Of a DNA stretch of 64,000 bases, positions 1 to 64,000 are shown piece by piece. Both the position numbers and the translations under genes were made by a program. Source of the stretch: Paracoccaceae bacterium (GTDB taxonomy: Bacteria; Pseudomonadota; Alphaproteobacteria; Rhodobacterales; Rhodobacteraceae); NCBI GenBank assembly GCA_027486345.1, contig JAIXPH010000030.1, positions 61,564-125,563 on the forward strand, in the 5' to 3' direction. How positions within the stretch are numbered: position 1 is the first letter of the stretch; each line of letters opens with the position of its first letter. The notes under the pieces are model-generated. The model worked only from the letters and a program-made list of their open reading frames with translations. It was not told where the DNA came from and ran no database searches.

Positions 1-150
1 ATTGATGTCCTGCACGCCCAGCCGTTCGAATTCATCCTTGATGACGTCGAGGATCAGCCTGTGCAGCCGTTCGACCAGTGACAGAAGATCGGTATATCCG
101 GCCAGCCGCGCCCTCTGGCTGCCGTCGAGGATCGGGGACTGAACGGTCAT
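1..150 (-). CDS. MarR-family transcriptional regulator (N-terminal part only)
   Basis: Only the first 50 codons are inside the window; the gene runs off the left edge. Read on the minus strand it begins MTVQSPILDG and continues with a helix rich in Leu, Glu and Arg ending DEFERLGVQDIN. This resembles the first helix of a MarR group (LdtR-like) common in alphaproteobacteria. The winged-helix DNA-binding region would lie outside the window, so the family call rests on the N-terminus alone and on remembered similarity. The ATG is preceded by a purine-rich GGAAAGGAG stretch that fits a ribosome binding site. Confidence 0.6.
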   Translation of the reverse strand, partial: MTVQSPILDGSQRARLAGYTDLLSLVERLHRLILDVIKDEFERLGVQDIN

Positions 151-264
151 CGGCTGCTCCTTTCCGCCTGTATCGGCAGAAAGATGCAGCCCCAACCCCC
201 AAGAATCGGTAAACGCCGAAGCTGTGGCGCGACACTCTGCGCCGCGCCCGCCCCGAACCCGGCA

Positions 265-537
265 TCACCCCTGCATCAGCCGCGCGCGGGCGAAGTCCGT
301 GATCCGCGCCAAAAGCCCCGCCAGAGGGGCGGGCGGCACCTGCGTGCCGAAGATGCAGGCCATGAGATCCTGATCGTTCTCTTCCAGCAGCCGGTCATAA
401 AGTGCGAGGTCATCCGCGCTCAGCCCATCCAGATGGGCATCCGCCCATGGACCCAGCACAAGGTCCATCTCCTTGGTGCCGCGCCGCCAGCTTCGCATCC
501 GCATGCGCTTCAGGCGCGCCTCCGCCGTCTCGGTCAT
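265..537 (-). CDS. sdhE: Succinate dehydrogenase assembly factor SdhE (FAD assembly factor, DUF339)
   Basis: A 90-residue cytosolic protein of the SdhE/Sdh5/YgfY family, which helps attach FAD covalently to the flavoprotein subunit of succinate dehydrogenase. The family signature RGxxE is present as R19-G20-T-K-E23, followed by the expected small all-helical body. The usual length is 80-100 residues. An in-frame ATG two codons upstream (543) is possible, and a longer extension reaches 576, but alignment with the family favours 537. It stands alone, divergent from the aminotransferase gene to its right. Confidence 0.88.
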   Translation of the reverse strand: MTETAEARLKRMRMRSWRRGTKEMDLVLGPWADAHLDGLSADDLALYDRLLEENDQDLMACIFGTQVPPAPLAGLLARITDFARARLMQG

Positions 538-581
538 GGCCATCCTTCGTCCAGCTTGATCCCTCTGCCCGCGCACCCTAA

Positions 582-1826
<1,245 letters not shown>

Positions 1827-1901
1827 AACCGGTCGGGGCGGCGGTCACGGCGAAATTTTGCGCCACAGGCCGCCCCGACCCCTTCCCGTCAGGGTCTTTT
1901 G

Positions 1902-2312
1902 ATGTCGCATGAGCTTCCCGAGTTCTTTTTTCGCATTCGTGAGAATGGCGCGACCGTCTTTCGCGTCGATACCGAAAACCGGCAGCGCCGGATCGAGATG
2001 GACGAGATCGCTGTCGTCAACATCAAGAACGGCCAGATCAAGCCCCATGGCAGCCATGAGCTGACCGAGGCAGAGCAGACCGCCATCCGCGACTGGATGG
2101 CCGAGCGGATCGCCATTCTGGCCCGGCGCGACATGGATGACATCCACCGCGCGGTGGATCACCTGAACCTGACCGCGCAATGGGTGCAGTCACGCGCCAC
2201 GGACGCGCAGTTGGAAGAGGTGACGGACACCCTGCTTCTGACCATGCACGACCTGCGCTCGGCGCTGGTCAAGCGCAAGGCGGAACGGTTGATGAAGAAG
2301 GCGGCAGAATAG
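1902..2312 (+). CDS. Conserved protein of unknown function
   Basis: A 136-residue soluble protein that I do not recognise as a named family. The N-terminal half looks beta-rich (FFFRIRENGATVFRVDTENRQRR). It is followed by a charged helical C-terminal half ending in a Lys/Arg-rich helix (ALVKRKAERLMKKAAE). There is no signal peptide, transmembrane segment or cysteine. A TTG one codon upstream is possible, but the ATG at 1902 is preferred. It sits 75 bp after the aminotransferase on the same strand and may be co-transcribed with it. Confidence 0.7.
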   Translation: MSHELPEFFFRIRENGATVFRVDTENRQRRIEMDEIAVVNIKNGQIKPHGSHELTEAEQTAIRDWMAERIAILARRDMDDIHRAVDHLNLTAQWVQSRATDAQLEEVTDTLLLTMHDLRSALVKRKAERLMKKAAE

Positions 2313-2342
2313 GCCGGGACGCGGCGGCGGGGCGGGCGGCGC

Positions 2343-3695
2343 TCAGGCCCGCCCCACCTTCAACCAGAAGCGCGCCATCAAAAGACCTGCGGCCACGGCC
2401 AGCCCGATCACAAGCCCCAGCCACAAGCCCACGCCGCCAAGACCAAGCGGAAAGGCGAGCAGATAGCTCGATGGGATGCCGATCAGCCAATAGCTGATGG
2501 CCGCCATCACCATCGGCACGCGGGTGTCCTTGATGCCGCGCAGCAGGCCCAAGGCGATCACCTGCATGGCATCGCCCATCTGGAACAGCGCGGCCAGCGC
2601 CAAGAGGGTGATGGCAAAGGCGGTGATCTCGTCCGTGCCGGGCTTGCCCTCGTCCAGAAACAAGCCGACCAGCGGGCCGGGAAGGACCAGAAACAGCACC
2701 ACCATCGTGATGCCAAAGCCCGCCGACAAGGCAATCCCCACCCGCGCCCCGCGCTTGAGCGCGACAGGATCACCCGCCCCGGCGAAATGCGCGGTCCGCA
2801 CGGTGATGGCATTCGACAGCCCCAGATGCACCATGAAGGCAAGCGCCGCCACCTCCATCGCGATACCATGGGCGGCCAGCTCCACGGTGCCGATCCAGCC
2901 CATCATCAAGGCGCTGGCCTGAAACAGCCCGCTTTCCGCCAACCCCGTCACCCCGATGGGCCAGCCCAGCCGGAACACCCCCCGCAGCGCGGGAAAATCC
3001 GGCCGCCAGAAGCGCTGCCACAGTCGAAAGCGCCGCAAATCGGGCAACCATCCGGCATAGACCGCCAGCGCGGCAAAGGTCAGCACCTGGACGCTCAGCG
3101 AGGCGATGGCTGCGCCCCGCACACCCAGTTCCGGCGCGCCGCCATTGCCAAAGATCAAGAACCAGTTCAGCGCGACGTTCACACCGACCGCCGCAATGGT
3201 GACCCAAAGCACCACCTGCGTGCGGTTCAAGGCCGCGAGATAGCTTTTCAGCGCCATCACCAGCAGCGCCGGGATCATCCCCAGCCCGGCGATGCGCAGG
3301 AAATCCTGCCCCAGCGCCGCCACCTCGGGCCTTTGGCCCAGGGCCAGCAACACCGGACCGGACCACCAGAACAGCGGATAGACGGCCAGACCATAGCCCA
3401 GAGACAGCCACATCCCCATGCGCGTGTCCCGCCGCACCTGCGCCTCGTCCCCTTCGGCCAGGGCGGCGGCCACCATCGGCATCACCGCCTGGGCAAAGCC
3501 CGATCCAAGGATGAACACGACAAAGAAGGATGAGGCCGCGATCACCACGGCGGCCAGTTCGGTGACGCCATACCAGCCCATCATCACGGTGTCGGCGACA
3601 TGCAGCGACATCTGCGCCAGATGGCTGCCGATCAGCGGCAATCCCAGCGCAAGCGTGGCGCGGGCATGGGCAAGGGGGGAAAGCGGATGTGCCAT
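2343..3695 (-). CDS. norM: MATE-family multidrug efflux transporter
   Basis: A 450-residue inner-membrane protein with about twelve hydrophobic segments in two six-helix halves, the length and arrangement typical of Na+- or H+-coupled MATE/NorM exporters. The start resembles family members (LALGLPLIGSHLAQMSLHVADTVMMGWYG), with the conserved substrate- and cation-lobe helices following. It is predicted to export cationic drugs or metabolites. The gene is divergent from the GST gene at 4002. A palindrome at 3710-3721 sits directly upstream of the start. Substrate is unknown. Confidence 0.92.
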   Translation of the reverse strand: MAHPLSPLAHARATLALGLPLIGSHLAQMSLHVADTVMMGWYGVTELAAVVIAASSFFVVFILGSGFAQAVMPMVAAALAEGDEAQVRRDTRMGMWLSLGYGLAVYPLFWWSGPVLLALGQRPEVAALGQDFLRIAGLGMIPALLVMALKSYLAALNRTQVVLWVTIAAVGVNVALNWFLIFGNGGAPELGVRGAAIASLSVQVLTFAALAVYAGWLPDLRRFRLWQRFWRPDFPALRGVFRLGWPIGVTGLAESGLFQASALMMGWIGTVELAAHGIAMEVAALAFMVHLGLSNAITVRTAHFAGAGDPVALKRGARVGIALSAGFGITMVVLFLVLPGPLVGLFLDEGKPGTDEITAFAITLLALAALFQMGDAMQVIALGLLRGIKDTRVPMVMAAISYWLIGIPSSYLLAFPLGLGGVGLWLGLVIGLAVAAGLLMARFWLKVGRA

Positions 3696-3709
3696 CCTTT
3701 CCCTTTATC

Positions 3710-3721
3710 TTTTGATCAAAA
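3710..3721. promoter_or_regulatory. Palindrome TTTTGATCAAAA upstream of the MATE gene
   Basis: A perfect 12-bp palindrome 15 bp upstream of the MATE start codon, in a local A/T-rich patch. Position and symmetry suit a repressor or promoter-overlapping operator, but the binding protein is unknown. It is not an FNR site, because the two half sites lack the four-base spacer. Confidence 0.3.
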
Positions 3722-3775
3722 TTTCAGCAAGACATCTCAAACCGCAGGCACGCCCCCTCCCCATCTCCTGCCCCT

Positions 3776-3850
3776 TCCCCGTTGCCCAAATATCCTGCGG
3801 GGGGAGTCGCCCGCGTGCGGGCGACGGGGGCTGCACAAGCCCCCCCTGCC
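3776..3850 (+). repeat. AAATATCC/G-run dispersed repeat, copy 1
   Basis: Begins CCCCGTTGCCCAAATATCC, followed by a G-run and two GC-rich hairpins: GTCGCCCGC pairing with GCGGGCGAC, and GGGGGCT pairing with AGCCCCC. The same head recurs at 23185, 31152 and 42229 on the same strand and in reverse at 39851. This copy lies between divergent gene starts (MATE and GST), so it is not simply a terminator. Confidence 0.8.
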
Positions 3851-4001
3851 GCGCCAAAGCCGCAGGCGGCGGCGCGGCGCACCGCCGTGCCGACCGGCCT
3901 TGCCGGGCGGCGCAATCCGGTTGGCCCGGCTTGCCTTGGCCTGCGACACGGGTACTCTGCGCACCGCAAGGCCGAGCGGCGGCCTGACAGGAGTATTCCC
4001 C

Positions 4002-4646
4002 ATGCCCACGCTCTATGGCGTCTACCGTTCCCGTGCCTCGCGCCCCCTGTGGCTCTTGTTCGAATGCGGCGCGGCCTTTGACCACGTGCCCGTGGTGCAG
4101 GCCTATCGCCTGCCCGGTGCAGCCATGCCGGGGGTGACCTTGGCCACCAATTCGCCCGCCTTCCTCAGCGTGAACCCGCAGGGCCAGATTCCCGCGCTGA
4201 CCGATGGGGATCTGGTGCTGACCGAAAGCCTTGGCATCGTGCTCTATCTGGCGCGGGCCTATGGCGGGGCGCTGGGGCCGGCAACCGACGCCGAAACCGC
4301 CTTGATGGAGCAATGGGCGCTTTGGGCGGCCACGGCGGTGGAAACCCCGGCGCTCGAGATCATGATGGCCCCGCAGGGCGAGATGGGCGAGGCCACACTT
4401 GCCGTCTCGGCCGAGAAACTGCGCCGCCCCTTGGCGCGGCTGGAAAAGCACCTGACCGGGCAGGACCACATGCTGCCGCGCGGCTTCACCGCCGCCGATA
4501 TCGTGGTGGCCGAATGCCTGCGCTACGCGCAGGGCCATCCGACGCTGCTGGGCGAATTTCCCAAGGTGAAGGCATGGCTTGAAGCCTGCCAAGCGCGGCC
4601 CGCATTCCAGAAGATGTGGGCGGGCCGCATGGCCGAACCGGCATGA
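4002..4646 (+). CDS. Glutathione S-transferase
   Basis: A 214-residue cytosolic GST. The thioredoxin-like N-terminal domain is recognisable from MPTLYGVYRSRASRPLWLLFE, the NPQGQIPALTDGDLVLTES segment (the conserved cis-Pro and the Glu-Ser that contact glutathione) and AIVLYLA-type helix packing. A helical C-terminal domain follows, with the FTAADIVVAECLRYA motif (N-capping S/T-x-x-D). A Ser or Arg near residue 9-12 is the likely thiol-activating residue. The ATG at 4002 follows a clear ACAGGAG; a longer upstream reading frame lacks GST homology. Substrate unknown. Confidence 0.88.
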   Translation: MPTLYGVYRSRASRPLWLLFECGAAFDHVPVVQAYRLPGAAMPGVTLATNSPAFLSVNPQGQIPALTDGDLVLTESLGIVLYLARAYGGALGPATDAETALMEQWALWAATAVETPALEIMMAPQGEMGEATLAVSAEKLRRPLARLEKHLTGQDHMLPRGFTAADIVVAECLRYAQGHPTLLGEFPKVKAWLEACQARPAFQKMWAGRMAEPA

Positions 4647-4655
4647 GGGGATAGA

Positions 4656-4724
4656 GAACCGACGCGGATCGGTCCTGTGGACCGATCCGCCGGTTCGATT
4701 GCGGCTGAGGCAACGAAGCCGCAA
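4656..4724 (+). other. Two strong hairpins after the GST gene
   Basis: The first hairpin has a perfect 12-bp stem, GCGGATCGGTCC (4664-4675) pairing with GGACCGATCCGC (4679-4690) across a TGT loop. It is extended by GAACCG/CGGTTC with a two-base bulge. The second pairs TTGCGGCT (4699-4706) with AGCCGCAA (4717-4724). There is no T-tract, so an intrinsic terminator is uncertain. The rest of the gap to 4918 holds imperfect direct repeats around GGCACGGGGCGCACGGG. Confidence 0.6.
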
Positions 4725-4918
4725 AGGGATGTCAGCCCTCCTGCCGTTTCAGGCACGGGGCGTGACCGCCCGGCGGGTGCGCCCTTCGCGCGCCCGCCCC
4801 CCGCAGGGCGGGCGCTGCCCGTGCACGGGGCGCACGGGTAGGCACGGGGCGCACGGGCGGGCATGGGCAGACGTTCCGATACGCGCGGGTCACTTGCCCC
4901 GCGCGACTGAGGGCGAGA

Positions 4919-5809
4919 TCACCCCTTCACATAACTCCGCCAATTGTGCTGCTCCTTGAACCCCAGCACCTCACGGATCTTGCGGTTGGAGAGCAGGCTT
5001 TCATGCTCGCTCACCGGGCGGGACAGCGGCACGTTCGGGAAGAAGCGCGCCAGCAATTCCGCATTGGGCTGCGGGGTGGAGTTCGTATCGTTCACGGCGT
5101 TGAACACCTGAAAGCCCAACCCGTCCTTTTTCAGGCACAGGTCCACGATCTGCCCCAGATCGCGCGCGTCGATGTAGCTGAAGGTGATCCGCCGACGGCG
5201 ACCGGGATCATCGGCCAGAGGCGGAAACACCGTCTCATATTCCTGCGGTTCGATCACATTGCCGATGCGCAACGCATAGACATCCGCCCCCGTCCGGCGC
5301 TGGAAGGACCGTGCCGTGACCTCGTTCACCTTCTTGGACATGCCGTAGCTGTCCATCGGGTCGATGTCGTAATCCTCTTCCAGGGGCAGCACCTTGGGGT
5401 CCACCTCGCCATCGCTGAAACAGACGCCATAGGTCGTCTCGGAGGAGGCGATGATCACCTTGCGGATGCCCATCTTCAGCGCGGCCTCCAGCACGTTGTA
5501 GGTGCCCATCACATTGACGCGGTAGGTTTCATTGTCCGGGGCCAGCATCAGGCGCGGCACGGCGGCGAAATGCACCACGGCATCGAACAGGCGGTGGCCC
5601 CTGCCATCCTCCAACTCGTCCCCGCCGGCATAAGCGCTCATCGCGTTGAACATCTGGCCCGAGTCGGTGATGTCGGCGATCAGGTCGGCCACATCCGGAT
5701 GCCCCAAAGGCACGCGGTCCACGTTCAGCACCTTGTGCCCCTGTGCGGCCAGATAGGCCACCACATGTTTCCCGGCCTTGCCCGAGCCCCCCGTGAACAG
5801 AACGCGCAT
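4919..5809 (-). CDS. NAD-dependent epimerase/dehydratase (extended SDR)
   Basis: A 296-residue extended short-chain dehydrogenase/reductase. The Rossmann motif GGSGKAG is at residues 7-13, the catalytic pair Y155/K159 is in SYGMSKK, and a Ser-rich motif near 122-126 (ASSETTYG) supplies the third catalytic residue. The protein probably acts on a nucleotide sugar or related sugar, but the substrate is not deducible. The ATG at 5809 follows AGGAGGATGAC. The reading frame continues upstream without start-site support. The gene is divergent from the phd/doc pair. Confidence 0.85.
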   Translation of the reverse strand: MRVLFTGGSGKAGKHVVAYLAAQGHKVLNVDRVPLGHPDVADLIADITDSGQMFNAMSAYAGGDELEDGRGHRLFDAVVHFAAVPRLMLAPDNETYRVNVMGTYNVLEAALKMGIRKVIIASSETTYGVCFSDGEVDPKVLPLEEDYDIDPMDSYGMSKKVNEVTARSFQRRTGADVYALRIGNVIEPQEYETVFPPLADDPGRRRRITFSYIDARDLGQIVDLCLKKDGLGFQVFNAVNDTNSTPQPNAELLARFFPNVPLSRPVSEHESLLSNRKIREVLGFKEQHNWRSYVKG

Positions 5810-5820
5810 GTCATCCTCCT

Positions 5821-5848
5821 TTGAATTTTGTGCAGTGGAGTGTATATT
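5821..5848 (+). promoter_or_regulatory. Predicted promoter of the phd/doc operon
   Basis: TTGAAT (5821-5826), a 16-bp spacer and TATATT (5843-5848), 30 bp before the antitoxin ATG. This is a good sigma-70-like match in an otherwise GC-rich region. Phd-type antitoxins usually autoregulate by binding at such promoters; the A/T-rich stretch at 5841-5852 is the probable operator. Confidence 0.5.
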
Positions 5849-5878
5849 CAATCGCACATTCTTCAAGGGAGCCGCGCC

Positions 5879-6127
5879 ATGACCCGCCTTGCCACGCCCA
5901 ACATCTGCACCATGACCGAATTGCGCGAACCGCAAAAGGTGCTCGACCGCGCCAATGGCCAGCCGGTGGCGATCCTGAAGAACTCCGCCCTCGTCGGCTA
6001 CATCGTCCCGGCCGAGGCCGTGGGGCAGGTTGAGCACCGCGTCGCGACGCTGGAGGAGGTGATGGATGTGCTTGAGCGCTCTCGGGAAGAGGTGCAGCCC
6101 GTTCTCGACTACTTGCGTGACAAATGA
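5879..6127 (+). CDS. phd: Phd/YefM-type antitoxin
   Basis: An 82-residue antitoxin. The N-terminal half (TMTELREPQKVLDRANGQPVAILKNSALVGYIVP) has the Phd/YefM fold, which dimerises and binds DNA. The charged C-terminal half (residues 50-82) is the expected toxin-binding, disordered part. The start follows AAGGGAG. The stop overlaps the toxin start (ATGA, 6124-6127), so the two are translationally coupled. The usual length is 70-90 residues. Confidence 0.85.
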   Translation: MTRLATPNICTMTELREPQKVLDRANGQPVAILKNSALVGYIVPAEAVGQVEHRVATLEEVMDVLERSREEVQPVLDYLRDK

Positions 6128-6507
6128 CCTTTGTCTTGCTGGATGCGAGTCTGGTCGAGCGTATTCACGACCACGTCCTGAACCCCGGCGAACTGCCGGG
6201 ACGCGCCCGTGATAAATCGCTTGAAGGCACGCTGGCCCGGGTCGAGAACCGTTTGACCTATGGCATGATCGCGGATGTCTTCGACCTTGCGGCATGCTAC
6301 GCGGTGGTCATCGCGCAAGGCCACTGCTTTAACGATGCGAACAAACGGACGGCCTTCCGCTGCATGCAGGTGACCTTGGTGCTGAACGGCGTGCAACCCA
6401 GTTTTGACACCGAAGAAACTGGTCAGACCATCATCCGCGCCGCCCAGCGCCTGCTGGATGAGGGTGAGCTTGCAGAATGGCTGCGCCAGCGGGCGACGCG
6501 GGGCTGA
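6124..6507 (+). CDS. doc: Doc-type toxin (Fic/Doc family)
   Basis: A 127-residue Fic-fold protein of the death-on-curing type. The active-site loop H67-C-F-N-D-A-N-K-R75 matches HxFx(D/N)AN(K/R)R. In Doc proteins this motif phosphorylates elongation factor Tu and stops translation. The active-site His is intact, so the toxin looks functional. The gene overlaps the antitoxin by four bases, which gives a complete chromosomal type II toxin-antitoxin module. Two to three palindromes follow within 100 bp. Confidence 0.88.
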   Translation: MTFVLLDASLVERIHDHVLNPGELPGRARDKSLEGTLARVENRLTYGMIADVFDLAACYAVVIAQGHCFNDANKRTAFRCMQVTLVLNGVQPSFDTEETGQTIIRAAQRLLDEGELAEWLRQRATRG

Positions 6508-6509
6508 TA

Positions 6510-6602
6510 CCCAAGCGTTGCGCTTGGGCGATGTCTGGCGAAGCCATCGCAGGCCGCCCCGCGGAGTTTGCGCCAAACTCCGCCGCGACGTCTGCGTCAG
6601 AC
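6510..6602 (+). repeat. Hairpin cluster with TG-NNN-CA tips (locus A)
   Basis: Just after doc there is a palindrome CCCAAGCG/CGCTTGGG (6510-6528). Two members of a window-wide family follow: GCGGAGTTTG/CAAACTCCGC around a CGC loop (6561-6583) and GTCTG/CAGAC around CGT (6590-6602). The family shares only the tip (a three-base loop closed by TG...CA); the lower stems differ completely. The remainder of the gap to parE at 6711 shows nothing else. Confidence 0.75.
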
Positions 6603-6710
6603 TTCGCACGTGCCGCCGATGGGGACCAACCACCCCAACATCTTGCGTCCCCCACCCCCGAAGTGGTCTAATCCCTGCCCAACGCAGCGCAATAAGAATC
6701 GAGCACGAGT

Positions 6711-8666
6711 ATGGCCGACGACCTTTTGACCGGCACGGATCAGACCTATGACGCCTCCTCCATCGAGGTGCTCGAAGGGCTGGAGCCTGTCCGCAAGCGC
6801 CCCGGCATGTATATCGGCGGCACCGATGAACGGGCGCTGCATCACCTTGTGGCGGAAATCCTCGACAACTCCATGGACGAGGCGGTGGCGGGTCACGCCA
6901 ACCGGATCGAGGTGGAGTTGCACGCCGACAATTCCGTGACCGTGCGCGACAACGGGCGCGGCATCCCGATTGATCCGCACCCGAAATTCCCCGGCAAATC
7001 GGCGCTGGAGGTGATCCTGTGCACCCTGCACGCGGGCGGCAAGTTCGGCGGCAAGGCCTATCAGACCTCGGGCGGGTTGCATGGCGTGGGCGCTTCGGTC
7101 GTCAACGCGCTGTCGGATGTGATGCGGGTCGAGGTGGCCCGCAACAAGGAGCTGTTCCAGCAATCCTTCTCGCGCGGCATCCCGCAAGGCCCGGTGGAGA
7201 AAATCGGCGCCGCCCCCAATCGGCGGGGCACCACCACGCTGTTCCATCCCGACCCTGAGATTTTCGGCAGCCAGACCTTCAAACCTGCGCGGCTGCTCAA
7301 GATGGTCCGATCCAAGGCCTATCTCTTCTCGGGCGTCGAGATCCGCTGGAAAACCGCCGTCAACGATGGCGAAACCCCGCTGGAGGCGGTGTTCCATTTC
7401 CCCGGCGGCCTCGCGGATTACCTGTCGGACAGCTTGCAAAAGACCACCACCTATGCCGACCGCCCCTTCGCCGGAAAGGTCAGCTTCACGGAAAAATACA
7501 ACGTGCCCGGCTCGGTCGAATGGGCGATCAACTGGACGCCCGCGCGGGACGGGTTCCTGCAATCCTATTGCAACACGGTCCCTACCCCCGAAGGCGGCAC
7601 GCATGAGGCCGGGTTTTGGGCCGCGATCCTGAAAGGCATCCGCGCTTATGGCGATCTGGTCAAGAACCGCAAATCCGAGTTGATCACCCGCGAGGACCTG
7701 CTGACCGGCGGCTGCGCGCTGGTGTCCTGCTTCATCCGCGAGCCGCAATTCGTGGGCCAGACCAAGGACCGGCTGTCAACCGAGGAAGCCGCCAAATGGG
7801 TCGAAGGCGCGGTGCGCGATCACTTTGACAACTGGCTGGCCAATGACACCAAATCGGCTGGCGCGATCCTTGATTTCCTTGTTCTGCGGGCCGAGGAACG
7901 CCTGCGCCGCAAGCAGGAAAAGGAAACCGCCCGCAAGACCGCGACCAAGAAACTGCGCCTGCCCGGCAAGCTGACCGACTGTTCCTCCAAGACCCGCGAG
8001 GGGACGGAACTGTTCATCGTCGAAGGCGACTCGGCGGGGGGATCGGCCAAAGGCGCGCGCGACCGCGAGACGCAGGCGCTGTTGCCGCTGAAGGGCAAGA
8101 TCCTGAACGTGCTGGGCGCGGCCTCGAACAAGCTGAACGACAACAGCGAAATCCGCGATATCTGCGAGGCGCTGGGGGTCCAGATGGGCACCAAGTTCAA
8201 GGTCGATGACCTGCGCTATGACAAGATCATCATCATGACCGACGCCGATGTGGACGGCGCGCATATCGCCAGTCTCTTGATGACCTTCTTCTTCACCCAG
8301 ATGCGGCCCCTGATCGACAAGGGGCACCTCTATCTGGCCTGCCCGCCGCTTTATCGCCTGACCCAGGGGGCGCGGCGGCTCTATGTGGCGGATGATGCCG
8401 AAAAAGAGCTTTGGATGGAAAAGGGTCTGGGCGGCAAGGGCAAGATCGACGTCCAGCGTTTCAAGGGTCTGGGCGAGATGGACGCCAAGGACCTGAAAGA
8501 CACCACAATGAACCCCGCCACCCGCAAGCTGATCCGCGTCAGCATCGACGAGGACGAACCCGGCATGACCGGCGATCTGGTGGAACGCCTGATGGGCAAG
8601 AAACCGGAGTTGCGGTTCCAGTACATTCAGGAAAATGCGCGGTTTGTGGAAGAGTTGGATGTGTGA
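6711..8666 (+). CDS. parE: DNA topoisomerase IV subunit B
   Basis: A 651-residue type IIA topoisomerase ATPase subunit. Topo IV decatenates daughter chromosomes together with ParC, which is not in this window. The GHKL ATPase domain has EILDNSMDEA near residue 48 and the glycine-rich lid GGKAYQTSGGLHGVGASVVNAL near 115-140. The TOPRIM domain shows EGDSAGGSAKGARDRETQALLPLKGK and the metal-binding DADVDGAHI. The C-terminal PxxR-region (QRFKGLGEMDAKDLKDTTMNP) is also intact. Length and the YIGGTDERALHH start favour ParE over GyrB (about 800 residues). Confidence 0.93.
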   Translation: MADDLLTGTDQTYDASSIEVLEGLEPVRKRPGMYIGGTDERALHHLVAEILDNSMDEAVAGHANRIEVELHADNSVTVRDNGRGIPIDPHPKFPGKSALEVILCTLHAGGKFGGKAYQTSGGLHGVGASVVNALSDVMRVEVARNKELFQQSFSRGIPQGPVEKIGAAPNRRGTTTLFHPDPEIFGSQTFKPARLLKMVRSKAYLFSGVEIRWKTAVNDGETPLEAVFHFPGGLADYLSDSLQKTTTYADRPFAGKVSFTEKYNVPGSVEWAINWTPARDGFLQSYCNTVPTPEGGTHEAGFWAAILKGIRAYGDLVKNRKSELITREDLLTGGCALVSCFIREPQFVGQTKDRLSTEEAAKWVEGAVRDHFDNWLANDTKSAGAILDFLVLRAEERLRRKQEKETARKTATKKLRLPGKLTDCSSKTREGTELFIVEGDSAGGSAKGARDRETQALLPLKGKILNVLGAASNKLNDNSEIRDICEALGVQMGTKFKVDDLRYDKIIIMTDADVDGAHIASLLMTFFFTQMRPLIDKGHLYLACPPLYRLTQGARRLYVADDAEKELWMEKGLGGKGKIDVQRFKGLGEMDAKDLKDTTMNPATRKLIRVSIDEDEPGMTGDLVERLMGKKPELRFQYIQENARFVEELDV

Positions 8667-8707
8667 GGGCTGAAAGCCCGACGCGTCTTTTTCTGCCGCA
8701 ACGCTTA

Positions 8708-8822
8708 CCAAGGGGCGCGCACGCACCGCGGGGTGGGTGCACGTATACGTGCGCCCGCCCCGTGGGGGCGGTGCGGGCGCGCCCCGATGCTTTGGGCATC
8801 GGGGCAATCCCAGTCGTTGCGC
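8708..8822 (+). repeat. Covarying double-hairpin repeat, copy 1
   Basis: An approximately 115-bp element between the convergent ends of parE and the EcsC gene. The long hairpin starts with GGGGCGCGC.CGCACCGC, returns as GCGGTGCG.GCGCGCCCC and has a palindromic centre GCACGTATACGTGC. It is followed by a second hairpin (CCCCGATGC/GCATCGGGG, loop TTTGG, sharing stem bases) and the tail CAATCCCAGTCGTTGCG. An inverted copy is at 27100-27215. The stem differs between copies by paired changes that preserve pairing. The rest of this gap (8823-8930) shows only low-complexity GC-rich sequence. Confidence 0.85.
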
Positions 8823-8930
8823 CAAAAAACGCTAACAACCCAACCAATGCCTCAGAACCAGGCCTCCCCTCTCCCCTCGGGGGAGAGGGTTAGGGTGAGG
8901 GGGCGCGATGAACAAGTAACCGACGACAGC

Positions 8931-9713
8931 CTACCCCTTCGGCAGCGCCTTCGCTTTCGCCACCGCCGCGAACTGGGTCATCACCTCTTCCACCCCGTGC
9001 TGTTCGGACAGCCGCAGCAGGGCAAAACGGACGGCGGCGACCTCGCGGTACCAGTGCAGGAAGGCGGCATTCAGCCCGGCCCCGGCGATGGCCCCCAGCA
9101 CCGGCACGGCCTGCGCGGCCAGTTTCTGGCCCAAGGCGGCGGCCAGACGCGGCGCGATGGCGCGGATCATCTGGTTCAGCGCCGGACCCGTCACCGTCAA
9201 CCGCGCCGAAAAGAACGAGGTGTTCACCCCATCATCCGCCGCCAAAGGCGAACCGGCACCGAACACCCGCAGACATTCGGCCTTGATCGCCGGATCATCC
9301 GGATCGAAGCCCGCCGCCCGAGCCTCGCGCCGGATCGCATGAAGGATCACCGTCACCGACACCGGCAATTCGGCCAGCGAGGTCGCAATCCCCCCCGCGC
9401 CCCCCGCCGCACCGGTCAGCATGGCGGCCGCCATCGGACCATTGCGCCCCAGATCCGGCCCCTTGTCGCCCTGCGCGGCCAATCCGAAGGCCACCGACAG
9501 CGCGCGTTCGGTCGCGGCCTCGATCTGTCGTTTCACCCCATCCGGCAGCGCGTCCAGCCGCCCCTCCAGCGTGCCGCCCAGTTTCAGGATCAGGCCCATC
9601 ACCGGACCATTGGCCCGCGTCAGACGCTCGGCCAAGGCGCGCAATTCCGCGCTGCGGTCAGGCGCGGCGATGGCGGGCAGCATCACGGGATCGGCGGGAA
9701 GATCATTGTCCAT
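8931..9713 (-). CDS. EcsC-family protein
   Basis: A 260-residue protein of the EcsC family, named after a Bacillus protein linked to an ABC transporter and secretion; its biochemical role is unknown. The conserved pattern is recognisable in the central small-residue stretch (AAAMLTGAAGGAGGIATSLAELPVSVTVILHAIRREA) and in the later GAIAGAGLNAAFLHWYREVA region. The central segment is hydrophobic enough to associate with membranes. It lies 45 bp downstream of the GNAT gene on the same strand, so the two are probably co-transcribed. Confidence 0.82.
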   Translation of the reverse strand: MDNDLPADPVMLPAIAAPDRSAELRALAERLTRANGPVMGLILKLGGTLEGRLDALPDGVKRQIEAATERALSVAFGLAAQGDKGPDLGRNGPMAAAMLTGAAGGAGGIATSLAELPVSVTVILHAIRREARAAGFDPDDPAIKAECLRVFGAGSPLAADDGVNTSFFSARLTVTGPALNQMIRAIAPRLAAALGQKLAAQAVPVLGAIAGAGLNAAFLHWYREVAAVRFALLRLSEQHGVEEVMTQFAAVAKAKALPKG

Positions 9714-9758
9714 GGGCGAAAGATGTGCGCGCGACGGCCCGCCCGCAAGGGGAAACCC

Positions 9759-10244
9759 TCAGGTCGCCTTGGTGACCGGCCCCTTGACGCCGTCCCACGC
9801 GCCCGCTCGCAGGGCCAGACCCAGCACACGGTCGGGGTTGGTGGGGGGCGGCATCTCAACCCCTTCAAGCTTGCGGAACCCGAAGCGGCTGTAATAGGGC
9901 GCGTCGCCCACCAGCATTACCCGCTCCCACCCCAAGCGCCGCGCCTCAGCAAGGCTTTCGTTGATCAGCAGCCCCCCAAGCCCTTCGCCCTGCCGGGTGG
10001 GGTGAACCGCGACGGGGCCAAGCAGCAGGGCATCCTGCCCCCCTGCCTCCACCGGCCAATAACGGATGGCGGCGGCCAGCGTGCCATCGGCATCGCGCAG
10101 GGTCAGGCACAGCGCCGCCACCGTCGGCACCCCATCGCGCAGGCGGTAGGAAGACAGCGCCGTCCGCCCCGGCGCGAAGCAGAGGTCATAGAGCGCCTCA
10201 ACCTCCCACCAGTCGGCCTCGGTCTCTTCTTCCAGCCTGTACAC
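9759..10244 (-). CDS. GNAT-family N-acetyltransferase
   Basis: A 161-residue acetyltransferase. The acetyl-CoA pyrophosphate loop is visible as VHPTRQGEGLGGLLINESL (R/Q-x-x-G-x-G/A) near residues 100-116, after the beta-strand LLLGPVAV. The following GDAPYYSRFGFRKL is the typical YhbS-like C-terminal strand pair. Such enzymes acetylate small amines or protein termini; the substrate here is unknown. First gene of a probable two-gene unit with the EcsC gene, divergent from the flavin reductase. Confidence 0.85.
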   Translation of the reverse strand: MYRLEEETEADWWEVEALYDLCFAPGRTALSSYRLRDGVPTVAALCLTLRDADGTLAAAIRYWPVEAGGQDALLLGPVAVHPTRQGEGLGGLLINESLAEARRLGWERVMLVGDAPYYSRFGFRKLEGVEMPPPTNPDRVLGLALRAGAWDGVKGPVTKAT

Positions 10245-10363
10245 CCGCGCGAGTCCCCCTTGGTCGGGACGGCGCCCGAATCTTGTGGAAACGCCGATAA
10301 CACCCGATTACGTCAGGATCAAATCACCCGGTGGCTTGCCGCCGCCAAGCGTTGGGAATTCGC

Positions 10364-10945
10364 ATGTTCTACCGCCCCGCCGATGGCCACGGCCTGCGCC
10401 ACAACCCGTTCAACGCCATCGTGGCTCCGCGTCCGGTGGGCTGGATCTCGACGCGGGGGACGATGGGGGACAACCTTGCCCCCTATTCCTTCTTCAACGC
10501 CACGGCTTATGTCCCGCCGCAGGTGATGTTTTCGTCAACCGGGGTGAAGGATTCGCTGGCCGCCGTGCGGGAAAGCGGCGTCTTCGCCGTCAACATCGTC
10601 GAAGAGGCGATGTTGCAGGTGATGTCCGACACCTCGCGCCATTTCCCACGCGGGACGGATGAGTTCGTGGCCTGCGGGGTGGAAAAGGCAGAATGCGACA
10701 GCATCGACTGCCCGCGCGTGGCGCATGCCCCCGCCACGCTGGAATGCCGGGTGACTGAAGTGCGGCCCCTGATCGGCCCCGAGGATTTCATTGTATTGGG
10801 CGAGGTGACGGGCATCCACCTGCGCGACGATTGCCTGAAGGGCGGGCGGTTTGACGTGACGGCCTTTAACCCCGTGGCCCGCTTGGGCTACCGCGATTAC
10901 ACCATCGTGCGCGAGGTGATCACGCTGGACCGTCCCGACGACTGA
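10364..10945 (+). CDS. Flavin reductase-like FMN-binding protein
   Basis: A 193-residue flavin reductase-domain protein with a split-barrel fold that binds FMN. Its start (MFYRPADGHGLRHNPFNAIVAPRPVGWISTRG) carries the PRP-x-x-W-I-S-T signature of this group. APYSFFNATAYVPPQVMFSS and ENIVEEAMLQVM-like segments follow. It probably reduces flavin for a partner oxygenase or handles flavin itself; no oxygenase gene adjoins it. The start is the ATG at 10364; a longer upstream frame has no family similarity. Confidence 0.85.
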   Translation: MFYRPADGHGLRHNPFNAIVAPRPVGWISTRGTMGDNLAPYSFFNATAYVPPQVMFSSTGVKDSLAAVRESGVFAVNIVEEAMLQVMSDTSRHFPRGTDEFVACGVEKAECDSIDCPRVAHAPATLECRVTEVRPLIGPEDFIVLGEVTGIHLRDDCLKGGRFDVTAFNPVARLGYRDYTIVREVITLDRPDD

Positions 10946-10949
10946 CGCC

Positions 10950-11240
10950 CTACAGCGGCCCGGCAGTAAGCACCGCCCCATCCGCGCCAAGAACGCAGCG
11001 CCACGGCCCATCCTGTCCGGCGACGGTCAGGCGCAGCTCGGTCCCGACTGTGGTGGCGCGGCGGTCATAGACCAGCACATCATTCCCGGAACGGCCCACC
11101 GCCGCCGACACAGCGGCATGGCAGGCCCCGCCCGCCGCATCGGCAGGCACCTCCTGCGCGGCGGAGATGGTGGTGCGCCCGCCGCCGACACAGCCGGAGA
11201 GGGCCAGGGTCGCGGCAAGGATCACGGACAAACGGGGCAT
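10950..11240 (-). CDS. Small predicted lipoprotein
   Basis: A 96-residue protein with a lipoprotein signal peptide: MPRLSVILAATLALSGC, where LSGC is the lipobox and C17 would be lipidated. The mature part contains two more cysteines (C40, C82) that could form a disulfide, and a beta-rich C-terminus (GTELRLTVAGQDGPWRC) resembling small periplasmic inhibitor or SH3-like domains. I do not recognise a named family. The gene converges with the flavin reductase and is divergent from mtnP. The reading frame extends upstream to 11465 without support. Confidence 0.65.
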   Translation of the reverse strand: MPRLSVILAATLALSGCVGGGRTTISAAQEVPADAAGGACHAAVSAAVGRSGNDVLVYDRRATTVGTELRLTVAGQDGPWRCVLGADGAVLTAGPL

Positions 11241-11398
11241 GGCGGCACTTTCCTCGGAACGGGTCTGACCGCCAGACTGCACCAGCCCCGCGATTCCGGC
11301 CAGCCCCCGTGTCCGGCCACGCGCATTCCCCCCCTTCCCCACCCGGCCCGTGCTGCTAATCTGCCGCACGAAGCCAGCCACGACGGAGTGCGCGTGCC

Positions 11399-12271
11399 AT
11401 GCAGACGATGATCGGGGTGATCGGCGGATCGGGTGTCTACCAGATCGACGGGCTGGAAGGAGCAAGCTGGGTCAAGGTGAAATCACCCTGGGGCCGCCCC
11501 TCTGACGAGGTCTTGTTGGGGCGTCTGGACGGTGTGCCGATGGCCTTCCTGCCCCGTCACGGGCGCGGCCATGTGCATTCGCCCAGCGATGTGAACTTCC
11601 GCGCCAATATCGACGCGTTGAAGCGGTTGGGCTGCACGGATGTGGTCGCCGTCTCGGCCGTGGGGTCGCTGCGGCAGGACTACAAACCCGGCGATTTCGT
11701 GATCGTCGACCAATACATCGACCGCACCTTCGCGCGCGAAAAATCCTTCTTCGGCGCAGGCTGCGTCGCCCATGTGGGTTTTTCCCACCCCACCTGCCCG
11801 CGCCTGTCTGCCGCCTGCGCCGAGGCCGCCCGTGGCACAGGCGTCACGGTGCATGAGGGCGCCACCTATCTGGCGATGGAGGGGCCGCAATTCTCCACCC
11901 TCGCTGAGTCGCGGCTTTACCGATCCTGGGGCGCGGACATCATCGGCATGACCGGCATGCCCGAGGCGAAATTGGCGCGCGAGGCAGAGCTTTGCTATGC
12001 CTCTGTCGCGATGGTGACGGATTACGATTGCTGGCACCCGGATCATGACGCGGTGGATGTGGCGCAGGTGATCCGCACCTTGACCGCCAATGCCGGGAAC
12101 GCGCGAGCCTTGGTGGCGCGGCTGCCGGGCCTTTTGGGGCCGGATCGCGCCCCCTGCCCGCATGGCTGCGACCGCGCCTTGGACATGGCGCTGATGACCG
12201 CGCCGGACAAGCGCGACCCCGACCTTCTGGCAAAACTCGATGCGGTCGCCGGCCGCGTGTTGAAAGGCTGA
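11399..12271 (+). CDS. mtnP: S-methyl-5'-thioadenosine phosphorylase
   Basis: A 290-residue PNP/UDP phosphorylase-family enzyme that cleaves methylthioadenosine to adenine and methylthioribose-1-phosphate. Signatures include [17 protein letters not shown] at the N-terminus, [28 protein letters not shown], and the substrate loop [41 protein letters not shown]. The neighbour apt starts 4 bp downstream, so the released adenine is recycled by the next enzyme of the operon. A second ATG at 11408 is an alternative start. Confidence 0.93.
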
Positions 12272-12275
12272 ACCG

Positions 12276-12809
12276 ATGGCAAAGACCGTCAAGGACTACA
12301 TCCGCACCATCGTGGACTTCCCGCATGAGGGGATTCTGTTCCGCGATGTCACCACCCTTTTCGCCGATCCGCGCGGGTTCCGGATGTGTGTGGATCAGTT
12401 GCTCGCCCCCTATGCCGGGATGCGGATCGACAAGGTCGCGGGGCTGGAGGCGCGGGGCTTCATCCTCGGCGGCGCGGTGGCGCATCAACTGTCCACCGGC
12501 TTCATCCCGATCCGCAAGAAGGGCAAGCTGCCGGGCGCGGTGATTTCGGAAAGCTACACGTTGGAATATGGCGAAGCGACTGTTGAGGTGCATGATGACG
12601 CCATCCTGCCGGGCGAAAAGGTGCTGCTGGTCGATGACCTTCTGGCCACGGGCGGCACGGCAGAGGCAGGGATCAAGCTGATCGAACGCCTTGGCGCGCA
12701 GGTCGTCGGCTGCGCCTTCGTCGTGGACCTGCCCGATCTGGGCGGGCGCAAGCGGCTGGAGGCGATGGGGATGGATGTGCACGCCCTCTGCGCCTTTGAG
12801 GGGCTTTGA
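12276..12809 (+). CDS. apt: Adenine phosphoribosyltransferase
   Basis: A 177-residue type I phosphoribosyltransferase that converts adenine and PRPP to AMP. The PRPP-binding loop [17 protein letters not shown] is present near residues 117-133, along with [13 protein letters not shown] and the N-terminal [15 protein letters not shown] motif. It overlaps nothing but begins 4 bp after mtnP, forming a purine/methionine salvage operon. Length matches the family (170-185 residues). Confidence 0.95.
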
Positions 12810-12825
12810 GGCCACGCCTTGGCCT

Positions 12826-12885
12826 GCCCCCGGGAGGGTTTTCCACCCTCCCGGACCCACCCGAGGATATTTGACGCAGAGAAAA
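12826..12885 (-). repeat. AAATATCC/G-run dispersed repeat, copy 2 (reverse)
   Basis: Read on the minus strand it has a TCAAATATCC head, a GGGTGGGTCC G-run, and a hairpin whose GGGAGGGT and ACCCTCCC arms flank GGAAAA. It lies directly after apt, where the hairpin may also act as a transcription terminator in either direction. Confidence 0.7.
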
Positions 12886-12983
12886 CCGGGCGCATTAAGG
12901 GTTCGGTAACACGAATCGCGGTGAATGATGGGACCGGATGGCAGTCCGGCCTGCTGCTTGCTTGGACAGAAACCCTCAACCCA

Positions 12984-13011
12984 CCCCGCCGGTTGCCGAC
13001 CGGCGGGGCTT
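12984..13011 (+). terminator. Hairpin, possible terminator of an unannotated transcript
   Basis: CCCCGCCGGT (12984-12993) pairs with ACCGGCGGGG (12999-13008) around TGCCG, followed by CTTT. A smaller hairpin, CCGGA/TCCGG around TGGCAG, lies near 12935-12950. The hairpin is about 175 bp past the apt stop and beyond copy 2 of the repeat. It may therefore end a separate small RNA rather than the apt message. The rest of the 12810-13160 gap shows no reading frame I can support. Confidence 0.45.
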
Positions 13012-13160
13012 TGGCGCATAGCTTGGCCTGACAGCGTTCTACGGTCGCAGCGACGGCCACGGGCCAATACCGGGCGGCACCGGACGGGTGGCCGCGCAGG
13101 GCCTTTCCTTCCGGGGCGAATTCCCCCTATGGTGCGGGAAGACGACGGAAGGGGCGATCC

Positions 13161-13628
13161 ATGGCGCGCAGCATCGACTACGGCAATCTCATGCATCGCG
13201 CGATGCGCGGACTGATCCAGACCGTCCTGCGCGATGTCGCCAAGAACGGCTTGCCGGGGGCGCATCATTTCTTCATCACCTTCGACACCAATCACCCCGG
13301 CGTCGCCATCGCCGATTGGCTGAAATCTCGCTATCCGTCTGAAATGACAGTGGTGATCCAGCATTGGTACGAAAACCTGATCGTCGAGGAAGACCAATTC
13401 TCGATCACGCTGAACTTCGGCAACCAGCCTGAACCGCTGATCATCCCATTTGACGCGGTGCGCACCTTCGTCGATCCGTCGGTCGAATTCGGCCTGCGGT
13501 TTGAGACCCATTCCGACGATGCCAGCGACGACAGCGAAGAGGTCAGCGATGAGGATGACGGCGACGACGATCCGCCGCCCAGCCATGACGCACAGGTGGT
13601 CAGTCTGGACAAGTTCCGCAAGCATTAA
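13161..13628 (+). CDS. sspB: SspB-family ClpXP adaptor
   Basis: A 155-residue alphaproteobacterial SspB. SspB delivers ssrA-tagged and other substrates to the ClpXP protease. The folded domain covers residues 1-110 (RAMRGLIQTVLRDVAKNGLPGAHHFFITFDTNHPGV, then ITLNFGNQPEPLIIPFDAVRTFVDPSVEFGLRF). It is followed by a very acidic flexible linker (Asp/Glu/Ser, 113-145). The C-terminal VVSLDKFRKH is the short ClpX-binding tail. Adaptor layout is therefore complete. Confidence 0.92.
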   Translation: MARSIDYGNLMHRAMRGLIQTVLRDVAKNGLPGAHHFFITFDTNHPGVAIADWLKSRYPSEMTVVIQHWYENLIVEEDQFSITLNFGNQPEPLIIPFDAVRTFVDPSVEFGLRFETHSDDASDDSEEVSDEDDGDDDPPPSHDAQVVSLDKFRKH

Positions 13629-13711
13629 TGTCGGTATGCGACGGTATGCCGATTGATTTCAGCCGGGCCGCGCAATAAACGGTGGCCCAGCGAAATCAGG
13701 AGGCTTGCCCG

Positions 13712-15106
13712 ATGTCCGTCACCCGCACCGAAACCGACAGCTTTGGCCCGCTGGAGGTTCCCGCCGACAAGTATTGGGGCGCGCAGACCCAACGCTCGAT
13801 CATCAATTTCCCCATCGGATGGGAGCGCCAGCCCGTCGCCATCATCCGCGCCCTGGGTGTGATCAAAAAGGCCTGCGCCCTCGTCAATATCGATCAGGGT
13901 GACATCGCGCCCGAGCTTGGCAACGCCATCGCGGCAGCGGCGCAAGAGGTGATCGAGGGCAAGTTCGACGACAACTTCCCGCTGGTGGTCTGGCAGACCG
14001 GGTCGGGCACCCAGTCGAACATGAATGCCAACGAGGTCATCAGTAACCGCGCCATCGAAATGCTGGGCGGGGTGATGGGGTCCAAAAAGCCCGTTCACCC
14101 GAATGACCATGTGAACATGGGGCAAAGCTCCAACGACACCTTCCCCACCGCCATGCATGTGGCCATCGGCATGATGGCACGCGACGTGCTGTTGCCGGGG
14201 TTGGAAAAGCTGTCGGCGGCGCTCTGGGCCAAGTCGGCGGAATTCAAGGACATCATCAAGATCGGCCGCACCCATACGCAGGACGCAACGCCGCTGACGC
14301 TTGGGCAGGAATTCAGTGGCTATGCCACGCAGGTGGACAAGGGCATCGCGCGGGTAAAGTCCTGCCTGCCCGACATCTATGAACTGGCGCAGGGCGGCAC
14401 GGCCGTGGGCACGGGCCTGAACACCCGTGTGGGCTGGGACGTTCGGGTGGCAGCGCGGATCGCCGAAATCACCGGCCTGCCCTTCGTCACCGCGCCGAAC
14501 AAGTTCGAGGCACTGGCCGCGCATGACGCCATGGTGATGTTCTCGGGCGCGCTCAAGACCGTGGCCGCGGCGCTGTTCAAGATCGCCAATGACCTGCGCC
14601 TCTTGGGCTCTGGTCCTCGGTCCGGTCTGGGTGAGTTGATCTTGCCGGAGAATGAACCGGGCTCTTCGATCATGCCGGGCAAGGTGAACCCGACGCAGGC
14701 CGAGGCGCTGACGATGGTCTGCGCCCAAGTGATGGGCAATGATGCGGCGGTGGGTTTTGCCGGCAGCCAAGGGCATTTCGAGCTGAACGTCTACAACCCG
14801 ATGATGTCCTATAACGTGCTGCAATCCATGCAGCTTCTGGGCGATGCGGCGGGCAGCTTCACCGACAACATGGTGGTGGGCACGCAGGCCAATGTGGCGC
14901 GGATCGACAAGCTGATGAAGGAATCGCTGATGCTGGTGACGGCCCTCGCGCCGACCATCGGCTATGACAACGCGACCAAGGTGGCCAAGACGGCGCATAA
15001 GAACGGCACTACCCTGAAGGAAGAGGCGATTGCCCTGGGCTTTGTCGATGCAGAAACCTTTGACCGCGTGGTGCGGCCCGAGGACATGATCGGCCCGAAA
15101 GGCTGA
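13712..15106 (+). CDS. fumC: Fumarate hydratase, class II
   Basis: A 464-residue oxygen-stable fumarase of the TCA cycle (fumarate to L-malate). The family signature [13 protein letters not shown] is present near residue 316, with the [34 protein letters not shown] and [17 protein letters not shown] motifs holding the catalytic His and Ser. The start follows a strong CAGGAGG; an upstream in-frame extension to 13682 would contain that ribosome site and is rejected. Confidence 0.96.
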
Positions 15107-15109
15107 GGC

Positions 15110-15301
15110 ATGGCCGACGTCATCAACCTGCGCGCAAAACGGAAAGAGGCGGACCGCAAGGCCGCCCGCGCGCAGGGTGATGCGAACGCGGCGAAGTTCG
15201 GCCGAACCAAGGCCGAGCGGGAATTGGAAGCCGCCCGCGCGGCCAAGGCGGCGCGGGGTTTGGACGGGCATAAGCGGGACGGCGGGTCGGAGCGGGATTA
15301 A
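15110..15301 (+). CDS. DUF4169-family small protein
   Basis: A 63-residue, highly charged, Ala/Lys/Arg-rich protein predicted to be one long helix. It opens with MADVINLRAKRKEADRKAARAQGDANAAKFGRTKAERELEA, which I recognise as the DUF4169 pattern (INLR.KRK...FGRTKAER). Function unknown. It begins 3 bp after fumC and is surely co-transcribed with it. Confidence 0.75.
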   Translation: MADVINLRAKRKEADRKAARAQGDANAAKFGRTKAERELEAARAAKAARGLDGHKRDGGSERD

Positions 15302-15335
15302 CCGGGCGTTAACCGAAGGGGGGCAAGGTGGGCAG

Positions 15336-15566
15336 ATGAAACGCAACACGCTGCCTTTTACCCCACATGGCTGGATCGCACACCTGTTCAACTCACAGGC
15401 GGCGCGTGACGGCGCCGTGATCCGCCGACAGGTGCGCGATGTGGAACGCTATGTGGGCCGTGAGGTGTTTCTGACCGAAATGCAGCGTCGTGGGTTTCCT
15501 GTGCTCGAAAACGCTGGGCAGTTCATCATCATCTGCAATCATGAACCCATCCGCCGCGTGGTGTGA
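15336..15566 (+). CDS. Small conserved protein of unknown function
   Basis: A 76-residue protein starting MKRNTLPFTPHGWIAHLF and ending in a compact alpha/beta segment (VGREVFLTEMQRRGFPVLENAGQFIIICNHEP). Similar short proteins occur in Rhodobacteraceae, sometimes labelled phosphoribosylanthranilate isomerase-like without evidence; at this length it cannot be a TIM-barrel enzyme. Third gene of the fumC unit, with a ribosome site AAGGTGG upstream. Confidence 0.65.
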   Translation: MKRNTLPFTPHGWIAHLFNSQAARDGAVIRRQVRDVERYVGREVFLTEMQRRGFPVLENAGQFIIICNHEPIRRVV

Positions 15567-15675
15567 CGATTTCTGACGCAGAAATCGTGCGGAATTTGGC
15601 GCAAATTCCGTATCCCTCCGCCACACCGCGATTTCTGCGCCAGAAATCGCCGCGAAATCTGCGTCAGATTTCGCG
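15567..15675 (+). repeat. Hairpin cluster with TG-NNN-CA tips (locus B, four hairpins)
   Basis: Four consecutive perfect inverted repeats fill most of the gap: CGATTTCTG/CAGAAATCG around ACG (15567-15587), CGGAATTTG/CAAATTCCG around GCG (15590-15610), CGATTTCTG/CAGAAATCG around CGC (15629-15649) and CGCGAAATCTG/CAGATTTCGCG around CGT (15651-15675). Stems range from 9 to 11 bp and all loops are three bases closed by TG...CA. Confidence 0.9.
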
Positions 15676-15710
15676 TTGGCAGGGACGGCCACGCCACCTA
15701 TTCTGCCCGC

Positions 15711-15926
15711 ATGTCCGCCCGCCCACAAAAACACTCGCTCACCCTGCGCGGCCACCGCACCAGCGTCTCGCTGGAAGCGGCGTTCTGGGACGCCTTCCGG
15801 GCCATTGCGGCGGAGCGGGGGCAAACGCTGAACGAACTCGCCACCGAGATTGACGAAACCCGCGCCGGTGAGATCGGCCTCGCCTCGGCGATCCGGGTGT
15901 TCATCCTGTCGCATTTCCGCCGTTAG
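15711..15926 (+). CDS. Ribbon-helix-helix domain protein
   Basis: A 71-residue protein of the ribbon-helix-helix type (Arc/MetJ-like, RHH_4 group). The beta-strand KHSLTLRGHRTSVSLEAAFWDAFRAIAAERGQTLNELATEI matches the pattern R(G)HRTSVSLE-x-x-FW, and two helices follow. Such proteins form dimers that insert the strand pair in the DNA major groove. It may be a transcription regulator; its targets are unknown, and no toxin gene adjoins it. Confidence 0.8.
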   Translation: MSARPQKHSLTLRGHRTSVSLEAAFWDAFRAIAAERGQTLNELATEIDETRAGEIGLASAIRVFILSHFRR

Positions 15927-15989
15927 GGCTGGAAAAGCCATCCACCATGCGCTAAGGCGCGCGCACCCCCAAAGCCGGAGTGCGCCCCG

Positions 15990-16658
15990 ATGAAAGCCGC
16001 TGTCGTCACCTTCCCCGGATCGAACTGCGACCGTGACCTTGCGATGGCGTTCGAGCGCGCCGGTTGGCAGGTCACGCGCGTCTGGCACAAGGACAGCGCC
16101 TTGCCGGATGGCACCGATGTCGTCGGCGTGCCGGGCGGCTTTTCCTTTGGCGATTACCTGCGCTGCGGGGCCATCGCCGCACAATCGCCCATCGCAGCTG
16201 CAATCAAGACCCATGCTGCGCGGGGCGGTTATGTGCTGGGCATCTGCAACGGCTTTCAGGTGCTGACCGAGATGCAGCTTCTGCCCGGTGCCTTGATGCG
16301 GAACGCGGGGCTGAAATTCATCTGCAAGACGCTGACCTTGAACGTCGCCACCACCGACAGCGCCTTTACCGCCGGTTACGCCAAAGGGCAGGCGCTTCAG
16401 GTTCCGGTGGCGCATCATGACGGCAATTACACAATCGACGCCGAAGGTCTGGCGGCGCTGAAAGATCAGGACCGCATCGCCTTCACCTATGCGGCCAATC
16501 CCAACGGATCGATGGCTGATATCGCGGGCGTGCTGTCCGAAAACCGCCGCGTGCTGGGCATGATGCCCCACCCCGAACGCGTGGTGGATGTGGTCCATGG
16601 CGGCACCGACGGGGCGGCGATGTTCACGGCGCTGATGGGCGGGTTGACGCTGGCGTGA
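15990..16658 (+). CDS. purQ: Phosphoribosylformylglycinamidine synthase, glutaminase subunit
   Basis: A 222-residue class I glutamine amidotransferase subunit of FGAM synthase. It supplies ammonia to PurL in step four of purine synthesis. The nucleophile Cys lies in GYVLGICNGFQVLTEM near residue 86, the catalytic His/Glu pair in MMPHPERVVD near 193-198, and the N-terminus KAAVVTFPGSNCDRD is typical. PurS, the small partner, is encoded 12 kb away at 28368, so the complex is genetically split here. Confidence 0.95.
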   Translation: MKAAVVTFPGSNCDRDLAMAFERAGWQVTRVWHKDSALPDGTDVVGVPGGFSFGDYLRCGAIAAQSPIAAAIKTHAARGGYVLGICNGFQVLTEMQLLPGALMRNAGLKFICKTLTLNVATTDSAFTAGYAKGQALQVPVAHHDGNYTIDAEGLAALKDQDRIAFTYAANPNGSMADIAGVLSENRRVLGMMPHPERVVDVVHGGTDGAAMFTALMGGLTLA

Positions 16659-16715
16659 TGCCCCAGCGGACCGCATCCGCTTGAGGCTGGCCGGGCGGGG
16701 CCATAGAGTGCCGCC

Positions 16716-18479
16716 ATGCAGGATGCCGATCCCATGCCGAATGACACCGAACCCGCGCCGGGAATTTCCTGGCGGGTGAAGCTGGCAATTGGCCTGCTGG
16801 TCGTGCTGGCGGTGGTGGTGATTGCGGTGACAAACCGCTGGCTGTCAGAGCGGTTCACCGAGACCACGCGCAACCGGGCGGAACTGCGCCTTGCCCTTTA
16901 CTCCGGCAATATCGTGTCCGAGTTGCAGCGCACCTCGGTGGTGCCCTTGCTGCTGTCGGGCGATCCGATGCTGGCCGAGGCGCTGAGATCCGCGAACTTC
17001 GCCTCGACCTCGCAAAAGCTGATCACGGTCCAGTCCGAAATCGGCGTCGCCTCGATCCTGCTGATCGACCGGGATGGTCGCACGGTGGGGGCGACGAATC
17101 GCAACCTTCTGGGCACCAACCATCGCGGATCGGCCTATTTCGTCGAGGCGCAGCGCACCAAGGACACCGTCTTTACCGCGCAGGCCCGCGAAGGCGGCGG
17201 CTATGACTTCACCTATTCGCGGTCCATCGCCTTTGAGGGCAAAGTCGCGGGCGTGATCGTCGTGGCTGTCGATCTGATGAAATACGAACGCGCGTGGTCG
17301 GGCCTGCAGGACGCGGTGCTGGTCACCGACAGCGAAGGCACGGTCATTCTGGCGACGGAGCCGCGCTGGCGCGGACTGCCCCTTGATCAGGCGATGACGG
17401 CGCGGGATGTGCCTTCGGTCCTTGGGCGGGCCTTGCAGGCGACCACCGACTGGGCGCAAAGCCCGCCTGACGCCTATCTGCGCGGCGAAGCGGTGATGAA
17501 GACCGAGGCGCGGGTGCCCTTCCGCGGCTGGCGCATGGTCACGTTCACGGCATACGACTCGGTGCGCGAGCAGGTGAACGGGGTCTTGGCCCTTGAAATC
17601 ATGGGCTTTGCCATCCTGCTGGCCATCACCTTCTACATGCTCTCTCGCCGGGCATGGTCGCGCTCGGCCACTTTCCAGCGTGAGTCGGCGGAACTGCGCC
17701 TGCTGAATGCGCGCTTGCAACGCGAGATCGCGGAACGCGAGAAGGTGCAGAAGGATCTGGAAGTGGCCGAACTGACACTGGCACAATCGTCCAAACTCGC
17801 CGCCTTGGGCGAGATGTCGGCGGCTGTCAGCCACGAACTCAACCAGCCGCTGGCCGCGATGAAGACCTATCTGGCCGGGGCGCGGCTGCTCCTCCAACGC
17901 AAACGCCCGGAAGAGGCGCTGTCGTCCTTCCAGCGCATCGATGACCTGATCGAGCGCATGGGCGCGATCACCCGGCAACTCAAGTCCTATGCCCGCAAAG
18001 GCGGCGAGGCGTTCGAACCTGTCGATCTGCGCGCCAGCCTGTCCTCGGCCCTGTCGATGATGGAGCCGCAGTTGAAACTGCGCGTGGTCAAGATCACCCG
18101 CACCCTGCCGCGGCAGCCGGTCATGGTGATGGCGGACCGCATCCGTCTGGAACAGGTGATCATCAACCTGCTGCGCAACGCGCTGGACGCGACCAAGGAC
18201 ACCAACCAACCACAGATCGACCTGATCCTGAGCCAGGGCGAAGTGGCCATCCTGACCATGCGCGACAACGGGCACGGCATCACGGATTTAGATAACCTTT
18301 TTGAGCCATTCTACACCACCAAGAAACCCGGCGAGGGGGTGGGTCTGGGATTGGCGATCTCTTCGGGCATCATGACCGATCTTGGCGGGCGCCTGACAGC
18401 GCGCAACGCCGAGCGCGGCGGCGCGGTGTTCGAAATGCAGTTGCCCCTGATGGGCAAGGACGTTGAAGCGGCGGAATGA
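16716..18479 (+). CDS. dctB: DctB-type sensor histidine kinase
   Basis: A 587-residue membrane kinase of the C4-dicarboxylate sensor type. It has a transmembrane segment at about 22-40, a periplasmic double-PAS (dCache-like) sensor at about 45-285 (IDRDGRTVGATNRNLLGTNHRGSAYF... VVAVDLMKYE), and a second transmembrane segment at about 290-310. A coiled linker follows. The dimerisation/phosphoacceptor domain has H373 in SHELNQPLAAMKTYLAG, and the HATPase domain has NLLRNALDA, DNGHGI and GEGVGLGLAIS. Its partner regulator starts 7 bp after the stop. No TRAP transporter adjoins the pair, so the signal could be something other than a C4-dicarboxylate. Confidence 0.85.
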   Translation: MQDADPMPNDTEPAPGISWRVKLAIGLLVVLAVVVIAVTNRWLSERFTETTRNRAELRLALYSGNIVSELQRTSVVPLLLSGDPMLAEALRSANFASTSQKLITVQSEIGVASILLIDRDGRTVGATNRNLLGTNHRGSAYFVEAQRTKDTVFTAQAREGGGYDFTYSRSIAFEGKVAGVIVVAVDLMKYERAWSGLQDAVLVTDSEGTVILATEPRWRGLPLDQAMTARDVPSVLGRALQATTDWAQSPPDAYLRGEAVMKTEARVPFRGWRMVTFTAYDSVREQVNGVLALEIMGFAILLAITFYMLSRRAWSRSATFQRESAELRLLNARLQREIAEREKVQKDLEVAELTLAQSSKLAALGEMSAAVSHELNQPLAAMKTYLAGARLLLQRKRPEEALSSFQRIDDLIERMGAITRQLKSYARKGGEAFEPVDLRASLSSALSMMEPQLKLRVVKITRTLPRQPVMVMADRIRLEQVIINLLRNALDATKDTNQPQIDLILSQGEVAILTMRDNGHGITDLDNLFEPFYTTKKPGEGVGLGLAISSGIMTDLGGRLTARNAERGGAVFEMQLPLMGKDVEAAE

Positions 18480-18486
18480 GGGCAAG

Positions 18487-19815
18487 ATGGCGCGTGCGAT
18501 GAAAGTGGCGATCGTCGATGACGAGGCGGACATGCGGCAGTCGATCAGCCAATGGCTGGCCCTGTCGGGGTTTGACACCGAAACCTATGCCAGCGCCGAA
18601 GAGGCGTTGAAGGGCATCGGCCCGGAGTTTCCGGGGGTCGTGGTGTCGGATGTGCGGATGCCGGGGATGGATGGCATGGCCTTCCTCAAGCGCTTGATGG
18701 GCATGGATTCCGGCCTGCCCGTCATCATCATCACCGGTCACGGCGATGTGCCGATGGCCGTCGAGGCGATGCGCGTGGGCGCTTACGATTTCCTTGAAAA
18801 GCCCTTCAACCCGGACCGGATGACTGAGTTGGCCAAACGCGCCACCCAAGCCCGTCGCCTGACGCTGGACAACCGCGCCCTGCGGCGCGAACTGTCCGAC
18901 GGGTCGGTCCTGATGAAGAAACTGATCGGCACCTCGGCGGTGATGGAACGCCTGCGCGAGGATATCCTCGATCTGGGTCAGGCCGACAGCCATGTGCTGA
19001 TCGACGGCGAAACCGGCACCGGCAAGACCCTTGCCGCCCATGCGCTGCACGCGGTGGGGCCGCGCGCCTCCAAGCGGTTCGTCACCGTCTCCTGTGCCGC
19101 ATGGTCCGAAGATCAACTGGCCGCCAAGCTGTTCGGTCCGGCCGAAGATGGCGCTCTGCCCCTGGTCGAAGAGGCGCGGGGCGGGACTCTGTGCCTTGAG
19201 GATATCGAGTCGCTCTCGCACGGGTTGCAGTCGCGGCTTCTGACCTTCATCAACGATCAGGGCACCCCGCCGGAAACCCGCATCATCGCCATCTGCAACG
19301 AACATGCGCCCGACAAGACGCTGGAGGATGCGCTGCGGTCAGATCTGTTCTATCGCCTCGGCGCGATGACGATCCTGTGCCCGCCTTTGCGTGTGCGCGG
19401 TGAGGATATCCTGACCCTGTTCACCAAGCTGTCGGAACAATTCGCCGAAGAATACGGCTGTGACGCCCCGCAGGTCACCGCGCAAGAGGCCGCGCAACTG
19501 CTGCAAGCGCCATGGCCGGGCAATGTGCGCCAACTGGTCAACATCGCCGAACGCGCAGTCTTGCAGAACCGGCGCGGCTCCGGCTCCATCGCGTCGCTGC
19601 TGATGGCCGACAACGAAGCCACCGGCCCTGCCCTGACGACCGAAGGCAAGCCGCTGAAGGAATATGTCGAAGCGTTTGAGCGCATGCTGATCGACAACAC
19701 CATGCGCCGCCACAAAGGCAGCATCGTCGCCGTGATGGACGAGCTTTGCCTGCCGCGCCGCACGTTGAATGAGAAGATGGCGAAATACGCCCTGCAACGT
19801 CAGGATTACGTCTGA
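18487..19815 (+). CDS. dctD: DctD-like response regulator, AAA+ domain without GAFTGA
   Basis: A 442-residue NtrC-family regulator. The receiver domain is at 1-120 with phosphoacceptor D55 (VVSDVRMPGMDG). The AAA+ domain has Walker A G174-ETGTGK-T181, and the Fis-type helix-turn-helix is at the C-terminus (NTMRRHKGSIVAVMDELCLPRRTLNEKM). The segment that should carry the sigma-54 contact motif GAFTGA reads LFGPAEDGALP (215-225) instead. The Walker B acids appear swapped (LCLEDIE, E238-D239, instead of LDE). It may therefore act without sigma-54 or without ATP hydrolysis. The ATG at 18487 is chosen because it starts the receiver domain; an upstream in-frame ATG (18463) lies inside dctB. Confidence 0.82.
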   Translation: MARAMKVAIVDDEADMRQSISQWLALSGFDTETYASAEEALKGIGPEFPGVVVSDVRMPGMDGMAFLKRLMGMDSGLPVIIITGHGDVPMAVEAMRVGAYDFLEKPFNPDRMTELAKRATQARRLTLDNRALRRELSDGSVLMKKLIGTSAVMERLREDILDLGQADSHVLIDGETGTGKTLAAHALHAVGPRASKRFVTVSCAAWSEDQLAAKLFGPAEDGALPLVEEARGGTLCLEDIESLSHGLQSRLLTFINDQGTPPETRIIAICNEHAPDKTLEDALRSDLFYRLGAMTILCPPLRVRGEDILTLFTKLSEQFAEEYGCDAPQVTAQEAAQLLQAPWPGNVRQLVNIAERAVLQNRRGSGSIASLLMADNEATGPALTTEGKPLKEYVEAFERMLIDNTMRRHKGSIVAVMDELCLPRRTLNEKMAKYALQRQDYV

Positions 19816-20299
19816 CGCTCCGGCGCGGGCCGCGACAGGTGATGTGCCGCCTGTCACGGCCTGCCCCCGCCGCATCGGCAAAGATGCAGCACCCCGCCCG
19901 CAAATTCCCCCATTGTGTTTGGCAGCACTTTCCCGCTAGGGTCGAAGAACGCGGGGTTTCCCCGCCGTGAAATTCTCTGTCCACCCTGCTGGCCGCGACA
20001 AACCGCGCCGCATCGTGGCCAGTCGGATCGGCCGCAAGGTCGTCAGTTTGCCTGCCAAGTCTTTGACGCAACGGGCTTTTTTAGGTGGGCGCCCCGTGCG
20101 CCCGGAAGAGAACCGCGATGACGCGCGCGCCCATTTTGACGACATGCGAGGGATGCCCACCGGGCATGGCCCTGTCTGTCGCGGTGCGCCGCCTCGCCCG
20201 AACAAGCCGCCCCTCGGTTGACCGTCCCGGTCCCGTCTCATGCCAGCATCTGGTCCGATCAGGCCCGGATCGGCCATCCGGGGGCGCATTGGAACATCA
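19816..20299 (+). promoter_or_regulatory. Long leader region of rne
   Basis: This 484-bp gap has no convincing gene. It ends at the RNase E start codon. It contains a T-rich stretch (GGGCTTTTTTAGG, 20073-20085) next to the hairpin GGGCGC/GCGCCC with loop CCCGT (20087-20103), and several inverted repeats. In enterobacteria rne controls its own mRNA through a long structured leader; a similar role is possible here but is inference. A weak promoter-like pair (TTGTGT, 18 bp, TAGGGT) lies near 19914-19943. Confidence 0.35.
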
Positions 20300-23116
20300 A
20301 TGGCCAAGAAAATGCTCATCGACGCCACCCACGCGGAGGAAACCCGCGTCGTGGTGGTGGACGGAAACAAGGTCGAGGAATTCGACTTTGAAACCGCCGC
20401 AAAGCGCCAGCTTGCTGGCAATATCTATCTCGCCAAGGTAACCCGGGTCGAACCGTCGCTTCAGGCGGCATTCGTCGATTACGGCGGAAACCGGCACGGC
20501 TTCCTCGCCTTTGCGGAAATCCACCCGGATTACTACCAGATCCCGGTGGCCGACCGCAAAGCGCTGTTGGATGAAGAGCGCGCCTACAACCGCGCGCAGG
20601 ACGAAGAAGACAACCGCCGCTCGCGCCGCCCGGCCCGCCCTGCGCCCAAGCCGCAGTCGGCCAATGGCGATGCGGTCAGATCCGCCCCCATCGGCGGCAT
20701 GGATGTCGTCGATCTGGGCGATGACACGGACACCGGGCTGGTCGACGAGACCCGCGCCGCCCCCGTCGCCGATATGGCGTCCGAGCAGGCGCTGGATCAT
20801 GACCACGGGCAGGATCACGACCACGGGCATGACCATGATCACGATCATGGCCACGACCATGCCACCGAAGCCTCCAGCGACGGTGAGCGCAGCTACAAGG
20901 CCATCGACCACGCCAGCGACACCGATGACGAAATCGAGTCGATCGCCGAAGAGGATGTGGCCGAAGAAATCAGCCAGCCGCGCAAACCCCGTCCGCGCAA
21001 GTACAAGATTCAGGAAGTGATCAAGGTCCGGCAGATCATGCTGGTCCAGGTCGTCAAGGAAGAGCGCGGCAACAAGGGCGCGGCGCTGACCACCTATCTG
21101 TCGCTGGCGGGCCGCTACTGCGTCCTGATGCCCAACACCGCGCGCGGCGGCGGCATCAGCCGCAAGATCACCAACGCGCCGGACCGCAAGAAGCTCAAGG
21201 AAATCGCGCAAGAGATCGAGGTGCCGGAAGGTGCCGGCCTCATCATCCGCACGGCAGGCGCCAAGCGGACCAAGCCGGAAATCAAGCGCGACTATGAATA
21301 CCTGATGCGTCTCTGGGAACAGATCCGCGAACTCACGCTGAAATCCATCGCCCCCGCCCCGATCTACGAAGAGGGCGATCTGATCAAGCGCTCCATCCGC
21401 GATCTCTACAACCGCGAGATCGAGGAAATCCTCGTCGAAGGCGAAGCGGGCTACCGCACCGCCAAGGATTTCATGCGGATGATCATGCCCAACCACGCCC
21501 GCGTGGTGCAGCGCTATGAAGACACGATGCCGCTTTTTGCGCGCTTCCAGGTCGAAAGCTACCTTGGCGGCATGTTCAACCCCGTCGTCCAACTGAAATC
21601 CGGCGGCTACATCGTCATCGGCGTGACCGAGGCGCTGGTTGCCATCGACGTCAACTCGGGCCGCGCAACCAAGGAAGGCTCGATCGAGGAAACCGCCCTC
21701 AAGACCAACCTTGAAGCCTCCGAAGAAATCGCCCGCCAGTTGCGCCTGCGTGACCTTGCCGGTCTGATCGTGATCGACTTCATCGACATGGAAGAGCGCA
21801 AGAACAACGCCGCCGTCGAAAAGCGCCTGAAGGACAAGCTGAAAACCGACCGCGCCCGCATTCAGGTGGGCCGCATCTCGGGCTTTGGCCTGATGGAAAT
21901 GTCGCGCCAGCGCCTGCGTCCGGGCATGCTGGAGTCCACCACACAGCCCTGCAGCCATTGCCACGGCACGGGCCTGATCCGCTCGGATGACAGCCTTGGC
22001 CTGCAAGTGCTGCGCGCGCTGGAAGAAGAAGGAACGCGCAAACGCTCCAAAGAGGTGCTGTTGCGTGCCCCCGTCGGCATCGTGAACTTCCTCTTCAACC
22101 AGAAACGCGAACACCTCGCGCTGATCGAATCGCGCTACGGCATGTCCGTGCGGATCGAAGCGGACCCGACGTTGGTCTCTCCCGACTTCTCGCTTGAGAA
22201 GTTCAAGACCGCGACGCGCGTGGTCCCGGAACAGTCGGCCGTGGTCTCGGGCCATGCCGGTCTGATGGGCGCCCCGGTCGAAGAAGAAGACGAAGACCTG
22301 CCCTTCGAGGAAGAGATCGAAGAAGAGGCAGAGGCCGAGGCGGAAGACACCGAAACCACCGCCGCCAAACCCCGTGCCGAGGGCACGGGCTCGGGCAATG
22401 GCTCCTCCTCCAGCAAGAAAAAGCGCCGCCGTCGCCGCAAGAAGAAACCCGGCAGCGGCACGGGCACCGGGGCTTCCGGTCAGGACATGGCCGATGCCTC
22501 GGACGAAGGCGACGAGGATGAGGACGACGACTCCACCGCCAGCGACGGCGATGACGCCGCCGACGCGCCGGTCTCCGATGCGGTGATCGAAGCCGAGGTT
22601 GTGGCCGACGCCGCGCCTGCCGAAGCCGTGCCCGCCGAACCTGCCGCCCCGGCCAAGAAGACCACCAGCCGCAGCCGCAGCAGCACCGCGCGCAGCCCCA
22701 AGACGGCAAAGGGCAAGGCGCCCGAAGCCGACACGCCGGCAGAGTTCACCGAACCGGCCGCCGCAGCGGAGGCAGAGGGCGAGACGCCGAAGAAGAAGCC
22801 GACCACGCGCAGCAATGCCAGCCGTGCGAAATCGGCCGCGGCCAAGGCCAAGTCCGAACCGGCGGCAGAGCCGCTCTCCGTCGCGACAGAGGCGCCGGTG
22901 AACACCGGCCCCACCCCGCAACCAGAGCCGGAGGCCCCCGCAGCAGCAGCACAGGAACCGGCAGTGACTGTGGCAGTGGCTGACACGCCCACCTTCCCCG
23001 CCGATCCCGGCGAGACCCCCGCGGCGGAAACGCTGCGCCCCGATCCGCAGGACACCCCGGCCGAAGACGGCCCGACCAAGCCGCGCAAAAAGGGCTGGTG
23101 GTCGCTCGGCCGCTGA
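20300..23116 (+). CDS. rne: Ribonuclease E
   Basis: A 938-residue endoribonuclease of the RNase E/G family, the core of the mRNA degradosome and of rRNA/tRNA processing. The N-terminus MAKKMLIDATHAEETRVVVV begins the S1/RNase H-like region. The S1 domain is split by an insertion of about 130 residues (95-225) that is acidic and holds a run of alternating His and Asp at 166-187 (ten His). The catalytic domain has GGYIVIGVTEALVAIDVNSGRATKEG and DFIDMEERKN. The zinc-link cysteines are C551 and C554 in CSHCHGTG. The C-terminal third (640-938) is low-complexity with acidic, Lys/Arg and Ala/Pro tracts, the usual scaffold for RNA and partners. The start is supported by homology; the frame is open back to 20240. 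Confidence 0.95.
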   Translation: MAKKMLIDATHAEETRVVVVDGNKVEEFDFETAAKRQLAGNIYLAKVTRVEPSLQAAFVDYGGNRHGFLAFAEIHPDYYQIPVADRKALLDEERAYNRAQDEEDNRRSRRPARPAPKPQSANGDAVRSAPIGGMDVVDLGDDTDTGLVDETRAAPVADMASEQALDHDHGQDHDHGHDHDHDHGHDHATEASSDGERSYKAIDHASDTDDEIESIAEEDVAEEISQPRKPRPRKYKIQEVIKVRQIMLVQVVKEERGNKGAALTTYLSLAGRYCVLMPNTARGGGISRKITNAPDRKKLKEIAQEIEVPEGAGLIIRTAGAKRTKPEIKRDYEYLMRLWEQIRELTLKSIAPAPIYEEGDLIKRSIRDLYNREIEEILVEGEAGYRTAKDFMRMIMPNHARVVQRYEDTMPLFARFQVESYLGGMFNPVVQLKSGGYIVIGVTEALVAIDVNSGRATKEGSIEETALKTNLEASEEIARQLRLRDLAGLIVIDFIDMEERKNNAAVEKRLKDKLKTDRARIQVGRISGFGLMEMSRQRLRPGMLESTTQPCSHCHGTGLIRSDDSLGLQVLRALEEEGTRKRSKEVLLRAPVGIVNFLFNQKREHLALIESRYGMSVRIEADPTLVSPDFSLEKFKTATRVVPEQSAVVSGHAGLMGAPVEEEDEDLPFEEEIEEEAEAEAEDTETTAAKPRAEGTGSGNGSSSSKKKRRRRRKKKPGSGTGTGASGQDMADASDEGDEDEDDDSTASDGDDAADAPVSDAVIEAEVVADAAPAEAVPAEPAAPAKKTTSRSRSSTARSPKTAKGKAPEADTPAEFTEPAAAAEAEGETPKKKPTTRSNASRAKSAAAKAKSEPAAEPLSVATEAPVNTGPTPQPEPEAPAAAAQEPAVTVAVADTPTFPADPGETPAAETLRPDPQDTPAEDGPTKPRKKGWWSLGR

Positions 23117-23133
23117 GACGCACAAAGTTCCAT

Positions 23134-23170
23134 GAACAGGGCGGCAGGACATCCTGCCGCCCTGTTTCAT
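23134..23170 (+). terminator. Rho-independent terminator of rne
   Basis: ACAGGGCGGCAGGA (23136-23149) pairs with TCCTGCCGCCCTGT (23152-23165), followed by TTCATT. The long stem directly after the rne stop fits an intrinsic terminator despite a short T-tract. Confidence 0.7.
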
Positions 23171-23184
23171 TCATCCCCCGCTTC

Positions 23185-23260
23185 CCCGTTGCCCAAATAT
23201 CCTGCAGGGGGAGTCGCCCGGCCCTGCCGGGCGACGGGGGCTGCACAAGCCCCCCGCGGC
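23185..23260 (+). repeat. AAATATCC/G-run dispersed repeat, copy 3
   Basis: CCCCGTTGCCCAAATATCC head, G-run, GTCGCCCGG/CCGGGCGAC hairpin and GGGGGCT/AGCCCCC hairpin, nearly identical in layout to copy 1 at 3776. It lies between the convergent ends of rne and the TusA-like gene. Confidence 0.8.
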
Positions 23261-23328
23261 CCGGATCGGCGCGTCCCGCGCAGATCCGGGTCAAAGCGCG
23301 TGCGGGCCCTTGGGCCCGCGCCGCCAGA

Positions 23329-23583
23329 TCACTCCGCTTGCCCCTCACCGCGCCGGATCAGGTAGATCCCCACCCCGTCCCGCTCCTCTGCCGACAGGAC
23401 CACATGCCCCGCCTGCGCGCAGAAATGCGGCAGATCGATCGCCGCCATCCGGTCCGTCGCCCGGACGCGCAACACAGCGCCCGGAGCCATGCCCCGCAGC
23501 ACCTTGCCCGCGCGCAGCACGGGCAGCGGGCAAAGAAGCCCCTCGCAATCCAACTCGCGGTCGATCTTGCCGTCCCAGTCCAT
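23329..23583 (-). CDS. TusA-like sulfurtransferase
   Basis: An 84-residue member of the TusA/YeeD/SirA family of sulfur carriers. The active-site motif is C18-P-L-P in LDCEGLLCPLPVLRAGKVL. The fold pattern (strand, CPxP helix, strand, helix, strand) is complete to VGIYLIRRG. In such proteins the Cys carries persulfide sulfur for tRNA thiolation or other acceptors. It is divergent from ccdA. Which pathway it serves cannot be told from context. Confidence 0.85.
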   Translation of the reverse strand: MDWDGKIDRELDCEGLLCPLPVLRAGKVLRGMAPGAVLRVRATDRMAAIDLPHFCAQAGHVVLSAEERDGVGIYLIRRGEGQAE

Positions 23584-23691
23584 CCGACCCCCATCGCGAC
23601 AGGCGCGCCTGCCAACACGAATGTGACGCCCTGCCCAAGTGACAAGCGCGCCGATCCTGCTATCAGAGGGCGCAGGATCACAGGAGTCCCC

Positions 23692-24450
23692 ATGTTTGGC
23701 ATCGACATCATCGACGCAAGCCTTTTGCCCGCCATGCTGGTGGCCTTGGCCGCGGGTGTGTTGTCGTTCCTGTCGCCTTGCGTTCTGCCCATCGTGCCGC
23801 CGTATCTGGCCTATATGGGCGGGATTTCCATGTCGGACATGACCGGCCAGACCGCCAGCCGCCGCAGGGTGGTCCTGCCGGCGCTGTTCTTCGTGCTTGG
23901 TCTTTCAACCGTTTTCTTGCTGCTCGGCTTTGCTGCCTCGGCCTTTGGGTCGTTCTTCCTGTCCAATCAGGACATTTTCACCAAAATCTCAGGCGCGATT
24001 GTCATCCTCTTCGGCCTGCATTTCCTCGGCGTCTTCCGCATCCCGATCCTCGACCGCGAGGCGCGCCTCGATGCCGGGGACCGGGGCGGTTCGGCCCTGG
24101 GCGCCTATGTCCTTGGCCTTGCCTTCGCCTTCGGCTGGACCCCGTGCATCGGCCCGCAACTCGGCGCGATCCTGTCGATTGCGGCGCAAGAGGGCTCCAT
24201 CCAGCGCGGCACGGTGCTCTTGGGCACCTATGCGGTGGGTCTGGGCCTGCCCTTCCTGCTGGCCGCGCTGTTCATCGGGCAGGCGGTCGGGGTGATGGCG
24301 CGGCTGAAACGGCACATGAAGACCATCGAGCGCGCCATGGGGCTGCTGCTTCTGGCCGTGGGTCTGGCCTTGGTCACCGGGGCTTTCACCGACATCAGCT
24401 TCTGGCTGCTGGAAAGCTTCGACCGCTTCGGCATTCCGCTCTTGGGCTGA
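23692..24450 (+). CDS. ccdA: Cytochrome c biogenesis protein CcdA
   Basis: A 252-residue inner-membrane thiol transporter of the CcdA/DsbD-beta family with six predicted transmembrane helices. The conserved cysteines lie in VLSFLSPCVLPIVPPYLAY (helix 1) and GWTPCIGPQLGAIL (helix 4). It passes electrons from cytosolic thioredoxin to periplasmic thiol proteins needed for cytochrome c maturation. The ATG at 23692 follows ACAGGAG; the longer reading frame upstream is not supported. Confidence 0.92.
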   Translation: MFGIDIIDASLLPAMLVALAAGVLSFLSPCVLPIVPPYLAYMGGISMSDMTGQTASRRRVVLPALFFVLGLSTVFLLLGFAASAFGSFFLSNQDIFTKISGAIVILFGLHFLGVFRIPILDREARLDAGDRGGSALGAYVLGLAFAFGWTPCIGPQLGAILSIAAQEGSIQRGTVLLGTYAVGLGLPFLLAALFIGQAVGVMARLKRHMKTIERAMGLLLLAVGLALVTGAFTDISFWLLESFDRFGIPLLG

Positions 24451-24510
24451 CGGTTCCGCCTTACGCTCGCCGCAGTCGCATGCTTTGATGGCGCGGTAAG
24501 GGGTTGAAGG

Positions 24511-25752
24511 ATGACCGCATCCACCGTGTCCAGCTTGGCCAAGTCCGCGCCCGCCGTCCGCGTCCGGCGGCGCAAGATGTTCTACATCCCCGGCTTCGAC
24601 CCCTCGCCCGCCCGCCGCTACCGCGAGATGTACCGCCGCGAGGCCGCGCTGCAAGCCCAGATATCAGGCCATGCTATCCGCCTTGCCCCCGGCAAAAAGC
24701 AGGGCTGGCAGGTCGCCGCCATCATTGATGGGGCCGAGGTCACGGCGGAGGTCGAGGTTCTGGTCTGGTCCGACATCGTCCGCGCCCGCATGCACCACGG
24801 CATCCTTGCGACCTACTGGCAACTCTTGCGCACGGCTTGGATCTACCTCTCCACCGGGGCGCTCTGGCGCGTGCTGCGCCTGCGCAAAGGGCCTGCCATC
24901 GCCATCGGCTATCCGGTGTTTCACCTGCTTTGGCAGCTTGCCGTTGCGCTGGCGGTTGGCTTTGGCCTGTTCTGGGGATTTGCCGCCCTGATCCCCGGCA
25001 TCGCGGGGCAAGGCACTGGGGCCTTGGCAGGCATCGCCGCCTTTGTCGCCCTGCTGCGGCTCTTCAAGCGGCTGGACGGACGGCTCAGGGCGCATTGGCT
25101 GATCCATGACTATGCCTATGCCTCACAGCATCGCGGCGCGCATCCGGCAGAGCTTGAGGCGCGGATGACCGCCTTTGGCGCAGAAATCCGCGCCGCGCTT
25201 GAGACGGAGGTGGATGAGGTGCTGGTGGTCGGCCATTCCTCGGGCGCGATCCTTGCCATCTCCATCCTGTCGGACCTGCTCCGCGCGGGCCTGCCCCCCG
25301 GCCATCCGCCGCTTGGCTTCCTGTCGCTGGGCCAGATGGTGCCCATGCTGTCCTTCCTGCCCGATGCCACCCGCCTGCGGGCCGATCTGAATTTCCTGTC
25401 TCAGCGGGACGAGGTCACATGGATCGACGTCACCGCCCCCGGCGATGGCTGCTGCTTTGCGCTGTGTGACCCGGTCGCCGTCACGGGTGTCGCGCCCGCC
25501 ACGGGCAAGAAATGGCCAGTGGTGATCTCTTGCGCCTTCTCCCAAACCCTCTCGCCCGAAAAATGGCAGGCCTTGCGCTGGCGCTGGTTTGACCTGCATT
25601 TCCAGTATCTCTGCGCCTTTGACCGCCCCGGCGACTATGATTATTTCCGGATCACCGCTGGCCCCTTGACGCTGGCCGACCGCTACCGCGACCGCGCCCC
25701 GTCCAAAAGCCGCATCGAACGGCCCATGTCCGGCTATCGGTCGCTGTCATGA
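24511..25752 (+). CDS. Predicted membrane alpha/beta hydrolase
   Basis: A 413-residue protein with an alpha/beta-hydrolase core. The N-terminal segment (FYIPGFDPSPARRYREMYRRE) resembles the oxyanion-side strand-turn of hydrolases. Two hydrophobic helices span about 130-190 (AIGYPVFHLLWQLAVALAVGFGLFWGF and ALAGIAAFVALLRLF). The nucleophile elbow is G-H-S243-S-G in VLVVGHSSGAILAISIL. The catalytic Asp and His are less clear, though several candidates lie near 300-390. The stop overlaps the P450 start (ATGA, 25749), so the two are translationally coupled and may act on the same membrane-associated substrate. The substrate is unknown. Confidence 0.7.
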   Translation: MTASTVSSLAKSAPAVRVRRRKMFYIPGFDPSPARRYREMYRREAALQAQISGHAIRLAPGKKQGWQVAAIIDGAEVTAEVEVLVWSDIVRARMHHGILATYWQLLRTAWIYLSTGALWRVLRLRKGPAIAIGYPVFHLLWQLAVALAVGFGLFWGFAALIPGIAGQGTGALAGIAAFVALLRLFKRLDGRLRAHWLIHDYAYASQHRGAHPAELEARMTAFGAEIRAALETEVDEVLVVGHSSGAILAISILSDLLRAGLPPGHPPLGFLSLGQMVPMLSFLPDATRLRADLNFLSQRDEVTWIDVTAPGDGCCFALCDPVAVTGVAPATGKKWPVVISCAFSQTLSPEKWQALRWRWFDLHFQYLCAFDRPGDYDYFRITAGPLTLADRYRDRAPSKSRIERPMSGYRSLS

Positions 25753-27089
25753 TCCCGCCGAAACCCACCCCGCGCCCGGACCGCGTGTCGCTGTGGCGCT
25801 ACCTGCGGCTGTTCCGCGCCGATATCCTCTCCGCCCAACCCGCCCGCCTCTATCGCGCGTGGATGGCAGAGTTTCGCACGCCCTTCTTTCGGTCCTACAT
25901 GTGCAACGACCCTGCGCTGGTGAACCGCGTGCTGGTCGAACGCCCCGACGATTTCCCCAAATCCGACCGTATCCGCGAGGGTCTCGCCCCGCTTCTGGGC
26001 AATTCGGTGTTTGTGACGAATGGCGAGGTGTGGAAACGCCAGCGCCGCATCATCGACCCCGCCTTCGAAGGCGGCCGCCTGCGCGACACTTTCCCCGCGA
26101 TCTGGGCGGCGGGAGAGGCCGCTGTCCAACGCCTGCCAGAAGGCGTGGTTGAGGTCGAAGAGGCGATGTCCCACGCCGCCGCCGATGTGATCTTTCGCAC
26201 GCTGTTTTCGATCCCCATCGAGGATGCTGTTGCAACCCGCGTGTTCCACGAATTCCGCGCCTATCAGCGCACCCAGCCCATCCTGAACCTTGCCGCCTTT
26301 TTGCCGCTGCCGCGCTGGGTCCCGCGCCTGCACCGCCGCGCGACCAAGGCCTCTGCCGCCATCATCCGCGACCTGATCCGCCGCCTCACCGAGGCCCGCG
26401 CCGCCCAGATTGCCGCAGGCACCGCGCCCGATGATCTGGCGACCAAGATCATGGTGACCCCGGACCCGGTGACCGGAGAGCGGTTCGGGACCGAGGAAAT
26501 GGTCGATCAGGTCGCCATCTTTTTCCTTGCGGGCCATGAAACCAGCGCGTCGGCCCTGTCTTGGGCGCTTTATCTGCTGGCCACCCACCCAGAGGTGCAA
26601 GAGCAAGTGGCCGCTGAGGCCGTCACGATGACCGCCGATTTCGCCAGCCTGTCGCGCCTGCGCCTGACCCGTGATGTCTTCCGCGAGGCGTTGCGGCTAT
26701 ACCCCCCCGTCCCGATGATGGTGCGCGAGAACACCTGCCCCGAGGTGATGCGCGACCGACCCGTCGCCCCCGGTGCGCAGATCGTGCTGTCGCCTTGGCA
26801 TCTGCACCGGCATGAGCGGGTTTGGGACAATCCTGACCACTTTGACCCCTCGCGATGGCAGACCGAGGCCTGTCGACACGCCGCGCGGGAGGCCTATATC
26901 CCCTTCTCCGCCGGTCCCCGCGTCTGCACTGGGGCAGGCTTTGCGATGGTCGAAGGGCCGCTCTTGCTGGCGCAACTCTGCCGCGCGTTCCGGTTTGAGG
27001 CGATTGCGGGCGATGTGCCGGTCCCGGTGGCGCATCTGACGGTGCGGGCGAAGGAGGGGATCAGGCTAAGGGTGGTGCGGCGGGAATAA
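25749..27089 (+). CDS. Cytochrome P450
   Basis: A 446-residue cytochrome P450. The I-helix oxygen-activation motif is FLAGHETSASALSW near residue 260, the ExxR is in DVFREALRLYPP near 315-325, and the heme-binding loop is FSAGPRVCTGAGFA with C393 as axial ligand. The sequence looks closer to the CYP4/CYP102-like branch (PVPMMVREN, HRHERVWDNPDHFDPSRW) than to CYP101-type enzymes. No redox partner adjoins it. Coupled to the upstream hydrolase by a four-base overlap. Confidence 0.93.
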   Translation: MIPPKPTPRPDRVSLWRYLRLFRADILSAQPARLYRAWMAEFRTPFFRSYMCNDPALVNRVLVERPDDFPKSDRIREGLAPLLGNSVFVTNGEVWKRQRRIIDPAFEGGRLRDTFPAIWAAGEAAVQRLPEGVVEVEEAMSHAAADVIFRTLFSIPIEDAVATRVFHEFRAYQRTQPILNLAAFLPLPRWVPRLHRRATKASAAIIRDLIRRLTEARAAQIAAGTAPDDLATKIMVTPDPVTGERFGTEEMVDQVAIFFLAGHETSASALSWALYLLATHPEVQEQVAAEAVTMTADFASLSRLRLTRDVFREALRLYPPVPMMVRENTCPEVMRDRPVAPGAQIVLSPWHLHRHERVWDNPDHFDPSRWQTEACRHAAREAYIPFSAGPRVCTGAGFAMVEGPLLLAQLCRAFRFEAIAGDVPVPVAHLTVRAKEGIRLRVVRRE

Positions 27090-27099
27090 CTCACCAAAC

Positions 27100-27215
27100 G
27101 CGCAACGAGTGGGATTGCCCCGATGCCCAAAGCATCGGGGCGCGGCCGTCCCGCCCCCCCGGGGCGGCCGCACGTATACGTGCAACCACCCCGGCGGGAC
27201 GACCGCGCCCCTTGG
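27100..27215 (-). repeat. Covarying double-hairpin repeat, copy 2 (inverted)
   Basis: Reverse complement of the element at 8708-8822, again between convergent gene ends (P450 and alcohol dehydrogenase). The tip GCACGTATACGTGC, the CCCCGATGC/GCATCGGGG hairpin, the CCAAGGGGCGCG edge and the TCGTTGCG tail are conserved. The stem changes to GTCCCGCC/GGCGGGAC and CGG/CCG, each change matched on the opposite arm. Confidence 0.85.
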
Positions 27216-27237
27216 CTGGCGTCACACGTCTTATACC

Positions 27238-28275
27238 CTACCCCGCGAAATCCCCGATCACGGCCACCCCCGGCGGCATCGGCGCGTCAAAGGCCCGCAA
27301 CTCGGCCGAGGCCCCCGACAGGGGCACCACCCGCGACACCAGCGCCGAGACATCCACGACGCCCCGCGTGATCAGGTCCAGAAGCGTGGGATACTTCCAC
27401 GCCGGCATCCCGCGCGTGCCGTAGAGCGCCAGTTGCTTCATATAGACCGCGTTCATGTTGATCTCCATCCGCGCGGTATGGCCCGTCGGCAAGCCAACCT
27501 GCACATGGCGGCCTAGTGGGCGCAGACATTCGATCGAGGCATTGGCCGTGGCCTCAATCCCCAGCGCCTCGATCGACACATGGGCCCCGCCCCCCGTCGC
27601 CTCGCGTATGGCCGCCGCCACGTCGCCCTGCCGCGCGTCAAAGGCGAACTCTGCCCCCAAGCCCAAGGCATGGCTCAGCTTTTCCGGCACCACATCCACC
27701 ACCACCACCCGCGCGCCCAAGGCCCGGCCCAGCAGCAGCGCCGACAGCCCGATCCCGCCCGTGCCATGCACCGCGAGCCATTCGCCCGCCCGCAGTTCCG
27801 CCCGCCCGGTTAAGGCATGCCAAGCGGTCGTCACCCGACACCCCAACCCCGCCGCCAGCACGGGCGAAATGCTTTCGGGCAACCGCGCCAGATTATGCGC
27901 GCGGGGAACTGAGATGTATTCGGCATAAGCCCCCGGTTCACCAAAGCCCGGCACACGCTGGCTTTGGCAGATCGTGGTCAGCCCTTGGCGGCATTCCGGG
28001 CAGGTGCCGCAGGACAGGATGAAGGGCGCGATCACGCGGTCGCCCACACGCCACGGCGACAGGGGGCCAGCCTCCACCACCTCGCCGCAATACTCATGGC
28101 CCGGAATGGCACCGGGTTTGACCTTGGGATGTTCGCCGACCCAGCCGTGCCAGTCCGACCGGCAGATGCCGCAGGCCAGCACCTTCAGCACGACGCCATC
28201 GGCTTCGCAGCCCGGATCGGCCACCGTCTCGATGCTCAGATCTTCGCGATAGGCTTTCAGGATGGCGGCGCGCAT
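27238..28275 (-). CDS. Zinc-dependent alcohol dehydrogenase
   Basis: A 345-residue medium-chain dehydrogenase. The catalytic zinc ligands lie in ACGICRSDWHG and GHEYCGEVVEAG. The structural zinc motif CGTCPECRQGLTTIC has four Cys. The Rossmann motif AVHGTGGIGLSALLLG binds NAD(P). Catalysis is oxidation of an alcohol or reduction of an aldehyde/ketone; the substrate is unknown. It may be transcribed alone and converges with the P450 gene across the repeat at 27100. Confidence 0.9.
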   Translation of the reverse strand: MRAAILKAYREDLSIETVADPGCEADGVVLKVLACGICRSDWHGWVGEHPKVKPGAIPGHEYCGEVVEAGPLSPWRVGDRVIAPFILSCGTCPECRQGLTTICQSQRVPGFGEPGAYAEYISVPRAHNLARLPESISPVLAAGLGCRVTTAWHALTGRAELRAGEWLAVHGTGGIGLSALLLGRALGARVVVVDVVPEKLSHALGLGAEFAFDARQGDVAAAIREATGGGAHVSIEALGIEATANASIECLRPLGRHVQVGLPTGHTARMEINMNAVYMKQLALYGTRGMPAWKYPTLLDLITRGVVDVSALVSRVVPLSGASAELRAFDAPMPPGVAVIGDFAG

Positions 28276-28336
28276 GGGGTTCTCCGGACGGTCAGACCGT
28301 CAGAAAACCAAACCGGCGCTGCCGGGTCTGAACCGG

Positions 28337-28358
28337 GGGCGACGTTGCAGCGTCGCCC
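28337..28358. other. Hairpin between purS and the alcohol dehydrogenase gene
   Basis: GGGCGACG (28337-28344) pairs with CGTCGCCC (28351-28358) around TTGCAG. It lies 10 bp past the purS stop on the minus strand. No T-tract is visible on either side, so it may be an attenuator or processing structure rather than an intrinsic terminator. Confidence 0.4.
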
Positions 28359-28367
28359 AAAGACCGG

Positions 28368-28607
28368 TCAGAGGATTTCGACGCGGTAGCTTTCGATCAC
28401 CGTATTGGCGAGCAGCTTTTCGCACATCGCCTTGACCGAGGTTTCTGCCTTGGCGGCATCGGTTTCGGCCAGATCCAGCTCGATCACCTTGCCCTGACGC
28501 ACCCCGTTCACGCCGGAAAAGCCCAAGCCGCCCAGCGCGTGCTGCACGGCAGCCCCCTGCGGGTCGAGAACGCCGTTCTTGAGCATGACAGTCACGCGCG
28601 CTTTCAT
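28368..28607 (-). CDS. purS: Phosphoribosylformylglycinamidine synthase subunit PurS
   Basis: A 79-residue small subunit of the three-part FGAM synthase (PurS-PurQ-PurL); it bridges PurQ and PurL. The family pattern KARVTVMLKNGVLDPQGAAVQHALGGLGFSGVNGVRQGKVIEL is clear. The ATG at 28607 is the family start; the frame extends 20 codons upstream into the spacer. It is 63 bp downstream of purC, on the same strand. Confidence 0.94.
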   Translation of the reverse strand: MKARVTVMLKNGVLDPQGAAVQHALGGLGFSGVNGVRQGKVIELDLAETDAAKAETSVKAMCEKLLANTVIESYRVEIL

Positions 28608-28670
28608 CTTGGCCTCCGGCTTTCGGTGTGGTGGCGCTGCCTTAGCGGGCCTGCCCCGCGGGGGCAAGCC

Positions 28671-29438
28671 TCAGTTGATCAACGTCGGTTTGGTGGCATG
28701 CGTCACGTTGGACGGCAGCACGCCCAGACGCCGCGCCAGTTCCTGATAGACATCCGCCATCGGCCCCGGCTCGCGCGGGACGCCATCGCGCTCCATCGCC
28801 TCGGTCGCGGTGCGCATGTCCCACAGGCGGCAACTGTCGGGGCTGATTTCATCGGCCACGATCAGGCGCATGAAGTCGCCTTCCCACACCCGGCCCACCT
28901 CGATGCGGAAATCGGCCAGACGGATGCCCACGCCCATCATCACGCCCGAAAGGAAGTCATTCACCCGCAGCGCCAGCGCCACGATGTCATCTAGATCCTG
29001 CTGGTTGGCCCAGCCGAAGGCGATGATGTGTTCCTCGGACACAAGGGGCGAACCCAGACGGTCGTCCTTGTAGTAGTATTCCACGATGGGACGCGGCAGC
29101 GGCGTGCCTTCGGGGATGCCCAGACGGGTAGAGATGTCCCCGGCGGCGAAATTCCGCACCACGACTTCCAGCGGCACGATCTCGGCCATCCGCACCAGTT
29201 GTTCGCGCATGTTCAGACGGCGGATGAAATGGGTGGGCACGCCCACCGAATTCAGCCCCGACATGAAGAATTCCGACAGGCGGTTGTTCAACACGCCCTT
29301 ACCCTCCACCGCCGCCGGAGACGGGACGGCGGGCGTCGGGGCGCTGTCATCCTTGAAATACTGGATCAGAGTGCCCGGTTCCGGTCCTTCATACAGGATC
29401 TTCGCCTTGCCCTCGTAAACCTTCTTGCGCCGTGCCAT
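28671..29438 (-). CDS. purC: SAICAR synthase (short bacterial form)
   Basis: A 255-residue phosphoribosylaminoimidazole-succinocarboxamide synthase that joins aspartate to CAIR in purine synthesis. Signatures: RRKKVYEGKAKILYEG at the start, GVPTHFIRRLNMREQLVRMAEIVPLEVVVRN, the VEYYYKDDRLGSPL segment, and LADFRIEVGR. Operon order purC-purS is usual in alphaproteobacteria. A second, longer SAICAR synthase is encoded at 55667, making this window carry two versions of the same reaction. Confidence 0.95.
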   Translation of the reverse strand: MARRKKVYEGKAKILYEGPEPGTLIQYFKDDSAPTPAVPSPAAVEGKGVLNNRLSEFFMSGLNSVGVPTHFIRRLNMREQLVRMAEIVPLEVVVRNFAAGDISTRLGIPEGTPLPRPIVEYYYKDDRLGSPLVSEEHIIAFGWANQQDLDDIVALALRVNDFLSGVMMGVGIRLADFRIEVGRVWEGDFMRLIVADEISPDSCRLWDMRTATEAMERDGVPREPGPMADVYQELARRLGVLPSNVTHATKPTLIN

Positions 29439-29656
29439 GAACTCTCCGCGACAAATGCAATCGGGGCGCTACCCGAGGTGCGCCCGCTGCTGCCTGCGGC
29501 TATAGAGCATGCGCCCCCCACCCGCAAGGCCGCGACCATCCCCCTGCGACACCCCTGCCCTGCCTGCGGACCGCCCAGCCCCTTGCAGCGCCTGTCTGGC
29601 ACGGGCATATGGGGACTTGACCCGTTCAACCCACCGTCCGCATTGGGGGCCCAGAC

Positions 29657-29971
29657 ATGACCACCTTCGACGACCGCGAAAGCGCTTTCGAAAACAAGTT
29701 CGCCCATGACGCCGAAATGCAATTCCGCGCCGAGGCCCGCCGCAACAAGCTTGCCGGACTCTGGGCGGCGGAACTTCTGGGCAAGTCGGGCGATGCCGCT
29801 GCCGAATACGCCCTGTCGGTCGTCCCGGCGGATCTCGAGGAAGCCGGGTCCGAGGATGTGGTCCGCAAACTCGCCGCCGATCTGGGTGACAAGGCCAGCG
29901 TGGATGTGATCCGCGCCAAACTGGCAGAACTGCTGCCGGTGGCCAAGGCACAACTGATGAGCGAAATCTGA
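29657..29971 (+). CDS. F1-ATPase inhibitor zeta subunit (DUF1476)
   Basis: A 104-residue protein of the DUF1476 family. In Paracoccus denitrificans this family was shown to be the zeta subunit, which blocks ATP hydrolysis by F1Fo-ATP synthase. The N-terminal inhibitory helix (TTFDDRESAFENKFAHDAEMQFRAEARRNKLAGLWAAE) and the four-helix body are conserved. It has no ATP synthase neighbour here, as is usual. A strong intrinsic terminator follows, so it is probably monocistronic. Confidence 0.9.
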   Translation: MTTFDDRESAFENKFAHDAEMQFRAEARRNKLAGLWAAELLGKSGDAAAEYALSVVPADLEEAGSEDVVRKLAADLGDKASVDVIRAKLAELLPVAKAQLMSEI

Positions 29972-29997
29972 CTCCATCGCAGATCGCCAGACCACAG

Positions 29998-30024
29998 AGG
30001 GCGTCCCGGTGGACGCCCTTTTTT
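29998..30024 (+). terminator. Rho-independent terminator after the zeta subunit gene
   Basis: AGGGCGTCC pairs with GGACGCCCT around CGGT and is followed by TTTTTT. It is the clearest intrinsic terminator of the window. Confidence 0.9.
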
Positions 30025-30133
30025 CATGGCGAACCTGAGCCGGATCGAACAAGATCATGCAGCAATTCGATTTGCCTGTTCTTGGCCCGCCATGGCAAGA
30101 CCGGCAGTGAACCGACATCAAGGGTGACTTTCC

Positions 30134-31150
30134 ATGTCCGACAACGCGCTTTCCCGTATGCTTGCCAGCCGTGACTGGATCATGGCGGACGGGGCCACCG
30201 GCACCAACCTGTTCAACATGGGCCTGTCCTCGGGCGAACCGCCGGAGCTGTGGAACGTCGATGAGCCCGGCAACATCCGCAAACTCTATGCGATGGCGGT
30301 CGAGGCCGGGTCGGACCTGTTCCTCACCAACACCTTCGGCGGCAATGCCGCGCGGTTGAAGCTGCACAACGCCCAAAGCCGCGTGCGCGAGTTGAACCGC
30401 GCCGGGGTGGAACTGGGCCGCGAGATCGCCGACAAGGCTGGTCGCCCCGTGATCGTCGCAGGTTCCGTCGGCCCGACCGGCGAGATCTTCGAACCCATGG
30501 GCACCATGACGCATGCCACGGCGGTGGAAATCTTCCACGAACAGATCGAGGGCATGAAGGACGGCGGCGTCGATGTCGTCTGGGTCGAAACCATCTCTGC
30601 CCCCGAAGAATACAAGGCCGCGGCGGAGGCCTGCCGTCTGGCGGGCGTCGCCTGGTGCGGCACCATGAGCTTTGACACGGCCGGGCGCACCATGATGGGC
30701 GTGACCTCGGCGGCGATGACCGACATGGTCGAGAAACTGCCCAACCCGCCCATCGCCTTTGGCGCCAATTGCGGGGTCGGCGCCTCCGACCTGCTGCGCA
30801 CCGTGCTGGGCTTTGTCGCGCAAGGGACCGAGCGTCCGATCATCGCCAAGGGCAATGCGGGCATCCCGAAATACCACGAGGGCCACATCCACTACGACGG
30901 CACGCCGGAATTGATGGCGGAATATGCGGTGCTGGCGCGCGATGCGGGTGTGCGGCTGATCGGCGGGTGCTGCGGCACCATGCCCACCCACCTGCGCGCC
31001 ATGCGCGACGCACTGGAATCGCGCCCCAAAGGCCCGCGCCCGACGCTGGACATGATCAGCGATGCGCTTGGCGGCTTCTCTTCCGCCTCGGACGGCACGG
31101 GCGACACCTCGGGCGACCCCAAGCGCGAACGCCGCGGGCGCCGGGGCTAA
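30134..31150 (+). CDS. bmt: Homocysteine S-methyltransferase (split methionine synthase, homocysteine-binding part)
   Basis: A 338-residue Pfam S-methyl_trans barrel, often labelled betaine-homocysteine methyltransferase. It equals the first domain of cobalamin-dependent MetH. The zinc ligands that activate homocysteine are C213 (GANCGVG), C279 and C280 (GGCCGT), all intact. ADGATGTNLF at the start and GSVGPTGEIFEPMG are typical. The corrinoid-binding protein at 32573 supplies the second MetH part. The methyltetrahydrofolate-binding part is not in the window. The last 30 residues are a Gly/Ser/Arg-rich tail. Confidence 0.85.
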   Translation: MSDNALSRMLASRDWIMADGATGTNLFNMGLSSGEPPELWNVDEPGNIRKLYAMAVEAGSDLFLTNTFGGNAARLKLHNAQSRVRELNRAGVELGREIADKAGRPVIVAGSVGPTGEIFEPMGTMTHATAVEIFHEQIEGMKDGGVDVVWVETISAPEEYKAAAEACRLAGVAWCGTMSFDTAGRTMMGVTSAAMTDMVEKLPNPPIAFGANCGVGASDLLRTVLGFVAQGTERPIIAKGNAGIPKYHEGHIHYDGTPELMAEYAVLARDAGVRLIGGCCGTMPTHLRAMRDALESRPKGPRPTLDMISDALGGFSSASDGTGDTSGDPKRERRGRRG

Positions 31151-31151
31151 C

Positions 31152-31225
31152 CCCTCTTCCCCGTTGCCCAAATATCCTGCGGGTGGGTCCGGGAGGGTGC
31201 AAAACCCTCCCGGGGCCAGCCACAG
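31152..31225 (+). repeat. AAATATCC/G-run dispersed repeat, copy 4
   Basis: CTTCCCCGTTGCCCAAATATCC-type head immediately after the bmt stop, then GGGTGGGTCC and a hairpin with GGGAGGGT and ACCCTCCC arms around GCAAA. The hairpin matches that of copy 2 at 12826. Confidence 0.8.
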
Positions 31226-31269
31226 GCGCGCCGCGCGCCGTCACGCACCCATAGCGCCCAAGGCGTCAC

Positions 31270-31317
31270 GCAAATTTCTGCGACAGAAATTTGCGCGAAG
31301 TCTGTCTCAGACTTCGC
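31270..31317 (+). repeat. Hairpin cluster with TG-NNN-CA tips (locus C, two hairpins)
   Basis: GCAAATTTCTG/CAGAAATTTGC around CGA (31270-31294) touches GCGAAGTCTG/CAGACTTCGC around TCT (31295-31317). Both are perfect and lie between the convergent ends of bmt and the radical SAM gene. Confidence 0.9.
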
Positions 31318-31328
31318 CGCCCCCGCCG

Positions 31329-32417
31329 TCAGAATAGCGACAACTGATCTCCCGCCCGCGCGGGCGGGATGAACAGATCGCAGCGCAGCGGCGGCATGTC
31401 CTTCTTCAACCCAGAGCGCGCCAGCGCCAGATCAAAGCGTTGGCGGATCAGGTCTGACCAGATGCCCTCCCCCCGCATGCGCTTGCCCCAATCGGCGCGG
31501 TAATCCGCCCCGCCGTGGCTGTCGCGCACCCGTGCCATCACCTTGGCCGCGCGCCCCGGCGCGTGGGTGGCCAGCCACTCCTGAAACAGGGGCGACACTT
31601 CCAAGGGCAGGCGCAACATAATCCAGCTCGCCGCCTGCGCGCCCGCCTCGGCCACGGCGGCAAGGATCGGATCGATCTCGGGGTCGGTCAGGCCGGGGAT
31701 CACCGGGGCCAGCATCGCGCGCACGGGAATTCCCGCATCCGACAGGCGACGGATCATCTGCAAGCGCCGCGCGGGGCTCGGCGCGCGAGGTTCCAGCGCG
31801 CGCGACAGGGCGGGGTCCAGCGTGGTTACGGAAATGCCCACCCGCAGCAAACCTTTGGCGGCCATCGGGGCCAGAAGGTCGATGTCGCGCTCGATCAACG
31901 TGCCTTTGGTGGTGATGGCCAGCGGGTGGTTGCAGGCCGAGAGCACGGCCAACACCTCCCGCATCAGGCGATGCTCGGCCTCCAGCGGCTGGTAAGGGTC
32001 GGTGTTGGTGCCGATGGCCACGGTCGCCGCCTTGTAGGATTTCGCCCGCAATTCCCCCACCAAGACCTCGGCAATCCCGGGGCGGGCGATCAGGCGGGTT
32101 TCGAAATCCAACCCAGGCGAGAGGTTCAGGTAGGCATGCGTCGGGCGCGCGAAGCAGTAGATGCAGCCGTGTTCGCAGCCGCGATAGGGATTGATCGACC
32201 GGTCAAACGGGATATCGGGCGAGCGGTTGTAGCTGAGCGCCGACCGCGGCCGTTCCAGCCGCACCTCGGTGCGGATCAGCCGCTCTTCCTCGACCATGTC
32301 CCAGCCATCATCGGCGGCGACGGTGACGCGCGGTTCGAACCGACCCGTCCCGTTCGACCCGGCCCCGCGGGCACGCACCCGCTGACCGGGCAAAAGGCTG
32401 TGATCCTTGTCCTGCAT
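31329..32417 (-). CDS. PA0069-family radical SAM protein
   Basis: A 362-residue radical SAM protein related to spore photoproduct lyase-like proteins. The cluster motif is CEHGCIYC (Cx3Cx2C) in NPYRGCEHGCIYCFARPTHAYLNLSPGLDFE. The TIM-barrel follows with AIGTNTDPYQPLEAEHRLMREVL and TTKGTLIERDIDLL. The family is widespread in proteobacteria; its reaction is not established as far as I know. It is inserted, on the opposite strand, between the two split-MetH genes and is divergent from the corrinoid protein gene. Confidence 0.9.
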   Translation of the reverse strand: MQDKDHSLLPGQRVRARGAGSNGTGRFEPRVTVAADDGWDMVEEERLIRTEVRLERPRSALSYNRSPDIPFDRSINPYRGCEHGCIYCFARPTHAYLNLSPGLDFETRLIARPGIAEVLVGELRAKSYKAATVAIGTNTDPYQPLEAEHRLMREVLAVLSACNHPLAITTKGTLIERDIDLLAPMAAKGLLRVGISVTTLDPALSRALEPRAPSPARRLQMIRRLSDAGIPVRAMLAPVIPGLTDPEIDPILAAVAEAGAQAASWIMLRLPLEVSPLFQEWLATHAPGRAAKVMARVRDSHGGADYRADWGKRMRGEGIWSDLIRQRFDLALARSGLKKDMPPLRCDLFIPPARAGDQLSLF

Positions 32418-32572
32418 CCGGGCACATTAGAACATTTCACGAACTCAGGCAAACCCCCAGCCTTTCGCGACCCCTTGCTGTCGGCTTTCATCCGGGGCAT
32501 GTCGGTATATGAAAAGTCCGCAGGACGCTTTCAGCCCATTGAGGGCCAACGCATACTTTGGGAGTGCCGGAT

Positions 32573-33271
32573 ATGGCCGACGACGACGAGATCATCCTCT
32601 CTGAACTCTCTGACGACGAACTCGTCCTTCAGATGCATGACGACCTGTACGACGGTCTCAAGGAAGAGATCGAAGAGGCCGTGAACATCCTGATCGAACG
32701 CGGCTGGACCCCTTATGACATCCTGACCAAGGCACTGGTCGCGGGCATGACCATCGTCGGCGCAGACTTCCGCGACGGCATCCTCTTCGTTCCCGAAGTG
32801 CTTCTGGCCGCCAACGCCATGAAGGCCGGGATGTTCATCCTCAAGCCGCTTCTGGTGGAAACCGGCGCGCCGCGCATGGGCAAGATGGTCATCGGCACCG
32901 TCAAAGGCGACATCCACGACATCGGCAAGAACCTTGTCGCCATGATGATGGAAGGCGCCGGATTCGAAGTGCTGGATCTGGGCATCAACAACTCGGTCGA
33001 AAAGTACCTTGAGGCGCTCGAGGCGGAAAAGCCCGATATCCTTGGCATGTCGGCCCTGCTGACCACGACCATGCCCTACATGAAGGTCGTGATCGACACG
33101 ATGAAGGAAAAGGGCCTGCGCGACGATTACATCGTTCTGGTCGGTGGCGCGCCGCTGAACGAGGAATTCGGCAAGGCCATCGGCGCCGATGCCTATTGCC
33201 GTGACGCCGCCGTGGCCGTGGAAACCGCCAAGCAGTTCGTGGCGCGCAAGCACAACCAACTGGGCGCCTGA
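32573..33271 (+). CDS. Corrinoid (B12)-binding methyltransferase protein, split methionine synthase part
   Basis: A 232-residue MtbC/MetH-type cobalamin protein. The helical cap domain covers 15-95 and the Rossmann B12 domain 105-232. The cobalt-ligand motif DxHxxG is D113-I-H115-D-I-G118 in GTVKGDIHDIGKN, followed by the SALLTTTMPYM and VGGAPLN motifs. It matches the two central modules of MetH and would carry the methyl group to the homocysteine enzyme at 30134. Start chosen at the ATG following GGGAGTGCCGGAT; an ATG five codons upstream is less likely. Confidence 0.9.
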   Translation: MADDDEIILSELSDDELVLQMHDDLYDGLKEEIEEAVNILIERGWTPYDILTKALVAGMTIVGADFRDGILFVPEVLLAANAMKAGMFILKPLLVETGAPRMGKMVIGTVKGDIHDIGKNLVAMMMEGAGFEVLDLGINNSVEKYLEALEAEKPDILGMSALLTTTMPYMKVVIDTMKEKGLRDDYIVLVGGAPLNEEFGKAIGADAYCRDAAVAVETAKQFVARKHNQLGA

Positions 33272-33292
33272 TCCTTTTGCCCGGATGAACCC

Positions 33293-33323
33293 GGCCCCGC
33301 CGCCCAGCGCGCGGGGCCTTTTT
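33293..33323 (+). terminator. Rho-independent terminator after the corrinoid protein gene
   Basis: GGCCCCGC (33293-33300) pairs with GCGGGGCC (33311-33318) and is followed by TTTTTC. It would partly or fully separate the corrinoid gene from the two genes downstream. Confidence 0.85.
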
Positions 33324-33419
33324 CTTTGCGCGACCGTTGGATCGACGGCGCTGCCTTTTGCCGCGTACCCTTGGATTCGCCGCCCCGACGCGCCAGATTG
33401 GACAGGAAAGGATGTGCCC

Positions 33420-33575
33420 ATGCCCCTGCCCCATTTTCTGCTCCTGACCGCCTTCGTCCTTGTCGCCGCCGGGCTGACGCTCGGCCTCGCCTTCTGGGCC
33501 GAGGTGCCGCTCGCCGCCTTCGCCCTGGCCGCGCTGAGCGCCAGTCTCGCGCTGGGGATGCGGCGGTGGATGTGA
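33420..33575 (+). CDS. Small two-helix membrane protein
   Basis: A 51-residue protein made almost entirely of two hydrophobic helices (FLLLTAFVLVAAGLTLGLAF and VPLAAFALAALSASLALG) ending in MRRWM, a positive-inside C-terminus. It starts after a GACAGGAAAGG ribosome site. Its TGA overlaps the GTG start of the DUF1638 gene (GTGA). I do not know a family for it. It could anchor or assist the DUF1638 protein, or be a leader whose translation couples expression. Confidence 0.6.
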   Translation: MPLPHFLLLTAFVLVAAGLTLGLAFWAEVPLAAFALAALSASLALGMRRWM

Positions 33576-34207
33576 GCCTGCCAGACGACGCCACCCTGAC
33601 CGCCGAAGGCTGGTCGGCGGCGGGGCAAGGCCGCGTGCTGCTGATCGCCTGCGGGGCGCTGGCGCATGAGATTCTGGCGCTGAAGCGGATCAATGGCTGG
33701 GACCACCTCGATCTGCAGTGCCTGCCCGCCAACCTGCACCTCTGGCCCGACCGCATCCCTGCGGCCGTCGAGGCGGCGGTCGCGGAACGGCGCGCCGACT
33801 ATGCCAACATCTTTGTGGTCTATGCCGATTGCGGCACCGGGGGCCTGTTGCAGGCCAAATGCGCCGCGCTTGGCGTGGGGATGGTCGAAGGCCCGCATTG
33901 CTATTCCTTCTTCGAGGGCAATGCCGTCTTTGCCGAAAAGGCCGAGACCGAGTTCGATGCCTTCTACCTGACCGATTTTCTGGTGCGTCAGTTCGATGCC
34001 TTCGTCTGGCGGCCGATGGGTCTGGACCGGCATCCCGAACTGCGGGACATGTATTTCGGCAATTATTCCAAGCTGGTCTATCAAGCGCAAACCAATGACC
34101 CCGCGCTTGATCTCAAGGCGCAGGACTGCGCCGCGCGCCTGGGGCTGGCCTATGAGCGCCGGTTTACCGGCTATGGCGATCTGGCCGTGGTGCTGGGGCA
34201 AATCTGA
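33572..34207 (+). CDS. DUF1638 protein, probable corrinoid methyltransferase partner
   Basis: A 211-residue DUF1638 protein. The recognised pattern is VLLIACGALAHEILALK at the start, then VYADCGTGGLLQAKCAALGVGMVEGPHCYSFFEGN and YFGNYSKLVYQAQTNDP. Several cysteines (ACGA, DCGT, KCAA, HCYSF) could bind metal. In methanogens and alphaproteobacteria DUF1638 genes sit beside corrinoid methyltransferases, which fits the gene here 300 bp after the B12 protein. Its exact reaction is unknown. The GTG start at 33572 is the closest fit to the family start; another GTG lies two codons upstream. Confidence 0.8.
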   Translation: MSLPDDATLTAEGWSAAGQGRVLLIACGALAHEILALKRINGWDHLDLQCLPANLHLWPDRIPAAVEAAVAERRADYANIFVVYADCGTGGLLQAKCAALGVGMVEGPHCYSFFEGNAVFAEKAETEFDAFYLTDFLVRQFDAFVWRPMGLDRHPELRDMYFGNYSKLVYQAQTNDPALDLKAQDCAARLGLAYERRFTGYGDLAVVLGQI

Positions 34208-34221
34208 CGCACCGCAGCACG

Positions 34222-34329
34222 GCAAAGCCCTGACGCAGGCTTTGCGGCGTTTCCTGACGCAGGAAACGCGCCGACCGTGGGACGCGGAGTTTGCGTCAAA
34301 CTCCGTCCCGAAGCCTGCGTCAGGCTTCG
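34222..34329 (+). repeat. Hairpin cluster with TG-NNN-CA tips (locus D, four hairpins)
   Basis: After DUF1638: GCAAAGCCCTG/CAGGCTTTGC around ACG with one bulged base (34222-34245), GCGTTTCCTG/CAGGAAACGC around ACG (34247-34269), CGGAGTTTG/CAAACTCCG around CGT (34285-34305) and CGAAGCCTG/CAGGCTTCG around CGT (34309-34329). The layout is the same as locus B at 15567, with different stems. Confidence 0.9.
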
Positions 34330-34388
34330 GCACCATGGCGCGACATTTTCCGGATGCTCCCGCTGACCGACCCCGCTAGTCTGCTGCC

Positions 34389-35768
34389 ATGTCCGACGCA
34401 TTTGCAGCCGCCCTCACCGACCTTGCCGCCCTGCTCGGCCCGCGCCTCTCCACGGCCCCGGCGGTGCTGGCGCAACACGCGCAATCCGAAAGCCTGATCC
34501 GCGCGGGCGCACCGCAAGCCGTGGCCTTTCCCGAATCCACGGCCGAGGTCAGCCGCATCGCACAGATCTGCCATCGCCACCTCCTTCCGATGACAGGCTG
34601 GGGGGCGGGCACGTCACTCGAAGGGCATGCCTTGCCGCTGCGGGGGGGCGTCACCCTCGACTTCAGCCGCATGGATGCCATCCTGTCGATCAATGTCGAG
34701 GACATGACCGCCCGCGTCCAGCCCGGCCTGACCCGCGAGGCGCTGAACGCTGCCCTCCGCGCGACGGGTCTGTTCTTCCCGGTGGACCCCGGTGCCAACG
34801 CCAGCCTTGGCGGCATGGCGATGACCCGCGCCTCTGGCACCACCGCCGTCCGCTACGGCACCATGCGCGACGCTGTGGCGGCGCTGGAGGTGGTGCTGGC
34901 CGATGGGCAAGTGATCCGCACGGGGACAGCGGCCCCGAAATCCTCCGCAGGCTACGATCTGACCGGGCTGATGGTGGGATCGGAAGGCACCCTCGGCCTT
35001 GTCACCGAACTGACCCTGCGCCTGCATGGCCAGCCCGAGGCGGTCTCTGCCGCCACCTGCGCCTTTCCCGACCTGACCGCCGCGGTGGATTGCGTGATCG
35101 CCACGATCCAGACCGGCATCCCGATGGCGCGGATCGAGTTTCTGGATGCGGCGGCGGTGGCCGCCTGCAACGCCTATTCTGGTCTGTCCCTGCCCATCGC
35201 GCCGCTCTTGCTGGTAGAGTTCCACGGCTCACCGCGCGGCGTAAAGGAAGATGCCACCCGCTTTGGCGGCATCGCCGCTGATTTCGGCAGCAAGGGCTTT
35301 GACTGGGCCAGCCAGCAAGAGGACCGCACCCGCCTGTGGAAGATGCGCCACGCCGCCTATCCCGCGATCCTTGCCACCCGTCCGGGGGCCAAGGCCATCG
35401 TCACCGATGTCTGCGTGCCGATCAGCCGTCTGGCCGAGGCCGTGACGGAAACCCGCGCCGATATCGACGCCAGCCCGCTGCTCGGCCCGATTCTGGGACA
35501 TGTCGGCGACGGGAACTTCCACGCCATCCTGCTGGTCGATCCCGATGACCCGGCTGAGGTCGCGGCGGCCAAGCGCCTTGCCAACCGCATGGCCGAACGC
35601 GCCCTGCGTCTGGGTGGCACCATCAGCGGAGAGCATGGAATCGGGATCGGCAAACTGGGCCTGATGCCGCAGCAACATGGGCAGGCCTGGGCTGTCATGG
35701 CCGCGATCAAGCGGGCGCTGGACCCCCACAACCTGCTCAACCCGGGCAAGGTGGTGCCGGGACGTTAG
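34389..35768 (+). CDS. FAD-linked oxidase, D-lactate dehydrogenase/GlcD type
   Basis: A 459-residue flavoprotein of the vanillyl-alcohol-oxidase fold. The FAD-binding domain spans 1-220 ([67 protein letters not shown]). The C-terminal oxidase domain ends with [15 protein letters not shown] (metal/substrate His), [10 protein letters not shown] and [12 protein letters not shown]. The likely reaction is oxidation of D-lactate or a related 2-hydroxy acid with electrons passed to quinone or cytochrome c. No glcE/glcF neighbours, so D-lactate dehydrogenase is more likely than glycolate oxidase. Confidence 0.88.
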
Positions 35769-35881
35769 GCCGGGTCGGCCCGCAGCGCCTGGGTGCAGCG
35801 GCATTGCGGCGGCAAAGGTCGGGGCGGGGGCGGGCAATCCCGCCTTCCGGCACCGGCCGCAAGAAAACCGCTGTTTCGCTG

Positions 35882-35909
35882 TTGACTCTGCCCGTGCCCC
35901 AAGTAAAAG
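35882..35909 (+). promoter_or_regulatory. Predicted promoter of rpmG
   Basis: TTGACT (35882-35887), 16-bp spacer, TAAAAG (35904-35909), about 60 bp upstream of the L33 start codon. The -35 box is close to consensus; the -10 box is moderate. Confidence 0.5.
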
Positions 35910-35967
35910 GCGGGCTTCAAGGATTTCGCGGGGGAACGGTTGTTTCCCTGATCTAGGAGAAACGACT

Positions 35968-36135
35968 ATGGCGAAGCCGGCGACGATCAAGATCCGTCTG
36001 AACTCGACGGCGGGCACCGGGCACTTCTATGTGACCAAGAAGAATGCCCGCACCATGACCGAAAAGATGTCGGTCAAGAAATACGACCCCGTCAAGCGCG
36101 AGCATGTGGAATACAAGGAAGGCAAGATCAAGTAA
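35968..36135 (+). CDS. rpmG: 50S ribosomal protein L33
   Basis: A 55-residue L33 of the large ribosomal subunit: [26 protein letters not shown] and [19 protein letters not shown] match the family end to end. It lacks the CxxC zinc ribbon found in zinc-type paralogs, so it is the zinc-independent form. Start follows TCTAGGAGAAACGACT. Confidence 0.96.
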
Positions 36136-36173
36136 GGCAGCCGCCTTAGGGGTCATGACCTGCACATCGCTTT

Positions 36174-36195
36174 GGCCGCCTTCGGGCGGCCTTTT
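36174..36195 (+). terminator. Rho-independent terminator of rpmG
   Basis: GGCCGCC pairs with GGCGGCC around a TTCG tetraloop, followed by TTTT. Confidence 0.85.
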
Positions 36196-36237
36196 GCATT
36201 TCGGGCCGCGGTCACGCCGGTTGGCTGCGCGCAAGGC

Positions 36238-36267
36238 AAAAGGGGCGGTCCTTTCGGACCGCCCCTT
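36238..36267 (-). terminator. Rho-independent terminator of the BI-1 gene
   Basis: On the minus strand AAGGGGCGGTCC pairs with GGACCGCCCCTT, ending in TTTTGCC, 28 bp after the stop of the Bax-inhibitor-like gene. Confidence 0.8.
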
Positions 36268-36294
36268 GCCATTCCCGCCCGGTTCGACCGCTGC

Positions 36295-37017
36295 TTATTC
36301 GCGGTTGCCCAGGAATTGCAGCAGGAACATGAACATGTTGATGAAGTCGAGGTACAGACGCAGCGCGCCCATGATCGCCGACTTGCCCAGCCATTCGCTG
36401 TCGCCCATCTGGGCGTGCTGGATGTATTCGTTCTTGATCGACTGGGTGTCGAAGGCGGTCAGACCGGCGAACACCAGCAGTCCAATCACCGAGATCGCGA
36501 ATTGCAGGGCGCTCGAGCCAAGGAAGATGTTCACGATCGAGGCAACCACGATGCCGATCAGACCCATCATCAGGAAGGTGCCAAAGGCCGACAGGTCACG
36601 CTTGGTGGTGTAGCCGTAAAGCGACAGGCCCGCGAATGCGATGGCGGTCACAAGGAAGGTCTGGGCGATGGAGGTGCCGGTGTAGATCGCGAAGATCGAC
36701 GCCAGCGACAGGCCCATCAGCGAGGCATAGACGTAGAAGAACAGTTGCGCCGCCGCAGCCGAGATGCGGTTGATGATCGCGCCAAAGGCAAAGACCAAGG
36801 CCAAGGGCGCGAAGATCACGACCCATTTCAGCGCGGTGCCATAGATCGCGGCCATCATCGCGTCATTGGTGCCCACGGCCCAAGCGACACCGCCGGTCAG
36901 CAGCATGCCCACCGACATGGTGGCATAAACTTTGTTCATGTGGGCCTTCAGGCCCTCGTCGATCAGGGCAGAGCGGGTGCCTGCACCTGCCGCGCGTATC
37001 GTCTGGAAATCAGCCAT
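36295..37017 (-). CDS. Bax inhibitor-1/YccA-family membrane protein
   Basis: A 240-residue inner-membrane protein with seven predicted transmembrane helices. The family core is seen in HMNKVYATMSVGMLLTGGVAW, LFFYVYASLMGLSLASIFAIYTGTSIAQTFLVTAIAFAGLSLYGYTTKRDLSAFG, and the C-terminal DTQSIKNEY with acidic pore residues, then FINMFMFLLQFLGNRE. Bacterial homologs can act as pH-sensitive calcium leak channels or as YccA-type FtsH modulators; which applies is unknown. Confidence 0.92.
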   Translation of the reverse strand: MADFQTIRAAGAGTRSALIDEGLKAHMNKVYATMSVGMLLTGGVAWAVGTNDAMMAAIYGTALKWVVIFAPLALVFAFGAIINRISAAAAQLFFYVYASLMGLSLASIFAIYTGTSIAQTFLVTAIAFAGLSLYGYTTKRDLSAFGTFLMMGLIGIVVASIVNIFLGSSALQFAISVIGLLVFAGLTAFDTQSIKNEYIQHAQMGDSEWLGKSAIMGALRLYLDFINMFMFLLQFLGNRE

Positions 37018-37177
37018 CTGTCACAGCCTCCGAGAATGGTGTCCGCCGACGGATTGCTTGCCCGCCAGCCTTATGCCGTCAATATCAGCATCCCGCGCCG
37101 CGCTTTCAAGAACCACCGCCGCGGAAAAGCGACAGGAAAAATGCAGATTTTCGACAGGCAGCCCCGGCCCCGGTGCC

Positions 37178-38143
37178 TCAGGTCAGGCAGTCGATGACCA
37201 CCTTGCCCACCGCCGCCCGGTCGCGCAGCAGGGCAAGCCCCGCCTGCGCCTCTGCCAATGGCAGCACGTGGCTGACATGCAGGGCAAGGCGGCGCTCGGC
37301 ATGCCATGACATCAAGGTGGCCAGACTGTCGCGCAACAGGGCTGGGGCAAAGCCAAGATAGCCGCCCCACCAGAAGCCGATCACGCTGACGTTCTTGACC
37401 AGAAGCAGATTGGCAGGCACCTGCGGCACCGTTCCCGAGGCAAAGCCGATGGCCAGCATCCGCCCGTCAGGCCGCATCGCGCGCAAGGTGGCGTCGAACC
37501 CCGCCCCGCCCACCGCATCGTAACAGACATCCACCCCGCCCAAGGCACGCAAGCGATCCTTCAGGTCGGGGGCGTCGCTGTCGATCACCTCATCCGCACC
37601 CGCCGCACGCGCCACGGCCAGCTTTTCGGCCCCCCGCGCGCTGGCGATGACCCGCGCGCCCAGGCGTTTGCCCAATTCGACCGCCGTCAAGCCGACGCCG
37701 CCCGCCGCCCCGGTGACGAACAGCGTCTCGCCCGGTTGCAGGCGGGCCTTGTGGGTGAGCGCAAGATGGCTGGTGCCATAGGCGATCAGGAACCCCGCCG
37801 CCTCAACCATGGTCATGCTGTCCGGAAGCGGTACCAGATGATCGGCCTGAAAACATCCGTACTCCGCCAGACCGCCCTGCCCGCCATAGACCGCAACCCG
37901 CGCGCCCAAGCTGGGTCCGGCCACGCCCGGACCCAGCGCCTCGACCACGCCCGCGCATTCCAGACCGGGGATGAAGGGCAAGGCCGGGCGATCCTGATAG
38001 CGTCCCTCGGCCATCAGCAGATCCGCGAAATTCAACCCACAGGCGTAGATGCGCAAGCGCACCTCGCCCGCCTTGGGCTGGGGCATCGGACGGTCGGTCA
38101 GAGCCGGCGGCCGACCGAGTTCCGCGATTTCCCATGCGCGCAT
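37178..38143 (-). CDS. NADPH:quinone oxidoreductase, zeta-crystallin-like
   Basis: A 321-residue zinc-free medium-chain dehydrogenase. Core motifs: the N-terminal GroES-like fold (CGLNFADLLMAEGRYQDRPALPFIPGLECAGVVEALGPGV) and the NADPH-binding AAGGVGLTAVELGKRLGARVIA. Its likely role is one- or two-electron reduction of quinones or enoyl-type substrates. It is divergent from the XRE regulator gene across a 348-bp A/T-rich region holding a TTGC-N10-GCAA site 115 bp from its start, so it is a candidate target of that regulator. Confidence 0.88.
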   Translation of the reverse strand: MRAWEIAELGRPPALTDRPMPQPKAGEVRLRIYACGLNFADLLMAEGRYQDRPALPFIPGLECAGVVEALGPGVAGPSLGARVAVYGGQGGLAEYGCFQADHLVPLPDSMTMVEAAGFLIAYGTSHLALTHKARLQPGETLFVTGAAGGVGLTAVELGKRLGARVIASARGAEKLAVARAAGADEVIDSDAPDLKDRLRALGGVDVCYDAVGGAGFDATLRAMRPDGRMLAIGFASGTVPQVPANLLLVKNVSVIGFWWGGYLGFAPALLRDSLATLMSWHAERRLALHVSHVLPLAEAQAGLALLRDRAAVGKVVIDCLT

Positions 38144-38257
38144 CGAAAATTCCCCCCGTCTTTCAACTGTTAACTACGTTTTCGCCGTTTCCGCGCCCCG
38201 CGCATGGGCCGCTGCATTCCATCGAAAAGCGAAGCCCGTCGCAACGCGCAATGCAAT

Positions 38258-38275
38258 TTGCATTGCATTTTGCAA
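38258..38275. promoter_or_regulatory. Candidate operator TTGC-N10-GCAA (distal)
   Basis: TTGC (38258-38261) and GCAA (38272-38275) with a 10-bp spacer, overlapping a perfect inverted repeat AATGCA-ATT-TGCATT (38250-38264). It lies in the A/T-rich region between the divergent quinone oxidoreductase and XRE genes and has the same geometry as the site at 38448. Confidence 0.5.
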
Positions 38276-38447
38276 ATAACCCTAAGCGCGAAGTCAGCGC
38301 GGGCCTCGCGCCCCTTGGATGATTACCCTCTAACAGATGCGCCGGCCCTCCAACCTGTATCAACAGACATATCCGAAAAGACAGGTTTTCGGGTCACTGA
38401 AGAGAATTATTCACAAACCGCGATGTCCGGCGATTTTGGCGGAAAAA

Positions 38448-38465
38448 TTGCTTACAGGAAAGCAA
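38448..38465. promoter_or_regulatory. Candidate operator TTGC-N10-GCAA (proximal)
   Basis: TTGCTT-N6-AAGCAA (38448-38465), 26 bp before the XRE start codon. The half sites and 10-bp core spacing match the distal site. The position suits autoregulation by the XRE protein. The rest of the 38144-38491 gap is A/T-rich with no supported gene. Confidence 0.5.
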
Positions 38466-38491
38466 CAAACTCCGCTTGAAAGGCACCAAAC

Positions 38492-38854
38492 ATGAAACAT
38501 CCCGTCGATGCCCATGTCGGCAAGCGTATCCGTCACCGCCGCTGGATGGTCGGCATGACGCAACAGCAGCTCGCCGACAAGGTCGGGATCAAGTTCCAGC
38601 AGATCCAGAAATACGAGACCGGGATGAACCGCGTTTCCGCCTCGCGGCTGTGGGACATCGCGGATGCGCTGGGTGTCAGCATCTCGTTCTTCTTCGAGGG
38701 TCTGGATGACGCCCGCGAAAGCGCCCGCTCGGCCGAAGCCGACATGATGGCCGACAAGGAGGCGCTCGAACTGGTGCGGTCCTATTACGCCATCCCCGAA
38801 GCGCAGCGCCGCCGCCTGTTCGATCTGGCCCGCGTCCTGTCGGACGCCGCCTGA
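38492..38854 (+). CDS. XRE-family transcriptional regulator
   Basis: A 120-residue regulator with a Cro/C1-type helix-turn-helix at about 8-62 (HVGKRIRHRRWMVGMTQQQLADKVGIKFQQIQKYETGMNRVSASRLWDIADALGVSISFFFEGL). A C-terminal helical segment at 80-118 probably dimerises. This is the compact alphaproteobacterial type related to PraR/PhrR regulators of stress and surface-adhesion genes. Two palindromic sites of identical spacing upstream point to autoregulation. Confidence 0.88.
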   Translation: MKHPVDAHVGKRIRHRRWMVGMTQQQLADKVGIKFQQIQKYETGMNRVSASRLWDIADALGVSISFFFEGLDDARESARSAEADMMADKEALELVRSYYAIPEAQRRRLFDLARVLSDAA

Positions 38855-38877
38855 ACAGACCCGGACGCTTGACCGAC

Positions 38878-38907
38878 GCCCCCGGAGCCTTTAGCGCCGG
38901 GGGCGTC
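38878..38907 (+). terminator. Hairpin after the XRE gene
   Basis: CGCCCCCGG pairs with CCGGGGGCG around AGCCTTTAGCG. It lacks a T-tract, so termination may depend on Rho or be partial. It ends 20 bp before hisN. Confidence 0.45.
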
Positions 38908-38927
38908 GTCATGTCAGGAGGTCCCAG

Positions 38928-39743
38928 ATGGCCACGCGCCCCCGTCTTTCGCTGTCGCAGGCCGAGCAGGCTGACCTGATCGCCACCGCGCATGCACTGG
39001 CCGACGCCGCCCGTCTGGCCACCTTGCAGCATTTCCGCAAGGCGGACCTTTCGGCGGACAGCAAGGAGACGGCACGGTTCGACCCGGTGACCGTCGCGGA
39101 TCGCCTGTCCGAAGAGCGGATGCGCGCGATCCTTGCCGCCCGCCGCCCGCAGGACGGAATCTTGGGCGAGGAATACGGGCAACACGCCGGGACCTCCGGC
39201 CTGACATGGGTGCTTGACCCCATCGACGGCACCCGCGGCTATCTGTCCGGCACGCCGACATGGGGGGTGCTGATCTCGGTCGCGGATGAGGTCGGGCCGA
39301 TCTACGGCCTGATCGACCAGCCCTATATCGCAGAGCGGTTCGAAGGCGGCTTTGGCGTCGCGCGTGTGGTCGGCCCGCAGGGCGAGTCCCCCTTGCGGGC
39401 ACGCGCCCCGCGCGCCCTGTCGCAGGCCATCGTGATGACGACCTTCCCCGAGGTGGGCACGCCAGACGAAGGCGCCGCCTTCCGACGGGTGGCGGCCAAG
39501 GCGAAACTGGTCCGCTACGGCACGGATTGCTATGCCTACGCCCTGATTGCAGCAGGGACCATCGATCTGGTGATTGAGGCGGGCTTGCAGGCCTATGACG
39601 TCCAAGCCCCCATCGCGGTGATCGAGGCGGCAGGCGGGATCGTGACGGACTGGACCGGCGGTCCCTGCCATCAGGGCGGGCGCGTCCTCGCCGCCGCCAA
39701 TGCCTCGATCCACGCCGAGGCGCTGGCGCTGCTGAACAGCTGA
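38928..39743 (+). CDS. hisN: Histidinol-phosphatase, inositol monophosphatase family
   Basis: A 271-residue Mg2+-dependent phosphatase. The metal-binding motifs are GEEYG near 82-86, DPIDGTRGYLSGTPTWG near 98-114, and the C-terminal AYDVQAPIAVIEAAGGIVTDWTGG. The TRGYLSG loop and HisN-like sequence support histidinol phosphate as substrate, the penultimate step of histidine synthesis in alphaproteobacteria. A strong CAGGAGG precedes the ATG. Confidence 0.88.
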   Translation: MATRPRLSLSQAEQADLIATAHALADAARLATLQHFRKADLSADSKETARFDPVTVADRLSEERMRAILAARRPQDGILGEEYGQHAGTSGLTWVLDPIDGTRGYLSGTPTWGVLISVADEVGPIYGLIDQPYIAERFEGGFGVARVVGPQGESPLRARAPRALSQAIVMTTFPEVGTPDEGAAFRRVAAKAKLVRYGTDCYAYALIAAGTIDLVIEAGLQAYDVQAPIAVIEAAGGIVTDWTGGPCHQGGRVLAAANASIHAEALALLNS

Positions 39744-39759
39744 TCCCGCGGCGCGCGGG

Positions 39760-39880
39760 CAAGCCCGCGCAAGCCGTAAGCCTGCCCTCGCGCAGGGCGC
39801 GAGCGCAGGCGCGTGCGGGGGCCAGCCCCCAACGCCCGCAGACGCGGGCGTTTCCCCCGGGATATTTCAGCAACGGGGAA
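39760..39880 (-). repeat. AAATATCC/G-run dispersed repeat, copy 5 (reverse) with GC hairpins
   Basis: On the minus strand CTTCCCCGTTGCTGAAATATCC is followed by a CGGGGG run (39851-39880) and several GC-rich hairpins, for example GGGGGC/GCCCCC and GCGCGGGC/GCCCGCGC at 39750-39850. The remaining 39881-40022 holds no gene. Confidence 0.65.
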
Positions 39881-40022
39881 GCCTTTGGGGTTTTCCCACG
39901 CTGTTGCTCCGGTTAGGATTTTGAAGCCCGATGCGAGTCCTTCCTCCTTCTGTCGCAGGGCCGCAGGGGTTCCACCGAAGGGGGTGGGCAAAGACCGGGA
40001 TGGTCGAAAGCGGAGGGTGTTC

Positions 40023-41366
<1,344 letters not shown>

Positions 41367-41398
41367 TAGCAGCCACAGCATAAGCCCCGGAGGCGCAG

Positions 41399-41710
41399 AT
41401 GTCGCACAATTACGAAGCCCAACGCCGCGAGACCATCGCCACCTTCAAAGGGGTGCGGGGGTTGCCCGAAACCTCGGTCGTGGAATTCCTGTTCTTTCTG
41501 GAAGAGATCGACGCCGATTGGAAAGCCTTTGACGCCGCCTTGCGCAAGGCCGGGTTCCGCACGCGCCGGTCAGCGGATGGCGAGACGATGATCGCGGCTT
41601 ACGGCCCGATGCCGGTCACGCCGGATGCGATCTGGGCCAAGGAACGACTCTCGACGGAAATCGCGCTGGCGCATGATTTCTATCCCGACGGTTGGGAATT
41701 GGCGGGCTGA
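41399..41710 (+). CDS. RraB-family regulator of ribonuclease E
   Basis: A 103-residue RraB-domain protein. The pattern VVEFLFFLEEIDADWKAFDAALRKAGFRTRRSADGETMIAAYGPMPVTPDAIWAKERLSTEIALAHDFYPDGWEL matches the family. In E. coli RraB binds RNase E and alters which RNAs it cuts. Target conservation in this lineage is inference; rne is present 18 kb upstream. It lies 32 bp after the deaminase gene with a CCCGGAGGCGCAG ribosome site. Confidence 0.78.
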   Translation: MSHNYEAQRRETIATFKGVRGLPETSVVEFLFFLEEIDADWKAFDAALRKAGFRTRRSADGETMIAAYGPMPVTPDAIWAKERLSTEIALAHDFYPDGWELAG

Positions 41711-41721
41711 CGCCGCCCCCC

Positions 41722-42171
41722 CTAACGCCGCGCGGCGAAGAAGGTTTTCAGCATCGCTTCTGCCTCGGCCCCGGCGATGCCGTCATAGACCTCAGGCGCA
41801 TGGTGGCATTGCGGATGGGAAAACACCCGCGCGCCGAAAGCCACACCCCCGGATTTCGGGTCTGCCGCGCCGTAGTAGAGCCGCCCGATCCGCGCAGCCG
41901 AAATGGCCGCGGCGCACATCGGGCAAGGTTCCAGCGTGACGTAAAGATCATGCCCCGGCAGCCGCTCTGACCCTGCGGCAGCACAAGCGGCGCGGATCAC
42001 CAAGACCTCGGCATGGGCGGTGGGGTCCGACAATTCCCGCGTGCGGTTCCCGGCCTGCGCCACGACACGCCCATCCGGCGCGATCAGGACAGCGCCCACC
42101 GGCACCTCCCCGCGAAGGGCGGCGGCGCGGGCCTCGGCCAGCGCGATCTCCATGTGGGACCGAAAGTTCAT
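41722..42171 (-). CDS. tadA: tRNA-specific adenosine deaminase
   Basis: A 149-residue zinc deaminase that converts A34 to inosine in tRNA-Arg(ACG). Zinc site: H53-A-E55 and P-C83-P-M-C86 in LEPCPMCAAAISAARIGRLYYGA. The C-terminal helix (EVYDGIAGAEAEAMLKTFFAARR) is typical. The ATG at 42171 is chosen by family length; the reading frame extends 26 codons upstream without homology. Confidence 0.93.
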   Translation of the reverse strand: MNFRSHMEIALAEARAAALRGEVPVGAVLIAPDGRVVAQAGNRTRELSDPTAHAEVLVIRAACAAAGSERLPGHDLYVTLEPCPMCAAAISAARIGRLYYGAADPKSGGVAFGARVFSHPQCHHAPEVYDGIAGAEAEAMLKTFFAARR

Positions 42172-42228
42172 GGCGTTTGATAGGCCAAGGCGCGTGCGGC
42201 GGCAAACCCCTGTTTCACCTCTCCCCAC

Positions 42229-42305
42229 GCCCGCTTCCCCGTTGCGCAAATATCCTCAGGGGGTGAATGGCCGCTTGCGGCCAGAGGGGGCGCGAGCGCC
42301 CCCTG
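42229..42305 (+). repeat. AAATATCC/G-run dispersed repeat, copy 6
   Basis: GCTTCCCCGTTGCGCAAATATCC-type head, G-run, then hairpins GGCCGC/GCGGCC around TT and GGGGGCGC/GCGCCCCC. It lies between divergent tadA and rluB. The rest of the gap to 42457 holds GC-rich imperfect repeats and no gene. Confidence 0.75.
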
Positions 42306-42457
42306 ACACGCCCGAAGACGCGCGCAGGCGCGGCTTTGGCCTGATAGCCGTCAGGCGCGGCACGCGCCTGTCCTGCGGATCACCGCGCCTTTGGCAACGG
42401 GGTGGAAAAGCCTTGGCCTTTGGGCTAAGCACAGCGCTTGCCCATTAGGACTGCCCG

Positions 42458-43915
42458 ATGAAAAAGCCCGCGCCCAAAACGACCACCAAGACCGACATCC
42501 CAGAGGGTGAGCGGATCGCCAAATACCTGTCGCGCGCCGGTGTCGCCTCGCGGCGTGAGGCGGAGCGGATGATCGAGACCGGTCAAGTCGCGGTGAATGG
42601 CAAGGTGATCGACAGCCCGGCCTTGAACATCACCGCCAAGGACAAGATCACCATCAACGGCAAGCCCGTCGCCCCGCCCGAGGCGGCGCGGCTGTGGCTT
42701 TACTACAAGCCCGAAGGCTTGGTCACCTCGGCCTCGGATGAAAAGGGGCGGGATACGGTGTTTGACAACCTGCCCGAAGACCTGCCGCGCGTGATGTCGG
42801 TGGGGCGGCTCGATCTCAACTCCGAAGGGCTGCTCCTGCTGACCAATGATGGTGGCTTGAAGCGGCGGTTGGAACTTCCCTCGACGGGCTGGCTGCGGAA
42901 GTACCGCGTGCGGGTGAAGGGCAACCCGACCGATGCCGATCTGGAGCCGCTGCGCCGGGGCATCACGGTGGACGGCGAACGCTTCCAGCCGATGGAGTTG
43001 GTGATGGACCGCCATCAGGGCGCGAATGCCTGGCTGACGGTGGGTCTGCGCGAGGGCAAGAACCGCGAAATCCGCCGCGCCATGGCCGAGATCGGGCTGA
43101 CAGTGAACCGGCTGATCCGGGTCAGCTATGGCCCCTTCCGCCTGAATGAGATGCAGCCCGGCGATGTCGAGGAAGTCCGCGCCAAGGTGCTGCGCGACCA
43201 GTTGGGCCTGACCGCCGAGACGGGTGAGGAGGCCCCTGCACGACGGGTGACACGCACGACCACCTCGCGCAAGGCCGACGATGTTGCCCCGCGCCGGTCG
43301 GTTCCGGCAGGGGCCGGGCGCAAACCCAAGGGCGATGCGCCGCGCTGGCTGGACGAAGAGATGACGACCAAGCGCCCTGTCCACCGCACCGAGGGTGACA
43401 CTCCGCGTGGTCGGTCCGCCACAGGGGATCGCCCGGCGCGCCCCGCACGGGCAGGAGCGGCTGCGTCGGAAAAGCCCGCGCCGCGCCGGACTGTAACGGT
43501 GGATAGAGGGGCGGGGGATGGCCCTGCCCCGCGCCGCTTTGGCACCTCGGCTGCGAAGCGGGGGGAGGACGCCGCGCGTCCGGCCCGTGCCGGCGGCAAA
43601 CCGGCAGGCGCGGCACGTCGTGAAGAGGGGGATCGCCCCAAGGCACCCGCGCGCGGCACCGGCAAACCGGGCTTTGGCGACCGTGCGACGGGGGGTAAAC
43701 CGGCCGCCAAGGAGCGCCCTTCTGCGGCGCGTTCGGCGGGGCCGAAAACCGGCGGCGCGGCCTTTGGCGGGGATAAACCCGCCGGGGCGCGGTCAGCGGG
43801 CAAACCTGCAGGCGAACGGTCTGGCGCAGGTCGCCACACGACCAGCAAGCCTCAAGGGTCCAGACCCACAGGCGGCAAGCCCACGGGCAAACCGCGCCCG
43901 CCGCGCAAGGAGTGA
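42458..43915 (+). CDS. rluB: Large-subunit rRNA pseudouridine synthase with long basic tail
   Basis: A 485-residue RsuA/RluB-family enzyme. It has an S4 RNA-binding domain at about 15-75 (RIAKYLSRAGVASRREAERMIETGQVAVNGKVI) and a catalytic domain at 80-255 with the Asp in GRLDLNSEGLLLLTNDG. The C-terminal 225 residues are a disordered tail of Lys, Arg, Gly, Ala and Pro with many KPAG/RSAG-like units, roughly doubling the usual length of about 280. Such tails in alphaproteobacteria probably add nonspecific RNA binding. It modifies 23S rRNA near position 2605 in E. coli. Confidence 0.88.
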   Translation: MKKPAPKTTTKTDIPEGERIAKYLSRAGVASRREAERMIETGQVAVNGKVIDSPALNITAKDKITINGKPVAPPEAARLWLYYKPEGLVTSASDEKGRDTVFDNLPEDLPRVMSVGRLDLNSEGLLLLTNDGGLKRRLELPSTGWLRKYRVRVKGNPTDADLEPLRRGITVDGERFQPMELVMDRHQGANAWLTVGLREGKNREIRRAMAEIGLTVNRLIRVSYGPFRLNEMQPGDVEEVRAKVLRDQLGLTAETGEEAPARRVTRTTTSRKADDVAPRRSVPAGAGRKPKGDAPRWLDEEMTTKRPVHRTEGDTPRGRSATGDRPARPARAGAAASEKPAPRRTVTVDRGAGDGPAPRRFGTSAAKRGEDAARPARAGGKPAGAARREEGDRPKAPARGTGKPGFGDRATGGKPAAKERPSAARSAGPKTGGAAFGGDKPAGARSAGKPAGERSGAGRHTTSKPQGSRPTGGKPTGKPRPPRKE

Positions 43916-43944
43916 CCGGGCTTCCGCCGATCCCTGCCACCACG

Positions 43945-43974
43945 TTGGCAAGTCGCTGAACCTTCGCCTATAGT
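43945..43974 (+). promoter_or_regulatory. Predicted promoter of the XpaC/TelA operon
   Basis: TTGGCA (43945-43950), an 18-bp spacer and TATAGT (43969-43974), 53 bp before the first small reading frame. It is one of the best sigma-70-like matches in the window. Confidence 0.55.
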
Positions 43975-44026
43975 CGCGCCAGAGGCTAGCCCTTCGGGCG
44001 GCGCACAGGTTTGGGAAGAGTGGGCG

Positions 44027-44107
44027 ATGCAGGCACGCGGCCTTCAGATTTTGGCTTATGTCCTTTTGGTGGCCGTGATCGGCTATGTCGCGGTTGGGGG
44101 TGTGTGA
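44027..44107 (+). CDS. 26-residue single-pass membrane peptide
   Basis: Encodes MQARGLQILAYVLLVAVIGYVAVGGV: a short positive N-terminus followed by one hydrophobic helix, with no other features. The stop overlaps the XpaC start (TGATG, 44105-44109), and a GGGAAGAG ribosome site precedes it. The promoter at 43945 reads straight into it. It may be a regulatory leader that couples translation of XpaC, or a true micro-membrane protein. Confidence 0.5.
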   Translation: MQARGLQILAYVLLVAVIGYVAVGGV

Positions 44108-45000
44108 TGGCGCAGCGGTTTGGCGGCAAATACAGCCCCGGTGGGTCTGGCAGCGCCTCTGGCACGCAGCCTGCGGCAGCCCCCTCCGCTCAGAACCCCT
44201 TTGACCAGAAACGCCCGGCGCGGATGGGGGCGCGGGCCAATTTCTTCTTCGTCGCTGTGCTTGCCTTCCTTTACCCGGGGTTCACGGGGGACGGCTCGGC
44301 GCTGGTGCAATCCTTGGGGGCGACGGCGCTGGGTCTGCTCTCGGCGTGGCTGACGCGCGAGGGGATCAAGGCGCAGGACGCCTTTGACGCGCGCCGCATC
44401 GCCCGCCGCCCCGCCTTTCCGCGCAAGATGGCCGGATCAGTGCTGATCGGGCTGGCGGTGGCCGTGGTGGCGCATCTGTCCAACCCGTCGCTCGCCGTGG
44501 CGGCGGGGTTGGGTCTGGCGGCGGCGGCGCTGCATCTGGGGGCATTCGGCCTTGATCCGCTGAAGGACAAGGGGGCCGAAGGGCTGGACACCTTCCAGAC
44601 CGACCGCGTGGCGCGCGCGGTGGATGAGGCGGAGAAATTCCTGTCGGGCATGAAGGACGCGATCCTGCGCGCCAATGACCGCGCGCTGGAGGCGCGGGTG
44701 GACCGTTTCACCACCACAGCCCGCGCCATGTTTCGCAGCATCGAGGGCGATCCGGGTGATCTGACCGCCGCGCGCAAGTATCTGTCGGTCTATCTGATGG
44801 GGGCCCGTGACGCGACGGTGCGCTTTGCCGATGTCTATGGCACCTCACGCGATGCAAAGGCGCGGTCCGATTATGAGGCGCTGCTGACCGACCTTGAGAC
44901 CAATTTCGCCAGCCGCACCAAGGCGCTTTTGTCCAATGACCAGAACGCCATGAACATCGAGATCGAGGTGCTGCGCGAACGGCTGAAACGCGAAGGCTGA
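44107..45000 (+). CDS. XpaC-like membrane protein (5-bromo-4-chloroindolyl phosphate hydrolysis family)
   Basis: A 297-residue XpaC-family protein. A flexible Gly/Ser/Ala-rich N-terminus (1-35) is followed by four hydrophobic segments between about 38 and 155 (NFFFVAVLAFLYPGF, VQSLGATALGLLSAWL, GSVLIGLAVAVVAHLS, LAVAAGLGLAAAALHLGA). A long cytosolic helical domain (165-297) matches the family (EAEKFLSGMKDAILR, YLMGARDATVRFADVY, LETNFASRTKALLSNDQNAMNIEIEVLRERLKREG). In Firmicutes xpaC is next to telA-like yaaN, as here. The biochemical role is unknown; the family name comes from a reporter-substrate phenotype. Confidence 0.85.
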   Translation: MAQRFGGKYSPGGSGSASGTQPAAAPSAQNPFDQKRPARMGARANFFFVAVLAFLYPGFTGDGSALVQSLGATALGLLSAWLTREGIKAQDAFDARRIARRPAFPRKMAGSVLIGLAVAVVAHLSNPSLAVAAGLGLAAAALHLGAFGLDPLKDKGAEGLDTFQTDRVARAVDEAEKFLSGMKDAILRANDRALEARVDRFTTTARAMFRSIEGDPGDLTAARKYLSVYLMGARDATVRFADVYGTSRDAKARSDYEALLTDLETNFASRTKALLSNDQNAMNIEIEVLRERLKREG

Positions 45001-45148
45001 CCCGCACCGGGGCATGTGGCCCGAAACCGCCGTCCCCAAAAACCGGACTGGAAGTTTTCGCACGGCTGTCGCAGGCTGGAGTTAAGGGAAACGTGCACGC
45101 GGTCTTGAACCGCCATGCCACGCCTCCGACGTATGTTGCAGATTGACC

Positions 45149-45164
45149 GGCGGGTTTGCCCGCC
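45149..45164 (+). other. Hairpin upstream of telA
   Basis: GGCGGG pairs with CCCGCC around TTTG, ending 21 bp before the telA start. It could be a weak terminator or attenuator between XpaC and TelA. The 185-bp gap otherwise shows no gene. Confidence 0.35.
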
Positions 45165-45185
45165 CTTGCTCAGGGAATTGGTTAC

Positions 45186-46367
45186 ATGTCCGACACTGTC
45201 CGCACCGATGCCGCCACCGCGCTTGCCGAAGTGGAAAAGGTGACCACCGCACTTTTGCCCGTTCCGACCGGTGAGGTGGTCGCGCTTGAGGCCGCCGCCC
45301 CGGATCAGGCTGCCGAAATCAAGCGCCGGATGGACGAGGTGGACCTGACCAACACGCAATCCATCATCTCTTTCGGCTCTGCCGCGCAGGCCGAATTGCA
45401 GGTCATCTCGCAAGAGATGCTGCAAGGCGTGAAGAACAAGGATGTCGGCCCCGCAGGCGATGCGCTGCGCGAGATCGTCTCGACCATCCGGGGGTTTTCG
45501 TCCGAAGAGCTGGACCTCAGCCGCGAACGCAGCTGGTGGGACAAGCTGACCGGGCAGGCTGCCCCCATCGCGCAATTCGTGGCCCGCTACGAAGAGGTGC
45601 AGGGCCAGATCGACCGCGTCACCGAAAACCTGCTCAAGCACGAACACACCTTGCTGAAAGACATCAAGGCGCTGGACCTGCTTTATGAAAAGACCCTGCG
45701 CTTTTATGACGAGTTGGCGATCTACATCGCGGCGGGCGTGGCCAAGCTGAAAGAGACGGATGAGGTGACGATCCCGGCCAAAGAGGCCGAGGTTGCCGCC
45801 GCCCCGGCAGAGGATCAGGTCAAGAAGGCACAAGAGCTGCGCGACCTGCGTGCCGCCCGCGACGACCTTGACCGCCGGGTGCATGACCTGCGCCTGACCC
45901 GTCAGGTGACGATGCAAAGCCTGCCGTCCATTCGTCTGGTGCAGGAAAACGACAAATCTTTGGTAACCAAGATTAACTCCACCCTTGTCAACACGGTCCC
46001 GCTTTGGGAAACCCAATTGGCGCAGGCGGTGACGATCCAGCGGTCCAAGGATGCCGCCGAAGCCGTCCGTGACGCGAACGACCTGACGAACGAACTGCTC
46101 AAGGCGAATGCCGAGAATCTGCAAGAGGCCAACCGCACCGTGCGCGAAGAGATGGAACGCGGCGTGTTCGACATCGAAGCCGTCAAGGCCGCCAACGCGA
46201 CCCTGATCGCCACGATCGAGGACAGCCTGAGGATTGCCGACGAAGGCAAGACCCGCCGCGCCTCTGCCGAGGTGGAGTTGGTGAAGATGGAAGCCGAATT
46301 GCGCGACACGCTCGCCTCTGCCCGTGCGCGGGCGACGCAAGCACCGGAAGCGCCGGCGAACGGCTGA
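45186..46367 (+). CDS. telA: TelA-family toxic anion resistance protein
   Basis: A 393-residue TelA/KlaA/YaaN-family protein, cytosolic and almost wholly helical. The hallmark region RSWWDKLTGQAAPIAQFVARYEEVQGQIDRVTENLLKHEHTLLKDIKALDLLYEKTLRFYDELAIYIAAG is followed by long coiled coils and QSLPSIRLVQENDKSLVTKINSTLVNTVPLWETQLAQAVTIQRSKDAAEAVRDANDLTNELLKANAENL. TelA proteins have been linked to tellurite, bacteriocin or cell-envelope stress resistance; mechanism unknown. Start is the ATG at 45186. Confidence 0.9.
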   Translation: MSDTVRTDAATALAEVEKVTTALLPVPTGEVVALEAAAPDQAAEIKRRMDEVDLTNTQSIISFGSAAQAELQVISQEMLQGVKNKDVGPAGDALREIVSTIRGFSSEELDLSRERSWWDKLTGQAAPIAQFVARYEEVQGQIDRVTENLLKHEHTLLKDIKALDLLYEKTLRFYDELAIYIAAGVAKLKETDEVTIPAKEAEVAAAPAEDQVKKAQELRDLRAARDDLDRRVHDLRLTRQVTMQSLPSIRLVQENDKSLVTKINSTLVNTVPLWETQLAQAVTIQRSKDAAEAVRDANDLTNELLKANAENLQEANRTVREEMERGVFDIEAVKAANATLIATIEDSLRIADEGKTRRASAEVELVKMEAELRDTLASARARATQAPEAPANG

Positions 46368-46386
46368 AAAGGAACCGATCCTGCGT

Positions 46387-47349
46387 GTGATTGCCAGACC
46401 TGCCGCGCCGCTGAAGACGGCAATCGCCCTGATCTGCGCCACGGCGGTCGCCGGCTGTGTCGCAGCGGTGCCCGCACCGCAGGTGCCGGTGCCTGCGGTC
46501 ATCGCGCCGGCGCAGCCGGATGAAATGGTAGCCCCTGCGGTCACGCAGGAATCGGCCGTGGCGATGATGCATTACGCCCGGGTACAGCAGCAGTTGCTGT
46601 CGCAAGGCCTGCTGCGAACCGATGGCGGCGGACGGGACACGCCCTATACCGACCGGATGCTGGCGGAAAACTTCCTGCGGATCGCGCTTTATGATGAATA
46701 CAGCCGCTCCTCCTCGGGCCCGGTGCAAAAGCTGACGGCCAGCCGCCTGCGCCGGTGGGAAACGCCGGTGCGGGTGGGTTTGCGCTTCGGGCCGTCAGTG
46801 AGCGCGGAACGGCGGGCGACGGATACGGCGCGCGTGGCATCGTATCTTGCGCGGCTGGAGCGGATCACCGGCCACGTCATCCGGCTGGACGATGCCGCGC
46901 CGAACTTCTGGGTCTTCATTGTCAGCGAGGATGAGCGCCAGACGTTGGACCCGCAGATCCGCTCGGCCCTGCCCGGTCTGACGGCGGTCGAGGCGGCGGG
47001 AATCACCCGGATGCCGCGCTCGACCTATTGCCTTGTCTATGCGATGTCCGAAGGCGAAGGGTCGGTTTACACCCGCGCCTTCGCCGTGATCCGCGCCGAA
47101 CATCCCGATCTTTTGCGGCTGTCCTGCATCCACGAGGAAATCGCCCAAGGATTGGGTCTGGCCAATGACAGCCCCACCGCCCGCCCGTCGATCTTCAACG
47201 ATGACGAGGAATTCGCCCTGCTGACGACGCAGGATGAATTGATGCTGAAGATGCTTTACAATCCGGCGCTGCGCCCCGGCATGACCGAATACGAGGCGCG
47301 GCCCATCGTGGAATCGCTTGCCGCCCGGCTTCTGGGCGGCAACAGTTGA
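46387..47349 (+). CDS. DUF2927 predicted lipoprotein
   Basis: An approximately 320-residue DUF2927 protein. A signal peptide with lipobox is visible (IALICATAVAGC). The DUF2927 core lies at about 100-290: RWETPVRVGLRFGPSV and the distinctive CIHEEIAQGLGLANDSPTARPSIFNDDEEFALLT. The HEE-x-x-Q-x-x-G segment resembles a zinc metallopeptidase helix (HExxH-like with the second His replaced by Gln), a resemblance seen across DUF2927. I choose the GTG at 46387; a CTG two codons upstream fits the AAAAGGAA spacing better, and an ATG at 46324 overlaps telA. Confidence 0.78.
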   Translation: MIARPAAPLKTAIALICATAVAGCVAAVPAPQVPVPAVIAPAQPDEMVAPAVTQESAVAMMHYARVQQQLLSQGLLRTDGGGRDTPYTDRMLAENFLRIALYDEYSRSSSGPVQKLTASRLRRWETPVRVGLRFGPSVSAERRATDTARVASYLARLERITGHVIRLDDAAPNFWVFIVSEDERQTLDPQIRSALPGLTAVEAAGITRMPRSTYCLVYAMSEGEGSVYTRAFAVIRAEHPDLLRLSCIHEEIAQGLGLANDSPTARPSIFNDDEEFALLTTQDELMLKMLYNPALRPGMTEYEARPIVESLAARLLGGNS

Positions 47350-47416
47350 GACGGCACGCCGCATGTTGCGGCGATCACAGTGACACTGCCGCAGCCCATG
47401 CGGCAAGGAGGATGGA

Positions 47417-48523
47417 ATGGTGTTCGGTTTCCTCAAGGGCGAATTCGTCGATGTCATCGATTGGACCGATGACACGCGCGATACGATGGTCTGGCGCTTC
47501 GAGCGCTACAACAACGCCATCAAATACGGCGCCAAGCTGACCGTGCGCGAAGGTCAGGCGGCGGTTTTCGTGCATGAAGGGCAGTTGGCCGATGTCTTCG
47601 GTCCCGGCCTCTACATGCTGGAAACCAACAACCTGCCGATCATGACGACGTTGCAGCACTGGGATCACGGCTTCAATTCGCCCTTCAAATCCGAGGTCTA
47701 CTTCGTCTCGACCACGCGGTTCAACGACCTGAAATGGGGCACGAAGAACCCGATCATGTGCCGCGACCCGGAGTTCGGCCCGGTGCGGCTGCGCGCCTTT
47801 GGCAGCTATTCCATGCGCGTGTCCGATCCCGGGGTCTTCCTCAAGGAGATCGTGGGCACCGACGGAGAGTTCACGGCGGATGAGGTTTCGGACCAGATCC
47901 GCAACATCATCGTGCAGGAGTTCAGCCAGTCGATTGCCAAATCGGGAATCCCGGTGCTCGACATGGCAGCCAACACGGGCGATTTGTCCAAGCTGATCGC
48001 CGGGGCCATCGCGCCCACCATCGCAGGGTACGGCCTGACACTGCCGGAGTTCTACATCGAGAACATCTCGCTGCCCGAAGAGGTGGAAAAGGCGCTGGAC
48101 AAGCGGACCTCGGTCGGGCTTGCCGGGGATCTGAACAAGTACATGCAGTTCTCGGCCGCCGAGGCGATGGGCAAACCCGGATCGGCAGGCGATGCCATGA
48201 CCGCCGGGATGGGCGCCGCGATGGGGATGGCGATGGCGCAGAACATGGGGCCGTGGGGTGCGGCACCTGCCGCTGCCGCCCCTGCGGTCGCCGCACCGCC
48301 CCCGCCGCCGCCTGCGGCAACCGTCTGGCATGTGGCCGAAAACGGCGCGACCAAGGGCCCCTTTGGCGACGCCGACCTTGCCGCGATGGTGGCGAATGGC
48401 ACCCTGACACGGGCGACCATGGTCTGGACCGCCGGGCAGGACGGCTGGAAAGCGGCAGGCGATACTGCGCTGGCGCGGCTCTTTGCGCAGGTTCCGCCCC
48501 CACCGCCGCCGCCGATGGGCTGA
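47417..48523 (+). CDS. SPFH-domain protein with C-terminal GYF_2 domain
   Basis: A 368-residue YdjI-type (virion core protein-like) SPFH/band-7 protein. The SPFH domain spans about 35-230 (YGAKLTVREGQAAVFVHEGQLADVFGPGLYMLETNNLPI... VRLRAFGSYSMRVSDP). A Gly/Ala/Met-rich segment (247-280) and a Pro-rich linker follow, then a GYF_2 domain at about 300-350 (WHVAENGATKGPFGDADLAAMVANGTLTRATMVWTAGQDGWKAAGD). The N-terminus lacks a classical transmembrane helix. SPFH proteins form oligomeric membrane scaffolds; the GYF domain binds Pro-rich peptides, possibly its own linker. It begins with a CAAGGAGGATGGA ribosome site. Confidence 0.88.
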   Translation: MVFGFLKGEFVDVIDWTDDTRDTMVWRFERYNNAIKYGAKLTVREGQAAVFVHEGQLADVFGPGLYMLETNNLPIMTTLQHWDHGFNSPFKSEVYFVSTTRFNDLKWGTKNPIMCRDPEFGPVRLRAFGSYSMRVSDPGVFLKEIVGTDGEFTADEVSDQIRNIIVQEFSQSIAKSGIPVLDMAANTGDLSKLIAGAIAPTIAGYGLTLPEFYIENISLPEEVEKALDKRTSVGLAGDLNKYMQFSAAEAMGKPGSAGDAMTAGMGAAMGMAMAQNMGPWGAAPAAAAPAVAAPPPPPPAATVWHVAENGATKGPFGDADLAAMVANGTLTRATMVWTAGQDGWKAAGDTALARLFAQVPPPPPPPMG

Positions 48524-48570
48524 CCCGGACCGCTTGACCAGTTTCCCGATTACCTGAACGGACCCCCGCC

Positions 48571-49662
48571 ATGACCGAGACCCGAACCCGCTGGCCCTGC
48601 GCCCAATGTGGCGCAGACCTGCGCTATCTGCCCGGCGCGACCGAGATGCGCTGCGACCATTGCGGTCATGTGCAGCCCATTCCGGACCAGCCTTCCGAAC
48701 GCAAGACCCGCGCCTTGGGTGAGATTGACCTTCAGCGGGGCTTGAGCGACGACCTCGCCCCCGCCGAGATGCAGGACGTGCGGACAACGCCCTGCCCCAA
48801 TTGCGGCGCGCAGGTCGAGTTCAACGGCGCGACCCATGCCACGGAATGCCCGTTCTGCGCCACGCCCGTCGCCATCGACACCGGGACAGAGCGCAAGATC
48901 AAACCGCAGGCGGTGCTGCCCTTCGTGCTGAACGAAGGGCAGGCGCGGCAGGCGATGACCGATTGGCTGGGCAGCCTGTGGTTTGCCCCCAACGGCTTGC
49001 AGGACTATGCGCGCAAAGGCCGGGCGCTGGCGGGGCTTTATGTGCCCTACTGGACCTTCGATGCCGACACGCGCTCGCGGTACGTCGGGCAGCGCGGCGA
49101 TCACTACTATGAAACCCGCACCGTCACCCGAAACGGCAAGACCGAAACCGAACAGGTCCAGCGCACAAGGTGGAGCCGCGCTTCGGGCCGTGTCGCGCGG
49201 CAGTTCGACGATGTGCTGGTGTTGGCCAGCCAGAGCCTGCCGCGCAATTACACCGACAACCTCGCCCCATGGGATTTGTCAGCGTTGCAGCCCTATTCGC
49301 CCGATTACCTCGCCGGGTTCACCGCCGAAGGTTACACCGTTGGCCTTGCCGACGGGCACGCCATCGGACGCGAGGTGATGGCGGGCGTGATCGAACAGGA
49401 CATCCGCCGCGACATCGGCGGCGATGAACAGCGCATCGACAGCGTCGATACCGACTGGTCGGATGAGACGTTCAAACATGTGCTGCTGCCGATCTGGATG
49501 GCCGCCTACAAATACAACGACAAGAGTTACCGCTTCGTCGTGAACGGTCAGACCGGCAAGGTGCAGGGCGAACGCCCCTATTCGGCGTGGAAGATCGCCG
49601 GTGCGGTCGTTGTCGGCCTGATCGTGGCTGGCGCAGTTTTCTACTTCACGCAAATGCAATGA
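48571..49662 (+). CDS. Zinc-ribbon membrane protein
   Basis: A 363-residue protein with two N-terminal zinc ribbons: CAQCGADLRYLPGATEMRCDHCG (residues about 10-32) and CPNCGAQVEFNGATHATECPFC. A large soluble domain (PYWTFDADTRSRYVGQRGDHYYETRTV, WMAAYKYNDKSYRFVVNGQTGKVQGERPYSAWK) is followed by one C-terminal transmembrane helix (IAGAVVVGLIVAGAVFYF). It is predicted tail-anchored with ribbons in the cytosol. Databases often mislabel it as a primosomal helicase on the basis of the ribbons. It regularly follows SPFH genes of the YdjI type, suggesting a shared complex. Confidence 0.8.
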   Translation: MTETRTRWPCAQCGADLRYLPGATEMRCDHCGHVQPIPDQPSERKTRALGEIDLQRGLSDDLAPAEMQDVRTTPCPNCGAQVEFNGATHATECPFCATPVAIDTGTERKIKPQAVLPFVLNEGQARQAMTDWLGSLWFAPNGLQDYARKGRALAGLYVPYWTFDADTRSRYVGQRGDHYYETRTVTRNGKTETEQVQRTRWSRASGRVARQFDDVLVLASQSLPRNYTDNLAPWDLSALQPYSPDYLAGFTAEGYTVGLADGHAIGREVMAGVIEQDIRRDIGGDEQRIDSVDTDWSDETFKHVLLPIWMAAYKYNDKSYRFVVNGQTGKVQGERPYSAWKIAGAVVVGLIVAGAVFYFTQMQ

Positions 49663-49746
49663 CTGCGGCGGCAGGCGCGGCACTGCCGCCGCTTGCCCGC
49701 CCACCCCGGCTTGGCCTAAACCGTGCCGCGAACCGCCGGAGGGATC

Positions 49747-51525
49747 ATGGCCAAGGACGACTCGACCGAACAGCGCGCGCCGTCGCGCCGCGTGGGGGCC
49801 TTGCGGGGGCTTGCTCCCTTTCTTTGGCCCTACCGCCGCCTGACGGTGCTGGCTGGCCTCGCACTGGTGCTGACCGCCGGGGTCAGTCTGATCCTGCCCC
49901 TGGCCGTGCGCCGGGTGATCGACGGCTTCAATCAGGATGTCAGCCTGTTGGACCAATACTTCGGCGCGGCGCTGGTCGTGGCGGCGCTTTTGGCCATCGG
50001 GACGGGCTTGCGCTACTACTTCGTCACGCGACTGGGAGAGCGGGTCGTCGCCGACATCCGCCGCGCGGTGTTTGACCGCGTTCTGGGCATGTCGCCTGCC
50101 TTTTTCGAACGCACCCTGACCGGAGAAGTGCTCTCGCGCATCACCACCGACACCACGCTGATCCTGTCGCTGATCGGCTCGTCCGTCTCGGTCGCGCTGC
50201 GCAATGTGCTGATGCTGCTGGGGGGCCTTGGGCTGTTGTTCTGGACCTCGGGCAAGTTGACGGGGCTGGTGCTGCTGCTGGTGCCTGCGGTCGTGGTGCC
50301 CATCATCGTGCTGGGCCGCCGGTTGCGCGCGCTGTCGCGCGAAAATCAGGACATGATCGCCGAATCCTCGCATTCCGCCGGAGAGGCGCTCTCCGCCGTG
50401 CAGACCGTGCAGGCCTTTACGCATGAGGGACTGACGCGCGGCGGCTTTGCCAATGTGACGGAACGCGCCTATGGCTCCGCCGCCACGCGGATCAAGGTGC
50501 GGGCGTGGATGACCGTGATCGTGATCTTCCTCGTGTTCACGGGCGTTGTCGGCGTGTTGTGGATCGGCGCGCGCGACGTGCGGGCGGGGCAGATGTCGGC
50601 GGGCGAATTGGTGCAGTTTGTCATCTATGCCGTGATGGTGTCAGGCGCGGTGGGCGCCCTGTCGGAAATCTGGGGCGAGGTTCAGCGCGCCGCAGGGGCG
50701 ACCGAACGGTTGGTCGAACTCTTGAACGCCGAAGACACGGTGCAAGACCCCGTCCGCCCCGTGCCCCTGCCCCGCCCGGTGCGCGGCATGATAAGCTTTG
50801 ACAAGGTGACCTTCCGCTATCCGGCCCGGCCCGAGGTCAGCGCCCTGAACGAGGTCAACCTGACCGTCCGCCCCGGCGAAACCGTGGCGCTGGTCGGCCC
50901 GTCGGGGGCGGGCAAGACCACGATCCTGCAACTGCTGCTGCGCTTCTATGACCCGGATGGCGGGACCATCTCGCTCGACGGGATCGCGCTGCCCGACATG
51001 GCCCGCGCCGATTTCCGCCGCGCCATCGCGCTGGTGCCGCAAAGCCCGGTGATCTTTGCCGCCTCGGCGCGCGAGAACATCCGCTTCGGCCGACCCGATG
51101 CGACGGATGCCGAGGTTGAGGAGGCCGCCCGCGCCGCCGCCGCGCATGATTTCATCGCCGCCCTGCCCGGCGGCTATGACGCCTATCTGGGCGAGCGCGG
51201 CGTGATGCTGTCCGGCGGTCAGCGCCAGCGCATCGCCATCGCCCGCGCCATCCTGCGTGACGCCCCGGTTCTGCTGCTGGACGAGGCGACGTCGGCGCTT
51301 GACGCCGAATCCGAACAGGCAGTGCAGGCGGCGGTGGAGCGGTTGTCGGAAAGCCGCACCACGCTGGTCGTGGCCCACCGTCTGGCCACGGTGAAACGCG
51401 CCGACCGCATCGTCGTCTTTGACCAAGGCCGCATCAGCGCCATCGGCACGCATGACGAACTGGTGGCCGAAGGCGGGCTCTATGCCCGTCTCGCCCGCCT
51501 GCAATTCACCGATGGGCAGGCCTGA
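49747..51525 (+). CDS. ABC exporter, fused transmembrane and ATPase domains
   Basis: A 592-residue half-transporter of the MsbA/LmrA type, working as a homodimer. The six-helix transmembrane domain is at about 25-320. The nucleotide-binding domain is at 350-590 with Walker A GPSGAGKTT, signature LSGGQRQR, Walker B VLLLDEATSALD and the H-loop VVAHRLAT. A cytosolic extension and a lack of peptidase domain argue against bacteriocin export. The likely cargo is lipid or drug; unproven. It lies 84 bp after the zinc-ribbon gene and may belong to the same transcription unit. Confidence 0.9.
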   Translation: MAKDDSTEQRAPSRRVGALRGLAPFLWPYRRLTVLAGLALVLTAGVSLILPLAVRRVIDGFNQDVSLLDQYFGAALVVAALLAIGTGLRYYFVTRLGERVVADIRRAVFDRVLGMSPAFFERTLTGEVLSRITTDTTLILSLIGSSVSVALRNVLMLLGGLGLLFWTSGKLTGLVLLLVPAVVVPIIVLGRRLRALSRENQDMIAESSHSAGEALSAVQTVQAFTHEGLTRGGFANVTERAYGSAATRIKVRAWMTVIVIFLVFTGVVGVLWIGARDVRAGQMSAGELVQFVIYAVMVSGAVGALSEIWGEVQRAAGATERLVELLNAEDTVQDPVRPVPLPRPVRGMISFDKVTFRYPARPEVSALNEVNLTVRPGETVALVGPSGAGKTTILQLLLRFYDPDGGTISLDGIALPDMARADFRRAIALVPQSPVIFAASARENIRFGRPDATDAEVEEAARAAAAHDFIAALPGGYDAYLGERGVMLSGGQRQRIAIARAILRDAPVLLLDEATSALDAESEQAVQAAVERLSESRTTLVVAHRLATVKRADRIVVFDQGRISAIGTHDELVAEGGLYARLARLQFTDGQA

Positions 51526-51636
51526 GACGCGTCTGACGTTGCGTTTCCGGGCGGGGCGCACCTTGTAACCGGCCCGGATCATCCGCATCTTCGCCTGAAG
51601 CCCCCGATCACAGAGGGCACAAAACGGGAGGAGACG

Positions 51637-53526
51637 ATGGGGACTTTCGCCAATCTGGCCGACATCAAGGCCATCGAGAATGAAAAGCCGTGGGAACAGC
51701 GTGACGTTGCCCGCAGCATGTATGAATTCCTGACCCGCGCCCGCGATGCCCATGGCGCGCGCCCCGCGATCAGCTATCAGATCTTCTCCGGCCCGCAGGA
51801 CAAGTCGAAGACCCTGACGTGGAATGACCTACACCGTCAGGTGACGCAGGCCGCCAACATGTTCCGCAGCCTTGGCGTGGGCGAAGGCGATGTGGTGGCC
51901 TATGTCCTGCCCAATTGCCTTGAAACCGCCGTCACCTTGCTGGGCGGGGCCGTCGCGGGGATCGTCAACCCGATCAACCCGCTGCTGGAGCCGCAACAGA
52001 TCAGTGCCATCCTGCGCGAGACAAAGGCCAAGGTCGTCGTCACCCTGCGCGGCTTCCCCAAGACCGACGTCCCGCAAAAGGTGGCCGAGGCCGTGCGCCA
52101 CGCCCCCGGCGTCAAGGCGGTGGTGGAGGTGGACCTCGTGCCCTACCTGACCGGCGCGAAACGGCTGATCGTGCCGCTGATCCGCCCCAAGACCCCGGTC
52201 GCGCATTCCGCCAATGTGCTGAACTTCGCAACCGAGATGGCAAAGCACTCCGCTGACCGCCTGACCTTCACCGATGCCAAGACCGACCGCGTCGCCGCCT
52301 ATTTCCACACCGGCGGGACGACGGGCATGCCCAAGGTGGCGCAGCACAAGGTGTCGGGCATGGTCTATAACGGCTGGCTGGGCGCGCGGCTTTTGTTCAA
52401 GGAAACGGACACGGTGATGTGCCCGCTGCCCTTGTTCCATGTCTTCGCCGCCTATCCGGTCCTGATGTCGATGATCGCCTCGGGTGCACATGTGGTGTTC
52501 CCCACCCCGGCGGGCTATCGCGGCGAGGGCGTGTTCGACAACCTCTGGAAACTGGTCGAACGCTACAAGGCGACCTACCTGATCACCGTGCCCACCGCAT
52601 TGGCCGCGCTGATGCAGCGCCCGATCAATGCCGATATCTCCAGCCTGAAGAATGCCTTCTCGGGGTCTGCCCCGCTGCCCATCGAGCTTTACAACCGCTT
52701 CAAGAAGGAAACCGGGATCGAGATCGTCGAAGGCTATGGCCTGACGGAATGCACCTGCCTTGTCTCGGTCAACCCGCCCGGCGGGACCAAGAAGATCGGC
52801 TCGGTCGGCCTGCCCTTCCCGCACACCCATGTCCGCATCCTGCAAAAGACACCCGAAGGCTTCCGCGATTGCGCCGTGGACGAAGTGGGCGAGATTTGCG
52901 TGGCCAACCCCGGCGTCTTCGAAGGCTCGACCTATACCGAGGTGGACAAGAACCGCGACCTCTTTGCCGAAGGCCGCTTCCTGCGGACCGGCGATCTGGG
53001 CCGGATCGACGCGGATGGGTATCTTTACATCACCGGCCGGGCGAAAGACCTGATCATTCGGGGCGGCCACAACATCGACCCCGCCGTGATCGAGGAAGGC
53101 CTGATGAAGCATGAGGCCGTCGCCTTTGTCGGCGCCATCGGCCAGCCGGATCTGCATTCCGGCGAAGTGCCCTGCGCCTATGTCGAACTGGTCAAGGGCA
53201 AGTCCATCGGGATCGAGGAACTGCTGAGTTACGCCCAGACCCATATCCACGAACGCGCGGCCCAGCCGAAGCATATCGAAATCCTGCCGGAACTGCCGAA
53301 AACCGCCGTGGGCAAGGTGTTCAAGCCCGACCTGCGCCGTCTGGCCATCCGCCGCATCTATGACGAGGCGCTGGCCAAGGCGGGCCTGTCGTCCCGCGTG
53401 GTCGAGGTGATCGAAGACAAGAAGCGCGGTCTTGTGGCCCGCGTCAGCCGGTCTGGCAACCCCGCGCGGGAAAAGGTTCAGGACGCCATCGGCGGCTTCA
53501 TCACGCCGTGGGAATTCGCGGACTGA
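51637..53526 (+). CDS. Acyl-CoA synthetase (AMP-dependent)
   Basis: A 629-residue ANL-superfamily enzyme that activates a carboxylic acid to acyl-AMP and acyl-CoA. The P-loop is YFHTGGTTGMPKVAQHK. The adenine-binding segment is EGYGLTEC, the core motif FLRTGDLGRIDADGYLYITGRAKDLIIRGGHNIDP, and the C-terminal catalytic Lys is in LPKTAVGKVFKPDLR. The sequence is typical of alphaproteobacterial medium- or long-chain acyl-CoA synthetases; the actual acid is unknown. Strong GGGAGGAG before the ATG. Confidence 0.92.
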   Translation: MGTFANLADIKAIENEKPWEQRDVARSMYEFLTRARDAHGARPAISYQIFSGPQDKSKTLTWNDLHRQVTQAANMFRSLGVGEGDVVAYVLPNCLETAVTLLGGAVAGIVNPINPLLEPQQISAILRETKAKVVVTLRGFPKTDVPQKVAEAVRHAPGVKAVVEVDLVPYLTGAKRLIVPLIRPKTPVAHSANVLNFATEMAKHSADRLTFTDAKTDRVAAYFHTGGTTGMPKVAQHKVSGMVYNGWLGARLLFKETDTVMCPLPLFHVFAAYPVLMSMIASGAHVVFPTPAGYRGEGVFDNLWKLVERYKATYLITVPTALAALMQRPINADISSLKNAFSGSAPLPIELYNRFKKETGIEIVEGYGLTECTCLVSVNPPGGTKKIGSVGLPFPHTHVRILQKTPEGFRDCAVDEVGEICVANPGVFEGSTYTEVDKNRDLFAEGRFLRTGDLGRIDADGYLYITGRAKDLIIRGGHNIDPAVIEEGLMKHEAVAFVGAIGQPDLHSGEVPCAYVELVKGKSIGIEELLSYAQTHIHERAAQPKHIEILPELPKTAVGKVFKPDLRRLAIRRIYDEALAKAGLSSRVVEVIEDKKRGLVARVSRSGNPAREKVQDAIGGFITPWEFAD

Positions 53527-53660
53527 GACAACGTCCCGGCGCGGTGGGCCAACTCACCGCGCCGTGAACTGCGGGCTTCAAGGAATCACCGGACAGATTG
53601 CAATCTCGGCATATCCGGCGCGCAGATTTTTGCGCCAGCTTGATTGACGATGGTGATTTG

Positions 53661-54182
53661 ATGAAATCGATGCTTGCCTGCGGCCTTGCCGCCGTGATCC
53701 TGACCCCGGTTTCCGCATGGGCCGAGGCCCAATCCGAGGTTGTCTTTTCCCACAAGCACTGGACGGTCGAGGCCGTGGCCTTCGACGATGGCAGTTTCGG
53801 CTGTGTCGCGCAGGTGTCAGCCCCCGGTGACAGCTTCTCGCTCTGGGTGTTGCAGGACCAGACGGTCAAGCTGCAATTCTATTCCGACGACTGGCAGTTC
53901 GACGAAGGCACCGCCGATCTGATGATCCAGATCGACCGCCGGTCGCCCTGGACGCTGAACGAAGCGGACCTTTACGAAAACTCGGTCCTCTTCACTTTGG
54001 GCGACGACGATGCGGCCTATGGTTTCATCAAGGAAATCGCGCGCGGGTCGCGGCTGTACCTGATGGATGACGGCGGCGACGGGGTGAAGGATTACTCGCT
54101 GGCCGGGTCCAGCGCCTCGATCGCGGCGCTGGGGGAATGTGGCGACGTGCTGAACGAAGATCCGTCCAACCCGTTCAAGTGA
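53661..54182 (+). CDS. Predicted exported protein of unknown function
   Basis: A 173-residue protein with a Sec signal peptide (MKSMLACGLAAVILTPVSAWA, cleavage after AWA). The mature part is acidic and beta-rich with two cysteines (near positions 49 and 159) that may form a disulfide. The first part resembles periplasmic invasion-protein-B-like folds (VFSHKHWTVEAVAFDDGSFGCVAQV), though this is weak. The frame starts earlier at a TTG (53598), but the signal peptide fixes the start. Confidence 0.7.
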   Translation: MKSMLACGLAAVILTPVSAWAEAQSEVVFSHKHWTVEAVAFDDGSFGCVAQVSAPGDSFSLWVLQDQTVKLQFYSDDWQFDEGTADLMIQIDRRSPWTLNEADLYENSVLFTLGDDDAAYGFIKEIARGSRLYLMDDGGDGVKDYSLAGSSASIAALGECGDVLNEDPSNPFK

Positions 54183-54617
54183 TCAGACGTCCATCCAGAT
54201 CGTCACCGGCCCGTCGTTGTTCAGGCTCACATCCATGTTGGCACCGAAGATGCCGTTTTCCACCGGCACGCCCTCGGCCCGCAACCGGTCACTGAAGTAG
54301 TCATACAGCCGCTTGCCCTCATCCGGTTTGGCGGCGGTGGAAAAGCCGGGACGGTTGCCGCGCAGATCGGCGGCGAGGGTGAATTGGCTGACCACCAAGG
54401 CCGCGCCGCCGATATCGCGGATGGAGAGGTTCATCTTCCCCGCCTCATCCTTGAAAATCCGCATCTTGGCGATCTTGGCCGCCAGTTGGTCGGCCTTGGC
54501 GTCGGTGTCGCCCTCCATCGCGCAGATCAGGATCATCAGGCCGGGACCGATTTCGCCCGTGACTTTGCCTTCAACCGTGACAGAGGCACGGCTGACGCGC
54601 TGAAGAACCGCCCTCAC
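54183..54617 (-). CDS. dtd: D-aminoacyl-tRNA deacylase
   Basis: A 144-residue DTD that removes D-amino acids and glycine mischarged on tRNA. The chirality motifs are [16 protein letters not shown] (the SQFTL site) and the C-terminal [11 protein letters not shown] (Gly-cis-Pro, NxGPxT). The GTG start at 54617 overlaps the kinase stop (GTGA), giving the usual N-terminus (M)[10 protein letters not shown]. An upstream GTG five codons earlier would overlap the kinase further. Confidence 0.9.
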
Positions 54618-55537
54618 AGTTCGTTCCGCCACGGCGGGTTGGCCCCGGCGCGGCTGACGGTCACGGCGGCGGATTGCGCGCCCAGCGTCAGCGCCGCATC
54701 CAGCACGGCATCGGACAGCGACGCCACGCCCGCCTTGGTCAGGACCCCGGCCTCATGCAGCGCGCACAGAACCCCGGCGTTGAAGGTATCGCCCGCGCCG
54801 ACGGTATCGACCACAGTCACCTTTTGCGACGGCACGAACCGCTCGCCCGTTGCGGTGATGGCGCGTGCCCCTTGCGCTCCTTCGGTGATGAACACCACCT
54901 TCGGCCCCTTGGCGACAATGCCGCGCGCCAGCGTCACGACATCGCCGGCCCCTTCCAGCCAGTGCAGGTCCTCATCCGACAGCTTCACGATATCGGCCCG
55001 CGCGATCATGCGCTCGATGCGGGCGCGGTATTCGGTCTCTTTCCCGGCGATGAAACCCGGGCGGATGTTGGGGTCGATCATGGTGACGCGCGACGGGGCT
55101 TCGCGGGCTTGCAACGCCTCATAGGTGCTGGCGGCGGGGTCGTTCACCAAGGAAATCCCACCAAAGAACAGCGCACCCACATCGGCGGGCAGCACGGGCA
55201 ATTGGTCCAAGGACAGCATCCGCCCAGCGGTGTTCTCGTCATAAAAGGCATAGGTCGCCTGCCCATCCACCAGTTTGACAAAAGCCACCGTGGTGGGCCG
55301 ACCCGAGCGCGCGCAGAACTGGGTGTCCACCTTGGACGCTTCCAGCGTCTCGGTAAGATTTTCGCCCAGCATGTCGGTGGAGATGCCCGAGAAAAACGCC
55401 GAAGGCGCCCCAAGCCGCCCCAGCGCAATCGCCGTGTTGAACACCGCACCGCCCGCATAGGGCGAAAAGGCAGGCTCACCCAGCGTGGTCGTGCGGGGCA
55501 GCATGTCGATCAGGGCTTCACCACAGCTCAGAATCAT
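54614..55537 (-). CDS. PfkB-family carbohydrate kinase (fructokinase-like)
   Basis: A 307-residue ribokinase-fold sugar kinase. N-terminal [16 protein letters not shown] and the glycine motif [17 protein letters not shown] bind sugar. The C-terminal signature [17 protein letters not shown] supplies the catalytic Asp and the anion hole. The sequence fits fructokinase (2-dehydro-3-deoxygluconate kinase is an alternative). It overlaps dtd by four bases, so the two are co-translated, an arrangement without obvious functional link. Confidence 0.88.
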
Positions 55538-55605
55538 CTCTCGTCCTCCATCATCGCAGGTGGGACCATAGCAGAGCGCCACATGTTAGCGCAAACATGT
55601 GCCCT

Positions 55606-55650
55606 GTTTTCTCCGCTCAAATATCCCAAGGGGGTGTGGAGGTGTGAAAC
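55606..55650 (+). repeat. AAATATCC/G-run dispersed repeat, copy 7
   Basis: GTTTTCTCCGCTCAAATATCC-like head, then AAGGGGGTGTGG and a GGGGGT/ACCCCC-type hairpin. With copy 8 it forms a subfamily headed TTTTCTC rather than CTTCCCC. It lies upstream of the kinase start and after the SAICAR synthase stop, both on the minus strand. Confidence 0.65.
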
Positions 55651-55666
55651 CCCCACTCCTGCCCGG

Positions 55667-56641
55667 TCAGACAAACCAGCGGCTGAGATTGCCGCGCACC
55701 CGGTCCAGCACGCTGGCCCCGGCAACATCCTGCACGAACGACGCCCCGGTGATGGCGGCAAAAGCATCGGCATAGACCTGTGCGGTCTTGGCAATCATCT
55801 CAGCCGGGATTTCGGGGATCGGATCGGTATAGGGGTCACAGCGTTCCGCCACCCAGGACCGGATCACGTCCTTGTCGAAACTTGGCGGACGGCCGCCGCT
55901 GGCAAAGGCGGCCTCATAGCCCTCCGCGATCCAGTAGCGGCTGGAGTCGGGCGTGTGAATCTCATCGGCCAACAGGATCTTGCCCGCCGCATCGGTGCCG
56001 AATTCGTACTTCGTATCGACAAGGATCAGCCCGCGTTCCGCCGCCATCGCCTGCCCGCGCGCAAAAAGCGCCAGCGCCTTCTGGGACACCTCATCCCATT
56101 GGGCTTGAGTGAGCAGCCCCTGCGCAACGATGTCCTCTGCCGTCAGCGGTTCATCATGACCGCCGTCAAAGGCCTTCGACGTCGGCGTGATGATCGGCTG
56201 CGGCAGCGCCTGATTGTCGCGCAAGCCGTCCGGAAGCACATGGCCATACATCGCGCGCTGGCCTTTCTTGTACAGCGTCAGCACCGACGTCCCGGTGGTC
56301 CCCGCCAGATAGCCACGCACCACAATCTCAACCGGCAGGATGGTCAGTTTCTTGCCGATCACCACATTGGGGTCCGGATAGGCCAGCACATGATTGCCGC
56401 AGATATCCGCGGTATGGTCAAACCAGAACCGCGCCACCTGCGTCAGCACCTGCCCCTTGCCGGGAATAGCCGCGAGGATGCGGTCAAAGGCCGAAATCCG
56501 GTCGCTAGAGATCAGGATACGCGCGCCCTCGGGAAACTCCGCACTCGCGGGCAGGTCATAGCAATCGCGCACCTTGCCGAAATAGGGATTGGGCAGCTCG
56601 GCGATGCGCGCCTCGGGAAGGATGCGGCCAAGGTCGATCAT
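55667..56641 (-). CDS. purC2: SAICAR synthase, long form (second PurC)
   Basis: A 324-residue SAICAR synthase of the long, Ade1-like type, clearly different from the 255-residue enzyme at 28671. Signatures: [10 protein letters not shown] near the N-terminus (ATP loop GKVRD), [68 protein letters not shown], and [33 protein letters not shown]. All catalytic motifs look intact. The ATG at 56641 follows a GGAGGCCCCG site. It is not next to other purine genes. Possible roles: backup enzyme, condition-specific isozyme, or a related ligase. Confidence 0.92.
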
Positions 56642-56771
56642 CGGGGCCTCCGCTGGGGTTCGGGATGGTCGCCTCATGGGCCGGAGGGGCGGGAAAGTCA
56701 ACCGGGCGGGGAGCCAAGCCTTTCCGCCCCGGGTTTCCCGTGCCACCATGCACCACAAGGGAGCTCGCTTC

Positions 56772-57449
56772 ATGACCATCACCACCCTCGTCTTTGACGC
56801 CTATGGCACGCTGTTCGATGTCACCGGGGCCGCGCGGATCGCGGCAGAGGGGCCGGAGGGCGCGGCCTTGGCCGACCGCTGGCCGCTTCTGGCCGGCGAA
56901 TGGCGCCGCAAGCAGTTGGAATACACGTGGCAGCGCGCCATCACCGGGGGGCATGCGCCCTTTGACGTGGTGACGGCCGAGGCGCTGGATTGGGCGCTGG
57001 AGGCGCTGAACCTCTCCGACCCCGCCCTGCGTGCGCGGCTTTTGGCGCTGTACGACGAACTCCCCGCCTTCCCAGAGGTGCCGGAGGTCCTGACCAACCT
57101 GAAAAGCACGGGCTACCGGCTGGCGATCCTGTCGAACGGCACGCCCCGGATGCTGGCCAGCATGACCCGCGCGGCAGGGCTGGAGGCGCTGATCCCTGAC
57201 CTCTTGTCCGTCGAATCCGTGCGCGTCTACAAACCCGATTTCAAGGTCTACGCGCTGGTCGAACCCGCGCTTGGCGCAAAACCGGCTGAGGTTCTGTTCG
57301 TCTCGGCCAATGGCTGGGACATTGCGGGGGCGGCACGGTTCGGGTTCAACACGGCTTGGGTCAATCGCACGGGCCAGCCGATGGACCGCTTGCCGCAACG
57401 GCCCAAATACATCCTGCGTGACCTGACCGAGGTGCCCAAATGCCTGTGA
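56772..57449 (+). CDS. Haloacid dehalogenase, type II (L-2-haloacid)
   Basis: A 225-residue HAD-superfamily hydrolase. The nucleophile D9 is in [11 protein letters not shown]. The Ser/Asn motif is LSNGTP, the Lys is in [11 protein letters not shown], and the acidic motif is [11 protein letters not shown], with the Asn in SANGWD typical of type II 2-haloacid dehalogenases. It would release halide from L-2-haloacids such as 2-chloropropionate, though natural substrates may differ. First gene of a tight unit: its end overlaps the next start by ten bases. Confidence 0.87.
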
Positions 57450-58267
57450 CCTTTCCCGCCCACGACGGCGCGCTGCTGGCCTACCGGGATGAGGGCGCGG
57501 GGCTGCCGCTGCTGTGCCTGCCCGGCCTGACCCGGACGATGGCGGATTTCGACTACATGATCCCGCATCTGCCCGCCGGTATCCGCCTCATCCGCATGGA
57601 TTATCGCGGGCGCGGGGATAGCCAGTGGACGGGGGCCGCGACCTATACCGTCCCGCAAGAGGCGCAGGATGCGCTGGCGCTTCTGGACCATCTCGGCGTC
57701 GCCAAGGCAGCGGTGCTGGGCACCTCGCGCGGCGGGTTGATCGGCATGGTGCTGGCGGCCATCGCCAAGGATCGGCTCTTGGGCCTGTGCCTGAACGACA
57801 TCGGCCCGGTGATCGAACGCGACGGTCTGGCCAAGATCAAGGATTACGTCGGGCGCAACCCAGTCTCCAAAACCCATCAGACGCTGGCGGCGTCGATGCC
57901 GCGCACGATGGCAGGCTTTGCCAATGTCCCTGACAGCCGCTGGATGGAGGAGGCTGTGAAACACTACCGCGCCACCGAAACCGGACTCCAGATCACCTAT
58001 GACCCGACCCTGCGCGACAGCTTCCTTGCCGCCTTCGAAGGCCCGCCCGTCGATATGTGGCCGCTGTGGCAGGCCACCACGGGGCTGCCCGTCGCGCTGA
58101 TCCGGGGGGCGAATTCTGACCTGCTGTCGTCCGAAACCGTGGCGCAGATGCGGAGCATCCACCCCGACCTGAGCTTTGCCGATGTCCCCGACCGCGCCCA
58201 TATCCCCTTTCTGGATGAGCCGGAGTCCGTCTCGGTTCTTCACCAATTCCTGAGGGCCGTCGCATGA
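57440..58267 (+). CDS. Alpha/beta hydrolase
   Basis: A 275-residue alpha/beta-fold hydrolase. The oxyanion region is LLCLPGLTRTMADFDYM, the nucleophile elbow is L-G-T-S96-R-G-G, and the catalytic His lies in PDRAHIPFLDEPES near 252, with an Asp candidate in RGANSDLLS. The substrate is likely an ester or enol-lactone; unknown. Coupled to neighbours by overlaps on both sides (10 bp upstream; ATGA with the dehydratase at 58264). Confidence 0.85.
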   Translation: MPVTFPAHDGALLAYRDEGAGLPLLCLPGLTRTMADFDYMIPHLPAGIRLIRMDYRGRGDSQWTGAATYTVPQEAQDALALLDHLGVAKAAVLGTSRGGLIGMVLAAIAKDRLLGLCLNDIGPVIERDGLAKIKDYVGRNPVSKTHQTLAASMPRTMAGFANVPDSRWMEEAVKHYRATETGLQITYDPTLRDSFLAAFEGPPVDMWPLWQATTGLPVALIRGANSDLLSSETVAQMRSIHPDLSFADVPDRAHIPFLDEPESVSVLHQFLRAVA

Positions 58268-59235
58268 CCGATATAGCGCTGATCCGTGCCGCCGCCTCGC
58301 GCATGGCCGGGGCGGTGGTGGAAACGCCGCTGCTGGCCTCGCCCCTTCTGGACCGGATCGCCGGGCGGCGGGTGCTGGTGAAGGCGGAGTGCCTGCAAAT
58401 CACCGGCTCGTTCAAGCTGCGCGGCGCTTGGGCGGCGCTATCCGCCCTGCCCGATGACATTCGCGCGAAGGGCGTGATCGCCTATTCGTCCGGCAATCAT
58501 GCCCAAGGCGTGGCCCTCGCCGCCGCGCGCCACGGTGTGCCTGCGGTGATCGTGATGCCCGCCGATGCCCCCGCCATCAAGATCGCCAACACCCGCGCCT
58601 ACGGGGCCGAGGTGATCCTTTATGACCGCGCCGCCAAGGACCGCGACTCCATCGGCGCTGCCCTAGTGGCGGAACGTGGCCTGACGCTGGTCAAACCCTA
58701 TGACGACGCGCAGGTCATCGCAGGGCAAGGCTCCGTCGGGTTGGAGATCGCGGCCCAAGCCGCCGCCCTTGGCCTGCGCGAGGGCGCGGTCATCACCTGC
58801 TGCGGCGGTGGCGGTCTGGCATCGGGCATCGCCTTGGCGCTGGAGGCAGAGGCCCCCGGCCTGCGCCTGCACACGGCGGAACCCGAAGGCTTTGACGATA
58901 TGGCCCGCTCTTTGGCAAGCGGAACCATCCAGCGCAACGATCGGCTGACCGGGTCCATTTGCGATGCCATCCTGACGCCACAACCGGGCGATCTGACCTT
59001 CCCTATCTTGCACCGGCTCGCCGGTCCGGGTCAGGTCGTCACCGACGATCAGGCGTTGCAAGCAGTGGCGCTGGCCTTTCGCCATTTGCATATCGTGCTG
59101 GAACCCGGCGGCGCTGTGGCGCTTGCCGCTGCCCTCTTCTGCCCCGACCTGCCCCAAACGGTCATCGCCGTCGCCACAGGCGGCAACACCGATGCCGAGA
59201 TGTTCCGCCGCGCGCTGGCCACCCTTGACGCCTGA
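58264..59235 (+). CDS. Threonine/serine dehydratase, PLP-dependent
   Basis: A 323-residue fold-type II PLP enzyme. The PLP lysine is K51 in ITGSFKLRGAWAA, the Ser/Asn loop YSSGNHAQGVALAA, and the glycine phosphate cradle ITCCGGGGLASG. It lacks the C-terminal ACT-like regulatory domain of biosynthetic IlvA, so it is a short catabolic type (Ser/Thr dehydratase, serine racemase or 3-hydroxyaspartate dehydratase). Given the overlaps with the dehalogenase/hydrolase genes it probably has a catabolic role. Confidence 0.87.
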   Translation: MTDIALIRAAASRMAGAVVETPLLASPLLDRIAGRRVLVKAECLQITGSFKLRGAWAALSALPDDIRAKGVIAYSSGNHAQGVALAAARHGVPAVIVMPADAPAIKIANTRAYGAEVILYDRAAKDRDSIGAALVAERGLTLVKPYDDAQVIAGQGSVGLEIAAQAAALGLREGAVITCCGGGGLASGIALALEAEAPGLRLHTAEPEGFDDMARSLASGTIQRNDRLTGSICDAILTPQPGDLTFPILHRLAGPGQVVTDDQALQAVALAFRHLHIVLEPGGAVALAAALFCPDLPQTVIAVATGGNTDAEMFRRALATLDA

Positions 59236-59252
59236 TCCTCTGAGAGACCTGA

Positions 59253-60041
59253 ATGCCCGCCGTTTTCCTGCCCGACCTGCGCCTGAATGCCGAACTCTCC
59301 GGCCCCGCTGACGGCCCCGCCCTTGTGCTGATCCATGCGCTGGGAACGGACCTGCACCTATGGGATCACCTGATCCCGCTGCTGCCGCCCACCCTGCGCC
59401 TCCTGCGCTTTGACCTGCGCGGGCATGGTGCCTCGGATGTGCCGCCCGCCCCCTACAGCATGGGTGCCCTTATCCGCGATGCCGAACGGCTGATGGATCA
59501 CTTCGCCCTTAGGGATGCCGTCGTCCTTGGCGTCTCGCTGGGCGGGCTGATCGCCCAAGGGCTGGCCGTCAAACGGCTGGATCTTGTGCGCGGGCTGGTG
59601 CTGTCCAACACCGCCGCCAAGATCGGCCGCCCCGAACAGTGGCAAGACCGCATCGCCACGGTGCGCGCCGCTGGGTTGGAGTCCTTCGCCGATGGTGCGA
59701 TGGAGCGGTGGTTTGGCCGCGACTGGCGCACCACCCCCGCCATGCCCGCCCGCCGCGCGCGCCTGACGTCCATGAACCCCGAGGGCTGGTGTGGCTGTGC
59801 CGCCGCCATCGCGGGCACCGATTTCTACGAAACCACCGCCACCCTGCGCCTGCCGACCCTTGTCTTTGCCGGGTCCAATGACGCCGCCACCCCGCCCGAT
59901 CTGGTGCGCGAAACCGCCGAGTTGATCCCCGGCCACCGCTTCCAGCTGCTCCGTCGCGCAGGGCATCTGCCGATGGTGGAAAAACCCGCCGAATTTGCCG
60001 CCGTCCTCACAGCTTTTCTGGACGGCATCGGCCACACCTGA
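59253..60041 (+). CDS. pcaD: 3-oxoadipate enol-lactonase-like hydrolase
   Basis: A 262-residue alpha/beta hydrolase matching PcaD (beta-ketoadipate enol-lactone hydrolase): HALGTDLHLWDHLIPLLPPTLRLLRFDLRGHGAS, nucleophile S95 in LGVSLGGLIAQGLA, Asp in FAGSNDAATPPDLV, His in RRAGHLPMVEKP. No other pca or cat genes are present, so either it is a stray pathway member or the substrate differs. It starts 17 bp after the dehydratase. Confidence 0.82.
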   Translation: MPAVFLPDLRLNAELSGPADGPALVLIHALGTDLHLWDHLIPLLPPTLRLLRFDLRGHGASDVPPAPYSMGALIRDAERLMDHFALRDAVVLGVSLGGLIAQGLAVKRLDLVRGLVLSNTAAKIGRPEQWQDRIATVRAAGLESFADGAMERWFGRDWRTTPAMPARRARLTSMNPEGWCGCAAAIAGTDFYETTATLRLPTLVFAGSNDAATPPDLVRETAELIPGHRFQLLRRAGHLPMVEKPAEFAAVLTAFLDGIGHT

Positions 60042-60100
60042 TCCAAAAGCGGCACGTCCCGGTCGCAAACCACCACGCCCTGCCGCCTTTCCGCGCCTAG

Positions 60101-60166
60101 CGTTTTCTCTGTTCAAATATCCTCGGGGGGTCCGGGGGGCTGACGGCCCCCCGGCCTTGCCGCCAA
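60101..60166 (+). repeat. AAATATCC/G-run dispersed repeat, copy 8
   Basis: CGTTTTCTCTGTTCAAATATCC-type head, G-run and a GGGGGGCTGA/CGGCCCCCC-like hairpin, 60 bp after pcaD and before the enolase-superfamily gene. It has the same TTTTCTC subfamily head as copy 7. Confidence 0.75.
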
Positions 60167-60181
60167 AGCGACGGTGGGACC

Positions 60182-61420
60182 ATGAAACTGAAAGACCTTG
60201 AAATCTTCGTCGTGGCCCCGCCCTTTCCGGGCTGGGGCGGGCGCTATTGGATCTTCCCGAAGCTGACCACGGATACCGGCATTGTGGGGTATGGCGAATG
60301 CTATGCCTCCACCGTCGGGCCAAAGGCGATGCGCGCGGTGATCGAGGATGTGTTTGAGCGCCACATGCTGGGCGAAAACCCCGAAAACATCGAACTGATG
60401 TTCCGCCGCGCCTATTCGGCAGGCTTCACGCAGCGCCCTGACCCCACCGTCATGGGCGCGTTTTCGGGGCTTGAGATTGCCTGCTGGGACATCCTGGGCA
60501 AGGCGCGCAATCGCCCGGTCTATGCCCTTCTGGGCGGCAAGATGAATGACCGCATCCGGTCTTACACCTACCTCTACCCCGAACCCGGCAAGGAAAGCGC
60601 CGAATTCTGGGTGGACCCCGATGCCGCCGCCGAAGCCGCACTGCGCTTTGCCGATATGGGATTCACGGCGGTGAAGTTCGACCCCGCCGGTCCCTATACC
60701 ATCCGCGGCGGCCATGAACCGGCGATGAGCGACATCACTCGCTCTGTCGCCTTTTGCAAGGCGATCCGCGCGGCGGTGGGAGACCGTGTCGACCTACTCT
60801 TTGGCACGCATGGCCAGTTCACCACCCCCGGTGCCATCCGCATGGGCCGCGAGTTGGAGCCTTACAATCCGCTGTGGTATGAAGAGCCGATCCCGCCGGA
60901 CAACCTGCTCGAATTCGCCGAGGTCGCCAAATCCGTGCGCGTGCCACTGGCGACGGGGGAACGGCTGACCACCAAATACGAATTCGGGGCTCTGCTCCGC
61001 CATGGCGGGGTAAAGATCCTGCAACCCGCCCTTGGCCGCGTGGGCGGCATCTGGGAGGCGAAGAAAATCGCCGCCATGGCCGAGATTTTCAACGCCGAGA
61101 TGGCCCCGCACCTCTATGCAGGCCCGGTGGAATGGGCCGCGAACGTGCATCTGTCCGCCTCGATCCCCAACCTCCTGATCGCCGAGACGATCGAAACCGG
61201 CGGGGCCTTCCATCAAAAGCTGATCAAGAATTCGATCACATGGGAGGACGGCTATATCCTGCCGCCCGAAGCCCCCGGTCTGGGGATCGAGTTCGACGAA
61301 GATGTCGCCCGCGCCCATCCCTACACCGGCACAGGCCTGCACCTGCAGATGCAAGAAGCCCCCTGCGATTACCGAAACGGCAACCGCTTCGAAGGCGGCG
61401 CGCCCAGCACCCCGACCTAA
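60182..61420 (+). CDS. Mandelate racemase/muconate lactonizing enzyme-family protein
   Basis: A 412-residue enolase-superfamily enzyme. The N-terminal capping domain (KLKDLEIFVVAPPFPGWGGRYWIFPKLTTDTGIVGYGE) is followed by the barrel with FTAVKFDPAGPYTIRGG (base K-x-D), then metal ligands in VDLLFGTHGQFT, WYEEPIPPDN and ATGERLTTKYEF. The His base lies in MAPHLYAGPVEWAANVH. It probably dehydrates or cycloisomerises a sugar acid; the His-rich motif resembles acid-sugar dehydratases. The exact substrate cannot be assigned. Confidence 0.87.
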   Translation: MKLKDLEIFVVAPPFPGWGGRYWIFPKLTTDTGIVGYGECYASTVGPKAMRAVIEDVFERHMLGENPENIELMFRRAYSAGFTQRPDPTVMGAFSGLEIACWDILGKARNRPVYALLGGKMNDRIRSYTYLYPEPGKESAEFWVDPDAAAEAALRFADMGFTAVKFDPAGPYTIRGGHEPAMSDITRSVAFCKAIRAAVGDRVDLLFGTHGQFTTPGAIRMGRELEPYNPLWYEEPIPPDNLLEFAEVAKSVRVPLATGERLTTKYEFGALLRHGGVKILQPALGRVGGIWEAKKIAAMAEIFNAEMAPHLYAGPVEWAANVHLSASIPNLLIAETIETGGAFHQKLIKNSITWEDGYILPPEAPGLGIEFDEDVARAHPYTGTGLHLQMQEAPCDYRNGNRFEGGAPSTPT

Positions 61421-61531
61421 GCCACAGCAGTACCGGCCCGCGCCAAGCGCGCGGGCCATCAGGCACACGATCAACGGCGGATGAGACGCATCCGCGCCAA
61501 AAGGCGTTTCTCAGATTGAAAGGGAATGCAT

Positions 61532-61607
<76 letters not shown>

Positions 61608-61707
61608 AATGCCGGGGCTGTGTCGCGTATCGGGCTGCGAAAGTCAAGACCGGCGCGCGAGGATTTCGCCACTGGCGCGCGCGGTCGGACGGCACATTCG
61701 CAGGCGC

Positions 61708-62154
61708 TCAGCGCAGATGGGCGGTGACAAAACCCGCGATCTCGGCGGCGGGGCGGGCCCCGGCAAGGCGCGCGACCTCGCGCCCCTTGCGATAGAGCAC
61801 AAAGGCCGGAATCCCGCGAATCCCGGCGCGTGCCGCGATGGCGGGGTGGTCTTCGGTGTTCAGCTTTGCCAGTCGCGCCACAGGGGCCAATTGCTTGGCC
61901 GCCTTGACGAATTCAGGGGCCATCGCGCGGCAGGGACCGCACCACGGCGCCCAGTAGTCCACCAAAAGCGGCAGGTCGTCGCGGATGGCCTTGTCATGCG
62001 CCGCGGCGTCCAGAACATGCACCCGCCCGTCATGCAGCGCCGCCCCGCAGACACCGCATTTCGGCCCCGAGGCGATCCGGGTGACGGGCACGCGGTTCGC
62101 CTGCCCGCAGGCGGCACAGGTCAGGCGCAGGGCATCCATAGATTGGCCAGTCAT
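61708..62154 (-). CDS. trxC: Thioredoxin 2 (TrxC type)
   Basis: A 148-residue thioredoxin with an N-terminal zinc finger (CAACG and KCGVCG, four Cys) and the active site WCGPC in [20 protein letters not shown]. The C-terminal cis-Pro [13 protein letters not shown] is present. The zinc domain marks the oxidative-stress-associated TrxC class. The ATG at 62154 is chosen because AAAGG lies 7 bp upstream; an ATG at 62169 is possible. Confidence 0.92.
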
Positions 62155-62218
62155 GGCAATGCCTTTCATATTCGATCAGGCGAATGTGTGATCTGACCCC
62201 GCGCGCCGCAAGACCCGC

Positions 62219-62542
62219 TTACAGGAAATCCGTCTCGATATCCGACACGTCGATTCCCAGCGCCTCCAACCCGGCCTCAAGATTTTCGGCCAGATGCGGC
62301 ATGCCCATCAGATACTGATCGGTGGGCACCGTCGCCTCGACATAGGCGGTTTCAACCGCCTCGGCGTAATCCTCGGGCTCATAGGTGCCGCGACCGATCC
62401 AGGCGATGGCGGTCAGATGCGCCTTTTCGTCATCGTTCAGCGCGTCGATGAAGGCGTGCAATTCCTCAGCCCCCGCGTCACCCTCGCGGAATTGAAAGAT
62501 GATATGGGCGACTTTTTCCGGGCTGATGTCGATCTCGGACAT
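62219..62542 (-). CDS. DUF3775 protein
   Basis: A 107-residue acidic protein matching DUF3775: EIDISPEKVAHIIFQFREGDAGAEELHAFIDALNDDEKAHLTAIAWIGRGTYEPEDYAEAVETA. Predicted all-helical and cytosolic; function unknown. The ATG follows AAAGGAGCCCGCC. It is 64 bp upstream of trxC on the same strand. Confidence 0.85.
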   Translation of the reverse strand: MSEIDISPEKVAHIIFQFREGDAGAEELHAFIDALNDDEKAHLTAIAWIGRGTYEPEDYAEAVETAYVEATVPTDQYLMGMPHLAENLEAGLEALGIDVSDIETDFL

Positions 62543-62601
62543 GGCGGGCTCCTTTCCGGCTGGGCTGATGGTCATCCTTACGACCGTGAACCGCAAGTGT
62601 G

Positions 62602-62925
62602 TTAAAACGGTGCGCCCGGCAAGGTGGCGAGGGCATAGGCGACCGACCCGCCCAAGGTGGCGACCACCACGGATCTGCGCCACAGCCAGAGCGCGAGCAC
62701 CGCGACCACGCCCGCCGCCAGCGGCCCCCCCTGCGACAGCGTCGCCATCGGCAGGACAGAGGCCACGACCAGCGTGGCAATCGCCGCAGGTCCGGTCGCC
62801 GACAGGAACCGCGCCAAGGGGCCAGAGCCCTGCCCCAGCCCGCGCGACAGCCGCGTCGGGCCGTAACGGAACGCCCAGTTGGCCGCGCCCACCATCAGCG
62901 CAAGGATCAGGATTTGCAGGCTCAT
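62602..62925 (-). CDS. azlD: AzlD-family branched-chain amino acid exporter subunit
   Basis: A 107-residue membrane protein with four hydrophobic helices. The AzlD core is visible as NWAFRYGPTRLSRG and ATLVVASVLPMATLSQGG. With AzlC it forms an exporter of branched-chain amino acids (LIV-E family). The ATG overlaps the azlC stop (ATGA). Confidence 0.88.
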   Translation of the reverse strand: MSLQILILALMVGAANWAFRYGPTRLSRGLGQGSGPLARFLSATGPAAIATLVVASVLPMATLSQGGPLAAGVVAVLALWLWRRSVVVATLGGSVAYALATLPGAPF

Positions 62926-63614
62926 GCCCGGCCCCGCCGCAGGGTGCCCGCCACCGCCCCCGCGATCATCCCCGCAAGGATGCCCGCCGTGCCCGACACC
63001 GCCAAAGTCCCCGCCACGGTGGCCAGCCCCGCCACCGCGATCACCGGCACCTGTGGCCGCGTCAGGATGGACAGCAAGAGCGACAGGAACAAGGCGGGCA
63101 GCATGAAATCCAATCCCGCTTTCAGCACGGGCCAACCCGCCAGCGCCTCGCCACCGGCCAGCGCCCCGACGACAGTGCCCGCCAACCAACTGACATAGGC
63201 CCCAAGGCCCAGCCCGAACATGAAGGGCTCCGAAAACCTTCGCCCGCGCGCGATCTCGCCCAAAGCCGCGCCAAAGACCTCATCCGTCAGACCCCAGGCC
63301 CAGGCCCAAGCGTGCCGGGTCGAGGCCGCCTCCCCCGCCGCTTTCAACAGCGCTGGCCCGTACAGCACATGCCGCAGGTTCATGGCGATCAGCGTGAAGG
63401 CCGCCACGATCACCGGCGCACCCGAGGTGATCAGCGCCAGCGCCAGAAACTGCGACGCCCCCGCATAGATGATGAGCGACAGCGCAAACGCCTCAACCGC
63501 CGACAACCCCGCCCCGGTCGCCGCCACGCCAAAGGCAAAGGCAATGGGGAAATACCCCATCGCAATGGGCAAAGCGGTGACCAGCCCGCTGCGGAAGGAT
63601 GCATCATCAGACAT
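62922..63614 (-). CDS. azlC: AzlC-family branched-chain amino acid exporter subunit
   Basis: A 230-residue protein with about seven transmembrane helices. Family start: GLVTALPIAMGYFPIAFAFGVAATGAGLS, followed by IIYAGASQFLALALI and NLRHVLYGPALL. It is the large subunit of the exporter and overlaps azlD by four bases. Confidence 0.9.
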   Translation of the reverse strand: MSDDASFRSGLVTALPIAMGYFPIAFAFGVAATGAGLSAVEAFALSLIIYAGASQFLALALITSGAPVIVAAFTLIAMNLRHVLYGPALLKAAGEAASTRHAWAWAWGLTDEVFGAALGEIARGRRFSEPFMFGLGLGAYVSWLAGTVVGALAGGEALAGWPVLKAGLDFMLPALFLSLLLSILTRPQVPVIAVAGLATVAGTLAVSGTAGILAGMIAGAVAGTLRRGRA

Positions 63615-63776
63615 GGGGCGCAGGCGTAGCCGAGGGGGGCGGGGCGGTCAACGGGGGGCTTGGGGCTGGCGCAGAGGATGTCGGCACCACCAACAACCCA
63701 AACGGGAAAATCCCCAACCCACTCCATTGCACTCCGCCCGCTGCGCTTTGATATTGAGGTCAGCGGAGGGCCGACC

Positions 63777-63896
63777 ATGAGTGCGAGTGACGACGCCTAT
63801 CGGGCAGCAGAGGAAGCGATTGCAGAGGCGAAGCGGAAGGGGGCGACAAAGCTTAGCTTTGATAGCATCGTTTTTCGAGCTTTAGCAGGGTGCTGA
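63777..63896 (+). pseudogene. Truncated N-terminus of a probable leucine-rich-repeat protein
   Basis: A 39-codon frame starting MSASDDAYRAAEEAIAEAKRKGATKLSF and ending abruptly ALAGC-stop. The pattern AYRAAEEAIAEA..GAT.L.F resembles the N-terminal cap of bacterial leucine-rich-repeat (COR-type) proteins, which are several hundred residues long. The similarity stops at about 63887, where sequence resembling an insertion-sequence end begins. It follows a clear GGAGGGCCGACC ribosome site. Confidence 0.4.
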
Positions 63897-64000
63897 AGAA
63901 GTCGCCTTTGCGGAACAGTTTTCTTTCGGCGCAACCTGCTGGGTTTGGTTTCGGCTCCATCGACGCTGGCGATCTACATGCCTGGCGCGGTTTCCCAGCA
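63888..64000. mobile_element. Possible left end of an insertion sequence (truncated by window)
   Basis: The segment starting GGGTGCTGAAGAAGTCGCC looks like the terminal inverted repeat of IS5/IS1182-like elements, which often begin or end with TGCTGAA(A/G)AAGT. No transposase frame can be confirmed in the remaining 110 bases. The join coincides with the loss of similarity in the preceding gene. Confidence 0.3.

Follow-up and report, generated by a model that had tools for sequence, protein, structure and literature searches.

A Rhodobacteraceae family of double-hairpin intergenic repeats with recurrent positions and a strand-specific fold

Results

Two double-hairpin copies between convergent genes

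The 64,000-nucleotide stretch of DNA analysed here (the window) carries two copies of a double-hairpin element, each located between two convergent genes as described in an earlier note on this sequence. Copy 1, assigned to subtype A, was matched by a covariance model at 8697–8824 on the + strand and starts 30 nt after parE (6711–8666, +), the gene of DNA topoisomerase IV subunit B, which is faced by an unnamed ORF (8931–9713, −). Copy 2, assigned to subtype B, was matched at 27098–27226 on the − strand between a P450-like gene (25749–27089, +) and a zinc alcohol dehydrogenase-like gene (27238–28275, −). The gene context was derived with a custom gene caller that used the window as training sequence, and parE is the only one of these four flanking genes that passes its NCBIfam cut-off (TIGR01055).

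In both copies the outer stem P1 encloses the inner stem P2, which is tipped by TATA; a G-rich bulge of 5–6 nt lies on the 3′ side, and the second hairpin P3 follows directly. In copy 1 (all on the + strand) the 5′ arm of P1, GGGGCGCGCACGCACCGC, at 8712–8729 is followed by the 5′ arm of P2 at 8730–8743, which contains both U of the conserved U-G pairs (see below), the TATA tip at 8744–8747 embedded in the self-complementary GCACGTATACGTGC, the 3′ arm of P2 at 8748–8761 and the G-rich bulge at 8762–8767, a GGGG/GGGGG-type bulge found again across genera. The 3′ arm of P1 occupies 8768–8785 and P3, CCCCGATGC-TTTGG-GCATCGGGG, 8782–8804; the tail CAATCCCAGTCGTTGCGCC at 8805–8823 includes a CGTTGC that is the inverse of GCAACG at 8699–8704, left of the stem. 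The corresponding segments of copy 2 on the − strand are the 5′ arm of P1 (27193–27211), the inner hairpin P2 (27161–27192, with arms at 27179–27192 and 27161–27174 and the loop at 27175–27178), the bulge GGGGG (27156–27160), the 3′ arm of P1 (27137–27155) and P3 (27118–27140). The terminal CCCC of P1, at 8782–8785 in copy 1 and at 27137–27140 in copy 2, belongs to both the foot of P1 and P3, so that the two helices compete for it (GGGG 5′, CCCC, GGGG 3′).

The features listed in the earlier note (shared edge, GCACGTATACGTGC tip, CCCCGATGC/GCATCGGGG hairpin and TCGTTGCG tail) were all recovered by direct reading of the sequence at both places, and the stem differences between the two copies are indeed paired changes, which holds generally across 28 copies of the genome. 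The second-hairpin pattern occurs twice in the window, whereas 0.00 occurrences are expected from 100 dinucleotide-preserving shuffles, and the folding of the two copies lies far below that of shuffles (z −5.5 and −6.0).

A family dispersed over the genome and over Rhodobacteraceae

Forward and antisense matches together numbered 49 in a BLAST search of the genome with copy 1. With the covariance model R1, for which 28 copies of this genome were used, 74 matches reached E 0.001 or better, and removal of 23 antisense shadows left 51 sites; 44 of these reach E 1e-9 or better, and the weakest few are doubtful. The earlier note, which had made its reading depend on the existence of further copies, is thus supported in this respect. 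About a dozen sites belong to a second subfamily that differs in sequence and has one more hairpin on the left, of 16–19 pairs and with largely copy-specific outer arms (11 copies). Two hybrid copies, L009 and L014, have one arm of each subtype. The motif pair GCAACG/CGTTGC is found at the ends of many copies in this genome and is not visible in other genera.

Within the genus, 8 of 18 other genomes contain matches (10 to 60 each, shadows included) and 10 contain none. The exact P3 motif is also carried by Rhodobacteraceae bacterium PARR1, Rhodobacter sp. H1_MAG_00043 and Rhodobacter amnigenus HSP-20. A broader model, R2, based on 32 copies, matches 135 of 296 Rhodobacteraceae genomes (nearly one genome per genus, 295 genera), four of the 296 having supplied model sequences; the family-wide copy numbers obtained with R2, at 11 candidates scored per genome, are lower bounds. 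In a class-wide sample 4 of 191 genomes match, three of them in Rhodobacteraceae and one (G359) outside. Plasmids and phages gave no match to copy 1. Six representative loci had no Rfam match at E up to 1, and at Rfam gathering cut-offs the whole window yielded only a tRNA. A description of the family was not found in the open PMC literature, where subscription papers are mostly absent, and Rhodobacter-type terms do not occur in PMC11109978 and PMC2267715. The two window copies represent a Rhodobacteraceae-wide family of intergenic repeats built of two hairpins, with a core of about 85 bases, copies of which annotators can label with the covariance model.

A fold maintained on one strand

In the alignment of the 28 copies, which was not fitted to structure, 95.9% of the cells pair and two-sided changes occur at 13 of 38 pairs (70 cells); when the partners are slid by one to three columns, pairing drops to 54% or less. 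Across genera, two-sided changes are found at 24 of 38 pairs in each of the alignments A3 and A4, both fitted to the model, which means that the stems are rewritten but kept. The fraction of paired cells, the numbers of pairs and of cells with two-sided change and the covariation score were each reached by 0 of 500 shuffles in the 28-copy, A3 and A4 alignments. The suggestion that compensatory changes preserve the hairpin as such therefore holds, more covarying pairs have appeared, and the copies keep their pairing as they diverge, its loss being the second outcome that had been named as speaking against the element. The cross-genus consensus reads roughly AAGGGCAGCGCCCG..CCG..GGGGTGGGYG..AA..CGCCCGCCCCGTGGGGGCGG.TCGGGCGCTGCCCGGCG..CGCCGGGCG.

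The paired columns also reveal an asymmetry between the strands. G-T cells outnumber A-C cells in four alignments by 70:6, 71:3, 63:3 and 224:15 (the last comprising 99 copies), and much of the excess is contributed by two or three P1 and P2 columns that remain U-G in different genera. Of 49 copies here, 47 fold better on the + strand, as do 124 of 131 elsewhere, in a test whose alignments were fitted to, or found with, copies already having both U-G columns. Purely double-stranded palindromy would predict G-T and A-C mismatches to be equally common; the G-T excess and the better folding of the + strand thus indicate that constraint acts on the fold of one strand. The fold is kept in a strand-specific manner.

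This result bears directly on the idea that the element is a double-stranded DNA site for a chromosome protein, i.e. a nucleoid or topoisomerase site of the BIME-like kind. Such a site would be orientation-indifferent, intergenic and dispersed as observed, and one recurrent position indeed lies beside parE. We nevertheless consider it very improbable because it predicts equal G-T and A-C mismatches against the 224:15 seen, because the stem sequences change freely and because 161 of the 296 Rhodobacteraceae genomes are without a match (11 candidates scored per genome). The designation REP/BIME-like proposed in the earlier note is appropriate for the kind of intergenic repeat, but a simple palindromic site in double-stranded DNA is disfavoured by the asymmetry between the strands.

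Gene context and orientation

Among 52 matches examined for gene context in this genome, one is located at a contig end; the 51 readable spacers are convergent (23), tandem with the element (16, ++), tandem against it (9, −−) or divergent (3). Compared with 11 convergent pairs among 67 adjacent gene pairs in the window, an enrichment between convergent genes is present here (p 0.0009). It is a preference of this genome but not a rule, as in other genomes 29 of 104 readable spacers (from 131) are convergent (p 0.098), beside 40 tandem against, 32 tandem with and 3 divergent. Divergent spacers are rare, with 3/51 here (p 0.09) and 3/104 elsewhere (p 0.003). The pooled orientation in tandem spacers is 48:49 (p 1.0), and a strand-specific fold without bias to the strand of its neighbours is not easily reconciled with a function in the mRNA of those neighbours.

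A host regulatory or 3′-end element, either a bidirectional terminator or an mRNA-stabilising hairpin between genes, would conform to the very stable fold, the surplus of convergent spacers here (23/51 vs 11/67), the small number of divergent ones and the maintenance of slots across genera. The bidirectional terminator envisaged in the earlier note is not supported by the window copies, neither of which has a terminator-like T-run (0 terminator-like sites). Beside copies, with both sides scanned, terminator-like sites were found in 9/49 and 19/131 cases compared with 4/41 gene 3′ ends, which is no clear enrichment. At the slot of L008, which is empty in the congeneric genome G010, the gene's own intrinsic terminator is kept there, and in this genome (G000) and in G016 the element is placed just after the terminator in opposite directions. 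Together with the unbiased tandem orientation of a strand-specific fold and with whole species of the genus being without matches, these findings make a host element rather improbable. The possibility suggested by L006 and L008 that elements insert beside intrinsic terminators was discarded for the same lack of a clear enrichment of terminator-like sites.

Recurrent positions across genera

For 180 loci we found 159 cross-genome locus pairs that share a flanking protein, 83 of them on both sides, and of these 83 the element has the same orientation in 53 and the opposite one in 30; some small flank clusters (ABC transporters, 45–49% identity) may represent paralogues rather than one locus. The largest group, cysS-cimA (names by NCBIfam), comprises 10 genera with a 3:7 orientation. 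A group in the lepA region also comprises 10 genera (9:1), mostly about 1 kb away, and a group on the 3′ side of parE, which includes copy 1 of the window, comprises 7 genera (6:1); the orientation at the lepA and parE positions is not random.

The cimA position was inspected independently of the element search, in a region chosen as the largest cluster and with fumC as single control locus. Within about 410 nt upstream of cimA an element is present in 11 of 30 genera (6 with cimA, 5 against), or in 9 of 28 when the two genera already known are left out, and in 0 of 30 at the fumC control region (p 0.0003 for 11/30 vs 0/30); across these 30 loci the presence of cysS upstream is presumed. The kilobase downstream of parE carries an element in 6 of 30, including two known beforehand.

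Inside the genus we followed 20 sites of this genome, picked for their element. The orthologous slots are occupied in 15 of 18 readable cases in G010 (9 same, 6 opposite direction) and in 14 of 15 in G016 (9 same, 5 opposite), so that 11 of 29 occupied slots are reversed relative to this genome, and in 0 of 15 in the element-free genome G005. The slot of window copy 2 contains an element of another subtype in the same direction in G016 and an element in the opposite direction in G010. In the latter spacer (L140) the alcohol dehydrogenase-like gene runs at its coding end into the reversed element, from which it seems to obtain the final codons and the stop. Slots without an element show directly adjoining genes at L394, L402 and L405 and another palindromic repeat at some positions.

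This second palindromic repeat, of the type GGGGGGCTGTCTGCCCCCC...CCCCCCGAGGGTATTT..CCAAGATGAAG, was observed in the cysS-cimA spacer of genera without the element, by eye at L398, L403, L410, L411, L413, L414 and L415, three of which are confirmed by a strict pattern; the strict pattern also occurs in 3 of 15 G005 spacers.

Turnover of the copies

Position is shared without a corresponding similarity of the copies. Copies at the same position in different genera have an identity of 0.740 (n=143) compared with 0.731 at different positions (n=7114; p 0.12), whereas copies within one genome reach 0.834 (n=124; p 2e-33), as calculated for 122 of 129 copies with the longer ones left out. Within the genus, orthologous positions show 0.850 (n=21) against 0.850 (n=420), with a mean rank of 10.4 where 11 is expected; here 21 of 31 occupied orthologous pairs were compared, the 10 others involving truncated, interrupted, N-filled or second-subfamily copies. 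Vertical descent of every single copy is therefore not supported, orthologous copies being no more alike than non-orthologous ones both across genera and within the genus. Some copies may have been inherited in place, and six of the 21 orthologous pairs rank among the top 3 of 21 where 3 are expected.

The main rival to mobility assumes long-placed, inherited repeats that are overwritten by gene conversion between copies. Template switching at the near-palindromic arms would reverse copies in place, and palindrome correction would help to keep the arms complementary. The recurrence of positions across genera is in line with this proposal, and the likeness of copies within a genome would be attained by homogenisation without transposition. 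Moreover, a long palindrome offers homology in both orientations, the hybrids L009 and L014 combine one arm per subtype, and the copy-specific yet complementary outer arms in the 11 copies of the second subfamily are as palindrome correction would make them. However, the conserved U-G pairs have not been corrected to perfect palindromes, reversal carries the second hairpin, a part external to the palindrome, over to the opposite side, and the copy number varies from none to dozens inside one genus. We therefore regard gene conversion as unlikely, although it is the strongest of the alternatives.

Discussion

The common view of small intergenic repeats is that they either scatter or stay where they were inherited. 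In the family described here the position is common to genera and the copy and its orientation are not, and the strand-specific fold offers a clue to where selection acts. At a little better than even odds (roughly 55%), we favour the interpretation that the family consists of small non-autonomous mobile elements copied as a folded single strand into recurrent intergenic gaps. The putative intermediate would be the element's own folded strand, as RNA or as single-stranded DNA. Because the fold belongs to this strand whichever way the element faces its neighbours, the constraint would most simply act on its own propagation rather than on a neighbour's mRNA. One slot is probably re-occupied many times and in either direction, since the slot stays while copy and direction change, and gaps at gene ends might be favoured because insertion there does least harm. 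If mobility is correct, a putative mobilisation or exchange system would act across one of the commonest bacterial families.

The conservation of slots across genera is unusual for a mobile element and counts against mobility. As a more daring and rather doubtful scenario we consider an exchange at fixed intergenic docking positions common to the whole family, where copies swap in and out either way, so that inheritance concerns the position and not the sequence or the orientation. The substrate of a putative enzyme would then be the element's own folded strand, and the lifestyle would be unlike that of REP/RAYT systems or TIR-type MITEs.

Traces of classical transposition were searched for in several ways. 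Neither a target-site duplication nor a copy-specific flanking inverted repeat was found above shuffles at 162 loci, a comparison that is insensitive if insertions are old and ends ill-defined, and in which shuffling between loci can reveal copy-specific repeats only and not a shared terminal repeat; flanking direct 5-mers numbered 65 compared with 70.1 (sd 10.2) and 155 compared with 143.5 (sd 17.1) in shuffles. The IS200-type Y1 transposase (PF01797), the sole transposase type searched, is above cut-off in 0 of 19 genomes of the genus; a single match below the threshold is in G009, which has no elements. A clean recent pair of empty and filled sites was not found. Composite elements with a gene between two copies were rejected as well: in G010, two pairs of copies in equal orientation and about 1.08 kb apart have no DNA in common, one spanning a host-type gene, presumably carbamoyltransferase-like, and the other no called gene.

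Comparison with known repeats places the family in a general kind without identifying it. GTAG and CGTC REPs are described in PMC3733652 as single hairpins of 20–40 bp with a GTAG or CGTC tag, the CGTC type being present in alphaproteobacteria with no known dedicated transposase. The family resembles REPs as described there in that its hairpins are intergenic, dispersed and mainly found where genes are in tandem or converge, and it shares with the CGTC type the lack of a known dedicated transposase. It differs in the core of about 85 nt with outer and inner stem, bulge and second hairpin (a 38-pair fold with three helices), and CGTC, the form counted among the tag variants CGTC, TGTC and CCTC, is found in the left 22 nt of just 12 of 180 copies. 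A REP with RAYT was rejected on the basis of the Y1/RAYT count (PF01797) given above.

ERIC and prokaryotic MITEs appear in PMC10969869 as intergenic palindromic repeats of about 100 nt, with QMITE2 reported mostly in 3′ untranslated regions; intergenic location, palindromy and very different copy numbers between relatives are shared according to the same paper, which also cites CIR, a long repeat of an alphaproteobacterium, as strictly intergenic. In contrast to MITEs, terminal repeats with target duplication were not found in our family and the fold is asymmetric and strand-specific. A MITE with target duplication was discarded owing to the lack of an excess of flanking direct 5-mers, and ERIC is set apart by description, not by sequence.

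CIR is named for the CcrM methylation sites, GANTC. A CcrM-type repeat of this sort was rejected, as GANTC is avoided in our family (8 of 180 copies vs 45.6 expected from shuffles). RIME1 of rhizobia, about 108 bp long, consists of two large palindromes and is intergenic; it is similar in size, palindromes and place, a likeness by description only, and its hosts belong to another order. REP, ERIC/MITE, CIR and RIME are of the same general kind, and of their hallmarks the family shows none of those examined, namely tag, length, RAYT, target duplication and GANTC.

Structured RNA motifs of Rhodobacterales form a further group for comparison. According to PMC8632094, HRC-8-4 and uORFC-8-2 have a fixed orientation and are each tied to one operon, the former lying between cco operons with a terminator-like stem and U-run and the latter upstream of cysS. 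They are likewise structured, intergenic and limited to Rhodobacterales, but differ in being single-site and of fixed orientation.

Several minor structures accompany the family. In the second subfamily (L058, L060, L088, L090, L091, L093, L094, L095, L097, L098 and L099) the extra left hairpin adjoins the left side of the element and has a common core, and its differing outer arms still pair, as if one arm had been copied from its partner. L101, L102 (two copies) and L106 are weak model matches with a common left flank of their own (AAGGGGTGTTCAGCA...), two of them 270 bp apart, and possibly form a separate hairpin family. A short hairpin repeat of the type GTGCGCAATGAATGCGCAC, absent from the window, lies at most 250 bp from the element in 4 of 49 copies (L012, L020, L025 and L096). 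A further repeat, GGCCCGGCCACGGGCCGGGCGTTCTTCGCGGAAATCGTCCACTGGACGATTTCTGATCGC, was noticed inside or beside the element at L190 and L206 of G010 and at L191 and L214 of G016, once in the G-rich bulge. In L027 and L028 of this genome and in L184, L196 and L208 of G010, an insert in this bulge forms a further small hairpin, often with GACTC/GAGTC.
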